NCBI GenBank assembly: GCA_016870395.1
Contig: VGBT01000019.1
Location: 1 to 49,742, forward strand
Source of the DNA: Actinomycetota bacterium
GTDB lineage: Bacteria > Actinomycetota > Acidimicrobiia > IMCC26256 > JAENVU01
DNA: 49,742 nucleotides
Direction: 5' to 3'
The position numbers were made by a program, and so were the translations under genes. Positions within the stretch are counted from its first letter, which is position 1. The number at the start of each line of letters is the position of its first letter. The notes beneath the pieces were generated by a model. The model was not told the origin of the DNA, did no database searches, and was given only the letters and a program-made list of their open reading frames with translations. Positions 1-49,742 of this stretch are shown piece by piece.

Positions 1-15
1 CGGCGCCCCGCCGGC

Positions 16-120
16 GTCGGTCGGGGCGGCGCCCGGCCGTTCGCTTCGGGCAGTCGCTCGCTCCGCCTGTGGCTCCGCGAGCGCAACTTGCTCGGCGGCG
101 CGGGCGGCGCCCCGACCGAC
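16..120. repeat. Structured intergenic repeat, copy 1 (upstream of fusA)
   Basis: Two 20-base arms (16-35 and 101-120) are inverted copies with one mismatch. They enclose a smaller hairpin: 55-60 (CGCTCG) pairs with 78-83 (CGAGCG), and an inner GCC/GGC stem has a 3-base loop. The inner hairpin and its flanks recur at 16074-16135 downstream of map. Position 57/81 is C-G here and A-T in the other copy, so pairing is kept by a double change. It could be a MITE- or REP-like element or a structured RNA. No ORF inside it is convincing. Confidence 0.6.
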
Positions 121-233
121 GGAAGTGCTCCGGCGCCCGGTCTCCGGTGGGTGCGCTGGGAGATGCGAGGCACCGACCGCAGTGGAACATCAGCCTTCTT
201 CTGGAGAGAAGAAGAGAGAGAAGAAGTAGGGAA

Positions 234-2333
234 ATGGCGAAGGAAGGGCCGGTTATCAGGGAGTTCCCGTTGGCGCGGACGCGCAACATCGGGATCATGG
301 CGCACATCGACGCGGGGAAGACCACGACGACGGAGCGCATCCTCTACTACACCGGTCGCACCTACAAGATCGGCGAGGTTCACGAGGGTGCCGCCGTCAT
401 GGACTGGATGGTCCAGGAGCAGGAGCGCGGCATCACCATCACCTCGGCCGCCACCACCTGCAAGTGGCGTGACTGCTGGATCAACATCATCGACACGCCC
501 GGTCACGTCGACTTCACCGTCGAGGTGGAGCGTTCGCTACGCGTGCTCGACGGCGCGGTCGCGGTGTTCGACGCGGTCGCCGGCGTCGAGCCCCAGACCG
601 AGACCGTCTGGCGGCAGGCCAACAAGTACGACGTGCCGCGCATGTGCTTCGTCAACAAGATGGACCGCGTCGGAGCCGACTTCTACCGCTGCGTCGACAT
701 GATCAAGGACCGTCTCGACGCCGAGGTCGCGCTCGTGCAACTGCCGATCGGCGCCGAGAGCGAGTTCAAGGGCGTCATCGACCTGCTCCAGATGAAGGCG
801 CTGGTCTGGGAGGACGGGATGGGCGAGCAATTCGATACCGTCGACATCCCGGCCGAGCTCTCCGACGACGCGGAGACCTACCGCGCCGCGCTCCTCGACG
901 TGGTCTCGGCCCACGACGAGGCCATACTCGAGAAGTACGTCGCCGAGGAGGAGATCACCACCGAGGACCTGCGCAAGGGCCTGCGCCACGCCACCATCGA
1001 GGGCGGGGTCGTACCGATCCTCTGCGGCACCGCCTTCAAGAACAAGGGCGTCCAGCCCCTCCTCGACGCTGTCGTCGACTACCTCCCGAGCCCCCTCGAC
1101 GTGAGGCCCGTCACCGGTAGCGACGTCAAGGGCGAGACCGAGATGGAGCGCAAGGCCGACGACGCCGAGCCCTTCGCCGCGCTCGCGTTCAAGATCATGA
1201 GCGACCCCTACGTCGGCAAGCTCACGTACTTTCGGGTCTACTCGGGCACCCTGCCGACGGGCTCCACGGTGCTCAACGCGACCAAGGACCGCAAGGAGCG
1301 GGTCGGCCGCATCCTCCAGATGCACGCCAACCACCGCGAGGACAAGGACGCAGTGTTCGCGGGCGACATCGTCGCGGCCGTCGGACTCAAGAACACGACG
1401 ACCGGAGACACGCTCTGTGCCCCGGTGCAGCCGATCGTGCTCGAGCGGATGGAGTTCCCCGAGCCGGTGATCTCCGTCGCGATCGAGCCCAAGACCAAGT
1501 CCGACCAGGACAAGCTCGGCAAGGCGCTCGGGGCGCTCTCCGAGGAGGACCCCACCTTCCAGGTTCACACCGACGACGAGACCGGCCAGACGATCATCCG
1601 CGGGATGGGTGAGCTGCACCTCGAGGTGCTCGTCGACCGGATGATGCGGGAGTTCTCCGTCGAGGCCAACGTGGGCAAACCCCAGGTCGCCTACCGCGAG
1701 ACCATCACCCAGCCGGTCGAGAAGGTCGAGGAGCGCTACGTCCGCCAGACCGGCGGCCGGGGCCAGTACGGCCACGTGGTGATCACCCTGGAGCCCACCG
1801 GGCCCGGCGGCGGCTACGAGTTCGTCGACAAGATCACCGGCGGCGTGATCCCCCGGGAGTACATCCCGGCGGTCGACGCCGGAATCCAGGAGGCCCTCGA
1901 GGGCGGCGTGATGGCCGGCTACCCGATGGTCGACGTCCGGGTGATCCTCACCTTCGGCTCCTACCACGACGTCGACAGCTCGGAGATGGCCTTCAAGATC
2001 GCCGGGTCGATGGCGGTGAAGAAGGCGGCCCGGCTGGCCAAGCCGGCCTTGTTGGAGCCGATCATGCGGGTCGAGGTGGTCACCCCCGAGGACTACATGG
2101 GCGACGTCATCGGCGACCTGAACTCCCGGCGGGGCCAGGTGGAGGGCATGGAGCAGCGGGGCAGCGCCCACGTCGTCAACGCCAAGGTGCCGCTGGCCGA
2201 GATGTTCGGCTATGTTGGCGACCTCCGTTCGCGCACTCAGGGCCGCGCGACCTACACCATGCAGTTCGGCTCCTACCATCAGGTCCCGGAGTCGATCGCT
2301 GCAGAGATCATCGCACGAGTCCGCGGCGAGTAG
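234..2333 (+). CDS. fusA: Elongation factor G
   Basis: EF-G (699 aa), the GTPase that drives translocation on the ribosome and, with RRF, recycles it. The G-domain motifs are visible: [14 protein letters not shown] (G1), RGITIT (G2), DTPGHVDF (G3) and NKMDR (G4), followed by full-length domains II-V. The open frame extends 55 codons upstream, but the family start is the ATG at 234 ([13 protein letters not shown]...). That ATG follows a purine-rich leader and a small hairpin, CTTCTTCT/AGAAGAAG, at 195-214. rpsL and rpsG, the usual upstream neighbours, would lie outside the window. tuf follows after 39 bases, the normal str-operon order. Confidence 0.98.
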
Positions 2334-2372
2334 CGCCGCGGGGACACCACCGAGAAGGAGCACGGTCGAGTC

Positions 2373-3560
2373 ATGGCCAAGGAGAAGTTCGAGCGCACCA
2401 AGCCGCACCTCAACATCGGGACGATGGGACACATCGACCACGGGAAGACGACGCTGACCGCGGCGATCACCCGGGTGCTGGCGGAGAGCAACCCCAACGT
2501 CCAGGCCACGGCGTTTGACCAGATCGACAAGGCGCCGGAGGAGAAGGCTCGGGGCATCACGATCAACATCGCCCACGTCGAGTACGAGACCGACAACCGG
2601 CACTACGCGCACGTCGACATGCCGGGCCACGCCGACTACATCAAGAACATGATCACCGGTGCGGCCCAGGTCGACGGGGCCATCCTCGTGGTCGCCGCGA
2701 CCGACGGCCCGATGCCCCAGACGCGTGAGCACGTGTTGCTCGCCCGTCAGGTGGGCGTGCCCTCGATCGTGGTCGCGCTCAACAAGTGCGACGCGGTGGA
2801 GGACGAGGAGCTGCTCGAGCTCGTCGAGATGGAGGTGCGCGAGCTGCTTACCGAGTACGACTTCCCCGGCGACGACACCCCGGTCGTGCGCGTGTCCGCG
2901 CTGAAGGCACTCGAGGGCGACGCCGCGGCCGCTCAGGGCGTGCTCGAGCTGATGGCCGCCTGCGACTCCTTCATCCCCGAGCCCGTCCGCGAGCTCGACA
3001 AGCCGTTCCTCATGCCGATCGAGGACGTCTTCACGATCACCGGCCGCGGCACCGTGGTCACGGGCAAGGTCGAGCAGGGCATCGTCCACACCGGTGACGA
3101 AATCGAGATCATCGGTCTGCGCGACACGCAGAAGACCACCTGCACCGGGGTCGAGATGTTCCGGAAGATCCTCGACGAGGGCCAGGCCGGCGACAACATC
3201 GGCGCCCTGCTGCGCGGCACGAAGAAGGAGGAGGTGGAGCGCGGTCAGGTGCTGGCAAAGCCCGGCTCGATCACCCCGCACACCGACTTCACCGCCCAGG
3301 TCTACATCCTCACCAAGGAGGAGGGCGGGCGGCACACGCCGTTCTTCTCCAACTACCACCCGCAGTTCTACTTCCGGACCACCGACGTGACGGGCACGAT
3401 CAACCTGCCCGAGGGCACCGAGATGGTCATGCCGGGTGACAACACGGAGATGACCGTCCAGCTCCAGAAGCCCATCGCCATGGAGGAAGGGCTCAAGTTC
3501 GCCATCCGCGAAGGTGGGCGTACCGTCGGCGCCGGTCGCGTCGTGAAGATCGTCAAGTAG
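2373..3560 (+). CDS. tuf: Elongation factor Tu
   Basis: EF-Tu (395 aa) delivers aminoacyl-tRNA to the ribosomal A site. The GTPase motifs are [22 protein letters not shown] and NKCD, followed by the two beta-barrel domains ending in [12 protein letters not shown] good ribosome binding site (AAGGAG) precedes the ATG. The P-loop context reads GTMGH where GTIGH is common, a conservative change. Only 7 bases separate its stop from rpsJ, so the two are probably co-translated. Confidence 0.98.
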
Positions 3561-3567
3561 CGACGTC

Positions 3568-3894
3568 ATGGCGGACGCGAAGGGTCAGAAGATCCGGATC
3601 CGACTCAAGGCCTACGACCACGAGGTGATCGACCAGTCGACGAAGAAGATCGTCGAGACGGTCGTGCGTACCGGGGCCCGGGTCCGGGGCCCGGTACCGC
3701 TGCCCACCGAGATCCACCGGTACTGCGTGGTCCGCGGACCCCACGTCGACAAGGACTCCCGCGAGCACTTCGAGATGCGGATCCACAAGCGCCTCCTCGA
3801 CATCGTGGAGCCTGCCGGCAAGACGGTGGAGTCGCTCCAGCGGCTCGACCTACCCGCCGGCGTCGACATCGAGATCAAGATCCAGGGAATCTGA
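3568..3894 (+). CDS. rpsJ: 30S ribosomal protein S10
   Basis: S10 (108 aa), a small-subunit head protein that also serves as NusE in antitermination complexes. Family landmarks are [15 protein letters not shown] near the N-terminus and the extended loop around RGPVPLPT. It is a few residues longer than the usual 101-105. No clear Shine-Dalgarno is seen, and the start lies 7 bases after the tuf stop, suggesting translational coupling to tuf. Unusually, a 300-base gap separates it from rplC. Confidence 0.97.
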
Positions 3895-4010
3895 GCGCCC
3901 GCCACCGACGGTCGTTCGATGCCAACGTTTACCGGTGCTCCGGCTCGCCGAGTGAGGAGTCCGGGGCGCTCAGCGAGATGTAGGGACGAAGGGGGCAGGC
4001 CCTCAGCAAC

Positions 4011-4040
4011 TTGGTAGCGCGCCTGTGGTCCGACTAGGGT
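4011..4040 (+). promoter_or_regulatory. Candidate promoter for the rplC operon
   Basis: TTGGTA (4011-4016) and TAGGGT (4035-4040) are separated by 18 bases, a reasonable match to actinobacterial housekeeping promoters (TTGACA / TANNNT). The expected start near 4047 would give a leader of about 150 bases for rplC. It lies in the only large gap of the S10-spc cluster. Prediction by eye only. Confidence 0.4.
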
Positions 4041-4116
4041 TACACGGCTCACTCAATCGACGTCCGTGCAGGCCCCGGCGCCGCTCGTTCGGGGAACCGT
4101 ACGGCACAACCGAGAC

Positions 4117-4146
4117 ACGCTCCGCGGGAATCTTCCTGCGGAGCGT
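4117..4146 (+). promoter_or_regulatory. Strong hairpin in the rplC leader
   Basis: ACGCTCCGC (4117-4125) pairs perfectly with GCGGAGCGT (4138-4146). The stem continues through a G-T pair and G-C pairs to a 4-6 base loop, about 12 bp in all. It sits 49 bases upstream of the rplC ATG. No T-run follows, so a simple intrinsic terminator is unlikely. A role in autoregulation of the S10 operon by a ribosomal protein is possible but unproven. Confidence 0.5.
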
Positions 4147-4194
4147 TCGCGTGAGCAGCGCCGGCAGGCGCCGCGACGAGACGGAAGCGAAACG

Positions 4195-4839
4195 ATGGCG
4201 ACGAAGGGGATCCTGGGGCGCAAGCTCGGCATGACCCAGGTCTGGGACGCGCAGAACCGGGTGGTCCCGGTGACCGTGATCCAGGCCGGGCCCTGTCGCG
4301 TCGTGCAGCTCAAGACGCCTGAGCGCGACGGCTACTCCGCTGTGCAGCTCGCCTTCGGCGAGACCAAGCTGCACCGGCTCAACAAGCCCGAGCTCGGCCA
4401 CCTCAAGGTCGCCGACGCGCCCCCTACGAAGCACCTCGTCGAGCTGCGGGTCGAGGACGTGTCGGCCTTCGAGGTCGGCCAGATCGTGAAGGCCGACGTG
4501 TTCGGAGCCGGCGACCGCATCGACGTCTCGGGCATCTCGAAGGGCAAGGGCTTCGCCGGCGCGATGAAACGCCACAACTTCAAGGGCCAGGGCGCCTCGC
4601 ACGGCAACCACAAGAAGCACCGCTCGCCCGGCTCGATCGGTGCCTGTGCCACCCCCGCCCGCGTGTTCAAGGGGATGCGCATGGCCGGCCAGCACGGCAA
4701 CGTCCGCACCACCACCCTCAACCTCGTGGTGGTCGAGGGCGACGCCGAGCGTGACCTGATCCTCGTTCGCGGCTCGGTGCCCGGCCCCAACGGCGGGCTC
4801 GTGTTCCTCCGCGACGCGGTGAAGGCAGGTGCCAGGTGA
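4195..4839 (+). CDS. rplC: 50S ribosomal protein L3
   Basis: L3 (214 aa), an early-assembly protein reaching toward the peptidyl-transferase centre. The N-terminus [17 protein letters not shown] and the central [20 protein letters not shown] loop are diagnostic. The frame is open 43 codons further upstream, but homology begins at the ATG at 4195. It is the first gene after the 300-base leader and overlaps rplD by 4 bases (GTGA). Confidence 0.97.
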
Positions 4840-5507
4840 CGGCCATCGCCAAGAAGACGCCGACCGGCAAGGACGCCGGGTCGGTCGAGGTGCCGGAGGC
4901 GATCTTCGGCGTCGAGCCCAACGTCGCGGTGATGCACCAGGTCGTCAACGCCCAGCTTGCAGCCGCGCGCGCCGGCACGCACAGCACCAAGACCCGGGCC
5001 GAGGTCGCCGGCGGTGGCGCCAAGCCGTGGCGCCAGAAGGGCACCGGTCGGGCCCGGCAGGGTTCGATCCGAGCGCCGCACTGGCGAGGTGGCGGCATCG
5101 CCCACGGGCCCAAGCCGCGCAGCCACGAGCAGCGGACGCCCAAGAAGATGAAGCGCCTCGCGCTCGTCTCCGCGCTGTCGGATCGGGCGGCCGAGGCGAA
5201 GGTGCTCGTGGTCGAGCGCTGGGACTGGGAGACCCCCCGCACCAAGGACGCGATCGGCGCGCTCGAGGCCCTCGGCCTGCGGAGTGCCGGGCGGCGCCCC
5301 GATCGCGTGCTGCTGGTCCTCGGCCGCACCGACGACGTGGCCTGGCGCTCGTTCCGGAACCTCGGTGAGCGCGTGCAGATCATCCTTCCCGACGAGCTCA
5401 ATGCCTACGACGTGCTCGTCAACGACTGGCTCGTGTTCACCGGGGCCACGCTCGCGGTGACGATCGCCCGGCTCACACCCGAGCCGAGCGAGGGGGTATC
5501 GGAATGA
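4836..5507 (+). CDS. rplD: 50S ribosomal protein L4
   Basis: L4 (223 aa) lines the peptide exit tunnel, and in some bacteria represses the S10 operon. The conserved [19 protein letters not shown] tunnel loop is present. The GTG start overlaps the rplC stop (GTGA). The C-terminus runs into the rplW start with another 4-base overlap. The N-terminal leader of about 15 residues is slightly longer than in E. coli. Confidence 0.97.
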
Positions 5508-5794
5508 GCGACCTGCGCGACGTCATCATCCGGCCGATCGTGTCGGAGAAGTCCTACGCCGGGCTCGACCAGAACGTCTACACCTTCGAGGTCGCCGACG
5601 GAGTCAACAAGATCCAGATCAAGCACGCGGTCGAGGAGATCTTCGGCGTGCGCGTCACCAACGTGAACACCCTCACCCGCCGCGGCAAGCGCAAGCGCAA
5701 CCGGCGCACGGGCACCTGGGGGAAGCGGTCCGACCAGCGGCGGGCGATCGTGTCGCTCGCCGAAGGCGACCGGATCGAGATCTTCGGGAGCTGA
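5504..5794 (+). CDS. rplW: 50S ribosomal protein L23
   Basis: L23 (96 aa), the docking protein for trigger factor and SRP at the tunnel exit. Typical features are [16 protein letters not shown] at the start, the [12 protein letters not shown] basic loop, and a terminal EGDRIEIF. It overlaps rplD by 4 bases and is followed 2 bases later by rplB. Confidence 0.96.
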
Positions 5795-5796
5795 CG

Positions 5797-6633
5797 ATGG
5801 CAGCACGCAAGCGCAAGCCCACCAGTGCCGGGCGCCGGTTCCAGTCGGTCTCGGACTTCGCCGAGATCACGAAGGACCGTCCTGAGCGATCGCTCGTCAA
5901 GCCCAAGCCGCGCACCGGCGGCCGGAACGCCTACGGCCGGATGACCTCGCGCCACCGTGGTGGCGGGCACAAGCGCCAGTACCGCGTGATCGACTTCCGG
6001 CGTAACAAGGACGGCGTCCCGGCGAAGGTCGCGACTATCGAGTACGACCCGAACCGCAACGCGCGCATCGCGCTCCTGCACTACCTCGACGGCGAGAAGC
6101 GCTACATCCTCGCGCCGTCGGGCGTGCAGGTCGGCGACATGCTCCAGAGCGGTCACGGCTCCGAGATCCGTCCCGGTAACGCGCTGCCGCTTCGATACAT
6201 CCCGGTCGGCACCGTGGTCCACAACGTGGAGCTGAAGCCAGGTGCGGGCGGGAAGATGGGCCGGGGCGCCGGCGCGGCGATCCAGCTGGTCGCGAAGGAA
6301 GGTCAGTTCGCCACCCTGCGGCTGCCGTCCACCGAGATGCGGCGGGTCGCGATCGACTGTCGGGCCACGGTGGGCTCGGTGGGAAACGCGGAGGCCGCAC
6401 TGGTCTCGATCGGCAAGGCCGGGAGGAATCGCTGGAAGGGCAAGCGCCCGCACGTGCGCGGCGTCGCGATGAACCCGGTCGATCACCCGCTCGGTGGTGG
6501 CGAGGGCAAGAGCTCGGGTGGGCGCCACCCCGTGTCGCCGTGGGGCAAGCCCGAGGGCCGCACGCGCAAGAAGGGCAAGTCGTCCGACGCCATGATCGTT
6601 CGTCGCCGCCGCAGTCGCGGCAGCCGGAGGTAG
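5797..6633 (+). CDS. rplB: 50S ribosomal protein L2
   Basis: L2 (278 aa), required for subunit association and peptidyl-transferase activity. The C-terminal loop [20 protein letters not shown] keeps the conserved histidine near the catalytic centre. The N-terminal RNA-binding domain includes [18 protein letters not shown]. Length is normal. Confidence 0.98.
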
Positions 6634-6638
6634 GAGCG

Positions 6639-6914
6639 ATGCCGCGCAGCCTGAAGAAGGGTCCCTTCGTCGACGAGCACCTGCGGGTGAAGGTCGACAA
6701 GATGAACGCCGCCGGCGAGCGCAAGGTCATCAAGACCTGGTCGCGGCGCTCCACCGTCACGCCCGACATGGTCGGTCACACGATCGCGGTCCACGACGGG
6801 CGCAAGCACGTGCCGGTCTATCTCACCGAGGCGATGGTCGGGCACAAGCTCGGCGAGTTCGCACCCACGCGCACGTTCCGCTTCCACGCCGGCCAGGAGA
6901 GGCGGGGTCGGTGA
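6639..6914 (+). CDS. rpsS: 30S ribosomal protein S19
   Basis: S19 (91 aa), a 30S head protein that contacts S13 and the A-site t[18 protein letters not shown] fixes the start at the ATG at 6639, preceded by [32 protein letters not shown] is the conserved C-terminal part. Its stop overlaps the rplV start (TGATG). Confidence 0.97.
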
Positions 6915-7533
6915 TGGCGGCGGACGGCACGAAGGCCACTCTCCGGTACTCCAGCACCGCGCCGCGCAAGGTACGCCAGGTGCTCGGCCTCATCCGCGGC
7001 CTCGACGTGAGCGAGGCCCGCGAGGTGTTGCGGTTCTGCGAGCGTGGTGCAGCCGACGAGGTCGCCAAGCTCCTCGACTCCGCGGTCGCCAACGCAGAGC
7101 ACAACGACCACATGCCGAGCGACGAGCTGTTCGTGTCGGCCGCCTGGGCCGACGAGGGACCGACGGCGAAGCGCTTCCGGCCGCGCGCTCGAGGCCGCGG
7201 CACCCGCATCCGGAAGCGGACCAGCCACGTCACGATCGTGGTTACCCGCTACTCGGAGGACCAGCTGCGCGAGCGGTCGGTACGCGAAGCGGCGTCGGGG
7301 GTCGGTGTAGCCGCGCAGCGGCGGCGCAGCCTCACCCGTCGCCGCCGGGTCGCGGCGAGCACGGCGGCAGAGCACGACCACGACCACGAGGACGAGCAGA
7401 CGGCATCCGGAGCCGTTGCCGAGGAAGCCCCGGAGGCTTCGGTCGGCGACGCTCCGCCCGACGACGCGCCTGGCGCGCCCGCCGCCGACGAGTCGGGCGA
7501 GGCCGTCGACGCGGATGCCGAGGAGGAGAAGTA

Positions 7534-7534
<1 letters not shown>
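6914..7534 (+). CDS. rplV: 50S ribosomal protein L22 with long acidic tail
   Basis: L22 (206 aa). The first 115 or so residues are the normal protein, whose beta-hairpin lines the exit tunnel ([35 protein letters not shown]). About 90 extra residues follow: first Arg-rich, then a His/Asp run ([10 protein letters not shown]), then an Ala/Glu/Asp-rich low-complexity tail. Ordinary L22 is 110-130 aa. The ATG at 6914 overlaps the rpsS stop; a GTG one codon earlier is also possible. Confidence 0.95.
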
Positions 7535-8459
<925 letters not shown>

Positions 8460-8460
<1 letters not shown>

Positions 8461-8876
8461 TGTTGATGCCGAAGAAGGTCCGGCACCGGAAGGTGCAGCG
8501 CGGCCGGATGTCGGGCGTCGCCAAGGGAGGCACCAAGGTGACCTTCGGCGACTACGGCATCCAGGCGCTCGAGCCGGGCTGGATCACCAACCGTCAGATC
8601 GAGGCGGCCCGAATCGCCATGACCCGCCACATCAAGCGGGGTGGGAAGGTGTGGATCACGGTCTTCCCCGACAAGCCCGTGACCCAGAAGCCTGCCGAGA
8701 CGCGCATGGGCTCGGGCAAGGGAAACCCCGAGCACTGGGTCGCAGTGGTGAAGCCCGGGCGCGTGCTCTTCGAGCTCTCGGGCGTGGCCGAGCCGATCGC
8801 CCGTGAGGCGATGCGGCTCGCGATGCACAAGCTCCCGATCAAGACCCGCTTCGTTTTTCGGCAGGAGGAGGCGTGA
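8460..8876 (+). CDS. rplP: 50S ribosomal protein L16
   Basis: L16 (138 aa) organises the A-site tRNA region of the 50S subunit. [15 protein letters not shown] is the family N-terminus, and [20 protein letters not shown] contains the conserved loop. The ATG at 8460 overlaps the rpsC TGA. Another in-frame ATG lies two codons later, but the family pattern M-L-x-P-K favours the first. Confidence 0.97.
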
Positions 8877-9094
8877 TGGCTGCCAAGGCCGCGGCACTCC
8901 GTGAGCTGAACGACGCCGAGCTGGTCCAGCGGCTCGCCGAAGCCCGCGAGGAGCACTTCAACCTCCGGTTCCAGGCCGCGACGGGACAGCTCGACAACTC
9001 GGCCCGGTTGGGCCAGGTGCGCCGGGAGATCGCCCGGTGCGAGACGCTCCTGCGGGAGCGCGAGATCGAAGCTGCTGAGCGCGGGGAGTCGTGA
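8876..9094 (+). CDS. rpmC: 50S ribosomal protein L29
   Basis: L29 (72 aa), a small helical-hairpin protein at the tunnel exit. [19 protein letters not shown] and [14 protein letters not shown] match the family. The ATG at 8876 overlaps the rplP stop (TGATG). The end overlaps rpsQ in the same way. Confidence 0.95.
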
Positions 9095-9372
9095 TGGCCG
9101 AGAACGAGACAGCTTCGACGGCGAGAGCGTCGCGCAAGGTCCGGGAAGGCATCGTGGTGTCCACGAAGATGGACAAGACGGTCGTCGTCGCGGTCGTCGA
9201 CCGGGTGCAGCACCGGCGTTACCGGAAGACCCTGCTGCGGACGCGCAAGCTCCACGCTCACGACGAGACCAACGACGTGCGTGAGGGCGATCGCGTTCGC
9301 ATCGCCGAGACCCGGCCGATGTCGCGCACGAAGCGCTGGCGCGTCGTCGAGGTTTTGGAACGGGCGAGGTAG
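9094..9372 (+). CDS. rpsQ: 30S ribosomal protein S17
   Basis: S17 (92 aa), an OB-fold primary 16S rRNA binder. [19 protein letters not shown] and the basic [18 protein letters not shown] loop are typical. A short Ala/Ser/Thr-rich N-terminal stretch of about 13 residues precedes the fold. The start overlaps the rpmC stop. Confidence 0.96.
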
Positions 9373-9378
9373 CAGGTT

Positions 9379-9747
9379 GTGATTCAGCAGGAGAGCCGTC
9401 TCAAGGTGGCGGACAACTCGGGTGCACGCGAGGTGCTGTGCATCAAGGTGCTCGGTGGTACCCGTCGTCGGTACGCGGGCATCGGCGACGTGTTCGTGGC
9501 GACCGTCAAGGACGCGGTGCCGGGCGCGGCCGTGAAGAAGGGCGACGTCGTTAAGTGCGTGGTCGTGCGCACCAAGAAGGAGCGTCGCCGCCCCGACGGG
9601 AGCTACATCCGATTCGACGAGAACGCCGCCGTGCTGATCAACGACCAACTGCAGCCGCGCGGCACGCGCATCTTCGGCCCGGTGGGCCGTGAGCTGCGCG
9701 ACCGGAAGTTCATGCGCATCGTCTCGCTCGCGCCGGAGGTGCTGTAG
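9379..9747 (+). CDS. rplN: 50S ribosomal protein L14
   Basis: L14 (122 aa), part of intersubunit bridges and the RsfS binding site. It starts at GTG with the canonical [20 protein letters not shown], and [12 protein letters not shown] and [11 protein letters not shown] close it. Full length. Its TAG shares a base with a possible small ORF that fills the gap to rplX. Confidence 0.97.
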
Positions 9748-9833
9748 TGAAGGAGCGCGAGCAGATGCAGAGGCGGAGCGGAGCCCCGACACGACGCGTC
9801 GACTCTCACGAGCAAGGGGCGCAGCGACCATGA
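9747..9833 (+). CDS. Possible 28-aa small ORF bridging rplN and rplX
   Basis: A GTG overlaps the last base of the rplN stop (TAGTG) and opens a 28-codon frame. Its TGA overlaps the rplX ATG (ATGA). The product would be basic and Arg/Gln-rich ([14 protein letters not shown]...), with no recognised domain. Exact stop/start overlaps at both ends are what this operon uses between real genes. Chance remains possible, because stop-free frames are common in GC-rich DNA. Alternatively the stretch is ordinary spacer. Confidence 0.3.
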
Positions 9834-10135
9834 AGATCAGAAAGGGCGACACCGTTCGGGTGATCTCCGGCAAGGACCTCGGCCGCGAGGGCGCGGTCAC
9901 CCGGGTGATCCCCGAGCGCGAAGGCGTGATCGTCGACGGCGTCAACGTGGCGAAGCGCCACCAGCGCGCCCAGGGCCAGACCATGCAGGGCGGCATCATC
10001 GACAAGGACATGCCGATCCACGTTTCCAACGTCGCGATCCTCTGCGGTGGCTGCAACGCCCCGACGCGGGTCGGCCACAAGATCGAGGCCGGCGTCAAGG
10101 TGCGCGTCTGCCGCAAGTGCGGGAAGGAGCTCTGA
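9830..10135 (+). CDS. rplX: 50S ribosomal protein L24, zinc-ribbon form
   Basis: L24 (101 aa), an assembly initiator that binds 23S rRNA near the tunnel exit. The KOW motif starts [20 protein letters not shown]. Four cysteines (C72, C75, C94, C97: CGGC...CRKC) make this the zinc-binding form. The ATG at 9830 begins the homology; the longer upstream frame is not part of the protein. The stop overlaps rplE. Confidence 0.96.
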
Positions 10136-10695
10136 TGGCTGCACCGCGACTCAAGGAGCGGTACGGCGCGGAGCTGCGCGGCCGGCTCAAGGAAGAGCTC
10201 GGGCTCGGCAACGTGATGGAGGTGCCGCGCCTCGAGAAGGTCGTGATCAACATGGGTGTCGGCAAGGCCACTCAGCAGCAGTCGCTGCTCGACGGTGCGC
10301 TCGCCGACCTCACGGTGATCGCGGGTCAGAAGCCCGCCGTCACGCGGGCGAAGAAGTCGATCGCGGGGTTCAAGCTTCGGGAGGGCAACGCGATCGGCGC
10401 CAAGGTGACGTTGCGCGGCGATCGCATGTGGGAGTTCTACGACCGGCTCGTGAGCCTGGCGATCCCGCGCATCCGCGACTTCCGGGGTCTGAACCCGAGC
10501 TCGTTCGATGGCCGCGGCAACTACACGTTCGGGGTCACCGAGCAGCTGATTTTCCCGGAGATCGACTACGACAAGATCGACACGGTTCGGGGGATGGACA
10601 TCACCATCTGCACCACCGCCCGTACCGACGAAGAGGGTCGCGCACTGTTGACGGCCCTCGGGTTCCCGTTCCGCCGTATCGAGGCCCAGGGGTAA
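10135..10695 (+). CDS. rplE: 50S ribosomal protein L5
   Basis: L5 (186 aa) binds 5S rRNA and contacts P-site tRNA. Conserved stretches are [35 protein letters not shown] and [16 protein letters not shown]. The start is the ATG at 10135, overlapping the rplX stop. rpsN follows 3 bases after its stop. Confidence 0.97.
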
Positions 10696-10698
10696 CCG

Positions 10699-10884
10699 AT
10701 GGCGAAGAAGGCGCTCGTCAACAAGCAACAGAGCGAGCCGAAGTTCAAAGTACGCAAGTACACGCGGTGCCGTCGCTGCGGCCGATCGCGCGCGGTCTAC
10801 CGCAAGTTCGGCCTGTGCCGGATCTGCTTGCGCGAGCTGGCGCACGCCGGTGAGGTTCCCGGCATGACGAAGGCGTCGTGGTGA
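10699..10884 (+). CDS. rpsN: 30S ribosomal protein S14, zinc-binding type
   Basis: S14 (61 aa), the short zinc-ribbon form, with C24/C27 and C40/C43 (CRRC...CRIC). It belongs in the 30S head. Actinobacteria often keep this form in the spc operon and carry a zinc-independent duplicate elsewhere; no duplicate is in the window. The N-terminus [20 protein letters not shown] is full length. Confidence 0.96.
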
Positions 10885-10897
10885 GGGGGGTGCAGCG

Positions 10898-11302
10898 ATG
10901 ACGATGACCGACCCGATCGCCGACATGCTCACCCGCATCCGCAACGCGAACCTCGCGATGCACGATGCAGCCGAGATGCCGTCGTCGAAGGTGAAGGAAG
11001 CCCTCGCCGAGATCCTCCGCAAGGAGGGCTACATCGAGGGCTTCGACGTCGCCGACGACCCGACGCGTCCCGGCCGCAAGCTGACGATCACCCTCAAGTA
11101 CACCTCCGACCGGCGGCGCACGATCTCGGGCATCAAGCGGGTGTCGAAGCCCGGCCTGCGCGTGTACACCGCGGCTGACCGGGTGCCGCGCGTGCTCGGT
11201 GGCATGGGCATCGCGGTGCTCTCCACCAATCAGGGCCTGCTCACCGATCGCGAGGCGCGCCAGCGTCGGGTGGGCGGCGAGATCCTCTGTCAGGTCTGGT
11301 AG
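10898..11302 (+). CDS. rpsH: 30S ribosomal protein S8
   Basis: S8 (134 aa), a primary 16S rRNA binder and, in E. coli, repressor of the spc operon. [20 protein letters not shown] and the C-terminal GGEILCQVW are diagnostic. The leader has a G-rich ribosome binding site. rplF follows after 2 bases. Confidence 0.97.
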
Positions 11303-11304
11303 CC

Positions 11305-11844
11305 ATGTCTCGAATCGGCAAGAAGCCCATCGCTGTGCCGTCCGGCGTCGACGTCACCATCGACGGCTCGAACGTCTCGGTCAAGGGCCCCAAGGGGACG
11401 CTCGCGCTGGTCGCGCCCTCCGACATCACGATCACCCGTGAGGGCGACGAGCTCGTGGTGACCCGACCCGACGACGAGCGGCGCCACCGCGCCCTCCACG
11501 GGCTCACGCGCTCGCTCGTCGCCAACCTGGTCACCGGGGTCTCGCAGGGCTTCACCCGTGACCTCGAGATCGTCGGTGTCGGCTACCGCTGTGTGGCCCA
11601 GGGTCCCAACAGGATCGAGCTGCAGGTCGGCTACTCCCACTCGGTGCCGGTGGAGGCACCCGAGGGCATCACGTTCTCGGTGCCCGCGCCCAACCGGATC
11701 ACCGTGGAGGGGATCGACAAGCAGCTGGTCGGCCAGGTCGCGGCCGACATCCGCAAGATCCGCAAGCCCGAGCCCTACAAGGGCAAGGGCATCCGATACG
11801 CCGACGAGCGCGTCCTGCGCAAGGCCGGCAAGTCGGCGAAGTAG
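11305..11844 (+). CDS. rplF: 50S ribosomal protein L6
   Basis: L6 (179 aa), two-domain protein near the sarcin-ricin loop. [19 protein letters not shown] starts the family, and [21 protein letters not shown] closes it. No insertion or truncation is seen. Confidence 0.97.
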
Positions 11845-11854
11845 GCGAGGAACC

Positions 11855-12211
11855 ATGAGCCATACCAAGTCCGAGGCGCGCCGGCGCCGGCACTTCCGGG
11901 TGCGCAAGAAGGTTCGGGGCACGGCCGAGCGGCCGCGCCTGGCGGTCTTCCGTTCCAACAAGCACATCTACGCCCAGGTGATCGACGACGTCGCCGGCGC
12001 CACGCTGGCCTCGGCGTCCACCATGGAGGGCTCGGCCCGCACCCCATCCACCGGCTCGGTGACCGCCGCGAGGACCGTCGGCGAGCGGGTCGGCGAGCGG
12101 GCCAAGGCCGCCGGTGTGGGCACCGTGGTCTTCGACCGTGGCGGGTTCAAGTTTCACGGCCGCGTCGCCGCGGTCGCCGAGGGCGCGCGCGGCGCAGGTC
12201 TGGAGTTCTGA
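11855..12211 (+). CDS. rplR: 50S ribosomal protein L18
   Basis: L18 (118 aa) binds 5S rRNA together with L5. [20 protein letters not shown] and [20 protein letters not shown] are conserved. The start is the ATG at 11855, with GCGAGGAA just upstream. One base separates its stop from the rpsE ATG. Confidence 0.96.
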
Positions 12212-12212
12212 G

Positions 12213-12761
12213 ATGGCTGAAGGTCAGTTCGAAGAGCGGGTCATCGCGATCAACCGTGTCGCGAAGGTCGTGAAGGGCGGACGTCGATTCTCGTTCACCG
12301 CGCTGGTGGTGGTCGGCGACGGTGCCGGCAACGTCGGGCTCGGGTACGGCAAGGCCAAGGAGGTGCCAGCCGCCATCCAGAAGGGCATGGAGGAAGCGCG
12401 CAAGAACCTCTTCCCCGTCGCGCTCGCCGGCTCCACCATCACCCACCCGATCACCGGCCGCCACGACTCGGCGCGGGTGCTGCTCAAGCCGGCGGCCCCC
12501 GGTACCGGGGTGATCGCGGGTGGTGCGGCGCGAGCGATCCTCGAGGCGGCCGGCGTGCACGACGTGCTGGCGAAGTCGCTCGGCTCGTCGAACGCGATCA
12601 ACGTGTCGCGCGCGACCATTGCCGGGCTGCAGGGTCTGCGCCGTCCCGACGAGGTCGCGGTGATGCGCGGCAAGTCGCCCGAAGAGGTCTCGACGGCGGG
12701 CATGCTGCGTGCCTACCGCGAGCGCAACGCTAAGAAGACCGAAGTAACCGAGGTGGCGTGA
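12213..12761 (+). CDS. rpsE: 30S ribosomal protein S5
   Basis: S5 (182 aa) takes part in decoding fidelity and mRNA unwinding at the entry site. [20 protein letters not shown] is the double-stranded-RNA-binding domain, and [15 protein letters not shown] the conserved loop. The start is the ATG at 12213. It overlaps rpmD at TGATG. Confidence 0.97.
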
Positions 12762-12940
12762 TGATCCGCGTGACGCAAGTGCGATCGTCGATCGGGACCA
12801 AGCCGAAGCAACGGGGCACGTTGCGTGCGCTCGGGCTGCACGGCATCGGAACGAGTCGCGACCACGAGGACACCGCCGTGTTCCGCGGGATGCTCGCGAA
12901 GGTGCCGCATCTCGTTCGGATCGAAGAGGGTGGTTCGTGA
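12761..12940 (+). CDS. rpmD: 50S ribosomal protein L30
   Basis: L30 (59 aa), small bacterial-type protein. IRVTQVRSSIGTKPKQRGTL and LGLHGIGTSRDHEDTAVFRG are typical. Both ends overlap neighbouring genes by TGATG, consistent with tight coupling in the spc segment. Confidence 0.95.
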   Translation: MIRVTQVRSSIGTKPKQRGTLRALGLHGIGTSRDHEDTAVFRGMLAKVPHLVRIEEGGS

Positions 12941-13431
12941 TGAAGGTCCATGACCTGAAGCCGGCGCCGGGCTCGCACCAGAAGCCCAAGCGCATCGCGC
13001 GGGGCATCGGTGGCAAGGGTGGCAAGACCGCCGGTCGTGGCAGCAAGGGCCAGGGCGCGCGCGACAACGTGAAGCCCGGGTTCGAGGGCGGTCAGACGCC
13101 ACTGCACCGCCGCACGCCCAAGGCCAAGGGGTTCAAGAACCCGTTCCGGGTCGAATACCACGTCGTGAACCTCGACACGCTCGAGGGCTTCGGCTCGGGG
13201 TCCGTGGTGGACCCCGACTCGCTCCGGGCCCGGGGCCTGGTCGCCAAGCGGGGTCTGGTCAAGGTGTTGGGCCGGGGTGAGGTGTCCAGTGCCCTCACGG
13301 TCAAGGCCCACGCGTTCTCGGCGTCCGCCAAGGCCGCGATCGAGGCGGCCGGAGGCCAGGTCGAGGTCGTCCCCGCACCGTGGGGGGACCGCCGGCCCCC
13401 GGCCCGTGGGAACGCCCTCACCAACCGGTAG
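12940..13431 (+). CDS. rplO: 50S ribosomal protein L15
   Basis: L15 (163 aa), late-assembly protein. The glycine-rich GGKGGKTAGRGSKGQGARD segment and GFEGGQTPLHRRTPKAKGF are diagnostic. The extreme C-terminus (WGDRRPPARGNALTNR) looks unlike common relatives. The stop lies inside TAGCAT, a possible -10 element for secY. Confidence 0.96.
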   Translation: MKVHDLKPAPGSHQKPKRIARGIGGKGGKTAGRGSKGQGARDNVKPGFEGGQTPLHRRTPKAKGFKNPFRVEYHVVNLDTLEGFGSGSVVDPDSLRARGLVAKRGLVKVLGRGEVSSALTVKAHAFSASAKAAIEAAGGQVEVVPAPWGDRRPPARGNALTNR

Positions 13432-13476
13432 CATCGCCGTTCTTCGCCCGGGAATCCTCGAGGAGGTCGCACCCAC

Positions 13477-14778
13477 ATGCTTTCCCGCCTGCGGAACATG
13501 TTCCGGGTGCCGGACCTACGCAACAAGATCCTGTTCACGATCGCGATCGTGCTGTGCTACCGCCTGGGCACGCATATCCCGGTGCCGTACGTCGACTTCG
13601 ACCAGATCCAGAACCTGAAGGACCAGTCCACCAACCAGGGTGTCGTCGGCTTCCTCGACCTCTTCTCCGGTGGCGCGATCTCGAGTGTGTCGATCTTCTT
13701 CCTCGGGATCATGCCGTACATCACGGCATCGATCATCATGCAGCTGCTCGGGGTGGTCATTCCGAAGCTCGAGCAGTGGCAGCAGGAAGGCCAGGCCGGC
13801 CAGAAGAAGATCACCCAGTGGACGCGCTACGTCACGGTCGCGCTCGCGGTGCTCCAGTCGACCGGCTTCGTCTTCGCGCTGAAGGACGGCCAGCAGGGGT
13901 TGCTCGGCTTCGCGGGCTTCGAGGGTACCAACATGATCCCGGGGTTCAACGGGTGGCGAGCCGCGCTGATCGTGTTGACCTGGACCGCGGGCACCGCGCT
14001 CGTGATGTGGCTCGGTGAGCTGATCACCCAGCGCGGCGTCGGCAACGGGATGTCGATCCTCATCTTCGCGTCGGTGGTGTCAGGCCTGCCCTCCGCGGGC
14101 GCCCTCATCTACAAGGAAGCGGGCGTCTTCAAGTTCGCCGTCGTCATGGCGATCGGTGTCGGGATGATCGCGGCGATCGTGTTCGTGGAGTCGGGACAGC
14201 GGCGCATCCCGGTGCAGTTCGCCAAGCGCGTGGTGGGGCGGCGCATGTACGGTGGCCAGAGCACCTACATCCCGCTGAAGGTCAACCAGGCGGGGGTCAT
14301 CCCGGTGATCTTCGCGAGCTCGATCCTCGCGTTCCCGGCGCTCATCGCCACCGCGACGAACTGGAACGTGCTCCAGGACTTCGTCAACGACTACCTGGTG
14401 CAGTCCGACAGCTTCGTCTACATCGGCCTCTACACGCTGCTCATCCTGTTCTTCGCGTACTTCTACACGGCGATCGCGTTCAACCCGGCGCGACAGGCCG
14501 ACCTCATCCGCAAGCAGGGGGGCTTCATCCCCGGGATCCGGCCGGGTCCGCCGACCGAGAAGTACCTCGCCAAGGTGCTCAACCGGATCACTCTGCCGGG
14601 GGCCATGTTCCTCGCCGCGGTAGCGTTGACTCCGTTGCTCGTGTTCGCGCTGTGGAACATCTCTCAGTTCCCGTTCGGGGGTACCGCGTTGCTGATCACC
14701 GTCGGCGTGGCGCTGGAGACGATGAAGCAGATCGACTCGCAGCTCATGATGCGCAACTACGAGGGCTTCCTCTCCTGA
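13477..14778 (+). CDS. secY: Preprotein translocase subunit SecY
   Basis: SecY (433 aa), the ten-helix channel of the Sec translocon. MLSRLRNMFRVPDLRNKILF begins the protein. TM segments span it, and cytosolic loops carry the usual ribosome and SecA contacts (for example KQGGFIPGIRPG). A strong ribosome binding site (AGGAGGT at 13461-13467) precedes the ATG after a 45-base gap. adk follows after 4 bases. Confidence 0.98.
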   Translation: MLSRLRNMFRVPDLRNKILFTIAIVLCYRLGTHIPVPYVDFDQIQNLKDQSTNQGVVGFLDLFSGGAISSVSIFFLGIMPYITASIIMQLLGVVIPKLEQWQQEGQAGQKKITQWTRYVTVALAVLQSTGFVFALKDGQQGLLGFAGFEGTNMIPGFNGWRAALIVLTWTAGTALVMWLGELITQRGVGNGMSILIFASVVSGLPSAGALIYKEAGVFKFAVVMAIGVGMIAAIVFVESGQRRIPVQFAKRVVGRRMYGGQSTYIPLKVNQAGVIPVIFASSILAFPALIATATNWNVLQDFVNDYLVQSDSFVYIGLYTLLILFFAYFYTAIAFNPARQADLIRKQGGFIPGIRPGPPTEKYLAKVLNRITLPGAMFLAAVALTPLLVFALWNISQFPFGGTALLITVGVALETMKQIDSQLMMRNYEGFLS

Positions 14779-14782
14779 GCCC

Positions 14783-15379
14783 ATGAGCGCCCACCGCGGT
14801 CCGCGCCTCGTGCTGCTCGGGAAGCAGGGAGCCGGAAAAGGCACCCAGGCGGAGCGCCTTGCTGCTCACTTCCGGATGCAGCACCTCTCCACCGGTCAGC
14901 TATTCCGCGATTCTGCCGCGGCCGGGGTGCCGGCCGGGCTCGAGGCCAAGGAGTACATGGACCGGGGTGAGCTCGTGCCCGACAAGATCGTCGTCGCGGT
15001 GGTCGCAGAGCGGTTCGCGAACCCAGCGGAGGTCGACCCGGGTTTCGTGCTCGACGGCTTTCCCCGGACCGAGAACCAGGCGATCGAGCTCGACGGGATC
15101 CTCGGCGAGCGCGGCCTCGACGTGGTCGTCGACATCGATGTCCCCAGGGAGGTCGTACTGGACCGCCTCGCTGCGCGCAACCGTGAGGACGACACCGAAG
15201 ACGGCATCCGTCGGCGGCTCGAGCTCTACGAGAGCGAGACCAAGCCACTTGTCGACTTCTACCGCGAACGAAGGCTGCTGGTCACGATCGACGGCGTCGG
15301 CGAGGAGGACGACGTCCACCGCCGCGTGCTCGCGGCGATCGACGCCCGGTTCGACCCGTTGCGCGCCGACTCGGCCTGA
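14783..15379 (+). CDS. adk: Adenylate kinase, short-LID type
   Basis: Adenylate kinase (198 aa) converts ATP + AMP to 2 ADP. The P-loop is LLGKQGAGKGTQ, the AMP-binding part LSTGQLFRD, and FVLDGFPRT is present. The LID is the short, zinc-free form. The P-loop has Lys-Gln where Pro-Pro is common, which leaves the catalytic residues intact. It sits between secY and map as usual. Confidence 0.96.
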   Translation: MSAHRGPRLVLLGKQGAGKGTQAERLAAHFRMQHLSTGQLFRDSAAAGVPAGLEAKEYMDRGELVPDKIVVAVVAERFANPAEVDPGFVLDGFPRTENQAIELDGILGERGLDVVVDIDVPREVVLDRLAARNREDDTEDGIRRRLELYESETKPLVDFYRERRLLVTIDGVGEEDDVHRRVLAAIDARFDPLRADSA

Positions 15380-15390
15380 GCGGAGCTGCG

Positions 15391-16050
15391 GTGGTGACCA
15401 GAAAGCGGCGGGACCAGATCGCGTTGATGCGCCGCGCCGGTCTGGTGGTAGCGGAGATGCACGAGTGCTCCGCCCGCGTGGTCCGGCCCAGAGCGACGAC
15501 CGCGGAGGTGGATCGGGTGGCCCGAGAGGTGCTCGAGCGTCGGGGGGCCCGGTCGAGCTTCCTCGGCTACCACGAGTTCCCGGCCGTGATCTGCACGTCG
15601 CCCAACGACGTGATCGTGCACGGCATCCCCGGTCCGACGGTGCTCGAGGAGGGCGACATCCTTTCGATCGACTGCGGTGCCATCGTCTCGGGCTGGCACG
15701 CGGATGCCGCCGTGACCCTTCCCGTGGGCGCCGTGGGCGCGTCGGTGGAGGGCGCGGCGCTCGCGGCCGGGTTCACCCTGGTCCGCGAGTACGTGGGCCA
15801 CGGCATCGGCACCGCGATGCACGAGGAGCCCCAGATCCCGAACTACGCCGGCGGCCCGAACCGACGCTTCCGACTGCGCGAAGGCCATGTGCTGGCCATC
15901 GAGCCTATGGTGAACGCTGGCACCGGCGAGACCCGCGAGCTCGACGACGGCTGGACGGTGGTGACCGCCGACGGGCGTCGCTCCGCGCACTTCGAGCACA
16001 CCGTCGCGGTCACCGACCACGGGCCCGAGGTGCTGACGCTCCCCTGGTAG
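15391..16050 (+). CDS. map: Methionine aminopeptidase with 31-residue internal deletion
   Basis: Type I methionine aminopeptidase (219 aa), which removes N-terminal Met from new proteins. All five metal ligands are recognisable: D94 (SIDCG), D105 (WHADAAV), H137 (GHGIG), E171 (IEPM) and E202 (FEHT). H77 and H144 are also kept. Ligand spacing matches E. coli except D105-H137, which is 32 residues rather than 63. The missing part is the helical region between TLPVG and AGFTLVREY (near 15727-15771). The frame is intact. It is either a shortened or defective enzyme, or an assembly deletion. The start is GTG. Confidence 0.88.
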   Translation: MVTRKRRDQIALMRRAGLVVAEMHECSARVVRPRATTAEVDRVAREVLERRGARSSFLGYHEFPAVICTSPNDVIVHGIPGPTVLEEGDILSIDCGAIVSGWHADAAVTLPVGAVGASVEGAALAAGFTLVREYVGHGIGTAMHEEPQIPNYAGGPNRRFRLREGHVLAIEPMVNAGTGETRELDDGWTVVTADGRRSAHFEHTVAVTDHGPEVLTLPW

Positions 16051-16062
16051 GCCATGCGGGTC

Positions 16063-16146
16063 TGGGGCGTCCGTCATTCGCTCGAACAGTCGATCGTTCC
16101 GCCTGCGGCTCCGCGATCGAAACTCGCTCGGTGCTCGGACGCGCCA
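16063..16146. repeat. Structured intergenic repeat, copy 2 (downstream of map)
   Basis: Homologous to 36-100 upstream of fusA. The outer arms TGGGGCGTCCG (16063-16073) and CGGACGCGCCA (16136-16146) are complementary with one mismatch. The core hairpin pairs CGATCG (16091-16096) with CGATCG (16114-16119). The A16093-T16117 pair replaces a C-G pair of copy 1. It lies at the border between the ribosomal operon and the polysaccharide island. Confidence 0.6.
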
Positions 16147-16244
16147 GTCCGGCTTCCCAGGCGAGCTAGGGAGAGGGCTCCGCGATCGAACTTGCTCGGT
16201 GCTCGGACGCGCCCGCCCACCTCCCCAGGCGAGCTGTGGGGAGA
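16107..16244. repeat. Tandem 69-bp imperfect duplication
   Basis: Unit 1 (16107-16175) and unit 2 (16176-16244) share GGCTCCGCGATCGAA, CTCGGTGCTCGGACGCGCC and CCCAGGCGAGCT at a 69-base period. The unit contains the 3' half of the structured repeat plus 30 or so flanking bases, so the copy downstream of map has been partly duplicated. The whole 198-base gap between map and the next gene is filled by repeat sequence. Confidence 0.65.
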
Positions 16245-16248
16245 TGAG

Positions 16249-18144
16249 TCATGCGGTGGCGCGCCCTTCGAGGGCTTCGACGCCGACCAGGTCGACCTCG
16301 GCGTGGCCCTTACTTCGCTCGTCGATCGCGCCGGCGAGCGCGCGCAGGGTGGCGAGCACCTCGTCTCGCGGTCGAGTCGGGTCGAGGGCGCGCACGTAGA
16401 CCGGGTCGAGGGCGGGGACGTCGACCGAGCGGATGAACTCGTGGCTGGTGAAACCCGGCGCCTCGTGTGTGCAGAACAGGTCCTCGTGGAGCTTCTCCCC
16501 GGGGCGCAGGCCGGTGAACTCGATCGGCACCGCGGGGTCGCGCGATTCGGCCAGCTGGCGGGCGACCTCGTAGATCCGCACCGGCTCGCCCATGTCGAGC
16601 ACCAGGGCCTGACCGTCGCTCCCGATGGCACCCGCCTGGATCACGAGCTGCACGGCCTCTTCGACGGTCATGAAGTACCGGGTGACCTCGGGGTGCGTGA
16701 CGGTGAGCGGGCCGCCGACGTCGAGCTGGGCTCGGAAGGAGGTCAGCACCGAGCCGCGGCTGCCCAGCACGTTGCCGAAGCGGACGCTGAGGTAGCGGCC
16801 GTCCTCGGTGCTCCCGAAGTACGACGTGAGGGCCTCGGCGGTGCGCTTCGAGTAGCCCAGCGCGCTGGTCGCATTGGCCGCCTTGTCGGTGGAGATGTTC
16901 ACGAAGCGAGACACCCCGGATGCCGCGGCGGCGTCGAGAACCGCGAGCGTGCCCCAGATGTTGGACTTGAGCGCCTCGGAGGGGTGGGCCTCGAGCAGCG
17001 GGAGGTGCTTGAGCGCAGCGGCGTGGAACACGACGTCAGGCCGCAGCTCCGCGAAGAGCCGTGCCACCCGGGTGCGGTCGCGGATGTCGAGGAGCGCCAG
17101 CGCATCGGAGTCGAGCAGCGCACGCCCATCGAGGGAGAGCTGGACCGCATGGAGGCCGGACTCGTCGCGGTCGATCATGACGAGGCGACCGGGCTCGAAG
17201 GTGGAGAGCTGGCGGCAGAGCTCGGAGCCGATCGAGCCGCCGGCACCGGTCACCACGATCGTCTTGCCGCGCACGTACTCGGAAACCGCCAGGAGGTCGG
17301 TCTCCACCATGTGCCGGCCGAGGAGGTCGGCCTCCGTGGGCTCGCGCAGGTCCGCGACGCCGACCTCGTCGCCGAAGAGCTCTCGTCCCGACGGCACGAC
17401 GCGCACCTTCAGGCCCGCGCTGCGGGCCCGGCCGGACATCTCGCGCACGAGCGCACCGTCACCAGTCGGCACTGCGATGATCAGCGTCTTGGCCAGGTGG
17501 CGGGCGGCGATCACGGGCAGGTCGGCACGGTCGCCCACGACGCGCACACCGCGCACGGTGAGGTTGCGCTTGGTCGGGTCGTCGTCGAGGAGCGCGACCG
17601 GCGTGTAGGGGCTGTCGTCGTCGAAAAGCATGGCGCGGATGATGCGTTCGCCGCCCTCACCGGCGCCGAACACGATGGCGCGCTCGCGCTCGCGTGCGTC
17701 CCTCCGGTGCCGGTGCTCCTGGAGCTGGCGCCCGGCGTAGCGTGCGCCGCCCATCCCGACGAACGCGAAGACGCCGGCACCGAGGACCGAACTGATGGGG
17801 GCGAGCTGATTGCCCGGGATCAGCAGATCGATCACCACGAGTGAGACCGTGGTGATGAGAGCGGTGCGCGCGAGCGCGGCGACCTCCTCGAACGATCCGT
17901 CGACCCACCAGCCGCGGTAGAGGCCGGTCCACCAGCCGATCAGTGCTTGGAGCACGATCACGATCGGCACGAGCAGCGTGACGCCGAACTTGTCGAGGCG
18001 CGTCGGGTCGAAGTCGAGGCGCAGCAACGTCGCGCTGTACAGGGCGAGGATCCACACCGCACTGTCGGCTGCGATCCGACTGAGGCGCTTGCTGGTCCGG
18101 AGCGACAACAACCGTTCCCACCGGTCTGCGCAGCTCGAGGTCAT
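16249..18144 (-). CDS. Membrane nucleotide-sugar 4,6-dehydratase (CapD/PglF/WbpM family)
   Basis: 631 aa. Four or so N-terminal TM helices precede a CoA-binding-like Rossmann domain (AIVFGAGEGGERIIRAML) and a C-terminal extended SDR domain with VTGAGGSIGSELCRQ near residue 299. By family it converts UDP-GlcNAc to the 4-keto-6-deoxy sugar at the cytoplasmic membrane. In the active-site segment STDKAANATSALGYSKR the residue four before K433 is L429 rather than Tyr. Many large members have Met there, so catalysis is still plausible. The start is the ATG at 18144; open frame extends 45 codons upstream without homology. The product probably feeds the aminotransferase encoded at 19346-20503. Confidence 0.9.
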   Translation of the reverse strand: MTSSCADRWERLLSLRTSKRLSRIAADSAVWILALYSATLLRLDFDPTRLDKFGVTLLVPIVIVLQALIGWWTGLYRGWWVDGSFEEVAALARTALITTVSLVVIDLLIPGNQLAPISSVLGAGVFAFVGMGGARYAGRQLQEHRHRRDARERERAIVFGAGEGGERIIRAMLFDDDSPYTPVALLDDDPTKRNLTVRGVRVVGDRADLPVIAARHLAKTLIIAVPTGDGALVREMSGRARSAGLKVRVVPSGRELFGDEVGVADLREPTEADLLGRHMVETDLLAVSEYVRGKTIVVTGAGGSIGSELCRQLSTFEPGRLVMIDRDESGLHAVQLSLDGRALLDSDALALLDIRDRTRVARLFAELRPDVVFHAAALKHLPLLEAHPSEALKSNIWGTLAVLDAAAASGVSRFVNISTDKAANATSALGYSKRTAEALTSYFGSTEDGRYLSVRFGNVLGSRGSVLTSFRAQLDVGGPLTVTHPEVTRYFMTVEEAVQLVIQAGAIGSDGQALVLDMGEPVRIYEVARQLAESRDPAVPIEFTGLRPGEKLHEDLFCTHEAPGFTSHEFIRSVDVPALDPVYVRALDPTRPRDEVLATLRALAGAIDERSKGHAEVDLVGVEALEGRATA

Positions 18145-18347
18145 GCGGCCGTCGCCCAGCGTGTTTCTGCCCCGTGCTTGTACGCTTCCCGCACCCGCAT
18201 TCAAGCCCCCCAACCCCGCAAGGTCAGCCGACATTCTGTGCACGATCGGGGAGACCCCGCAAGAGGGAATCTCACCCACTGTGGCCGAGTCGCCCCATTC
18301 CAGGGTGGGGACCGAGCCGGGCCGCGGTGATCTGGGCCGGGAGGCCT

Positions 18348-19331
18348 ATGCAACCGCTGCAGACCCTCATCGACTTCCCCCAGTTCCGGACCGGGCTGCG
18401 TGCCGGCCTGATCGCGGCGCTTCTCGTCGCGGTGATCGGCCTGGCGGTTCGCTCGCGGTTGCGGGCACCGGTGGGACTCGCGGGTCCGGCGTTCGTCCTC
18501 GCTGCCCTCGGCGCGCTCGGGGGCTGGTGGGGACTCGACGGAGTGCTGCCGGTGCCCGGAGGACTGGTGTGGGGGCTGACGCTGCTCGTGGTGGCCGGCG
18601 AGGTCGCGGCGCACACTCCCTGGCCCGTTGCGTTCGGCATGCTCGCCGCGCTCCCCGGAGGTTGGATCGTGGCGAACGCCGTCGTGCTGCCGGGGCCGGG
18701 CTGGTCTCGCTGGCTCGTGCTCGCCACCGCGGTCGTCGGCGGTCCGCTCGCGGCAGACCTCGACCGACGCGTCGCGCGGCTCGGCCTGGGACCGCTACTC
18801 CTCGCGCTCGCCGCTGGTGGTCTCTACTGGACCGTGCCCGACACGGAGCTGTCGCGTGCCGTCGTCGGGGCCGCCCTGCCGCTCGCCCTGGTCGGCTGGC
18901 CGCTGCGCGCGGCCCGTCTCGGCGCGGGCGGTGCGGGCGCCGCCGTGACGCTGGTGGTGTGGGTGGCTGCCGTCGAAGGCTACGGGCGCCCGGGCTCGAT
19001 CGTGGGTGCCGCGGGCGCGCTGGGCCTGCTCGTCACGGAACCCATCGGGCGCCGGATCGGTCGCGGTGCGGTCGTCGGGCTGTCGCGGCTCGTGTCGGTC
19101 GGCAGCCTCGAGATCGCGATCGTGCTCGCGCAGGTCGTGCTCGTCGCGTACGCGTCGCGCGTTGCCGGCTTCGCCGGCCAGGGGCCCTCGGCGGCATGGC
19201 TGCTGCTTCCCGGACTGGCGGCCGGCGTCGCCGTGGGCATCTGGTTCGGCATCTCCGGACGCTTGCGCCCTCGACCTTGGCGGCATCGGCGCTCGACGAC
19301 GAAGCGCCCTCGCCCGTCGACCGCGCGCTGA
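18348..19331 (+). CDS. Polytopic membrane protein of unknown function
   Basis: 327 aa with roughly ten hydrophobic segments rich in Ala, Leu, Val and Gly, and a short basic C-terminal tail (RPRPWRHRRSTTKRPRPS). The start is the ATG at 18348, with GGGAGG just upstream. It is divergent from the dehydratase gene, with a 203-base shared upstream region, and convergent with the aminotransferase gene. I recognise no family. Location suggests a role in the envelope or polysaccharide, perhaps transport, but nothing in the sequence shows this. Confidence 0.7.
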   Translation: MQPLQTLIDFPQFRTGLRAGLIAALLVAVIGLAVRSRLRAPVGLAGPAFVLAALGALGGWWGLDGVLPVPGGLVWGLTLLVVAGEVAAHTPWPVAFGMLAALPGGWIVANAVVLPGPGWSRWLVLATAVVGGPLAADLDRRVARLGLGPLLLALAAGGLYWTVPDTELSRAVVGAALPLALVGWPLRAARLGAGGAGAAVTLVVWVAAVEGYGRPGSIVGAAGALGLLVTEPIGRRIGRGAVVGLSRLVSVGSLEIAIVLAQVVLVAYASRVAGFAGQGPSAAWLLLPGLAAGVAVGIWFGISGRLRPRPWRHRRSTTKRPRPSTAR

Positions 19332-19345
19332 CCGTCTCGGCTCGA

Positions 19346-20503
19346 TCAGCCCGCGGCGACCCGTTCGGCATGCTCGTGCACCGAGCTGATCACCCCGACG
19401 ACCCGGTCGACCACCGCGGCGTCGAGATCGCGATAGAGCGGCAGGCTCACCACGCGTGACGCGACCCGGTCGGTGACCGGGAGGTCGACCGGCGGCTGGT
19501 TGTGGGACTGCTGGCGGTGCACCGGGGGGTCGAAGTAGCACCGCGTGTCGATCCCGTCGGCGCGCAGCGCCTGCACGAGCAGATCACGGCTCACGCCGAA
19601 CGCGTCTGGGTCCACCGCGACCGTGAAGTCCTTCCAGGTGTGGGAGTCGTGCCGGTCGACGGCCTGGGTCGCGATCCCGGGTACGTCGGCAAGGCCGTCG
19701 AGGTAGCGGCCAGCGATCGTGCGTCTGATCTCGAGGTGCATATCGACCTCGTCGATGGAGCACAGCGCGACTGCCGCGTGGAGCTCGGACATCCGGGCGT
19801 TGAGGCCGACGAAGCGTGTGTCGTAGTCACCGGGGTTGCCGTAGTCGCGCCCCAGCCGCACCGACTCGGCGACGTCGGCACGGTTCGTGGTGACGAGGCC
19901 ACCCTCTCCGGCGACGACCGGCTTGGTCGGGCTCATGCTGAAGACCTCGACGTCGCCAAAGCTGCCGAGCGGCCGGCCTTCGTGGGTGGCGCCGAAGCCG
20001 TGTGCCGCGTCGAACACGACGGGAATCCCGACGCGAGTCGCCAGGCGCTCGACGTCGGAGGGGCGGCACGGCGCGCCGAACACGTGCGTGGCCATAAGCG
20101 CCCCGACGCCGTCGAGGCGGGTCGCGGCGTCTTCGAGGTCGAGGTGGAACGTGGCCGGGTCGCACTCCGCGAAGCGCGTCGCGAGCCCGTTCCACGAGAT
20201 CGCGTGTGCGGAGGCCGAGAACGTGAAGCTCGGGAGCAGGACTGGCCCGGCTGGTGCGAGCGCGTGTAGGGCAAGCATCAGTCCCGATGTGCAGTTCGCG
20301 ACCGCGACGACGTGTCCGACTCCCATGCGGGTCGCCACGACCTCCTCGAGCTCGCGTACAAGTGGGCCGTTGGTGAGGATCCCGCGGTCGTAGGAGGGCG
20401 CGAGCCGGCTGGTCACGCGCGCCAGTGGCGGTGCGAACGGGCGGGCGAAGGGGAGACCGTCGGCAAATGCCGGCGAGCCACCGAGCAGCGCGGGCAGGGT
20501 CAC
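19346..20503 (-). CDS. DegT/DnrJ/EryC1/StrS-family sugar aminotransferase
   Basis: 385 aa PLP enzyme that transaminates keto-sugar nucleotides. The PLP lysine is K194 in FSMSPTKPVVAGEGG, and D165 in VVFDAAHGFGA would bind the pyridine nitrogen. The GTG at 20503 is preceded by AAGGAG and overlaps the stop of the upstream transferase gene (GTGA). With the 4,6-dehydratase and GNAT it would complete a bacillosamine-type (PglF/PglE/acetyltransferase) route. The exact sugar is not known. It is the last gene of an eight-gene minus-strand operon. Confidence 0.9.
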   Translation of the reverse strand: MTLPALLGGSPAFADGLPFARPFAPPLARVTSRLAPSYDRGILTNGPLVRELEEVVATRMGVGHVVAVANCTSGLMLALHALAPAGPVLLPSFTFSASAHAISWNGLATRFAECDPATFHLDLEDAATRLDGVGALMATHVFGAPCRPSDVERLATRVGIPVVFDAAHGFGATHEGRPLGSFGDVEVFSMSPTKPVVAGEGGLVTTNRADVAESVRLGRDYGNPGDYDTRFVGLNARMSELHAAVALCSIDEVDMHLEIRRTIAGRYLDGLADVPGIATQAVDRHDSHTWKDFTVAVDPDAFGVSRDLLVQALRADGIDTRCYFDPPVHRQQSHNQPPVDLPVTDRVASRVVSLPLYRDLDAAVVDRVVGVISSVHEHAERVAAG

Positions 20504-21444
20504 AAGGCTCCTTCTGTCGACAGCAGGCCGCTGCCCATCGCGACCGTCGCAACGACGAGGCTGCCTGCTCCGGTCACGGTGAGCGCCCAACCCGGATCGA
20601 GATGGGCGGCGATCGCGCCGGCCGCGGCGAACGGCACCTGCGCGCCCACGCACCACAGCGTGGACGCCGGGACCGACCACCCCCGGTCGACCAGCTGATC
20701 GTAGACGTGGCTGCGATCACCCTCGAACAGGGGGACGTGGGCGCGTAGGCGGCGCAGGATCGCGATGGCGGTGTCGGTGAACGCCAACGCGACGAGCAGT
20801 GGCGTCGCGAACCAGACCGAGAGCGCATCGGTGCCGCTCCCGTGCAGCACTGGCAGGAGCGCGAGCGTCGACCCGAGGAGGTACGCCCCTCCGTCGCCCA
20901 GGTAGATGCGGGCCGGAGGGCGGTTGAAGATGAGGAAGCCGCCGAGAGCGCCGGCGAGCGCGAGTGCGACCGGCGTCGAGTCCCCGCCGAGGGTGGCGAA
21001 GCCGAGCGCGGCGAAGACCCCGAATCCCGCCGCCAGCCCGTCCTGACCGTCGAGCAGGTTCACCGCGTTCAGGAGCACGACCAGGAGACCGGCCGTCGCG
21101 ATGCGGGCGAGCGCGGGTCCGGGGACGCACGCCGCGGCCACGGCCGCTAGCGCGAGCTCGGCGGCCAGGCGGGCTCGCGCGGGCAGCGGTCGCGTGTCGT
21201 CGGCGGCGCCGAGGGCGAGGGCGAGGGCGAGGGGTACGAGCACGAGGGGCCGACCGGCGATCAGAGGTCCGGCGACGAGCCCGAGGAACACCGCGACCCC
21301 GCCGAGGTACGCGACTGGAGTCCGGTGCGTCTTGAGCGGCCCGGGACGGTCCACGACTCCGAGGTGGGCCGCGGCGCGCATGACGAGCGGCGTCGCGACC
21401 AGGGCCACCGAGAAGGCGACCGCGACGGCTACGACGCCGTCCAC
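20500..21444 (-). CDS. WecA/MraY-family polyprenyl-phosphate sugar-1-phosphate transferase
   Basis: 314 aa polytopic enzyme of the PNPT superfamily, which loads HexNAc-1-phosphate on a polyprenyl phosphate and so starts a lipid-linked glycan. Family motifs are KTHRTPVAYLGG (38-49), ADD (81-83), NLLDGQDGLA (129-138), RIYLGDGGAYLLG (179-191) and the C-terminal GDRSHVYDQL. The start is GTG, and both ends overlap neighbours. It is probably the initiating enzyme of the island. Substrate UDP-GlcNAc or its 4-acetamido derivative is an inference. Confidence 0.88.
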   Translation of the reverse strand: MDGVVAVAVAFSVALVATPLVMRAAAHLGVVDRPGPLKTHRTPVAYLGGVAVFLGLVAGPLIAGRPLVLVPLALALALGAADDTRPLPARARLAAELALAAVAAACVPGPALARIATAGLLVVLLNAVNLLDGQDGLAAGFGVFAALGFATLGGDSTPVALALAGALGGFLIFNRPPARIYLGDGGAYLLGSTLALLPVLHGSGTDALSVWFATPLLVALAFTDTAIAILRRLRAHVPLFEGDRSHVYDQLVDRGWSVPASTLWCVGAQVPFAAAGAIAAHLDPGWALTVTGAGSLVVATVAMGSGLLSTEGAL

Positions 21445-22010
21445 ACCAGCACCTCGGACGGCGTTCCGCCGTGCACCTCGACGCGGGCACGGGTCGTGAA
21501 GCCGCAGCTCCGGTAGAGCCCGAGCGCGGGCACGTTGTCGGCCGCCGTCACGACCTTCACCGCGCGAACGCCGAGCGCCTCCATGCGCGCCGTGGCTGCG
21601 TCGACGAGCGCACGGCCGACACCGCGGCCCGCCGCGGACGCCTCGACTGCGACCGCGAGGATCTCGGCGTCCGGGAGATCCCTCTCTGATGCCGGGTAGC
21701 GAAGCGTCTCGAGCACGCGCTTCAGCGAAGCCAGGATGCGTGGTGCTGCTCGAAGCCCGGCAACGGCGCCATCGCGGACCACGAACGAGCGGTACAGTGC
21801 ACCGAGGTCGGCGGCGACCGCGACGAATCCGACCGTCCGATCGTCGTCGGCGGCGACGATCACGAAGGCGTCCGGTCGCAGCAGCACGCGTCGATAGAGC
21901 CGTTCGAGGAACGGGCGGCCTAGCCTCGGAAGGAAGCCCTCGGCGATCCGATCGGCGTGGAGGGCCGCGACCCGCGCGAGGTCACGTCGATCCGCGTCGC
22001 GAACGATCAC
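21429..22010 (-). CDS. GNAT-family N-acetyltransferase
   Basis: 193 aa. The acetyl-CoA loop is AAGRGVGRAL (126-135), followed by NVPALGLYRSCGF typical of GNAT motif B. In this context it may acetylate the 4-amino group made by the aminotransferase, in the manner of WecD or PseH (inference). GTG start; it overlaps the genes on both sides by 4-16 bases. Confidence 0.8.
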   Translation of the reverse strand: MIVRDADRRDLARVAALHADRIAEGFLPRLGRPFLERLYRRVLLRPDAFVIVAADDDRTVGFVAVAADLGALYRSFVVRDGAVAGLRAAPRILASLKRVLETLRYPASERDLPDAEILAVAVEASAAGRGVGRALVDAATARMEALGVRAVKVVTAADNVPALGLYRSCGFTTRARVEVHGGTPSEVLVWTAS

Positions 22011-23173
22011 GTTCGAGCTCGCGGTGCGTGCTCCGAGAGGAGCCGGGCGTAGGTGTCCAGGGTGAGTTCGATCACTGCGTCTTGGTCGAAGTCCCGAAGG
22101 GCCTTCGCACGCGCTGCTCGTGCCATCGTGGCGCGCAGCTGATCGTCGTCGGCCAGCTCCCGGATCGCTCGAGCGAGCGCCCCTGGATCACGCACCGGAA
22201 CCAGCAGGCCGCTCGAGCCGTCGTCGACCACCTGGCGACACCCGCGAATGTCGGTCGCGATCACGGGAAGTCCCATGGCCGCGGCCTCCATGGCGGAACG
22301 AGGGAAGCCCTCGCGGTGGGAGGCCAGCACGTAGCAGTCCATCGCGGCGTAGCAGCGCTCCACGTCGTCGCGCGGCCCCAGGAACGTGAGGTCGGCCGCG
22401 GCGCTTGCCCGGGTTGCGTCCTGCTCGGTGATCTGGTCGGACTTCTCGGTGTCGTGCCCGCCGACGACGACGAAGCGGATCCGCGGCGAGTGGCCGCGGA
22501 GGAGCGTCGCGGCTTCGAAGATCTCGCGGTAGCCCTTCTCCCAGACCAGGCGCCCGACGGCGCCGCATACGACGTCGTCGGGTCCGGCACCGATCTCGGC
22601 GCGCATTGCGGCGCGCGCCGACGGGTCGAGGGCATCGAGTGCGAAGCGGTCGAGGTCGATCCCGTTCCCGAGCGATTGGAGCTTGCTTGCAGAGATCCCC
22701 AGACGTCGCAGGGTCTCGACGTCCTCGGGGTTCTGCACCAGCTCGGCGTCGGAGCAGGCCGCCGCCATCCGCTCCAGCGAGTACACGAGCGCGCGCTTGG
22801 GCCACGGGTCCTCGGGCAGCGCGTACAGGCCGTGCACCGTGTTGACGACCACGGGGACGCGCGCGGCGCGCGCCGCCAGCCGACCGTAGAGGCCGGGCTT
22901 CGGGTTGTGGGTGTGGACGATGTCGGGTCGCAGTGCGCGAAGGCAGCGGTAGAGCTCGGTCATCGCGCCGACATCGCGGTGTGGAGCCATCGAGCGGGTC
23001 GCATGGTGCAGCGGATGGTGCCGGATCCCGCGCGACTCGAGGCCGGCGACGTACCGCCCGGGTGCCGACGCGCCGATCACCTCGTACCCGGCGGCGGCGA
23101 ACGCCTCGAGCTGCGGGCCGAGCAGGAGCGCGAGGCTCATGTCGGTGGTGGTGACGTGGACGAGTCGGGCCAT
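22007..23173 (-). CDS. Family 4 (GT-B) glycosyltransferase
   Basis: 388 aa. It has an N-terminal Rossmann half with DIVHTHNPKPGLYGRLAAR and a C-terminal half with GRLVWEKGYREI and the retaining E-x7-E motif in REGFPRSAMEAAAMGLPV. The ATG at 23173 (MARLVHVTT) overlaps the deacetylase stop. It probably acts on the cytoplasmic face on the lipid-linked precursor. Sugar and acceptor are unknown. Resemblance to GT4 enzymes of the WbpH/PglA/CapM kind is general only. Confidence 0.88.
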   Translation of the reverse strand: MARLVHVTTTDMSLALLLGPQLEAFAAAGYEVIGASAPGRYVAGLESRGIRHHPLHHATRSMAPHRDVGAMTELYRCLRALRPDIVHTHNPKPGLYGRLAARAARVPVVVNTVHGLYALPEDPWPKRALVYSLERMAAACSDAELVQNPEDVETLRRLGISASKLQSLGNGIDLDRFALDALDPSARAAMRAEIGAGPDDVVCGAVGRLVWEKGYREIFEAATLLRGHSPRIRFVVVGGHDTEKSDQITEQDATRASAAADLTFLGPRDDVERCYAAMDCYVLASHREGFPRSAMEAAAMGLPVIATDIRGCRQVVDDGSSGLLVPVRDPGALARAIRELADDDQLRATMARAARAKALRDFDQDAVIELTLDTYARLLSEHAPRART

Positions 23174-23985
23174 CAGCCCGCCGCTGCCCGGTAGCGCCAC
23201 CGGTTCGCGAGCGTGCGCACTCGATCTTCGAGCCCCATCCCGCCGGCGAGCTTGGCCCTGAAGTACTCCATGCCGTCGCTCACCTGGATCGGAGAGCGTG
23301 CAAGCCGGTGCGGATCGGTCCGCCCATACGGGTTCGGGCGGGTCCCGGCGACGGCGGCGGAGCGGTAGCGCCGCCGTACCGCGGCGTCGGCCGCGGCGGA
23401 TCCTGGCACGGCCTTCGGGTACGCGAAGTGAGCGGGACGACGACCCAGGCGCTGCTCGATCAGCGCATCCGAGTGGTCGAGCTCGGTCTCGACGTCGTGC
23501 GGATCGAGGCGGTCGAGCAGCGCGTGCGTGTGGGTGTGGGCCCCGACGGTGACGAGTCCCGTCTCCTGCACGTCGTCGAGGGCGCCCCACGAGATCGGGG
23601 TGCCCTCGTGAGGGAACGGGACCTGTCGCTCCACGAAGTCGGTCGCGACGTAGAGGGTCACGGGGATCCGGTGGCGCTCCAGGATCGGCATCGCCGCGTC
23701 GGCGAAGTCGGCCGTACCGTCGTCGAAGGTGACGACCACCGGGTCGAGATCGGCGGGCTCAATGCACCCGATGCGAGCGAGGGCGGCGTCGATGGGCGCG
23801 GCCCGACCGCTCGCCGCGAGCAGCGCCATCTGCGCGTCGAACATCGCGGCCGGCATGTCGATGTCGAGCCCCGAGCTCCCACCGATCCGGTGATAGACGA
23901 GCACGACCGCACCCGCCGCGGGTGGGCGCAGCCGGTCGGCGACCCGTGCCGATCGCTTCAGAGCCTGCTGGGCCAGCCCGCGCAA
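23173..23985 (-). CDS. Polysaccharide deacetylase (NodB-like, CE4)
   Basis: 270 aa. The NodB fold motifs are VVVTFDDGTADF (D88, D89) and GAHTHTHALL (H150 and H154 as metal ligands). A predicted TTG start follows GCGAGGACGG. No clear signal peptide is seen at this start, so an intracellular or membrane-associated target (lipid-linked intermediate) is possible. Family members remove N- or O-acetyl groups from glycans. The next gene start overlaps its stop. Confidence 0.85.
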   Translation of the reverse strand: MRGLAQQALKRSARVADRLRPPAAGAVVLVYHRIGGSSGLDIDMPAAMFDAQMALLAASGRAAPIDAALARIGCIEPADLDPVVVTFDDGTADFADAAMPILERHRIPVTLYVATDFVERQVPFPHEGTPISWGALDDVQETGLVTVGAHTHTHALLDRLDPHDVETELDHSDALIEQRLGRRPAHFAYPKAVPGSAAADAAVRRRYRSAAVAGTRPNPYGRTDPHRLARSPIQVSDGMEYFRAKLAGGMGLEDRVRTLANRWRYRAAAG

Positions 23986-23996
23986 CCGTCCTCGCC

Positions 23997-24938
23997 TCAG
24001 CCGGTCGTCTGCTCCGCCGCAGCCGGTCGCGCCAGTCCCGGCTCAGACGCTGTTGCGACCGTGTTCCCCCACCCCTCGCGCTGGGCACGCCGGAGGTGGG
24101 CCTGGACGATGACGAGCTTGGCCATCTGCTTGGCGCGGGTCCGCCACGCGGGACCGGACCGAAGGGGCCCGAGCCAGGTGAGCCCGCCGAAGTGTCGATA
24201 GCTGTGCTGCCACGAGCGCGGCATCTCGGCCCAGGGGAGGCCGGCCTCACGGAGCTGATGGAAGTACCAGGCGGCGGTGTCGTAGGCGACTTTGCCCCCG
24301 AAGGCGTCGAAGTTCTCCACCTCGTGGTAGTCGAAGTTCCCGTCGACTCGGCCGCGCACCTGGGCGGTGTCGAGCATCAGCAGCCAGGCAGTCGGTCTCG
24401 CTGCGAGGCGCCGCTCGGCCTTCGTGACGGGGTGGACGAAGCACTCGGTCTCCTGTTGCATCCGCCCGCAGACGAGGGCCGCCCCGGTCGCCGTCGCGGT
24501 TGCGACCATGTCGGCGAGCCACCCGGGTGAGCGGTACTCCACGTCGGAGTCGGAGAACAAGGCGTACCGGCTCGGGCACTCGGCGAGCCAACTGCTGAGC
24601 CACTCCGGATGCCGACGTCCGTTCGGAGCGACCTCGAGGCGCAGCCAGCCCTTGTCCGCGAAGCGCTCGAGGAGCTTGAGCGATCCGTCGGTCGAGCCGC
24701 AGTCGCCGACGACGAGCTCGAACGGATGACCTGCGAAGTGCCGCATCGACCGGATGCAGAGCTCGGTGGCACGCGCGGTGTTGAGGTTTGCCACGTACGC
24801 CGTGACGCTCCGCTCGTTGGCATCCACGGTCACCTTCCGGGGTGGCTGCGCCGGGGCTTCGGTGGCGCAGGGCTCCGACGGATGACCTGGCACCGAGGGA
24901 GCCCAGACGATAGCCGAGCCGCTCGGGGTGGTCGGCAT
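23997..24938 (-). CDS. Family 2-like (GT-A) glycosyltransferase
   Basis: Up to 313 aa. The GT-A core begins about residue 45 (SVTAYVANLNTA), has VVGDCGSTDGSLKLL, and the metal-binding DSD in YALFSDSDVEYRSP. The ATG at 24938 lacks a good ribosome binding site. A GTG at 24827 has GGAAGG 5 bases upstream and would remove the unconserved first 37 residues; that start may be the true one. Member of the minus-strand operon. Confidence 0.82.
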   Translation of the reverse strand: MPTTPSGSAIVWAPSVPGHPSEPCATEAPAQPPRKVTVDANERSVTAYVANLNTARATELCIRSMRHFAGHPFELVVGDCGSTDGSLKLLERFADKGWLRLEVAPNGRRHPEWLSSWLAECPSRYALFSDSDVEYRSPGWLADMVATATATGAALVCGRMQQETECFVHPVTKAERRLAARPTAWLLMLDTAQVRGRVDGNFDYHEVENFDAFGGKVAYDTAAWYFHQLREAGLPWAEMPRSWQHSYRHFGGLTWLGPLRSGPAWRTRAKQMAKLVIVQAHLRRAQREGWGNTVATASEPGLARPAAAEQTTG

Positions 24939-24960
24939 CTGTGCATCGCAGGTGTTCCGT

Positions 24961-26052
24961 TCAGCCTGGGCGTCGAGGGCTGACCGCGGCGAGCCGGTCG
25001 AGCCAGTCCGGGAGGTCGGGCCGGGGTGCCTCGGCGCGAAGGTAGGCGATGAAGCCCTCTGGATCCGCGAGCAGCCAGTTGCAAATGACTGCGGCGATCT
25101 CGCCGTTCTGGCTGATCAGGCGCTGCTCGGCGCCGTTCCGGATCCGGCCGAGGAGCCACTTCTTGGTTCGGATGACCGATGGGCTTCGAGGCGGGTAGCG
25201 CTCGAGTGGGGCGCTCAGCCGGTGAGCCAGTGAGTGCTCGAGGTCGCGGCGGAAGAGGATCGCTCGGGCGGCGGCGCCGAGGTGGAACACGAGGTCGCCG
25301 TAGATGCCGGCCATGAGGTAGTGGAGGTCGTGGCGGTTGCTGCGAAGCAGCTGGCCCCAGGGCAGGTCGTTGGCCCAGAGCGTGTACCCGAGGCGGATGC
25401 CGGTGTCGCCGGCCTGGCCCGTCGTCCTGAGGAACCGCCGGAACTCAGGCGTGGTGTCCGAGTCCGGTGAGAAGCTCGGTCCGTACTGCTCGAAGAACGA
25501 GCGCCGCGCGAACGTGCACGACGGGTGTGGCAGTGCGACGTCGCCGTTCTCGGCGCGGAGGATCCCGGCGAGTCCCGACGCCGGAGGCGCGGCGGTCGTG
25601 AGGCTCTGGATCCAGTCGTCGCGGACCGGGAACGAGTCCACGTCGAGCGTCACGAGGTGACTCGCACCGTCGTCGAGTGCCTGCTGAACGAGTGCGTCGA
25701 GGTAGTGCGCGTGCTCTCGGTTCCCTCGTAGCTCGGTTTCGGGCACGTCGCACAGCGCGACGTTGGGCGTCGCCGCGAGAAGACCTCGCGTGGTGGCGGT
25801 TGCACGATTCGCGGCGGCATAGAGGGTGTACGGCACGGACGTGTGGCGCGCGATCCGGTCGAGCTGGAGCTGGACGAGCTGTTGGTCGGTGTCTTTGCGC
25901 AGGAAGTAGACGACGAGGATCGCGACCGAACGCACTCCGGCGCCGTCGGCAGCTGCGGTCGACTCGTCGTGTGCTTGCTCCACGTCTCGCTCCGGCGTGC
26001 TCCGAGTGGCCGACTCGACGATGGTACGCGGCGCCGACCCGCGCCCGGTCAC
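24961..26052 (-). CDS. Glycosyltransferase-like protein with DVDSF motif
   Basis: 363 aa. SVAILVVYFLRKDTDQQLVQ opens a GT-A-like fold, and HLVTLDVDSFPVRDDWI carries a DxD-type metal site. The C-terminal half has no recognised domain. The GTG at 26052 overlaps the stop of the upstream GT-C gene (GTGA). A TTG four codons earlier is possible. Substrate unknown; related to family 2 or other small GT-A groups. Confidence 0.7.
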   Translation of the reverse strand: MTGRGSAPRTIVESATRSTPERDVEQAHDESTAAADGAGVRSVAILVVYFLRKDTDQQLVQLQLDRIARHTSVPYTLYAAANRATATTRGLLAATPNVALCDVPETELRGNREHAHYLDALVQQALDDGASHLVTLDVDSFPVRDDWIQSLTTAAPPASGLAGILRAENGDVALPHPSCTFARRSFFEQYGPSFSPDSDTTPEFRRFLRTTGQAGDTGIRLGYTLWANDLPWGQLLRSNRHDLHYLMAGIYGDLVFHLGAAARAILFRRDLEHSLAHRLSAPLERYPPRSPSVIRTKKWLLGRIRNGAEQRLISQNGEIAAVICNWLLADPEGFIAYLRAEAPRPDLPDWLDRLAAVSPRRPG

Positions 26053-27806
26053 GGATCCCGACAAGGATGTGACGTGCGAAACGCGACCAGTCGTGCCGTC
26101 GAGCGGGTCGGCGCCGACGACTCCACCACTGCCACGACGTCATCCGGTCGGCCCGGCGGGTTCACGTGGACGGTGACGCAGATCGTCGGTGCTCTCTCGG
26201 CCTCGCGGCCAGGTTGCCGTGATCCCTCCGGCGGCCTGCCTCGGCGGTGGTAGTTGAGCCACTCGAAGCCGCCGTTGACCTCCAGTGGCTTCCAGCCCTG
26301 GTCGACCGCGGCGCGCGCGGCCCGCCAGCGGGCGCCGTCGAAGGACGCGGAATCGACGTCGAAGGCGAAGCCGACGAAGGCGAGCGCGAGGAGAGAGCAC
26401 GAGCACAGCACCAGGCGCGGGGACCACGATCTGCTCGTCGTACGGGCGAAGCGGGGTACGGCCGCGTGTGCCGCGGCCCGCAGCACGAGGAGACCGACCG
26501 CTGGGAGGAGCGGCAGGACGTACCGGTCGTAGACCTGGATGCCGGTCGCCATCGCGAGGACGAACGACGTCGCGTAGCCGACCGTCGTCAGTGCCAGGTA
26601 CACGCCGACCGGGTCTCGTAACCTCCAGTCGCGTGCTCGGACCCGGTCGATCGCTCCGACGATCGGCCGTACTGCCGCTACCGCGAGCACGATCGCAGCG
26701 AGGCTGCTCACGACGACCATCGCGTTCCAGAGGGGCTTGCCGAGCACGTCAGGTCGCCGGCCGATGACCACGATGTCCGAGAGCACGCCGTCCCGCACGA
26801 GGTAGTTGCCGACGAAGATGTCCTTGGGGACACGCCACGCGCTGAGCGCGAGCCATGAACCCGTGGCGACGACGGTGAGCCAGACGAACGTGTGGCTGGC
26901 GCGCCATGATCGCCGCATCAGCTCGATCGGCCGAGCGAAGGCGATCACCGGCAGGAGCGAGAGTCCGACCAACCGGAGGAAACCCGCGCCCTTGACGACG
27001 GCGACCCTTGCTGCGTGTCCATCGGGCAGGCCAGGAGTGAGCGAGCGGACGTCGGGGACCGTTCGCCACCACAAGAAGAAGGCGGCCGACGCGACGAGCA
27101 ACGCGGCTCCGATCGCGAGGATGCGCCGCGCTCGCGCCTGATCGGCCGTCGTGGTGAACCACCACAGGCCCGTGAGGAACGCCGCGAGCAGCGCGACGAT
27201 CGCGTACTGGCGAATCGTGAACGCCGCGGCCCCGACCGTCATGCTCGCCGTGAGCCAGCCGAGTGACACCGGGCGTTTGGAGAGGCCGACGACCGCGAGG
27301 AACATGGCGAGGCTCGACATCGCGAACGCGGGCACGTCGGTCATGTAGCTCACCGCGAGCGGGCCCCAGAGCGGCCCGACCGCGATCGTCACTGCGAGCA
27401 GCACGCCAGGCCAGCGCGCACCCAGGGTACGCGCCCCTGCGAGCGCGACCAGCACGAGTCCGGCGAAGCCGAGCAGCGCCGTTTCGATCTGCACCGCGGC
27501 GATCGACGAGCCGCTCACGACGGCCACCGGCGCCGCGAGCACGAGCTGGCCGACGAGGCTCATCGAGACCCAGTGGTTGAACGAGAGCTCGCCCGAGTCC
27601 GTGAGCCGGAACAGGGTCACAAGGTAGGACCAGTCGTCGCTGCGGGGGATGCCGAGCGCGCCGAAACGGTCGGCTACGGCGAGCGGGACGACCGCGGCGA
27701 CCGTGGCGATGACTCCGATGGTGACGATGGTGGCCCAGGTGGAGCCGGACGTCTGAACGGCTCCACCGCTGTCGGCCCGGGTGCCGATCTCGACCCGGTT
27801 CACCAC
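26049..27806 (-). CDS. GT-C-type membrane glycosyltransferase (ArnT/PMT-like)
   Basis: 585 aa with about 11-12 TM helices. The first periplasmic loop has IPRSDDWSYLVTLFRLTDSG, an acidic pair typical of GT-C enzymes that use polyprenyl-phosphate sugars, and DRYVLPLLPAVGLL lies near the C-terminal TM region. The tail is about 120 residues and soluble. The start is a GTG at 27806 with GGAGG 7 bases upstream; open frame continues 62 codons further without homology. It is the promoter-proximal gene of the eight-gene operon and divergent from the BY-kinase gene. Confidence 0.8.
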   Translation of the reverse strand: MVNRVEIGTRADSGGAVQTSGSTWATIVTIGVIATVAAVVPLAVADRFGALGIPRSDDWSYLVTLFRLTDSGELSFNHWVSMSLVGQLVLAAPVAVVSGSSIAAVQIETALLGFAGLVLVALAGARTLGARWPGVLLAVTIAVGPLWGPLAVSYMTDVPAFAMSSLAMFLAVVGLSKRPVSLGWLTASMTVGAAAFTIRQYAIVALLAAFLTGLWWFTTTADQARARRILAIGAALLVASAAFFLWWRTVPDVRSLTPGLPDGHAARVAVVKGAGFLRLVGLSLLPVIAFARPIELMRRSWRASHTFVWLTVVATGSWLALSAWRVPKDIFVGNYLVRDGVLSDIVVIGRRPDVLGKPLWNAMVVVSSLAAIVLAVAAVRPIVGAIDRVRARDWRLRDPVGVYLALTTVGYATSFVLAMATGIQVYDRYVLPLLPAVGLLVLRAAAHAAVPRFARTTSRSWSPRLVLCSCSLLALAFVGFAFDVDSASFDGARWRAARAAVDQGWKPLEVNGGFEWLNYHRRGRPPEGSRQPGREAERAPTICVTVHVNPPGRPDDVVAVVESSAPTRSTARLVAFRTSHPCRDP

Positions 27807-28050
27807 GTCTCGGCCTCCGATCGCGCTGCGATCACCGGGTCTGCTTCGTCGGCTCGTCGGCTCGTCGGGACACCGGGGGCGGCGGCCGTATCCCCCGGAG
27901 AGCCCGGGATGTCTGGTGCGGAACGGTAGCCGACGGGCGCTGGAGTGCCGATTTTGCCCCTGGTTCGGGGGGCCTATGGCCGGAGCGCGCATTTCCTCGC
28001 TACAGTGCGTGGTCTTCGAACGCGCGCTGGGTATTGGCGGGCGGACGCTG

Positions 28051-30129
28051 ATGAAGGCTGAGGCGCAGCCAGCTGGGGGATCGAAGACCGCAATGAGACC
28101 GCTCGACTATCTCCGGATCCTGCGTCGGCGCTGGTGGGTGCTCCTCGTCGGCACGATGATCGGTCTGGCCTTGGCATTCGCGACCCAGCCGAGCGAAAGG
28201 AAGGTGATCCGCGAGACCGCGCCCCGAGTGCAGTATCGTGCAACGCACCTTCTGCTCGCGGACCCGTCGTCACTGGACAAGGGCGTTGCTGGCACGATCG
28301 GATACGACCGCCTCGCGCTCCTGACACTCGCGGGTGAGGTCCCGAAGACCGCGATGAAGAAGCTGGGCGCCACGCCGTTCCCCGCGGTGCTCAACGAGCA
28401 GTCCGGCGAGGAGACGAGCGAGGGTGGTGAGAAGGGCTCGCCGAACGCGCAGCGTCAGCGCGCGCGGTCGACCGATCCTTCCATCCCGAAGTTCCGCTTG
28501 GGTCAGGGAGCGATCGCGGTCTACGGCAGTTACGGGGTGCTGTCTGTTGCCGCGGTGCCTGACCCGTCTACGGGCGCACTCGCGATCACGGCGACGGGTC
28601 CAAAGGCGGAGGCCGCGCGAGCGGCCAACGTGTTCGCCGAGACGTTGGTCGAGTACCTCGACAGCCTCGGTGCCGAGCAGTACGACACGCGGGTCAGAGA
28701 GCTCACCAAGAAACGTAACGATCTGGTCGCTCACGGGGTTTCGCTCGACCAGCAGATGTTCATCTCCGGTGGCGACCCGGCCCGTTGGCAGGTCTTGGCG
28801 GCGCGCCGTGCGCAGAACATGGGCGAGATCGAAGACGTCAACCTCGAGCTCACGGCCGTGACGCGCGCTGGTGCGCAGAAGGCGGAGCTGGGTACGCTCG
28901 AGCCGGCATCGGACAAACGCGTCACGTTGATCGTGTCGCCGGGCGGCAGCGCCGTCAGCCCGAGCCAGCGCCTCCTGCTCGGCGGCGCGATCGGGTTCAT
29001 GCTGGCGCTTGCGATTCTCCTGCTCATCGAGATCCTCGGGGCACGGGTCCGCGACGTCCCGGGCACGGAAGGTGCAGCCCGAATGCCGGTGATCGCGGAG
29101 ATCCCGGTCGTGAAGATCACGCGGGCTGACCGGTTCCGCGTGGCGACGGCTTCCGAGCCGGCCTCGCTCACCGCAGAGGCGTACCGATCTCTGCGGACCT
29201 CGATCCTCGCCATGTGGCAGCGGCATCCGAAGAACATGGATTCCGCCCACGGCAACGGCCATGGAACCGTCGCGGGCGGCGCGAACGGAAACGGGCATGC
29301 GAACGGCAACGGAGACGGGCATGCGAACGGCAACGGAGACGGGCATGCGAACGGCAACGGAGGTAGTCGAGCGCTGCACTCTCTGCTCGTCACCTCGCCC
29401 GGGCCGGCCGAGGGCAAGTCGATCAGCGTCGTGAACCTAGCCGCCGCGTTCGCCGAGACGGGGGTGTCGGTGATCGTGCTCGATGCCGACTTCCGACGTC
29501 CGACGCTCTGCCGGTACTTCGATCTGCCGTTGGCGCCGAATCTGGGTGACCTCGATCTCGACTGCCGTCCGGAGGACCTCGAGGCGGTGCTCCAGGACAC
29601 CGGGATCCCGGGCGTGCGGATGGCCGCGAGCGCCCCCGGCAAGTCGGATCCCGGCCATGCGATCGCCGTCGCCAAGGCGGCCGTGCGCGCGGCCCAGCAC
29701 CTTGCCGATTTCGTGATCGTCGACTCCCCTCCGATCCTGCTGGCGAACGATGCCGCCGACCTCGCCCTCGCAGTGGACGCGTCGGTCCTCCTGGCGCGGT
29801 TCGGATGGACGCGGCGCAGCGGCGTCGTCGCGGCGGCCGAGTTGCTCCGCCGGCTCGAGGCGACCGTGATCGGCGTTGCGATCGTCGGTGCCGAGCACGG
29901 AACAAGGGCGGGCTACTACGGCTACTACGGCTACTACGGCTATGGCTACGGCTATGCCCATCCCGGCGAGGTGTCGATCACGCAGCGGCTGCTCCCGTGG
30001 AAGACCGGCCGCAGTCCCGGGCGCCCGGACCGCAGGGAGACGGTCCCGACGCACGTGTCCCAGCCCACCGGCGACGACCCAGATCAGGAACCGAAGTCGA
30101 ATTCGGACCCCGACGAGCCCTGGGTCTGA
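28051..30129 (+). CDS. Wzz/BY-kinase fusion: chain-length regulator and tyrosine autokinase
   Basis: 692 aa. An N-terminal Wzz domain has TM1 at PLDYLRILRRRWWVLLVG and TM2 at GGAIGFMLALAILLLIEIL. A cytoplasmic BY-kinase domain follows, with Walker A SPGPAEGKSIS (K456), Walker A' VIVLDADFRRPT (D478, D480), Walker B FVIVDSPP (D558), and a C-terminal Tyr cluster (about 620-637). Between TM2 and the kinase lies an Asn/Gly/His-rich linker encoded by a 24-bp tandem repeat. Wzz and kinase are one chain, as in proteobacterial Wzc. By family it controls polymer length through Tyr phosphorylation. An alternative start is the ATG at 28093. First gene of the plus-strand operon. Confidence 0.92.
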   Translation: MKAEAQPAGGSKTAMRPLDYLRILRRRWWVLLVGTMIGLALAFATQPSERKVIRETAPRVQYRATHLLLADPSSLDKGVAGTIGYDRLALLTLAGEVPKTAMKKLGATPFPAVLNEQSGEETSEGGEKGSPNAQRQRARSTDPSIPKFRLGQGAIAVYGSYGVLSVAAVPDPSTGALAITATGPKAEAARAANVFAETLVEYLDSLGAEQYDTRVRELTKKRNDLVAHGVSLDQQMFISGGDPARWQVLAARRAQNMGEIEDVNLELTAVTRAGAQKAELGTLEPASDKRVTLIVSPGGSAVSPSQRLLLGGAIGFMLALAILLLIEILGARVRDVPGTEGAARMPVIAEIPVVKITRADRFRVATASEPASLTAEAYRSLRTSILAMWQRHPKNMDSAHGNGHGTVAGGANGNGHANGNGDGHANGNGDGHANGNGGSRALHSLLVTSPGPAEGKSISVVNLAAAFAETGVSVIVLDADFRRPTLCRYFDLPLAPNLGDLDLDCRPEDLEAVLQDTGIPGVRMAASAPGKSDPGHAIAVAKAAVRAAQHLADFVIVDSPPILLANDAADLALAVDASVLLARFGWTRRSGVVAAAELLRRLEATVIGVAIVGAEHGTRAGYYGYYGYYGYGYGYAHPGEVSITQRLLPWKTGRSPGRPDRRETVPTHVSQPTGDDPDQEPKSNSDPDEPWV
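29292..29363 (+). repeat. 24-bp tandem repeat, three copies, in the BY-kinase linker
   Basis: Copies at 29292-29315, 29316-29339 and 29340-29363 are identical except for the last base of copy three. Each encodes eight residues of the Gly/His/Ala/Asn type (around GHANGNGD). The repeat is in frame, so copy number could vary without breaking the kinase. Confidence 0.9.
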
Positions 30130-30148
30130 CCCGGCGTTGGGTACGGCC

Positions 30149-30442
30149 GTGCACCCGTCCGAGAGCGCACCGAAGACCCAACGCTACGTCCGCTCACCGG
30201 GCGCGCTGGTGCGCGAAGGCGCCTTCGGTGTCGTCGTCCTCGGCACCGAGACCTCCGACGCGGTGACGCTCTCGGGCACTGCTGCGGCGCTCTGGGACGT
30301 CCTTGCCGACCCGCAGACGTCGACGGCGGTCGTCGACGTGCTCGCGGAGCAGTTCGGACTCGCCCCCGAGCGCGTTCGTCCCGACGTCGATTCGGCGTTG
30401 GAACAGCTGGTGCAGCTCGGTGCGCTGGAACGCCGCGCATGA
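30149..30442 (+). CDS. PqqD-like protein (RiPP recognition element fold)
   Basis: 97 aa. YVRSPGALVREGAFGVVVLG, then TLSGTAAALWDVLADPQT, then a helical C-terminus (VRPDVDSALEQLVQLGALE) match the small PqqD winged-helix family. Relatives bind leader peptides of ribosomally made peptides or act as peptide chaperones. The GTG at 30149 lies 19 bases after the kinase stop; a TTG at 30137 is possible. Its stop overlaps the nucleotidyltransferase start. The partner is unknown. Confidence 0.75.
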   Translation: MHPSESAPKTQRYVRSPGALVREGAFGVVVLGTETSDAVTLSGTAAALWDVLADPQTSTAVVDVLAEQFGLAPERVRPDVDSALEQLVQLGALERRA

Positions 30443-31539
30443 CCTTCGACACCCTGGGCACCATCGGCTCCTACGGACTCCCGGGAGCGGCGCCGGTCTC
30501 GATCGGGCCGCTCGGCGCGCCCGAATGGGGCTCGTTGCTGCGCGCCGCGGTCGACCAGCGAGCGGTTCCGCTCGTTGCGCATGCCGCGGCAGGGGGATGC
30601 CTCGAGACGTCCTCGGCCCAATGGGACGAGCTCACCTCCATGAACGAGCAGTCCATGCACGCATGCGTGCGCCTCGAGCGGGCCGCGCTCGAGGTGGTAT
30701 GGGTGCTCCGCGGTGCGGGAATCCCGCACCGGCTGCTCAAGGGAGCCGCGGTCGCCCACCTCGACTATCCGGACGCCTCGTGGCGTGCCTTCGGCGATGT
30801 CGACGTGCTCGTGCGCGCCGATCGCTATGACGACGCGATCCACGTTCTCGAGCGTCTCGGCGGACGTCGGCGCTACTCCGAGGTTCGCCCCGGGTTCGAC
30901 AGCCGCTGGGGAAAGGGCGCCTGCGTCGTTCTCGATCGCGGCGTCCAGGTCGACGTTCATCGGAGCTTCGTCGCTGGCCCCTTCGGTCTCACCATCGATC
31001 TCAACGACCTCTTCGCCGTTTCCGAAGCGGTGCTCCTCGGTGGTGTCGAGGTCGACGTGCTCTCGCGAGAGCACCGACTGCTGCACGCGTGCTACCACGC
31101 TCTGCTCGGCGACGCGCCGGCGCGCCTCGTGCCGTTGCGCGACGTGGCGCAGATGGCGCTGAGCGGAACGCGTGACTGGGAGGAGCTCTGGGGGTGCGCG
31201 AGCCGCTGGCACTCACGAGCCGTCGTTGCGCGTGCCATGCATGCGAGTGCCACAGCCATGAACGTGATCCTGCCCGAGCCGGCGCGCTCGTGGACGGTCG
31301 ACTACGTCGCCGACCGGTTCGAGGCGCGCTCTCTCGATGCGTATCTCGGTCCCGGTCGCTCGTACGCCCGTCAGATGGCGGCCGGGGTGCACGCGGTGCG
31401 CGGGCTCGGAGCCAAGCTTGCCTACGTGCGGTCCATGCTCGCGGTGGATGCCGACTACGCACGCCGCCACGACGGAGGGTACCGGCGGCGGGTACAGCGG
31501 GCTTGGCGTGCGCAGCGCAGCGCAGGGGCGGCCCGATGA
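30439..31539 (+). CDS. Nucleotidyltransferase-family protein (PF14907-like)
   Basis: 366 aa. The motif HRLLKGAAVAHLDYPD followed by FGDVDVLVR (D120, D122) is the active-site pattern of this uncharacterised nucleotidyltransferase family, seen in lasso-peptide and exopolysaccharide loci. The rest is helical. A small PqqD protein precedes it and an HprK-like kinase lies two genes downstream, the usual partners of this family. The reaction is not known; transfer of a nucleotide to a peptide or sugar is a guess. It overlaps its neighbours at ATGA. Confidence 0.75.
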   Translation: MTFDTLGTIGSYGLPGAAPVSIGPLGAPEWGSLLRAAVDQRAVPLVAHAAAGGCLETSSAQWDELTSMNEQSMHACVRLERAALEVVWVLRGAGIPHRLLKGAAVAHLDYPDASWRAFGDVDVLVRADRYDDAIHVLERLGGRRRYSEVRPGFDSRWGKGACVVLDRGVQVDVHRSFVAGPFGLTIDLNDLFAVSEAVLLGGVEVDVLSREHRLLHACYHALLGDAPARLVPLRDVAQMALSGTRDWEELWGCASRWHSRAVVARAMHASATAMNVILPEPARSWTVDYVADRFEARSLDAYLGPGRSYARQMAAGVHAVRGLGAKLAYVRSMLAVDADYARRHDGGYRRRVQRAWRAQRSAGAAR

Positions 31540-33104
31540 GCACCGACCGGTGGGCTGACCGCGACGTGTTGCCGCTCGCCAACGCGGAGCGGCTCGCGTG
31601 GCCGAAGGTGCGCACGTGGCCTCGGTACGTGATCGGGCTCGGCGCCGTGGCATACGTGGCGATGATCGTGATCGGCGTCGGCACCGGATCCTTCGAAACG
31701 CTGATGGCGGTCCCGCTGATCCCCGCTCTTGGCTATGCAACCTACTGGATCGCACGATCGGTCGCCCTTAGCGAGCACGACCACTCCATGATCGAGTTCA
31801 TCCTCGCGGCCTTCGCCGCCAAGATGATGGGAACGCTCCTGAGAGCGCTCGTAGTGAGCCAGCTCTACAACAACCAGTCGGATGCCTACGACTTCCACCT
31901 CTGGGGGCAATACTACGCACCGTACTTCCGGCGCCTCGACTTCTCTCAGGTGCCCTCCTTCAGCGGAACCGACTTCATGCGCGCGCTCAGCGGGATGGTG
32001 TACGCGGTCACGGGCTCCTCGAAGTTCAGTGGCGGGATCGTCTTTTCGTTCCTCTCGTTCCTCGGCTTGCTCCTGTGCTGGCGCGCCTTCCGACGCGCGA
32101 TTCCTGATGGTGACGGCTATCGATACGGCTTGCTCGTCCTCTTCCTCCCTTCGTTGCTCTACTGGCCGTCGTCGATGGGCAAGGAGGGATTCTGCCTCTT
32201 CGGGATCGGCGTGGCCTCGTACGGATTTGCGCGGATCCTGACTCGCAGGATTTTTTCGGGCCTCGCGCTCTTCGCGCTGGGCGTGTTCCTTCTCTCGCTC
32301 CTGCGACCTCACATCGCGCTCACGCTCTTTAGTGGTGCCGCGCTCGCCGCGGCGGTGGGGAAGTCCCGGTCCCCTGGGGCCAAGACGTCCCTCGTCCGTA
32401 TGGTGGTCTTCGGTGCTCTCATGGTGACGTGGACGATGCTCGCGTCGTCCACGTCGTCCTTCTTCGGGGTCCCGAGCCTGAATCAGGAATCGATGAACCA
32501 GATCCTCGGCGAAGCCGAGGGGAGAACCGACGAAGCCGGTTCCAAGTTCGAGCCGGCCTCGATGTCCCATCCCGCCACCGTGCCGCTCGCGGCCGTGACC
32601 GTGCTCTTCCGGCCGTTCCCGATCGAGGTCCACAGCCCCGTCGCTGCGGCGAGCGCACTGGAGGGCGTCTTCCTCTTCGGGCTGTGTTGCGTGTCGTGGC
32701 GACGGCTTAGGTCGATTCCGCGGTGCATGCGTGAGAGTCCGTACACCGCGTACTGCATCGGGGCCCTCGTCGCGTTCGTCTACGCGTTCTCGGCCTTCTC
32801 GAACTTCGGCATCTTGGCTCGCCAGCGGTCGCAATTTCTCCCGCTGTTCCTCGTCCTGGTCTGCCTCCCGGTGTGGACCCGAACTGACGCGCTGTCGACC
32901 GAGGAGGCACTCAGCGCTCGTGACGCGGATCCCGACGATCCGTATGCAGAGATGGTGGCGCCTCCCGTCTACCAGGAGATCCCTCCGGTCGACCCGTACG
33001 AGCACGTCGGTCCCGGCCCCGAGCCCTACGTCGTCGTCGACGAGGATCCGTACGCCCGCTTCGCCGATCCGGGCGCACCGGACACCCGTCGTGGCCGCGG
33101 CTGA
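31536..33104 (+). CDS. Polytopic membrane protein, candidate Wzy-type polymerase
   Basis: 522 aa with about ten TM helices and a long soluble loop after SSTSSFFGVPSLNQ. The C-terminal part has NFGILARQRSQFLPLFLVLV, the N-x-G-x-x-x-R-x-R pattern near the last helices of EPS polymerase and ligase-like proteins. An acidic, Pro/Tyr-rich cytosolic tail of about 70 residues follows. The start is the ATG at 31536, overlapping the preceding stop. Codon use is less GC-biased than in the neighbours, as often seen for polymerases. Function is inferred from topology and context. Confidence 0.65.
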   Translation: MSTDRWADRDVLPLANAERLAWPKVRTWPRYVIGLGAVAYVAMIVIGVGTGSFETLMAVPLIPALGYATYWIARSVALSEHDHSMIEFILAAFAAKMMGTLLRALVVSQLYNNQSDAYDFHLWGQYYAPYFRRLDFSQVPSFSGTDFMRALSGMVYAVTGSSKFSGGIVFSFLSFLGLLLCWRAFRRAIPDGDGYRYGLLVLFLPSLLYWPSSMGKEGFCLFGIGVASYGFARILTRRIFSGLALFALGVFLLSLLRPHIALTLFSGAALAAAVGKSRSPGAKTSLVRMVVFGALMVTWTMLASSTSSFFGVPSLNQESMNQILGEAEGRTDEAGSKFEPASMSHPATVPLAAVTVLFRPFPIEVHSPVAAASALEGVFLFGLCCVSWRRLRSIPRCMRESPYTAYCIGALVAFVYAFSAFSNFGILARQRSQFLPLFLVLVCLPVWTRTDALSTEEALSARDADPDDPYAEMVAPPVYQEIPPVDPYEHVGPGPEPYVVVDEDPYARFADPGAPDTRRGRG

Positions 33105-33978
33105 CCAAGCCGCGGCGGTACGGCGCGCGCTCGAGTCGTCCGGCTGGGCTCGCGGGTCGCGCCTGGCGCTGCTCGACTTCGACGTGACCACGTACAGCGA
33201 CGATCCTGCGGTCTTGGAGCTCGTCGACGCGCTCTACGGCGCGGTGTTGGCACCGGGCGTCGGCCACCACGTGCTCTCGTTGGGTCGCGCGTCCGACGGT
33301 GAGCGCGCCGGGGTCGTCGTCGCACTCGACGGCGTGCCGATCGTCCGGACGACGGCTCCGTCGATCGCCTTCGCGCATCTGGTGTTCGAGGCCAACCAGC
33401 AGGCGCTCCTGGCGACGAGCGGGGTGGTGCTCCACGCGGCTGCCGCGGTGCTGGGGAAGGTCGCCGTGGTGCTCCCGGGGCGGATGGGTGCCGGGAAGTC
33501 GACCTTGGTCGCGGGGCTCGCGGCCGCCGGGGCGGGATACCTGACCGACGAGATCGTGGCCCTCGCGCCGGAGAACGGGTGTGTCCGCCCCTATCCGAAG
33601 CCCGTGTCGCTCGGGATTCCGCCTCCGGAGCTCGACGGGATCACCCGGGGTGCTCCTGCCGGCGCGTCGGAGTACTTCACCGGCGTCCTCGTCCCTGCCC
33701 ACGCGCTGCCCGGGGGTGTCGGATCGCCGACACCGCCAGGTCTTGTCGTGCTGCCCACCTACGAGCCGGACGCTCCGGTCGCGGTGCAACGGCTCGATCC
33801 GGTCGAGTCGGTGGTGGCGCTGGCCGAGCACGCGTTCCATCTCGAACAGCCCGGTGGGTTGCGAGCGCTCGCCGAAGCGTTTCGGGACGTCCCGTGCTAC
33901 CGGCTCACGGGGGGCTCGCTGCCGGGCGCGGTCAACGCCGTGCACGAGCTGACCGGGCGGGCCGTGGCGTCGGCATGA
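33091..33978 (+). CDS. HprK-like kinase
   Basis: 295 aa. The HPr-kinase/phosphorylase-type P-loop domain is preceded by VVLHAAAAVLGKVAVVLPG. The P-loop is GRMGAGKSTLVAGL (K136), and YLTDEIVAL (D153, E154) is the catalytic acidic pair. In lasso-peptide loci such kinases phosphorylate a peptide; HprK-related kinase A/B families occur with PqqD proteins in polysaccharide loci. No HPr or PTS gene is nearby, so a catabolite-repression role is unlikely. The start is the GTG at 33091, overlapping the preceding gene by 14 bases. Confidence 0.8.
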   Translation: MAAADQAAAVRRALESSGWARGSRLALLDFDVTTYSDDPAVLELVDALYGAVLAPGVGHHVLSLGRASDGERAGVVVALDGVPIVRTTAPSIAFAHLVFEANQQALLATSGVVLHAAAAVLGKVAVVLPGRMGAGKSTLVAGLAAAGAGYLTDEIVALAPENGCVRPYPKPVSLGIPPPELDGITRGAPAGASEYFTGVLVPAHALPGGVGSPTPPGLVVLPTYEPDAPVAVQRLDPVESVVALAEHAFHLEQPGGLRALAEAFRDVPCYRLTGGSLPGAVNAVHELTGRAVASA

Positions 33979-35081
33979 CGAGCATCGCGTGTGCTCCCGG
34001 CGCACGCCCTCGCGCCCGGGGGCTCGAGGAGGCGGTTGGTGTCGACGGCGAGGTGCTCGTCGCCGCCGCCGGCGAGGTGCACGTCCTCACCCCCACGGCT
34101 GCATTGCTCTGGGAGTGCTGCGACGGCGAGGCCACCGTGGCCGAGCTCAGCGCGGAAGTCGCCGAGGTCTTCGATCAGGAGCAGGAGCAGGTGCTCTCCG
34201 AGGTCGTGGTGCTCGTCGGCGAGCTCGAGCAACGGGGCCTCGTCGTGCTCGAAGGTTCTGGTCAGGGTCCGCGCGAGCCCGCCCTCCTCGCACCGAGCGC
34301 GTCGTGCGCGAGCTGCGGCGAAGGCCCTGGGTTCGAGGCCACGGTGCACGTGGAGTTGGGCTCCGTCGTCGCCTCGATAGGGGCGGACGCCACGACCGCC
34401 CGGGCCATCGAGCGAGCGTTCGGAGGGCGCGTGGTGGAGCGAGCCGAAGCCACCGGTCCGCCCTTGTACGGCATCGTGCTGCCGGAAGCGCGGTCAGGTG
34501 CTAGGTCCACGCCGCTCGCGCGGCTGCATCGTGGGGAGGAGGTGCTGTGCACGAGCCGCGATCCCGGTCGAATCGTTCGGGCGCTCGCGGCCCAGCTCGC
34601 GATCCATGCTCTGCCGGCGCGCGCCGTACGTCTCGATTCGTTGGTCGTCGGGCGGGCCGGGCGGGCGGTGCTGGTCCCGGTGCCCCCGCGGCGCAGCGCC
34701 TTCCTGCGCCGCCTCGCCGCCGTGGGGTGCTGTGCCGCCGACGTTCCATCGGCATGCGTAGACCCGGCACCGTCGGCGTACGCGCTCGTCGGAGCTGCGC
34801 AGCTCGCCCTTGACCTCACCTCGCTCCTCGAGGTCGCTGCGGCGCGGCGCCTCCTCGACGGCGAGCCACCGGCGTTGCCCTGGGGCAACTACGAGATCGT
34901 AGCGGTCGCTACCAGCGGCGATCCCTCACCGGCGAGCGTGCTCGCGGAGCTCGTGCCGCTGAGACACGGGGCGGGGGACTCCGAGGCGGCGGCGGCGGTT
35001 CCTGTGCTGCTCGAGCTGCTCGACGCGGTACCGATCCTGACTGCGCACGATCTCGACGGCATTGCCGGGATCCTCACCTGA
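33975..35081 (+). CDS. PqqD domain fused to a degenerate HprK-like domain
   Basis: 368 aa. Residues 15-95 resemble PqqD (VLTPTAALLWECCDGEATVA...). A linker carries C111-x-x-C114. The C-terminal domain parallels the HprK-like fold: VRLDSLVVGRAGRAVLVPV aligns with the LHAAAAVLGKVAVVLPG part of the previous gene. Where that gene has GAGKST, this one has PPRRSAF (about 237-243), so ATP binding by the normal loop is unlikely. I read it as a catalytically dead partner or adaptor of the active kinase. The ATG overlaps the previous stop. Confidence 0.7.
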   Translation: MTSIACAPGARPRARGLEEAVGVDGEVLVAAAGEVHVLTPTAALLWECCDGEATVAELSAEVAEVFDQEQEQVLSEVVVLVGELEQRGLVVLEGSGQGPREPALLAPSASCASCGEGPGFEATVHVELGSVVASIGADATTARAIERAFGGRVVERAEATGPPLYGIVLPEARSGARSTPLARLHRGEEVLCTSRDPGRIVRALAAQLAIHALPARAVRLDSLVVGRAGRAVLVPVPPRRSAFLRRLAAVGCCAADVPSACVDPAPSAYALVGAAQLALDLTSLLEVAAARRLLDGEPPALPWGNYEIVAVATSGDPSPASVLAELVPLRHGAGDSEAAAAVPVLLELLDAVPILTAHDLDGIAGILT

Positions 35082-35108
35082 GAGTCCCCGGCGGCACGGG
35101 CCGGACGT

Positions 35109-36404
35109 TCAGAGGATCTCGCCGCGTAGGTCGCGCCCGCGCAGCACGCCCTTCGTGTCGAAGACCAGGGGTGCGTGGCGACAGATCAGGTCCGGGTCGA
35201 ACTCTGGATGATCGACGAGCAGGATCGCAAGGTCGCACTGCTCGAGGCGCCGCGCGTCGAACGGCACCACGCTACACGGCAGGTCGGCATGCGCCGTCAC
35301 CGGGATGTGCGGGTCACACGCCTCGAGCGCCGCGCCGAGCGCGGCGAGGCGGTCGGCGACCACGACGCTCGGCGACTCCCGCCAGTCCGACGTGGAGGCC
35401 TTGTAGGCGACGCCGAGCAGGAGGATGCGCGTTCCCTGCACGGCCCGTCCATGACGATTGAGCAGGCCGGTGACCCGTCCGACTACGTGGTCGGGCATGT
35501 GCTCGTTCACGTCGTTGGCGAGCTCGACGAACCGGAACGTGTGTCCGGACCGTCTCCGCACGCGCCACGAGAGATAGGAGGGGTCGACGGGGAGGCAATG
35601 CCCGCCCACTCCCGGTCCGGGCGTGAAGCGCATGTAGCCGAACGGCTTGGTGGACGCGGCGTCGATCGCCGACCAGATGTCCACGCCGAGATCCTCGGCG
35701 AACATCGCCAGCTCGTTGACGAGCGCGATGTTCACGTGCCGGAAGGTGTTCTCCAGGAGCTTGACGAGCTCGGCCTCGGCGGGCGTGCCCACGGGCACGA
35801 CCTTGTCGACCAGCGCGCCGTAGAACGCCTCGACGACCCGACACGAGGCCTCGTCGAGGCCCGAGACCACCTTCGGGGTGTTCTGGAAGGTCCACTGGAT
35901 GTTGCCGGGATCGATCCGCTCCGGGGAGTAGCCGAGGAAGAAGTCGCGGCCGGCGAGCAGGCCCGACTCCTCGAGCACCGGCCTGACCAGCTCCTCGGTG
36001 GTACCCGGGTACGTCGTCGACTCCAGCACGACCAGCGCGCCGGCGCAGAGCACGGCGCTCAGTGCCCGAGCGGCCGACTCGACGTACGTGAGGTCGGGGC
36101 TGCCGTCTCGCAGCGGCGTGGGAACCGAGATCACGGCCACGTCGAAGCCGGCGAGGCCGTCCACGTCGTCGGTCACCGTGTAGCCCGCCGACAGGGCCGC
36201 CGCGACCTGCTCGTCCGGGACGTCTTCGACGTAGGAGTGGCCGTCGCGCAGGGCGCCGACCCGTCGCGGGTCGACGTCGAAGCCCACGACCGTGAAGCCG
36301 ACTTCGACGGCACGCATCGCGACCGGCAGCCCCACGTAGCCCTGGCCGACGATCATGACCTTGGCGGTGCGGTTCTCGATCCGCTCCAACACCGCTGTGC
36401 TCAC
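35109..36404 (-). CDS. UDP-sugar 6-dehydrogenase (WecC/WbpA/TuaD-type)
   Basis: 431 aa. The NAD-binding motif is VMIVGQGYVGLP (about 16-27), the central domain has TYPGTTEELVRPVLEE, the catalytic C270 lies in GPGVGGHCLPVDPSYLSW, and a UDP-binding C-terminal domain follows. The family oxidises C6 of UDP-GlcNAc, UDP-ManNAc or UDP-Glc in two NAD steps to the uronic acid. The sequence fits the HexNAc branch better, but the substrate is not proven. The GTG at 36404 overlaps the stop of the Tat protein gene. Confidence 0.9.
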   Translation of the reverse strand: MSTAVLERIENRTAKVMIVGQGYVGLPVAMRAVEVGFTVVGFDVDPRRVGALRDGHSYVEDVPDEQVAAALSAGYTVTDDVDGLAGFDVAVISVPTPLRDGSPDLTYVESAARALSAVLCAGALVVLESTTYPGTTEELVRPVLEESGLLAGRDFFLGYSPERIDPGNIQWTFQNTPKVVSGLDEASCRVVEAFYGALVDKVVPVGTPAEAELVKLLENTFRHVNIALVNELAMFAEDLGVDIWSAIDAASTKPFGYMRFTPGPGVGGHCLPVDPSYLSWRVRRRSGHTFRFVELANDVNEHMPDHVVGRVTGLLNRHGRAVQGTRILLLGVAYKASTSDWRESPSVVVADRLAALGAALEACDPHIPVTAHADLPCSVVPFDARRLEQCDLAILLVDHPEFDPDLICRHAPLVFDTKGVLRGRDLRGEIL

Positions 36405-37432
36405 AGCGGGCAGCAGTAGATCAGGTACACGGCGCTGATGCACGCGCCCTGTCCCGTTTGCTGGTTGATCGACGCTCGGCCGTCAGCGGAGACCAGCGCC
36501 GACGCGCCCTCGGTGTCGGGCGACACGGAGCCGTCGCCCGAGACCGTGCCCCCGTCGCTGGAGCCTCCCGACCCGCTGCCGTCCCCGGAGAGGTCCGTCG
36601 CGTCCTGCGCGCCGGCCGAGCTCGACGCCGAGAGACCGCCGGAGCTGACGGACTCGGACGCGCTCGGAGTTGTGGTGGTGGTCGTCGTGGTGGCCGGTAC
36701 CGGCCGACCGTCTGTGCCCAGTGAGCCGGGCACCGCGCTCGGCGCGCCGTCACTGGTGACCCGCCCGGAAGACTCGCGGTTCTGGCTCTTCGGCGGGCAC
36801 GGGAAGATGAGGCGGCGGCCCACGTCGATTCCATGGGGCGGCAAGGGGTCGACGTAGCCCTCGGCGAACACGCTGTCTTTGTACGAAAACGACTTGCGGC
36901 TCCAGCCGATCACCATGCGGCACTGGCGACCCGCGGCATTGGGACCGGTGACCTCCGGCAGCAGCAGCGCCCACGCGTTTTCACCCTTCTGGGTGAGCTG
37001 GGGGCATACGGCGGGGAACTTGAGGTCGATCGCGGGGTTGTCGCGCAGCCACTGCTCGATCGCGGGCGGCAGGCGGTCGACGCCGTGGAATATGTCCTCG
37101 CCGGTCTCGAAATCTTTGTAGGTCGGTCGCGTCGAGGGGTTGTGACCGGGAACGCCTTTGGGGATCACCGGCGGCCGACATCGCCCCGACGGCTTGATCA
37201 CGACGAAGTAGTAGTTGACGCATGGTTGTTCGGTGCCGTTGTTGGTCGTCGCGTACGCCACGCTGGAGCGGATCACCGGAGCGGCCCAGACGATGCCGGC
37301 CGCGACCGCTCCGCGCGCGAGCACCTCGCGTCTGGACAGGCCACCCCCTGTCGCTGAAACGTTCTCGCTCGACACCAGCTCGGCACCCCCAGAGCCAGGG
37401 TCCTCGAAAGGGCCGTGGCCGCCTGTTTCCAA
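36401..37432 (-). CDS. Tat-exported protein with Ser/Gly/Thr linker and Cys-rich C-terminus
   Basis: 343 aa by the TTG at 37432; GTG at 37375 is an alternative start. The twin-arginine motif SRREVLARG (about 33-41) and a hydrophobic stretch ending near VAYA form a Tat signal. Residues of about 66-215 are an unrecognised globular domain (GWSRKSFSYKDSVFAEGYV...). A Thr run and a Ser/Gly/Asp-rich low-complexity region then lead to ACISAVYLIYCCPL at the end. The terminal 14 residues are hydrophobic with three Cys. Function unknown. It is directly upstream of the UDP-sugar dehydrogenase with a GTGA overlap. Confidence 0.75.
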   Translation of the reverse strand: METGGHGPFEDPGSGGAELVSSENVSATGGGLSRREVLARGAVAAGIVWAAPVIRSSVAYATTNNGTEQPCVNYYFVVIKPSGRCRPPVIPKGVPGHNPSTRPTYKDFETGEDIFHGVDRLPPAIEQWLRDNPAIDLKFPAVCPQLTQKGENAWALLLPEVTGPNAAGRQCRMVIGWSRKSFSYKDSVFAEGYVDPLPPHGIDVGRRLIFPCPPKSQNRESSGRVTSDGAPSAVPGSLGTDGRPVPATTTTTTTTPSASESVSSGGLSASSSAGAQDATDLSGDGSGSGGSSDGGTVSGDGSVSPDTEGASALVSADGRASINQQTGQGACISAVYLIYCCPL

Positions 37433-37611
37433 CCGCTAGAAGATACCACCGCGCGCGCGAGGTCTTCTAGGGCCTCGGGCCCGGAATCCGGGCCTCGACC
37501 GAGTTCGGGCGACCCGACCCGTCGCCGAGGGCCCGTGCAGGCTGCTTTTCTGGCGGACTCGGGGCTGCCCCTGGCCTCCGGGCGCCAGATCACATAGCGC
37601 GCGATCAACCC

Positions 37612-37640
37612 TTGACCGCAGCGCCCGCCCGGGCTAGAAC
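37612..37640 (+). promoter_or_regulatory. Candidate promoter of the secreted-protein gene
   Basis: TTGACC (37612-37617) and TAGAAC (37635-37640) with a 17-base spacer. The -35 matches the consensus in five of six positions. Transcription would start near 37647, giving a leader of about 47 bases with a ribosome binding site AAGGGG. It is the best-looking promoter in the island. Confidence 0.5.
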
Positions 37641-37693
37641 GTTGTGCAGTCCACCGCTGGGGGGGGCTGTTTCTTACGCGAAGGGGCGTAGGC

Positions 37694-39628
37694 ATGCGAG
37701 CTAGATTCCGAAAGCTTCTTGTGGCAGGGGTGGTGGCAGCCCTCTCGGTGCCGGCGTTCGTTGCCGTCACGCCTAGTGTCAGCGGCGCTGCTCCGACCTG
37801 TGACTCGACGATGGCGCCGGTGGTGTTGGGCGGCCAGGGAGCTATGACGACCGGGTGTGTGACCGTGGCCGCCGATCTGTCGCAGAACCCGGTCATCTAC
37901 GACTACACGACCGCTCGTTGGCACCAGGGTGCGATCCGTGAGTTCTCGTCGTGCACGTGGACCGCGGGCTCGACCAACGTCACCTGTGGTGTCGCGCAGG
38001 GGGCTCCCGGAGGCGTTGGAGACGTCAACCACAGCGTGACCGGAGGGGTGGCGAGCGCTGCGACCACGACGCTGCCGGCCTCGTCGGACGGCATCGCTGG
38101 GCGCTCGTTCATCGTGAGCCACAACGGTGGCAACAACTGGACGCTGTCCCAGGCCGCCGTGAAGGCGAAGGTGGGCACCGGGAAGTTCTGGATCGACAAC
38201 ACGACGGCGCGCAGTGTCGGCATCTGCGCCGGCTCGCCGATCCCCGCCTGCACCAAGGGCCTGAACACCACCAACGGGTCGACCACGGTCACCGCGACCG
38301 ACGCGGCCACGGCGAACTTTATTTCGGGCGACGTCGGGTCCGGCATCTCCGGCGAGTGCATCCCGTCTGGCGCAACAATCCTCTCCGTCACGAACACGAC
38401 CCAGGTGACGATTTCGGCCCCGGCGGACTGCACTTCGAGTGCCAAGCCGGGCACGATCAACGGCGGCGTCGACTCGCCCAGCTCGGCTCGGGTCATCCAG
38501 GACGCCGCGTACTTGGCGGGCGACCCCACGCTCACGAGCGCGTCGGCGGTCTTCAGCAACGCCGACATAGGCCTGTACGTTAAGGGTACCGGGATCCCGG
38601 CGAACGCCTACATCCTGTCGGTCAACAGTGCGTCCTCGGTCGAGCTGTCGGTTTCGCCGACGGCCGGCACCAAGGACCCTGTGGCGACCACGATCCTGGG
38701 CACCCCCAACGGCGTCGTCCAGATCGGTCGGCCGTCCCTCACCGCACCGAAGGACGGCGACCAGGTGTCGTCGCTCCTGACGGTCATCAGCCTGACCCCG
38801 GCCTTCGTGCCGGGTTCGCGTGCCTGCGCGGCGAACGAGCCCTCGGGCTTCACCCTCGCCGGTGCCTGGTACAACCCGGGCAAGTTCCAGAAGATGTCGT
38901 TCCTGGGCGCGACGGTGCCCGACGTCTCCAACGCGATCGGCCAGATCGTGTTCAAGACGGCGGTTACGACTTTCGCGGCCTACGTTGTCCGTGACGCGCT
39001 CAACCTCTACAGAGTGGAGTTCCCGAACGTTCCGACCAGCCTCGCGAACTGCGCGGGTGGCTCCGTGGCTGCGGCTTACTCGTTCAACGGCTCGACCACC
39101 TCGCAGGGGGCTCTCGGCTTGGGCGTGGGCCGTCCGGGCACCGCGGTCGTTCGTGGGCTCGACGACACGGGTAACTCGAATGTGGTGTACAACAACTTCA
39201 AATACACCAACGAGGTCGTCAACGTGAACCCGAACGGCGCGACCAGCGGTACCTTCACGCTGAACGTGCCTGCGTGCGGCGGCACCACGACGGCGATCAA
39301 GTACAACGACAGCGCCACGAACGTCACCAAGGCGCTGCGGCTGACCAACGCCGGAGGTGGGCCGCCGCCTCCGGGTGGCTACCCGTGCTCCCTCAACGTC
39401 ACCGCAGTCGCTGCTCTCGGCGGCAGTTGGGACATCACCTTCTCGGGTGCGTTCAGGGGCGTCAACGTCGGCGCCATAACCGTCGCCGCGGACAACACAG
39501 CTGGTGGTGGTGGCGTGACCGTTTCAACGATCACGCAAGGCAGCACCGACGCAACGCTGACCGCCTCCGGGGACCCCTGCACAGTGGTCAACCCGGCGTT
39601 GACCACCTTCCCGTGCGGTCTGGGCTAG
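37694..39628 (+). CDS. Large secreted protein with internal repeats
   Basis: 644 aa with an N-terminal signal peptide (RKLLVAGVVAALSVPAFVAV...), cleaved probably after about residue 30. The mature chain is Thr/Ser/Gly/Ala-rich with several Cys. Two repeats resemble each other: about 215-260 (GSGISGECIPSGATILSVTN) and about 285-325 (YVKGTGIPANAYILSVNSAS). No catalytic motif or LPXTG is seen. Strong upstream promoter elements suggest high expression, so a surface-layer, adhesin-like or glycan-carrying protein is possible. AAGGGG lies 7 bases upstream of the ATG. Followed by tandem hairpins. Confidence 0.8.
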   Translation: MRARFRKLLVAGVVAALSVPAFVAVTPSVSGAAPTCDSTMAPVVLGGQGAMTTGCVTVAADLSQNPVIYDYTTARWHQGAIREFSSCTWTAGSTNVTCGVAQGAPGGVGDVNHSVTGGVASAATTTLPASSDGIAGRSFIVSHNGGNNWTLSQAAVKAKVGTGKFWIDNTTARSVGICAGSPIPACTKGLNTTNGSTTVTATDAATANFISGDVGSGISGECIPSGATILSVTNTTQVTISAPADCTSSAKPGTINGGVDSPSSARVIQDAAYLAGDPTLTSASAVFSNADIGLYVKGTGIPANAYILSVNSASSVELSVSPTAGTKDPVATTILGTPNGVVQIGRPSLTAPKDGDQVSSLLTVISLTPAFVPGSRACAANEPSGFTLAGAWYNPGKFQKMSFLGATVPDVSNAIGQIVFKTAVTTFAAYVVRDALNLYRVEFPNVPTSLANCAGGSVAAAYSFNGSTTSQGALGLGVGRPGTAVVRGLDDTGNSNVVYNNFKYTNEVVNVNPNGATSGTFTLNVPACGGTTTAIKYNDSATNVTKALRLTNAGGGPPPPGGYPCSLNVTAVAALGGSWDITFSGAFRGVNVGAITVAADNTAGGGGVTVSTITQGSTDATLTASGDPCTVVNPALTTFPCGLG

Positions 39629-39675
39629 TCGGTACGACCGTTTTCCCGGTTGCCAGCCGGGACGACATCATCGAC

Positions 39676-39743
39676 AGGAGGGGGACGGGCGCCAGCCCGT
39701 CCCCCTCCTCGCGTCCGGGCACGGGTGGGCCACCCGTGCCCGG
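39676..39743 (+). terminator. Two adjacent GC-rich hairpins after the secreted-protein gene
   Basis: Hairpin one: a perfect 15-bp stem (39676-39690 with 39695-39709) and a 4-base loop. Hairpin two: a 12-bp perfect stem (39715-39726 with 39732-39743), extendable inward. No T-run follows either. They lie 48 bases past the stop of 37694-39628 and before the next promoter, which fits a terminator or mRNA 3' end stabiliser. Confidence 0.6.
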
Positions 39744-39767
39744 GTGAAGCGCCGTCGAGCGGGGCAG

Positions 39768-39773
39768 TACAAT
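39768..39773 (+). promoter_or_regulatory. Candidate -10 element, probably leaderless transcript
   Basis: TACAAT lies with 8 bases between it and the ATG at 39782, so transcription would begin at or within 1-2 bases of the start codon. No clear -35 is present and no ribosome binding site is needed if the mRNA is leaderless, which is common in actinobacteria. Confidence 0.4.
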
Positions 39774-39781
39774 TCGCCGCT

Positions 39782-40405
39782 ATGCGTCGCTCCCGAACAC
39801 GTTTTCCGCTCCGATTCGCCGCACTGCTGGCAAGCATCGTCGTGCTCGCGGGCGTGCTCGTTCCGGGTGCTGCGCACGCCGACGAGATCATGCCCGGGGT
39901 CGACGTGCTCAGCGTGACGGTCACGGGTCCGGGTCTCGCCGAGCCGGTCCGCATGACCGACGAGGATGCAGCGACGTTCATGAAGGGGCTGGTGGGCGGC
40001 GGGGTTTTCGTGCCCGAGATCGAGCGCCCGCCCGAGGACGCGAAGATCTACACCGCGCGCTATGAGACGATGGTGAAGGACAACCCGGGCAAGGGCAAGA
40101 TCCTCTTCGCCTGGGACGGGACGAGCGGGTGGGTGTCGGGGGAGGGGCTGCTCGAGAAGCGCCAGTACATGATCGCCGGGACGGCCACCGTCGAGGCGAT
40201 GGCCGACGTGCTTGCCCAGGTCCAAGACCACCCCGGTCAAGACCCCGCGTCGAACGATGCCGCGTCGAGCTCGCAGGACGCCGACGACGACGGGTTCGGC
40301 CTCGCGCCTGTCGAGCTCGGAATCGGCGTCGCGGTGGCGGTGATCCTGGTCGGATGGGTCGTCTGGCTCCTGATGCGGCGCCGACGGGCGAGCCCCACCG
40401 GGTGA
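39782..40405 (+). CDS. Exported protein with C-terminal membrane anchor, unknown function
   Basis: 207 aa. A signal peptide ([23 protein letters not shown]) is followed by an extracellular domain of about 120 residues, an acidic Ser/Asp linker, one TM helix ([18 protein letters not shown]) and a basic stop-transfer tail RRRR. No LPXTG is visible. The ATG at 39782 is the start; the longer upstream frame passes through the terminator hairpins and is not real. Its stop overlaps the rfbA GTG. Function unknown. Confidence 0.75.
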
Positions 40406-41274
40406 GAGGCATCGTCCTCGCCGGCGGCTCCGGCAGCCGGCTGGCCCCGATCACGACGGCGATCTGCAAGCAGCTCCTGCCCGTGTACGACAAGCCGATG
40501 ATCTACTACCCGATCTCGACGCTGATGATCGCCGGGATCCGGGAGATCCTTGTGATCTCTACCCCGGAGGACGTCGGCCGCTTCGAACGCATGCTCGGCG
40601 ACGGCAGCCGGTGGGGGTGCACCTTCAGCTACGCGGCCCAGCACGAGCCCGAGGGCCTGGCCCAGGCCTTCGTGATCGGCGAGGAGTTCGTCGGCGACGA
40701 TCGGGTGGCTCTGGTGCTGGGCGACAACATCTTCCACGGCACACAGCTGCGGGAGCGCCTCACCGAGGCTGTCGCCGCGCCGGGCAGCACCGTGTTCGCT
40801 TACCACGTCGCGGATCCGCAACGCTACGGAGTGATCGAGTTCGACGCCGAGCGCCGACCGATCGCGATCGTCGAGAAGCCCTCGTCGCCGCGTTCGTCGT
40901 TCGCGGTACCCGGGCTGTACTTCTTCGACGCCGACGTGATCGAGATCGCCAAGACGGTGGGAAAGAGCGCCCGCGGCGAGTACGAGATCACCGACGTCAT
41001 CAACGCATACCTCGACGCGGGTCGACTGCACGTCAACGTGCTCGACCGGGGCACCGCGTGGCTCGACACCGGGACGTTCCCGTCGCTGATGCAGGCCGGC
41101 CAGTTCGTGCAGGTGGTGGAGGAGCGCCAGGGACTCAAGGTGGGCTGTCCCGAGGAGGTCGCCTGGCGTGAGGGCTTTATTGACGACCACCAGCTGCGGA
41201 CCTTGGCCGAGCCCCTGATGCGCAGCGGCTACGGCAGCTACCTCGTCGGCTTGCTAGCCGAGGAGCACCGCTGA
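40402..41274 (+). CDS. rfbA: Glucose-1-phosphate thymidylyltransferase
   Basis: RmlA/RfbA (290 aa) makes dTDP-glucose from glucose-1-phosphate and dTTP, the first step toward dTDP-rhamnose and other dTDP-6-deoxysugars. Motifs: [44 protein letters not shown] and [18 protein letters not shown]. The start is the GTG at 40402 (GTGA overlap). rfbB, rfbC and rfbD are not in the window, so the rest of the pathway must be elsewhere or the product is used otherwise. Confidence 0.95.
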
Positions 41275-41304
41275 GGCCGCGACCGCCGCGCGCGACCGCC
41301 CCTC

Positions 41305-41310
41305 TATCGT
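41305..41310 (+). promoter_or_regulatory. Candidate -10 element before the anchored protein gene
   Basis: TATCGT with 6 bases between it and the ATG at 41317, again the spacing of a leaderless transcript. No convincing -35 at 16-18 bases upstream. Confidence 0.3.
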
Positions 41311-41316
41311 TGCCCC

Positions 41317-41991
41317 ATGACCGACGAGCCGACCGACGACCCGAACCCCACCGAGCCCCTCGCAGGGGTGCAAGGCGAGGACCTGCTCCCGTCGATGCCC
41401 GGCGGGCGGCGGGCCCCACGGCGCCGTTGGACAGGGCGCGGTTGGACCCGCCGGCGGTGGTCGATCGTCGCCGGGCTGCTCGGTGCGCTGGTCCTCGTCG
41501 TCGCGCTTCTGGTGGCGGTCGGCGGCTCGGGCGGCGAGGACGGGGCCGCCGCCGAGCGGGATCGGGCCGAGGACGCCACGTCGACGAGCACCCGGCACGT
41601 TTCGAAGACCTCCTCCACGACCGAGGCGGGACCGCGGACCACCACGACCACCATCGACCTCGATGCGATCCCGTCCGAGCCCGCCACGGTGCCGACGCTG
41701 CCCGACCCGGATGCAGCGGCGGCCAAGATCGGGCTGAGCACGGTCAGCTGTGACTGGGACAAGGGCTCGGCGCTGCTGCGCAGCGCCGGCACCCTGACCA
41801 ACGCGAACGCGGACAGCTATCGGGTGGGGGTGGCGGTCACCTGGTACGCCAGAGAGGGCAGCGAGCTCACCGGGGCCGCCGATCAGTGGTTCGTGGACCC
41901 GGGTGAGTCCCTGGAGTGGGAGCTCACGAACGGCTGGGACGAGGCCCCGTCCGGGCTGCGCTGCGAGGCGAGCCTCGAGGTCCTGCTCTGA
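41317..41991 (+). CDS. Membrane-anchored extracytoplasmic protein, unknown function
   Basis: 224 aa. An acidic then Arg-rich cytosolic N-terminus precedes one TM helix ([20 protein letters not shown]). A Thr/Ser linker ([15 protein letters not shown]) leads to a compact C-terminal domain with two Cys ([10 protein letters not shown]...LRCEASL) that resembles small beta-sandwich domains of the FxLYD type. Not recognised beyond that. It lies between rfbA and infA, the last gene of the island. Confidence 0.7.
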
Positions 41992-42039
41992 CCCGGGATT
42001 TGCCGGATTTCCCTCGCCGGCGGCGTCCGTGTAGCCTGC

Positions 42040-42324
42040 TTGGTCGCCCTCGTAGTACCTCGGCGTGCCTCGCGCGCGCCCCGACCGTGGTGGTGCACCG
42101 TAGCCAAGCCCAAGGACGACACGATCCTCGTGGAGGGGACGGTCATCGAGCCGCTCCCCAACGCGATGTTCCGCGTCGAACTCGAGAACGGCCACAAGGT
42201 GTTGGCCCACATCTCCGGGAAGATGCGCATGCACTACATCCGCATCCTGCCCGGCGACAAGGTCCAGGTCGAGCTCACACCGTACGACCTGAGCCGCGGC
42301 CGCATCACGTACCGCTACAAGTAG
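42040..42324 (+). CDS. infA: Translation initiation factor IF-1, start codon problematic
   Basis: IF-1 OB fold: [40 protein letters not shown] and RGRITYRYK are diagnostic. Relatives begin with Met-Ala-Lys. Here the codon in the Met position (42100-42102) is GTA. The only canonical upstream start in frame is TTG at 42040, which would add 20 unconserved, Arg/Trp-rich residues and give 94 aa rather than about 74. The next canonical start, GTG at 42130, would cut the first beta strand. Coordinates follow the TTG. TAGCCT (42032-42037) may be a -10, in which case the mRNA could start after the TTG. Confidence 0.85.
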
Positions 42325-42350
42325 TCACCGAAGATCGAGAAGGCCCCGCG

Positions 42351-42464
42351 TTGAAGGTCCGTCCATCGGTCAAGAAGATGTGTGAGAAGTGCAAGGTGAT
42401 CCGCCGTCACGGTTCGGTGCGGGTCATCTGCGAGAACCCGCGCCACAAGCAGCGCCAGGGCTAG
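42351..42464 (+). CDS. rpmJ: 50S ribosomal protein L36
   Basis: L36 (37 aa) with a TTG start. [20 protein letters not shown] and C11, C14, C27 and H32 form the zinc-ribbon of the C+ type. It lies between infA and rpsM in the standard order, 26 bases after infA and 9 bases before rpsM. Confidence 0.95.
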
Positions 42465-42473
42465 GAGAACCCG

Positions 42474-42851
42474 TTGGCTCGAATCGCCGGTGTCGACATC
42501 CCCCGCGAGAAGCGGTTGGAGATCTCGCTCACCTATATCTTCGGCATCGGTCGCTCGACGGCCAAGCTCGTCTGCGAGCAGACCGGCCTTTCACCCGATA
42601 CCCGCGTGCGCGACCTCACCGAGGAAGAGGTGGCCCAGCTCCGGTCGTTCATCGACGCGAACCTCAAGATCGAGGGTGACCTGCGGCGCGAGGTCTCGGG
42701 GCACATCAAGCGCAAGATGGAGATCGGCACGTACCAGGGGGTCCGCCACCGACGCGGCCTCCCGGTGCGGGGCCAGCGGACGCGCACCAACGCGCGGACG
42801 CGCAAGGGACCGAAGAAGACCGTCGCGGGCAAGAAGAAGGCCCGGAAGTAG
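42474..42851 (+). CDS. rpsM: 30S ribosomal protein S13
   Basis: S13 (125 aa), head protein contacting tRNA and forming bridges to the 50[21 protein letters not shown] fixes the TTG start at 42474, with AGGAG upstream. [19 protein letters not shown] is the conserved C-terminal segment. Confidence 0.97.
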
Positions 42852-42858
42852 GGGAACG

Positions 42859-43257
42859 GTGGCGAAACCAGCAGCAGGCGGACGTAGGCCGCGACGTCGT
42901 GAGCGCAAGAACGTCACGCACGGCATCGCGCACATCAAGTCGTCCTTCAACAACACGATCATCACCATCTCCGACCAGCAGGGCAACACGCTCGCCTGGG
43001 CTTCGTCGGGCAACGTGGGCTTCAAGGGCTCCCGTAAGAGCACGCCGTTCGCGGCGCAGCTCGCGGCCGAGACCGCGGCCCGCCGCGCCATGGAGCACGG
43101 CGTCCGCCGGGTCGACGTGGTGGTGAAGGGTCCCGGGTCGGGTCGGGAGACCGCGATCCGCTCCATCCAGAACACCGGCATCGAGGTGCTCGGCATCAAG
43201 GACATCACCCCGATCCCGCACAACGGATGCCGCCCTCCCAAGAGGAGACGCGTGTAA
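42859..43257 (+). CDS. rpsK: 30S ribosomal protein S11
   Basis: S11 (132 aa), platform protein near the Shine-Dalgarno duplex. [20 protein letters not shown] and [16 protein letters not shown] are diagnostic. GTG start with GGGGAAC upstream. Its TAA shares one base with the rpsD ATG. Confidence 0.97.
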
Positions 43258-43880
43258 TGGCTCGTTACACCGGGGCGGTGTGCCGCCTCTGCCGCCGTGA
43301 GCGCATGAAGCTGTTCCTCAAGGGCGCCAAGTGCGACACGATGCGTTGCCCGATCGAGCGGAGGCCCTACCCGCCGGGCATCCACGGCCGCGGCCGCATC
43401 CGCGAGAGCGAGTACATGCTCCAGCTGCGCGAGAAGCAGAAGGCGCGTCGCATCTACGGGCTGCTCGAGAAGCAGTTCCGCAACACGTATGCCGAGGCCG
43501 CAGCCCAGTCGGGCATCACCGGCGAGAACCTGCTGCGCATGCTCGAGCAGCGCATCGACAACGTGGTGTTCCGCGCCGGCTTCGCGTCGAGCCGCAATCA
43601 GGCCCGCCAGTGGGTGCGCCACGGGCACGTGCTCGTGAACGGCAAGCGGGTCACCATTCCCAGCTACAAGGTGCGCAAGGACGACGTGGTCGAGATGGCT
43701 CCCAGGGCCAAGGCGATGATCGTGCTGCGCCACAACCTCGACACCATCGACCGCGCCGTGCCCATGTGGCTCGAGGTGGTCGGCGCCGACGCGAAGGCGA
43801 CCGTGCGCGACCTGCCGCTGCGCGAGCAGATCGACGTGCCCGTGCGCGAGCAGCTCATCGTCGAGCTCTACTCCAAGTAA
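43257..43880 (+). CDS. rpsD: 30S ribosomal protein S4, zinc-binding form
   Basis: S4 (207 aa), primary 16S rRNA binder and, in E. coli, repressor of the alpha operon. C9, C12, C26 and C31 make it the C+ form. The S4 domain includes RIDNVVFRAGFASSRNQARQ. The start is the ATG at 43257. A 44-base spacer with competing hairpins leads to rpoA. Confidence 0.97.
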   Translation: MARYTGAVCRLCRRERMKLFLKGAKCDTMRCPIERRPYPPGIHGRGRIRESEYMLQLREKQKARRIYGLLEKQFRNTYAEAAAQSGITGENLLRMLEQRIDNVVFRAGFASSRNQARQWVRHGHVLVNGKRVTIPSYKVRKDDVVEMAPRAKAMIVLRHNLDTIDRAVPMWLEVVGADAKATVRDLPLREQIDVPVREQLIVELYSK

Positions 43881-43908
43881 CGCCCGTCTCTCCGGGCGCG
43901 TGCGCCCG
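43881..43908 (+). promoter_or_regulatory. Mutually exclusive hairpins before rpoA
   Basis: CGGGCG (43893-43898) can pair with CGCCCG upstream (43881-43886, 6-base loop) or with CGCCCG downstream (43903-43908, 4-base loop), but not both. The downstream fold ends 16 bases before the rpoA ATG, close to its ribosome binding site (GAGGAAG). This geometry allows a translational switch; function is inferred. Confidence 0.4.
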
Positions 43909-43924
43909 TCTGCGAGGAAGCTTC

Positions 43925-44863
43925 ATGCTCATCATCCAGCGTCCCGAGATCGAGGCCGACGAGCCGCAGGGCGACGTCCAGCGGTTCACCATCTCGCCGC
44001 TCGAGCCCGGGTTCGGGCACACGCTCGGCAACAGCTTGCGCCGCACGCTGCTGTCGTCTATCCCCGGTGCCGCAGTCACCCAGGTGCGCTTCGACGACGC
44101 GCTTCACGAGTTCGAAACGATCTCGGGCGTGAAGGAAGACGTCACCGACATCATCCTGAACCTCAAGGACCTGGTGCTCGTCTGCGTCTCCGACGAGCCG
44201 GTCGCGCTGCGCCTCGACGTGCGCGGGCCCACCGAGGTCACCGCGGGCGACATCCAGACCACCTCCGACGTGGAGATCCTCAATCCCGAGCTCCACATCG
44301 CCTCGGTCAACGAGAAGGGCCGACTCGCGCTCGACCTCACCGTGGAGCAGGGCCGCGGCTACGCGTCGGCGGAGAAGACCAAGAACGCGGGCGCGCCGAT
44401 CGGCGTCATCCCCGTCGACGCGATCTTCTCGCCCGTGCGCCGGGTGAGCTTCGACATCGAGCCCACCCGCGTGGAGCAGGCCACCAACTACGACAGGCTC
44501 GGCCTCGAGATCGAGACCGACGGCTCGATCTCCCCGCGTGACGCGCTCGCCTCGGCTGGCGCGACGCTGCGTGGGCTCCTCGGCCTGGTCGCGGATCTCA
44601 ACGAGGCCCAGGAGGGCCTGGAGCTCGGCGAGGTCTCGCCGGTCACGGCGACGTCGCCCGATCTCGAGCTGCCCATCGAGGAGCTCGACCTGTCGGAACG
44701 CCCGCGCAACTGCCTCAAACGTGCTCGGGTCGACACGATCGGACAACTCGTCGCCAAGACCGAGGACGACCTGCTCGCGATCACCAACTTCGGCCAGAAG
44801 AGCCTCGACGAGGTCACCCAGAAGCTCGACGAGCGCGGCCTGTCGCTGCGCATCAAGGGCTGA
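43925..44863 (+). CDS. rpoA: RNA polymerase alpha subunit
   Basis: Alpha (312 aa) nucleates RNA polymerase assembly. The N-terminal domain has [20 protein letters not shown] and [20 protein letters not shown]. The C-terminal domain has [20 protein letters not shown] and [15 protein letters not shown], which bind UP elements and activators. The start is the ATG at 43925 ([10 protein letters not shown]). Confidence 0.98.
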
Positions 44864-44867
44864 CGGG

Positions 44868-45218
44868 ATGCCGAGGCCGAAGAAGGGTCCCCGTCTCGGC
44901 GGCGACCCGCATCACCAGCGCCACCTGATGGCGAACCTCGCAGCCTCGCTTTTCGAGGCGGGCGCGATCACCACCACGGTGTCACGAGCGAAGGCGCTGC
45001 GGCCCTACGCCGAGAAGCTCATCACCAAGGCGAAGAAGGGCGGCTTGCACCGCCAGCGCCAGGTGGTGGCGACGATCCACGATCTCGACGCCACCCGGCT
45101 GCTGTTCGCCGAGATCGCGCCCCGCTACGCGGACCGCAACGGCGGCTACCTGCGGATCCTCAAGCTCGGCCCGCGCCCGGGCGACAACGCCCCCATGGCG
45201 CGCATCGAGCTCGTCTGA
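44868..45218 (+). CDS. rplQ: 50S ribosomal protein L17
   Basis: L17 (116 aa) near the tunnel exit. [20 protein letters not shown], then [20 protein letters not shown], and [20 protein letters not shown] are conserved. The start is the ATG at 44868, 4 bases after the rpoA stop. Confidence 0.97.
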
Positions 45219-45219
45219 C

Positions 45220-45272
45220 CCGTTCTCGGAACGATTCGGGCCGCCATAGGGCCTCGAACGTGCCGAGAACGG
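45220..45272 (+). terminator. Long hairpin between rplQ and truA
   Basis: CCGTTCTCGG (45220-45229) pairs perfectly with CCGAGAACGG (45263-45272). Inside, TTCGGGCC and GGCCTCGAA add a second stem with one bulge. No T-run. The 3' arm ends in the G-rich truA ribosome binding site, so the structure may both attenuate transcription and limit truA translation. Confidence 0.5.
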
Positions 45273-45285
45273 AGGGAGGGCATCC

Positions 45286-46077
45286 GTGACGCTCTTCGAC
45301 GGGGCCGACGAGGCCGGTGGCACGACCGCAGGACCCGCGGTGTGCAAGCTCGTGGTCGCGTACGACGGCGCCGGGTTCCGCGGCTTCGCGGCGCAGCCCG
45401 ACCAGCGCACGGTTGCGGGTGTGCTCGCGCACGGCATCGAGAAGGTGCTGCGTCACCCCGTGGAGCTGACGGGCGCCGGCCGCACCGACGCCGGGGTGCA
45501 CGCATGGGGTCAGGTGGTGTCCTTCGATGCGCTGCCGGGCCTCGACCCCGACCGTCTCATGGCGTCGCTGAACGCGATGCTCGGGCCCGAGGTGGTGGTG
45601 CGGGCCGCGGACCTCGTCCCCGCCGGGTTCGACGCTCGGCGCTCGGCGCACTGGCGCGAGTACCGCTACACCGTCTGCAATCGGCGGGTGGCCGATCCGT
45701 TCCTCGCCCGCACGTCGTGGCACGTCCCGGCACCGCTCGACGTTCGTGCGCTTCGGCTTGCCGCCGACCCGTTCGTCGGCGAGCACGACTTCGCGTCCTT
45801 CTGCCGCAAGGGTCCCGAGGGGACGACGACCGTCCGGCGCGTGCTGCGGTCGTCGTGGGTCGAGATCGGCGACGGGTTGCTGGTCTACGAGGTGCGTGCC
45901 ACCGCCTTCTGCCAGCAGATGGTGCGGGCGATCGTGGGGACGCTGGTCGACGTGGGGCTCGGGAGACGTCGCCCCGGCGAGATGCTCGGCATCCTGCGCG
46001 GGCGAGACCGGGACTTGGCCGGACCGCTGGCGCCGCCCGAAGGTCTCTGTCTGCGCGAGGTCGGCTATCGGCCCTAG
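45286..46077 (+). CDS. truA: tRNA pseudouridine(38-40) synthase
   Basis: TruA (263 aa) isomerises U38-40 in the tRNA anticodon stem. The catalytic Asp is D68 in GAGRTDAGVHAWGQVVSF; YRYTVCNR and MVRAIVGTLVDVGLGRR are also conserved. About 18 unconserved residues precede the fold. GTG start. Its TAG is shared, as CTAG, with the stop of the convergent methyltransferase gene. Confidence 0.95.
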   Translation: MTLFDGADEAGGTTAGPAVCKLVVAYDGAGFRGFAAQPDQRTVAGVLAHGIEKVLRHPVELTGAGRTDAGVHAWGQVVSFDALPGLDPDRLMASLNAMLGPEVVVRAADLVPAGFDARRSAHWREYRYTVCNRRVADPFLARTSWHVPAPLDVRALRLAADPFVGEHDFASFCRKGPEGTTTVRRVLRSSWVEIGDGLLVYEVRATAFCQQMVRAIVGTLVDVGLGRRRPGEMLGILRGRDRDLAGPLAPPEGLCLREVGYRP

Positions 46078-46913
46078 GCCGCCCGCTGCAGCCGGATCAT
46101 GACGTAGTTCCACTTGTACCGCTTGAGTGGGCCGATCGCGAACCGTTCGACCACCTGGCCCCAACGCCCGTACCCGGTGCGGTGCGGATAGGTGTCGATG
46201 CCCGTCGGTTCGAAGCCGTGCGCGCGTGCCAGCTCGAGGAGCTCGGGCAGTGGGAACTCGTGGGTGTGGGTGCACAGGGGGGTCAGGTACCGATTCGGAT
46301 CCTGTGCCGTTCCCCGCGCCTCGCCGGCCGAGCTCTCCCGACCACGACGAACCACGCGGTTGAGCGTCCGACGCAGCGGTGCAGGTGTGTGACGGCGCAC
46401 CGCCCGCGTGATCCGGTGCACGCGGTGCGGGAGATCGCCGAGAACGACGCCGTCGCGGTCGGTGGCCAAAAGGAGCGTCCCTCGCGGACGAAGCACCCTA
46501 CGGATCTCGTCGAGCGCCCGCCCGGGCTCGTAGAGATGCTCGATCACGTCGAGCGCGAGCACGAGGTCGAAGCTCGCCTCGCGCTGGGGGACGGCGTCCG
46601 CCGAAGCGCGAATGATCGGGATCTTCCCGCCCGTACGTTCGGCCGTGGCGTTGACCATCGACGTCGCGAAGTCGATCGCGACCACGCGAGCACCGGCCGC
46701 GTGGCACTGCCGCGAGAAGCTGCCCTCGCCGCAACCGAGGTCCAGAACGTCAAGACCGGCGAGCGGTCCGGCCAGCCTGCCGAACGTCGCGATCTTGCAG
46801 GTGCCGAGCCCGTCGTCTTACCGAGCAGCGAAGACCCGCGCGTGCTTATCCGAATAGTCATCGGGCCCGAAGCGCTCACCCGAGTCCTTGGTATGGAAGT
46901 GCAGATCCTTCAC
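46074..46913 (-). pseudogene. SAM-dependent methyltransferase interrupted by an in-frame stop
   Basis: Read through, the frame gives a normal class I methyltransferase of about 279 residues. The start is GTG at 46913 (VKDLHFHTKDSGERFG...), with motif I VLDLGCGEGSFSRQC, then VVAIDFATSMVNAT and VLALDVIEHL. Codon 32 is TAA (46818-46820), in the same frame on both sides: ...HARVFAAR, stop, DDGLGTCKIATFG.... A single TAC-to-TAA change would explain it. The SAM-binding part lies after the stop and has no good start before motif I, so without readthrough the gene is probably dead. A sequencing error is the main alternative. Confidence 0.8.
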
Positions 46914-46960
46914 AGTGCCGCGAGAGCCTAGACGGGTGGCGCGCACGGGGAGTCTGGAGC

Positions 46961-47950
46961 TCAGAAGAGCTCGATGTCGCCGAGGGTGAGGTCCCAGCGG
47001 CTCGGAGACCCTTTGGTGCCGATGGGCTTGCAGGTGAGGATCGGACCGACGCGCGGCAGCCGAACGAGCCCACCGGGCCACCATGCGGGGCCGCCGAGCG
47101 CGAGCACGTAGTCGGCCTCCGCTTCGCGCGCGACCGCGCGCACGAGCCGGCCGGCGGTGCGCCGATCCCCGGCGCGGGTGAGGAGCGCGACGAGCGCGGC
47201 CTCGCAGGCGGTGCCGCGCTGGCGGATGCGGAAGATCGCGAGGCCCTCGCGCGCGCCGCCGGGTGCGACGAGCGCGCGGTAGCCGAGCAGGGGGGTGCCG
47301 AAGCGCCACTGGAGGACGTCCGGGCGCAGGCGGGTGTGCAGGCCCGGTCGGGTCGCCTGTGCATCGAGCAGCTCTGCGAGCCCGGCCGCGTCGGCGAGCA
47401 CCTCGGCGGCGGGGCGGCCGGCGTCGCTCGGCGTGCTCCAGCGCTCGGCGGGCACCCGCGCCTTGGCGATCCGGCCCAGCCGGTACCAGTGTGCGGGGCG
47501 CACCACCGTGGGGACCTTGCCGACCACCTGCCAGCCCATCTTGAGGTACCCGGGTCGGCTCTGGTCGTTCGGCGTGTTGAACACCAGGTCCACGCCCTCG
47601 GTGGCCAGCTCGTCGAGCGCGTGCAGCGTGAGCCGGGTGAAGATCCCGCGTCCCTGGTAGTCGGGATGCGTCGCGGTGTCGACCGCGCGCACGGCGCGCA
47701 CCGTGGTCGCCGGATGCTCCGGGTCCACGAACTCCCACCGCATGAGCGTGCGGAACCCCGCGAGGCGGTCGCCGTCGCACGCGACCCAGGCCGGTGACGG
47801 GCCGAACGCGTTCTCCTCGTGCTTCCACGCGAAGAGCGCGTCGTAGCGGTCGTCGACCTCACGGCCGAGCGAGACCCGGAGCAGGTCGAGGATCGCGGCC
47901 CGGTCGCGCTCGGCGGCGCGGCGCAACGTGAGGGGTGCCGATTCGGTCAC
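46961..47950 (-). CDS. GNAT acetyltransferase, two-domain
   Basis: 329 aa. The N-terminal GNAT domain has VDTATHPDYQGRGIFTRLTL (the acetyl-CoA loop), preceded by WVACDGDRLAGFRTLM. A second half with weaker similarity includes YVLALGGPAWW. Relatives include acyltransferases that modify sugars or peptides. GTG start; it overlaps the stop of the upstream glycosyltransferase (GTGA). The operon context suggests surface-polymer modification. Confidence 0.8.
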   Translation of the reverse strand: MTESAPLTLRRAAERDRAAILDLLRVSLGREVDDRYDALFAWKHEENAFGPSPAWVACDGDRLAGFRTLMRWEFVDPEHPATTVRAVRAVDTATHPDYQGRGIFTRLTLHALDELATEGVDLVFNTPNDQSRPGYLKMGWQVVGKVPTVVRPAHWYRLGRIAKARVPAERWSTPSDAGRPAAEVLADAAGLAELLDAQATRPGLHTRLRPDVLQWRFGTPLLGYRALVAPGGAREGLAIFRIRQRGTACEAALVALLTRAGDRRTAGRLVRAVAREAEADYVLALGGPAWWPGGLVRLPRVGPILTCKPIGTKGSPSRWDLTLGDIELF

Positions 47951-49092
47951 GTCGGGCTCGGCACAGCGGCCGCGAGGTTCCGGTAGACGGCCTCGAGACG
48001 CTCGACCGTGCGGGCGATGTCGAAGTCCGCCGCGGCCGCCGTTGCCGAGGACGCCATCACGGTGCGCCGTTCCGGATCGCGGGCCAGATCGGCGATCGCG
48101 TCGGCCAACGCGGCCGGGTTGCGTGGCGGCACGAGCACGCCGCTCTCGCTGTCGACGATCGCCTCGGGAACGCCCCCGACCGCGGTGGCCACGACCGGAA
48201 GTCCGAGCGCGAGCGCCTCCATGAGCGCGACGGGCAGGCCTTCGTTGTTGGATGCAAGCACGAACCCGTCGCAGGCGCTCATCACCCGCAGCGCGTCGCT
48301 CCGCTCACCGAGGAGCACGAGTGCGTCGCCGAGCCCGAGGCGGGCGTGCTCGGCGCGGATCTCCTGCTCGAGCGGTCCCTGACCCACCGCGAGGATGCGA
48401 ACCGCCACCCCGCGGTCGACGAGGAGACGTGCCGCGGCCAGGAGGTTCGGGTAGTCCTTCTGGGCGCGCAGGTTGGCCACCGTGCCGAAGACGATCTCGT
48501 CGGCGTCCATGCCGAGCTCGGCCCGCAGCCCGGCACGGTCGGCCTGCGCGCGGGCCGCCGCGAGATCGATCCCGTGCACGAGCACCTCGGTCCGGCGAGC
48601 AAGCCGGGCCGGCAGGGTCGAGCGCACCTGCTCGGAGACGGCGAGGTCCGCGTCGTCCATCGGCATGGTGGCGCCGTTGAGCAGCCGGCTCGGCTTCGCG
48701 AAGCTCGTCCACGTGTTGTGCAGCGTGTAGACGAGCCGGGGCCGGATGCTCGCAGGCAGGGTTCGGGAGACGATGCGCCCGAACCCGGCGGGGTAGGGCG
48801 AGTGGGCGTGCAGCACGTCGACGGGTTGCGATTCGAGCAGTGCGCGCAGCCGGCGGGCCCATCGCACGTCGCGCTCGTCGCGAACGTCGAGGCAGTGCGT
48901 CGCCACGCCGTGGGCCTCGAGGTCTCCGACGAGCTGGCGCTTCCACGGCAGCAGGTAGGCACACGAGATCTCGAGGTCGGCCGCGGTGTGCGCACCTGCG
49001 GCGGCGACGAGCAGGCGTTCCGCACCTCCGGGGCCCAGACCCTTCACGAGCCAGAGGATGCGGAGCTTGCGGCGCTTCTCGAAACGGGGCAC
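47947..49092 (-). CDS. Family 4 (GT-B) glycosyltransferase
   Basis: 381 aa. WLVKGLGPGGAERLLVAAA is the N-terminal donor/acceptor loop. FGTVANLRAQKDYPNLLAAA and the E-x7-E segment NNEGLPVALMEALALGLPVV are typical of GT4. The GTG at 49092 is the most reasonable start, 9 bases after the sulfotransferase stop. No strong ribosome binding site. Donor and acceptor unknown. Confidence 0.87.
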   Translation of the reverse strand: MPRFEKRRKLRILWLVKGLGPGGAERLLVAAAGAHTAADLEISCAYLLPWKRQLVGDLEAHGVATHCLDVRDERDVRWARRLRALLESQPVDVLHAHSPYPAGFGRIVSRTLPASIRPRLVYTLHNTWTSFAKPSRLLNGATMPMDDADLAVSEQVRSTLPARLARRTEVLVHGIDLAAARAQADRAGLRAELGMDADEIVFGTVANLRAQKDYPNLLAAARLLVDRGVAVRILAVGQGPLEQEIRAEHARLGLGDALVLLGERSDALRVMSACDGFVLASNNEGLPVALMEALALGLPVVATAVGGVPEAIVDSESGVLVPPRNPAALADAIADLARDPERRTVMASSATAAAADFDIARTVERLEAVYRNLAAAVPSPT

Positions 49093-49100
49093 GGGCAGGC

Positions 49101-49742
49101 TCAGCGCTCGGCGTGGGTCCACTCGGGGAACCTGTCGAGCACACCGCGGATGATGTCGACCTCGGCCGGGCTGAGCCGCTCGCGCCACCGATCGGGTTGG
49201 TCGCGAGTCACGCGCTTCGTCACGAAGCCCTCGCCGCGGCGATCCGAGTCGTGCACGAACTGCTCGGCGTCGTCGGTCCACTCGAGGCCGAGCCGCTCGG
49301 CGAGCGTGCGGAGCTGGCGCGGCGCGTCGACGCACAGCTCCTCGTGGCGCGCCACGACCCAGTCGGGGTGGCGGGCGATCGCCTGGTGAAGCGCGGTGTT
49401 GAGGACGCCGAAGAAGAACGCCTGTTGGGCGAGCTGCGGCGCTTCTGGCCGGGGAGCCTCGACGGCCCAGGTCGTGCGAGCGTGGCGGGCGAGCGCCGCG
49501 GTCTCGCGGGGATTGCGGACGAAGTCGAGGTCGCGCCAGCTCGCCAACGTGTTGAAGGGATGACGGACGAGCACGACGACCCGGGGTGCAAAGCGCGACG
49601 CCACCCAGTCGAGGCTGCACGCGCACTGGACCGACTTCACGAGCACATGGAGGGCCGCCGGGTCGGCGGCGGGGGGCCGGGCACACGCGCTCGCGACCCG
49701 CAGGCGCATCGTGGTTCCGGCGCCGGCGCGAGCCCGCCGGCG
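49101..49742 (-). CDS. Sulfotransferase family protein, 5' end beyond window
   Basis: At least 213 codons; the frame stays open to the window edge. RAGAGTTMRLRVA just inside the edge looks like the 5'-phosphosulfate-binding loop, and VVLVRHPFNTLASWRDLDF like the 3'-phosphate-binding strand-helix of PAPS sulfotransferases. An ATG at 49709 lies inside the first motif and is not the true start. It may sulfate a glycan made by the adjacent glycosyltransferase (inference). Confidence 0.75.
   Translation of the reverse strand, partial: RRRARAGAGTTMRLRVASACARPPAADPAALHVLVKSVQCACSLDWVASRFAPRVVVLVRHPFNTLASWRDLDFVRNPRETAALARHARTTWAVEAPRPEAPQLAQQAFFFGVLNTALHQAIARHPDWVVARHEELCVDAPRQLRTLAERLGLEWTDDAEQFVHDSDRRGEGFVTKRVTRDQPDRWRERLSPAEVDIIRGVLDRFPEWTHAER

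Follow-up and report, generated by a model that had tools for sequence, protein, structure and literature searches.

A PqqD-HprK-like kinase cassette in an actinobacterial polysaccharide locus and a Tat-exported protein as its candidate substrate

Polysaccharide loci in several phyla encode sets of PqqD, HprK and PF14907 proteins to which no substrate has been assigned, and the question raised by the present locus is which molecule such a set acts on. The locus was analyzed in the window, that is, the whole stretch of 49,742 nucleotides of contig VGBT01000019.1 (assembly GCA_016870395.1, Actinomycetota).

Gene content and conservation of the cassette

The cassette consists, in this order, of a Wzz-BY-kinase, a PqqD protein, a PF14907 nucleotidyltransferase, a membrane protein, an HprK-like kinase and a PqqD-pseudokinase (Table 1). 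An earlier note, made from the sequence alone, had described five genes joined by short overlaps behind the BY-kinase. Their presence at 30149-35081 was confirmed by the coordinates, with overlaps of 4, 4, 14 and 4 bases at the junctions of the five genes and a gap of 19 bases between the BY-kinase and PqqD1. The segment YYGYYGYYGYGYGY lies close to the C-terminus of the Wzz-BY-kinase. Since the gene order is kept across families and in many relatives, the arrangement is not due to chance. The note had named independent scattering of the genes among relatives as evidence against a module; the order is conserved together with the Wzz-BY-kinase, and the proposed link to polysaccharide genes is supported. 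The junction lengths leave no space for a small precursor gene inside the cassette, and neither a leader peptidase nor an exporter was identified by family matches among the cassette genes.

Table 1. Features of the cassette and its neighborhood in the window
Feature	Position	Strand	Basis
Wzz-like chain-length protein fused to BY-kinase, tyrosine-rich tail; first gene of the cassette	27976..30129	+	TIGR01007, E 2.1e-25
PqqD1, stand-alone recognition element, proposed Tat-signal binder	30149..30442	+	PF05402, E 3.9e-13
PF14907 nucleotidyltransferase, proposed phosphate-capping enzyme	30439..31539	+	PF14907, E 1.2e-33
Polytopic membrane protein, perhaps a polysaccharide polymerase	31536..33104	+	Conserved in the cassette
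HprK-like kinase	33091..33978	+	TIGR04352, E 2e-22, 79.6 bits
PqqD2 with catalytically dead, degenerate C-terminal HprK-like domain	33975..35081	+	PF05402, E 7e-12
UDP-glucose/GDP-mannose dehydrogenase	35109..36404	-	PF03721, E 5.3e-38; adjoins the Tat gene in most relatives (synteny)
Tat-exported protein (predicted), proposed substrate	36401..37375	-	Twin-arginine signal; adjoins dehydrogenase, conserved
SAVYLIYCCPL, conserved C-terminal segment of the Tat protein	36404..36436	-	Alignments; AlphaFold: last beta strand of the domain
W-A-A-P-V-I, recognition-element-type motif inside the Tat signal	37271..37288	-	Direct sequence reading; alignment, position counts

The gene identities proposed in the note held up in Pfam and NCBIfam matches and in the intact or degenerate state of the catalytic residues. 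In the HprK-like kinase, H115, G135-K136, T138 and D153-E154 are invariant in an alignment of 17 relatives, and the protein looks active, with the hallmarks of the HPr kinase fold (Walker A, catalytic His, Asp). The nucleotidyltransferase retains its KG, DxD and DxH motifs in 29 of 30 relatives. In the alignment, the HprK-like domain fused to PqqD2 has neither the Walker A lysine nor the histidine nor the DE pair. For this protein, Foldseek searches with the AlphaFold model (pLDDT 80) gave PqqD and lasso B1 proteins for the N-terminus (5sxy, 5v1u, 6jx3) and, weakly, HPr kinase for the C-terminus (probability at most 0.92, all E values at 0.001 or above). The membrane protein matched no Pfam or NCBIfam family, and a simple scan detected at least seven hydrophobic segments in it.

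The closest NCBIfam model of PqqD1 is that of lasso PqqD (E 1.7e-6), and its sole match among PDB sequences is LppB (9x8z, E 0.023). The positions of the leader-binding pocket are mostly hydrophobic in the PqqD proteins, and the aspartate holding the leader residue in place is kept in 31 of 46 sequences. PqqD1 of the window carries Ala, Thr and Ser at the LppB positions F74, V35 and N33, which counts against the reading favored below. Judged by fold and pockets, the proteins are predicted to be PqqD-fold RiPP recognition elements (RREs), with three pocket positions differing in PqqD1.

A Tat-exported protein next to the cassette

PqqD-type recognition elements bind [Y/W]xxPx[L/V/I/F/A] in the leaders of lasso peptides and of linear polyphosphorylated peptides (LPP; Popov et al. 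2026, PMC13381572; PMC9266682). The motif W-A-A-P-V-I, which fits this pattern, is found within the signal of the Tat protein, SRREVLARGAVAAGIVWAAPVIRSSVAYA, together with a twin-arginine motif, a hydrophobic stretch and an AxA-like site. The protein starts with GTG at 37375 or TTG at 37432, and these features predict its export as a Tat substrate. Its gene lies 3 kb away from the kinase gene on the opposite strand, which counts against a partnership.

Within the taxonomic order, all 12 genomes with the Tat domain have the kinase (hypergeometric p 1.5e-6, inflated by shared ancestry); in nine of them the two genes share a contig at a distance of about 10 kb or less, and in three fragmented assemblies they are on separate contigs. 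In the window's own family, kinase, nucleotidyltransferase and Tat protein occur together in four genomes; three contain none of these in full. A 49-residue model of such signals (Tat-W) was run over 297 genomes of the phylum and matched in 10, all of which have the kinase, as do 30 of the 297 overall. When the training genomes were left out, the kinase was present in 7/7 Tat-W genomes (p 2.5e-8, again inflated by shared ancestry), and 7 of the 10 matches outside the training genomes lie at most 2.5 kb from a kinase gene, two of these seven loci belonging to genomes assembled as one contig, of 4.0 and 4.6 Mb. The association is conserved across the phylum. In the window's genome, the protein in Table 1 is the only Tat-W match.

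The motif itself was compared with a control of 57 generic Tat signals from one order. W..P was present in 15 of 18 linked Tat proteins, which had been found without using the motif, and in 2/57 generic signals (Fisher p 4e-11). Of the 54 signals collected, a set not purged of false matches, 46 carry I, V or L at P+2. W-x-x-P may nevertheless be a general trait of actinobacterial Tat signals. Motif-bearing Tat proteins distant from any cassette occur in G043, G085 (two), G032, G162 C36 and G228 (two), and in G087, with two hits at a contig edge, no kinase was detected at E <= 1e-10. No W-x-x-P Tat protein was found near HprK-PqqD-NTase sets outside Actinomycetota.

The arrangement of the partners varies. 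One operon (L090) reads PqqD-NTase-Tat-HprK, and in L246 the Tat gene is located 150 bases ahead of HprK. Minimal modules of PqqD, HprK and a Tat gene, with no adjoining Wzz or BY-kinase, are present in L240, L242 and L251, the last in the order Tat-PqqD-HprK and with the W absent. In two species of the same genus, Tat, an LPFTG segment and HprK form a single reading frame; both fusions, which represent one event, lack the W. In Phytoactinopolyspora halotolerans, from a named collection, the gene of a Tat-LPDTG protein with WVAPTV is separated from PqqD by about 110-160 bases, and HprK comes after PqqD.

The earlier note had suggested the tail of the Tat protein as a candidate for kinase assays. 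The evidence points to the protein as the partner, but to its signal peptide rather than its tail as the recognized part. A C-terminal sorting signal YC[CKR]P was rejected: in the AlphaFold model the segment is no free tail but the final beta strand of a globular domain, preceded by a loop formed by the Ser/Thr-rich stretch, which is placed elsewhere in L046 and is missing in L044. No relative of the domain's fold was found in the PDB. A fixed phosphorylation site was likewise not recovered, as no position is invariant: Ser/Thr reaches 67% at position 8 after the W, which probably sits in the portion removed by cleavage, and at most 31% at later positions.

Proposed function and alternative explanations

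Kinase sets adjacent to Tat genes, together with a binder-type motif in the signal, suggest that the kinase tags surface proteins before export. The evidence points to the Tat-exported protein of the window as the likely substrate and to its signal peptide as the part that would be recognized, in support of the shared protein substrate guessed at in the note. We lean towards reading the cassette as a module in which an RRE guides a protein kinase to Tat-exported envelope proteins. In the cytosol, PqqD would bind W-x-x-P-x-[I/V/L] within the Tat signal of the preprotein, with a grip analogous to that of lasso and LPP recognition elements on leaders and of Tat proofreading chaperones on signals. 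The HprK-like kinase, aided by the PqqD-pseudokinase, would then phosphorylate a Ser or Thr of the folded preprotein, and the PF14907 enzyme may cap the phosphate with a sugar or nucleotide. The Tat pathway would export the folded product, which could join or anchor the polysaccharide made by the surrounding genes. Evenly poised, in our estimate, is the wider proposal that the Tat signal doubles as a RiPP-type leader in many Actinomycetota lineages, with varied folded cargo phosphorylated and capped before export and PqqD acting as a Tat proofreading factor.

An LPP-like or other RiPP system could instead phosphorylate a short peptide whose gene lies elsewhere, with the Tat protein an unrelated neighbor in the polysaccharide locus and W-x-x-P a habit of signal peptides. 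LPP clusters in capsule loci do combine this same type of recognition element with an HprK kinase and an NTP transferase, and the sets of other phyla lack such Tat proteins nearby. However, the cassette offers neither precursor space nor a recognizable leader peptidase or exporter, and the Tat link persists in minimal PqqD-HprK loci and as a gene fusion, and we consider this explanation unlikely.

Alternatively, the kinase might act on the Wzz-BY-kinase, the membrane protein or another polysaccharide enzyme, bound by PqqD, and so control chain length. This would agree with the shared operon, its short overlaps and the order with BY-kinase and membrane protein conserved in the taxonomic order, but the minimal modules do without Wzz and BY-kinase, and of BY-kinase and Tat partner the latter is the more widely retained, which makes a regulatory role quite improbable. 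A standard kinase-tailored lasso-peptide cluster, for whose paeninodin type PqqD, HprK and PF14907 proteins are typical, is already contradicted and hardly credible, because the window's genome has no match to the B2 peptidase (PF13471) and the cassette has no room for a precursor; the scanned island genes gave no cyclase in their family matches, in agreement with the note, and where B2 occurs near HprK (G305, G048, G314, G129) it adjoins a second, weakly scoring copy at least 9 kb from the Tat-linked copy or on another contig.

Under the favored reading, a protein-kinase module for Tat-exported proteins, one lineage now has a concrete candidate substrate and docking motif, and RiPP recognition elements become linked to the Tat pathway. 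It points to a possible new way for actinobacteria to label surface proteins destined for their polysaccharide coat. No report of a Tat signal as the ligand of a recognition element was found in the literature searched.

Comparison with known systems

The cassette shares an HprK-related kinase and a PqqD-family protein with the HPr-rel-A system (TIGR04352/TIGR04353). Membership in this system, to whose modules the note had likened the genes, was not sustained, with the kinase and PqqD2 far under the curated cut-offs of TIGR04352 (79.6 vs 200 bits) and TIGR04353 (23.8 vs 35 bits), respectively; PqqD1 is not listed for the latter. A W-x-x-P Tat partner is also absent from the loci outside Actinomycetota. 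DmsD, TorD and NapD are chaperones that bind Tat signals. Like them, PqqD would be a small signal binder acting before export, but its fold is unrelated and its partner is a kinase rather than a cofactor pathway.

With the lasso-tailoring systems of paeninodin and pseudomycoidin (PadeK; PsmK, PsmN; PMC9266682), the cassette has in common an HprK-like kinase, a PF14907-type protein and a PqqD-type element, and such elements prefer W-x-x-P leaders (PMC9266682). In contrast to these systems, it is without cyclase, B2 peptidase and lasso precursor, and its product would be a protein.

In LPP systems, the kinase polyphosphorylates Ser of a precursor with the consensus YxxPxVLxHQxIxFETxxS (PMC13381572), of which the Tat signal shares WxxPxI only. 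Both LPP systems and the cassette combine a discrete recognition element, an HprK-like kinase and an NTP transferase in a capsule locus, and both have [Y/W]xxPx[hydrophobic] upstream of a signal-peptidase-type cleavage site. No LPP-type SipW-like signal peptidase or MsbA-like transporter was among the Pfam matches of the scanned island genes. The cassette further differs in its proposed substrate, a Tat-exported protein with variable cargo and W rather than Y, in its second PqqD fused to a pseudokinase and in its actinobacterial host. The likeness to kinase-tailored peptide loci noticed earlier is borne out by the PqqD, HprK and nucleotidyltransferase proteins shared with both, and the nearest known kinds are the LPP and paeninodin-type kinase systems.

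Gene content and order of the cassette

Coordinates and family searches bore out the five genes that the earlier note had placed downstream of the BY-kinase (table below). A gap of 19 bases separates the BY-kinase gene from PqqD1, and the cassette genes themselves are joined by overlaps of 4 to 14 bases. Alignments showed that the catalytic residues of the HprK-like kinase are retained in 17 relatives and that those of the HprK-like domain fused to PqqD2 are gone. The KG, DxD and DxH motifs of the PF14907 nucleotidyltransferase are present in 29 of 30 relatives. The PqqD2 fusion was modelled with AlphaFold (pLDDT 80) and compared by Foldseek: its N-terminal part is similar to PqqD and lasso B1 proteins, its C-terminal part less strongly to HPr kinase, and no match reached E < 0.001. 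The membrane protein gave no match in family searches and is kept in the cassette throughout the order; it is possibly a polysaccharide polymerase.

Features of the window around the kinase cassette
Feature	Position	Strand	Remark
PqqD1	30149-30442	+	
PF14907 nucleotidyltransferase	30439-31539	+	
Polytopic membrane protein	31536-33104	+	
HprK-like kinase	33091-33978	+	
PqqD2 with degenerate HprK-like domain	33975-35081	+	
UDP-sugar dehydrogenase	35109-36404	opposite to cassette	
Tat-signal protein	36401 to 37375 or 37432	opposite to cassette	
Large, secreted-looking protein	37721-39628		adjoins Tat gene; no Pfam match
Small protein	39782-40405		C-terminal hydrophobic segment; anti-sigma factor model matched weakly (E 4.5e-6, below cut-off)

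A kinase match (E ≤ 0.001) was found in 32 of 58 genomes of the order. Among 20 loci, the order Wzz-BY-kinase, PqqD, nucleotidyltransferase, membrane protein, HprK, PqqD-pseudokinase is kept in many families, and deeper relatives retain PqqD-nucleotidyltransferase-HprK-PqqD as a block; independent scattering of the genes, which the earlier note had named as evidence against its reading, was not seen among these loci. At three loci (L241, L243, L247) a response-regulator-like gene is directly followed by a PqqD gene, which suggests that the module is regulated.

The cassette lies inside a polysaccharide island (16249-41991) that is flanked, within the ribosomal protein operon, by the genes map and infA. 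In the relative G021 (locus L106), RmlA and the next gene likewise stand immediately ahead of IF-1. The same genome carries, at locus L032 (13381-17820), a 1479 aa protein between cassette and dehydrogenase that is not in the window and has a relative in locus L050.

A Tat-signal protein as proposed partner of the kinase

The Tat gene lies upstream of the UDP-sugar dehydrogenase gene and overlaps it by 4 bases, and this dehydrogenase-linked Tat protein recurs at cassette loci. Its domain model detected it in 12 genomes of the order, all 12 of which carry the kinase. Within the window's own family, kinase, nucleotidyltransferase and Tat protein occur together in four genomes, and three others contain none of them in full; one of these three, G020, gave only a fragment match of 27 positions. 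When the class was searched (198 genomes, E ≤ 1e-6), the sole matches outside the order were three Tat signals, each beside an HprK gene. At more distant loci the Tat cargo is unrelated, often has an LPxTG-type end, and adjoins the operon or lies within it. At L050 and L051, from two species of one genus, a Tat-LPFTG protein and the kinase form a single reading frame conserved over its whole length. A run of short proteins was observed between two HprK genes with Tat partners in genome G200 (L147, L148).

In the model of the Tat cargo (pLDDT only 61 over the whole protein), the YCCP segment conserved at the C-terminus forms a beta strand (residues 305-313; blocks at pLDDT 87-89), the remaining strands of the domain lie at residues 31-182, and the Ser/Thr/Gly-rich stretch between them is a disordered insert. 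A search for a fold relative of this domain found none.

The W-x-x-P motif and its specificity

The aligned Tat signals share RR followed by W-x-x-P; since 5 of the 18 rows were found by a pattern requiring an aromatic residue and P, this invariance is partly built in. In a count restricted to proteins identified through homology, adjacency or fusion, 15 of 18 linked Tat proteins carry the motif, compared with 2 of 57 generic Tat signals from the order (p 4e-11). The W is absent in both Tat-kinase fusions and at locus L251.

A model of the aligned signals gave 14 matches in 10 of 297 genomes of the phylum (E ≤ 1e-7). All 10 genomes have a kinase match (E ≤ 1e-12), compared with 30 of the 297 overall; with the three training genomes left out, the kinase is present in 7 of 7 (p 2.5e-8, ancestry ignored). 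Outside the training genomes, 7 of 10 matches have a kinase gene no more than 2.5 kb away, and genome G228, scored as a failure, has another motif-bearing Tat gene 150 bases ahead of its kinase. Motif-bearing Tat proteins away from any cassette were found in G043, G085, G032, G162 and G228; in G087 two lie at a contig edge, and a kinase search of this genome (E ≤ 1e-10) found none. A named collection gave the same picture: motif-bearing Tat genes adjoin HprK at L253, L274 (Phytoactinopolyspora halotolerans), L279 and L293, and the HprK-PqqD-nucleotidyltransferase sets outside Actinomycetota (loci within L254-L305; Proteobacteria, Planctomycetota and others) have no W-x-x-P Tat partner.

The motif fits [Y/W]xxPx[L/V/I/F/A], the pattern for which lasso and LPP (linear polyphosphorylated peptide) recognition elements have two hydrophobic binding pockets; the LPP element LppB binds less well once Y or P is lost (PMC13381572). 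At P+2, 46 of the 54 signals in an uncleaned collection have I, V or L. The nearest NCBIfam model to PqqD1 of the window is lasso PqqD, and its only PDB sequence match, a weak one, is LppB. Hydrophobic residues predominate at the pocket positions of 46 PqqD proteins, 31 of which have the leader-fixing aspartate; PqqD1 of the window deviates at the residues equivalent to F74, V35 and N33 of LppB.

Relation to lasso and polyphosphorylated peptide systems

The cassette is very unlikely to be a lasso cluster: the leader peptidase B2 (PF13471) gave no match in the window's genome, and no gap in the cassette could hold a precursor gene. In four genomes (G305, G048, G314, G129) B2 scores above cut-off and has an HprK gene close by; this HprK is a second, weakly scoring copy, and B2 lies at least 9 kb from the Tat-linked HprK or on a separate contig.

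The cassette is an orphan kinase module built from known parts, with Tat proteins, with which its association is strong, as a newly proposed class of candidate substrates. A role in surface polysaccharide would be compatible with the sugar dehydrogenase encoded next door, with the Wzz protein and with the LPxTG ends that many partners have. The putative scheme, drawn by analogy from LPP and pseudomycoidin systems, would have PqqD hold on to the Tat signal; the preprotein, already folded, would be modified by the HprK-like kinase, capped by the nucleotidyltransferase and exported through Tat. In LPP biosynthesis, the recognition element presents the leader, an HprK-like kinase polyphosphorylates a Ser, and a signal-peptidase-like enzyme makes the cut (PMC13381572); in pseudomycoidin, a PF14907-type protein puts a hexose on the phosphate, an indirect route not being excluded (PMC9266682).

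Follow-up and report, generated by a model that had tools for sequence, protein, structure and literature searches.

Downstream of an HprK-like kinase gene, an Actinomycetota bacterium encodes a protein in which a PqqD (RRE) domain is fused to a degenerate copy of the kinase. We analyzed this gene within a stretch of 49,742 nucleotides (contig VGBT01000019.1; hereafter the window) and found that kinase and fusion protein belong to one operon in a polysaccharide locus, that the degenerate copy has lost its P-loop and that, among related genomes, it co-occurs with a secreted protein carrying a twin-arginine (Tat) signal. With modest confidence, we favor the reading that this locus encodes an RRE-guided HprK kinase system resembling those of linear polyphosphorylated peptides (LPP), in which the RRE-pseudokinase would dock Tat cargo for modification before export.

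Genomic organization and distribution of the locus

The features of the locus are summarized in Table 1. The start of the fusion gene overlaps the stop codon of the kinase gene (ATGA), and in sufficiently long loci the gene order is BY-kinase-like protein, small PqqD, NTP_transf_5, membrane protein, kinase and PqqD-pseudokinase. The first of these genes, for which Pfam matches are weak, is presumably BY-kinase-like. Among the order-level loci, the membrane protein sits between the transferase and the kinase. When the small PqqD protein was compared with the PDB, the best match was 9x8z (E 0.021), which is the LPP RRE LppB. The surroundings comprise genes for a nucleotide-sugar dehydrogenase, a Polysacc_synt_2 protein, a DegT aminotransferase and glycosyltransferases. 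This polysaccharide and kinase island occupies an unusual place, since it is flanked by secY/methionine aminopeptidase genes and by infA- and rpsM-like ORFs, the last two recognized by eye (13477-14778, 15391-16050, 42040-43257).

Table 1. Coordinates of the features discussed in the text (positions in the window)
Feature	Position	Strand	Evidence
Stand-alone small PqqD/RRE (start codon uncertain)	30134..30442	+	Pfam PF05402 E 4.5e-13
NTP_transf_5 nucleotidyltransferase	30439..31539	+	Pfam PF14907 E 1.2e-33
Multi-pass membrane protein, no Pfam match	31536..33104	+	homologues 41-53% identical at the same place
HprK-like kinase, 295 aa, intact P-loop	33091..33978	+	TIGR04352 E 2e-22; AlphaFold; Foldseek
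Kinase P-loop GRMGAGKST, residues 130-138	33478..33504	+	no variation at G135 and K136 among 18 kinases
PqqD/RRE domain plus degenerate HprK-like (pseudokinase) domain in one protein, 368 aa	33975..35081	+	
PqqD (RRE) domain of the fusion	34068..34244	+	Pfam PF05402 E 7e-12; family-based genome search
CxxC (C111, C114), interdomain linker	34305..34316	+	kept in 8/9 homologues; pLDDT <50
Pseudo-HprK domain, residues 119-368	34329..35078	+	hhalign to kinases; VIA-align to 2qmh
Degenerate P-loop PVPPRRSAF, residues 235-243 of the fusion	34677..34703	+	
Nucleotide-sugar dehydrogenase, neighbour	35109..36443	-	TIGR03026 E 2.9e-113
Tat-signal secreted protein, 343 aa, likely client	36401..37432	-	no Pfam family
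WAAPVI in the Tat signal	37271..37288	-	matches RRE-binding motif [Y/W]xxPx[L/V/I/F/A]
C-terminal tail LIYCCPL of the Tat protein	36404..36424	-	conserved

The genome from which the window originates is 98.9% complete. It carries one HprK-like kinase, two PqqD domains and, according to a search with a short leader query, one Tat leader of the WxxP type, and all of these are located inside the window. Among 58 genomes of the order, 20 gave some match to the fusion protein; 9 of these matches were at the PqqD level only, and in 11 genomes the homology extended over both parts or covered the pseudokinase part. A contig scan with the 33975-35081 protein as query found no relative. In addition to IMCC26256 (CP011489.1), a repeated scan with the homologue from locus L027 retrieved three MAG loci that are near-identical, plus two weak matches at the PqqD level. 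The IMCC26256 homologue is 100% identical to that of genome G008. A further homologue, which shares 83% identity with the IMCC26256 protein, was found in a MAG labelled Bifidobacterium breve (L176, CAMDSG010000012.1), and this label is probably wrong. Searches of phages, plasmids and PHROGs for fusion homologues gave no match, so that we see no sign of a phage or plasmid origin.

The fusion protein consists of a PqqD domain and a degenerate HprK-like domain

Residues 33-90 of the fusion protein scored 45.9 bits against the Pfam PqqD family, which is above the curated cut-off of 23.4, and no family match was obtained in Pfam or NCBIfam for the remaining C-terminal residues (about 250). In structural comparison (VIA-align), the N-terminal part adopts the winged-helix RRE fold with Z 9.6 to the leader-bound RREs 6jx3 and 5v1u over 83-84 residues. 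A sequence profile search gave a consistent result, in that the PqqD profile also matched lasso RREs and both RREs of PMC13381572. The two domains are connected by a low-confidence linker (residues 96-118), which contains C111 and C114.

Pairwise BLASTP of the fusion protein against the adjacent kinase did not yield a match (best E 1.1), so that profiles were needed to judge whether the two sequences can be aligned, as had been claimed from inspection by eye. With hhalign, residues 115-368 of nine homologues aligned to nine adjacent kinases with a score of 30.1 over 259 columns; the corresponding controls reached at most 6.2 (30 column-shuffled kinase profiles) and 3.7 (reversed profile). For 15 pseudo-domains and 17 kinases, the probability was 97.5 and the score 87.7, and 40 shuffles gave at most 17.8. 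When enlarged profiles were used, pseudo-domains from other families matched the kinase profile with E-values down to 1e-15, and active kinases matched the pseudokinase profile with E-values of 5e-8 and 2e-11.

A template-free AlphaFold model of the fusion protein (mean pLDDT 79.8) was searched with Foldseek. Here, the N-terminal part retrieved PqqD and leader-bound RREs and the C-terminal part HprK/P chains, the E-values for the latter being weak (0.037 at best). VIA-align superimposed residues 216-368 on HprK/P 2qmh with Z 7.7 and an rmsd of 4.1 for 112 aligned residues. This Z-value is in the middling range of the program, in which values below 8 are weak if standing alone, and other HprK/P entries as well as PEPCK gave values below those for 2qmh. 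From the element lists of the two models, it can be seen that the secondary-structure elements of fusion and kinase follow a matching order: two strands, a helix, strands, a long helix, two strands, the P-loop position and a helix. Both models share a C-terminal strand-helix-helix-strand-helix order, and the pseudo-domain has a shorter stretch in place of kinase residues 159-215.

Taken together, these data confirm that the C-terminal domain of the fusion protein is a degenerate HprK-like kinase of the HprK fold family. The first-pass annotation, which had been made by inspection of the sequence, had described a PqqD domain fused to a pseudo-HprK domain beside an active HprK-like paralogue, a peptide-recognition role of the former and a CxxC pair between the two. 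The domain assignment is confirmed by the Pfam, profile-profile and structure matches, the recognition role gains support from the similarity to leader-binding RREs in sequence and structure, and the cysteine pair corresponds to C111/C114. The C-terminal 220 residues had been named as the place where an unrelated fold might turn up, and when this was checked the model matched HprK/P and no such fold emerged.

The adjacent kinase is intact and its copy has lost the active site

Against the NCBIfam model for HprK-related kinase A (TIGR04352), the kinase scored 79.6 bits, which is below the equivalog cut-off of 200; judged from this score, it is a relative and does not belong to the equivalog. 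Its AlphaFold model is confident (pLDDT 92.9, pTM 0.90) and matched PEPCK and HprK/P in Foldseek with E-values down to 4.4e-06 (3tqf: E 1.1e-4, prob 1.00). The sequence contains a GxxxxGK[ST] P-loop followed downstream by a DE pair, and across 18 kinases H115, G135, K136, G147 and D153 are invariant and E154 nearly so.

In the profile alignment, the kinase GRMGAGKST is placed opposite PVPPRRSAF of the fusion protein, just as the by-eye alignment had it. The pseudo-domains retain an aspartate at the D153 position (D256, invariant in nine homologues) and lack the histidine, the lysine and the glutamate of the kinase. Over all fetched loci, the P-loop motif was present in 46/50 kinase ORFs and in none of the 32 pseudokinase ORFs, and thus the pseudo-HprK status assigned to a single protein holds family-wide. 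Although the fold is kept, few pseudo-domain residues are invariant.

Association of the pseudokinase with PqqD domains and intact kinases

PqqD is fused to 16 of the 32 pseudokinases and 14 more have a PqqD domain on the same strand at a distance of at most 300 bases. The two pseudokinases with neither arrangement are those of L026, which is cut by the contig end, and of L070. An intact kinase is present within the fetched stretch in 22/30 pseudokinase loci. The eight remaining loci include two on short contigs (L026, L033), one (L074) whose genome, G365, has kinases elsewhere, and five of family f101. Genome-wide searches of the five f101 genomes (61-89% complete) found no separate kinase, but only the pseudokinases themselves or nothing. 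The f101 loci (L101-L105) contain PqqD and pseudokinase genes, and in some of them (L102, L103) a Tat leader adjoins.

From the proximity of an active kinase and an inactive copy, the first-pass annotation had suggested an adaptor or heterodimer arrangement, and we infer the same. The 22 loci with an intact kinase speak for a pairing of the two proteins; family f101, in which no separate kinase was found, speaks against it and argues against an obligate kinase partner. A rather unlikely alternative is that the RRE-pseudokinase is a regulator, which either lowers or raises the activity of the kinase, e.g., as a member of the kinase oligomer, while the RRE senses free precursor. Retention of the pseudokinase beside the intact enzyme in these 22 loci would fit such a role, and few invariant residues on a conserved fold are what one expects of an interaction surface. 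However, no separate kinase that could be regulated was found in the f101 genomes, and active HprK-like kinases that share one ORF with a PqqD domain exist (L066, L111, L142), which points to docking as the common need. Such kinases suggest that in the pseudokinase fusion the same need is met by a second subunit.

A Tat-signal protein is the likely client

The protein encoded by 36401-37432, which the first-pass annotation had missed, lies two genes away from the fusion gene. Its signal sequence, SRREVLARGAVAAGIVWAAP, consists of a twin-arginine followed by a hydrophobic stretch, as in Tat substrates, and the arginine pair is invariant in 11 aligned leaders. Among the 58 genomes of the order, this protein is present in exactly the 11 that carry the pseudokinase and in 0/47 others, counts that take sister species singly without a tree, so that p-values derived from them are inflated. 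These 11 genomes belong to four families, one of which also has members without both genes. We consider this Tat protein the likely client of the RRE/kinase system, a conclusion inferred from its position, its co-occurrence and its leader.

Two other conserved elements were seen in this protein. All eight homologues that reach the stop codon end with [LV][IV]YCxP, 0-1 residue before the stop; in the window protein and in the homologues of L023, L025, L026, L027, L029, L031 and L032, a long low-complexity linker precedes this conserved tail. Elsewhere, a strand and CC form the end of some Tat proteins, which are encoded next to PqqD/HprK loci or away from them (e.g., L126, L134). The exact LIYCxP tail, conserved in the eight order-level homologues, was not found in 15 remote loci scanned, whereas the WxxP leader recurs remotely, and we set the tail aside as RRE site. 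Following the Tat signal, the homologues carry a GTExPC-like sequence (GTEQPC, GTERPC, GTEIPC, GTVRPC), and this mature N-terminus is a possible candidate for the modification site.

WxxP Tat leaders recur near PqqD and pseudokinase genes

Eleven leaders from different families share the pattern RRxxLxR...WxxP, in which R6, R7, R12, W21 and P24 are invariant, and outside the order the mature parts behind them are unrelated. A profile built from six order-level leaders only matched in 10 of 22 loci chosen for their PqqD/pseudokinase genes (no match in the other 12) and in 0/20 control stretches (291 kb vs. 343 kb for the loci), which were drawn from 20 of the 22 genomes involved. Fisher's test, with sister genomes included, gave 0.0006.

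A wider profile was then applied to the whole class. After removal of 14 of the 91 matches, which had been used for the profile or were homologous to the window Tat protein, at least 20 of the remaining 77 leader matches were located within 10 kb of a PqqD/pseudokinase match (0.75 expected) and at least 15 within 2 kb (0.15 expected). With kinship ignored, PqqD/pseudokinase was present among the matches listed in 41/62 leader-positive genomes and in 46/333 others. The 21 leader-positive genomes without PqqD among the matches listed (5 with WxxP, 16 without) were searched directly, and here PqqD was detected in 4/5 genomes with WxxP vs. 2/16 without (Fisher 0.011). The single WxxP genome without PqqD (G340) is 78% complete. 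When genomes with neither a leader nor a PqqD match were searched, 1/24 had PqqD. The follow-up included 16 stretches from 15 genomes, and G005 yielded a spurious match only. Thus, the ordinary Tat signals in this data set lack the motif, and WxxP signals go together with PqqD.

In stretches containing PqqD/kinase genes, [WY]xxP is present in 37/42 leaders, each of which has L, V, I, F, A or M two positions downstream of the proline. Methionine occurs there twice and is outside the published motif [Y/W]xxPx[L/V/I/F/A] (PMC13381572). The value of 37/42 is an illustration and not a test, since many loci were chosen by their leaders and the signals are hydrophobic at this position anyway. Where neither PqqD nor kinase was detected in the stretch, 17/22 leaders carry WxxP.

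The recurrence of these leaders bears on two other explanations of the locus. According to the first, the system is an ordinary small RiPP cluster, whose client is a short unannotated precursor peptide, and the Tat protein is a mere neighbour in the polysaccharide locus. It is true that LPP and paeninodin-type clusters, whose precursors are short peptides, are built around PqqD, an HprK-like kinase and an NTP transferase (PMC13381572). However, WxxP Tat leaders recur beside PqqD/HprK genes in several families in front of unrelated mature domains, and the Tat protein tracks the pseudokinase (11 of 58 genomes, 0 of the other 47), so that we regard this explanation as quite improbable. Still more improbable is the second, in which the HprK-like enzyme would act on an intermediate of polysaccharide synthesis, either a sugar or a lipid, and PqqD would have a structural role. 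Polysaccharide genes all around the operon would suit this option (Polysacc_synt_2, DegT aminotransferase, glycosyltransferases, nucleotide-sugar dehydrogenase). To our knowledge, however, the PqqD/RRE domains that have been studied are peptide binders, which counts against such a substrate, and so does the fact that the PqqD profile also matches leader-bound RREs. In addition, several PqqD/HprK loci elsewhere are accompanied by Tat leaders, and a search there for the membrane protein (31536..33104), the only polysaccharide-locus gene sought, detected no homologue.

Proposed mechanism

The reading we favor is that of a cargo-docking system. In this mechanism, the fusion protein would act as non-catalytic subunit, whose PqqD/RRE domain would grip WxxPxI in the Tat signal of the 36401-37432 protein. 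The pseudo-HprK domain would pair with the active kinase and thus bring the cargo to the active site, where the kinase may phosphorylate a hydroxyl residue of the cargo. The second RRE (30134-30442) might serve the NTP_transf_5 enzyme in a similar way. The Tat pathway carries folded proteins, which makes modification in the cytoplasm before export reasonable, and the folded, modified cargo would exit by this route to the cell surface. There, it may associate with the polysaccharide that the surrounding genes produce. What speaks against this reading is that the RRE leaders described so far are short peptide leaders and not Tat signals, that 12 of the 22 chosen loci gave no leader match, that 17 WxxP leaders are located where neither PqqD nor kinase was detected, and that f101 pseudokinases occur with no separate kinase found.

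A more general proposal, on which our confidence is evenly divided, is that a Tat signal can double as a RiPP-type leader, that RREs hold folded Tat cargo by WxxPx[hydrophobic], that whole proteins thereby become substrates of HprK-like kinases and NTP transferases before export and that the RRE-pseudokinase is the subunit dedicated to docking. If this is true, exported proteins would be subject to RiPP-style modification and Tat quality control would take a new form, both widespread in this actinobacterial class. RREs that read Tat signals would extend RiPP chemistry from peptides to folded secreted proteins and would provide a candidate modifying enzyme for uncharacterized WxxP Tat proteins. 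For the question of what HprK-like kinases and NTP transferases contribute to polysaccharide loci, the present locus offers a specific, testable client and motif. Its pseudokinase subunit would separate docking from catalysis.

Comparison with known systems

HprK/P and the adjacent kinase have the fold and the H...GKS...DE order in common, and the fused copy differs from HprK/P by the lack of a P-loop. The N-terminal part of HprK/P is different from that of the kinase. The HPr-rel-A system of NCBIfam (TIGR04352 kinase, TIGR04353 PqqD) involves the same pair of families, but kinase and PqqD both score below the curated cut-offs (PqqD vs. TIGR04353: E 6.6e-05).

TorD and DmsD are chaperones that bind Tat signals. 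They may be compared with the fusion protein as cytoplasmic binders of a Tat signal during cargo maturation, but this likeness would be functional only; their fold is unrelated and the binder here is an RRE. In a literature search covering titles and abstract openings, neither an RRE reading a Tat signal nor an RRE-pseudo-HprK fusion was described.

Paeninodin-type lasso peptides share with the window an RRE, an HprK-like kinase, an NTP transferase and a WxxP leader (as described in PMC13381572). They involve a macrolactam synthetase and a B2 protease, neither of which was found among the window proteins scanned, and the candidate cargo of the window is not a short peptide.

Closest to the window are the LPP clusters (lppA-K-B-S-D-N), which combine RREs with HprK-like kinases and are located in capsule loci (Popov et al., 2026, Nat Commun, PMC13381572). 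As described there, the LPP kinase adds several phosphates to one serine, the NTP transferase is uncharacterized, and the RREs of LPP and lasso peptides bind the leader motif [Y/W]xxPx[L/V/I/F/A], the aromatic residue of which occupies one pocket, the proline and the hydrophobic residue being placed in a second (PDB 9x8z and 9x90). On this basis, LPP clusters and the window have in common a discrete RRE, an HprK-like kinase, an NTP transferase, the capsular polysaccharide locus and a [Y/W]xxPx[hydrophobic] leader motif, and in neither was a macrolactam cyclase seen. A Pfam scan of 27 window proteins found no SipW-like signal peptidase and no MsbA-like transporter, both of which are part of the LPP clusters. 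The LPP precursor comprises 35-200 aa with a YxxPxVLxHQ leader, and the window candidate comprises 343 aa with WAAPVI in its Tat signal. Thus, two features set the window apart from the LPP kind: the leader is part of a Tat signal, behind which follows a protein several hundred residues long, and one of the RREs is joined to a dead copy of the kinase.
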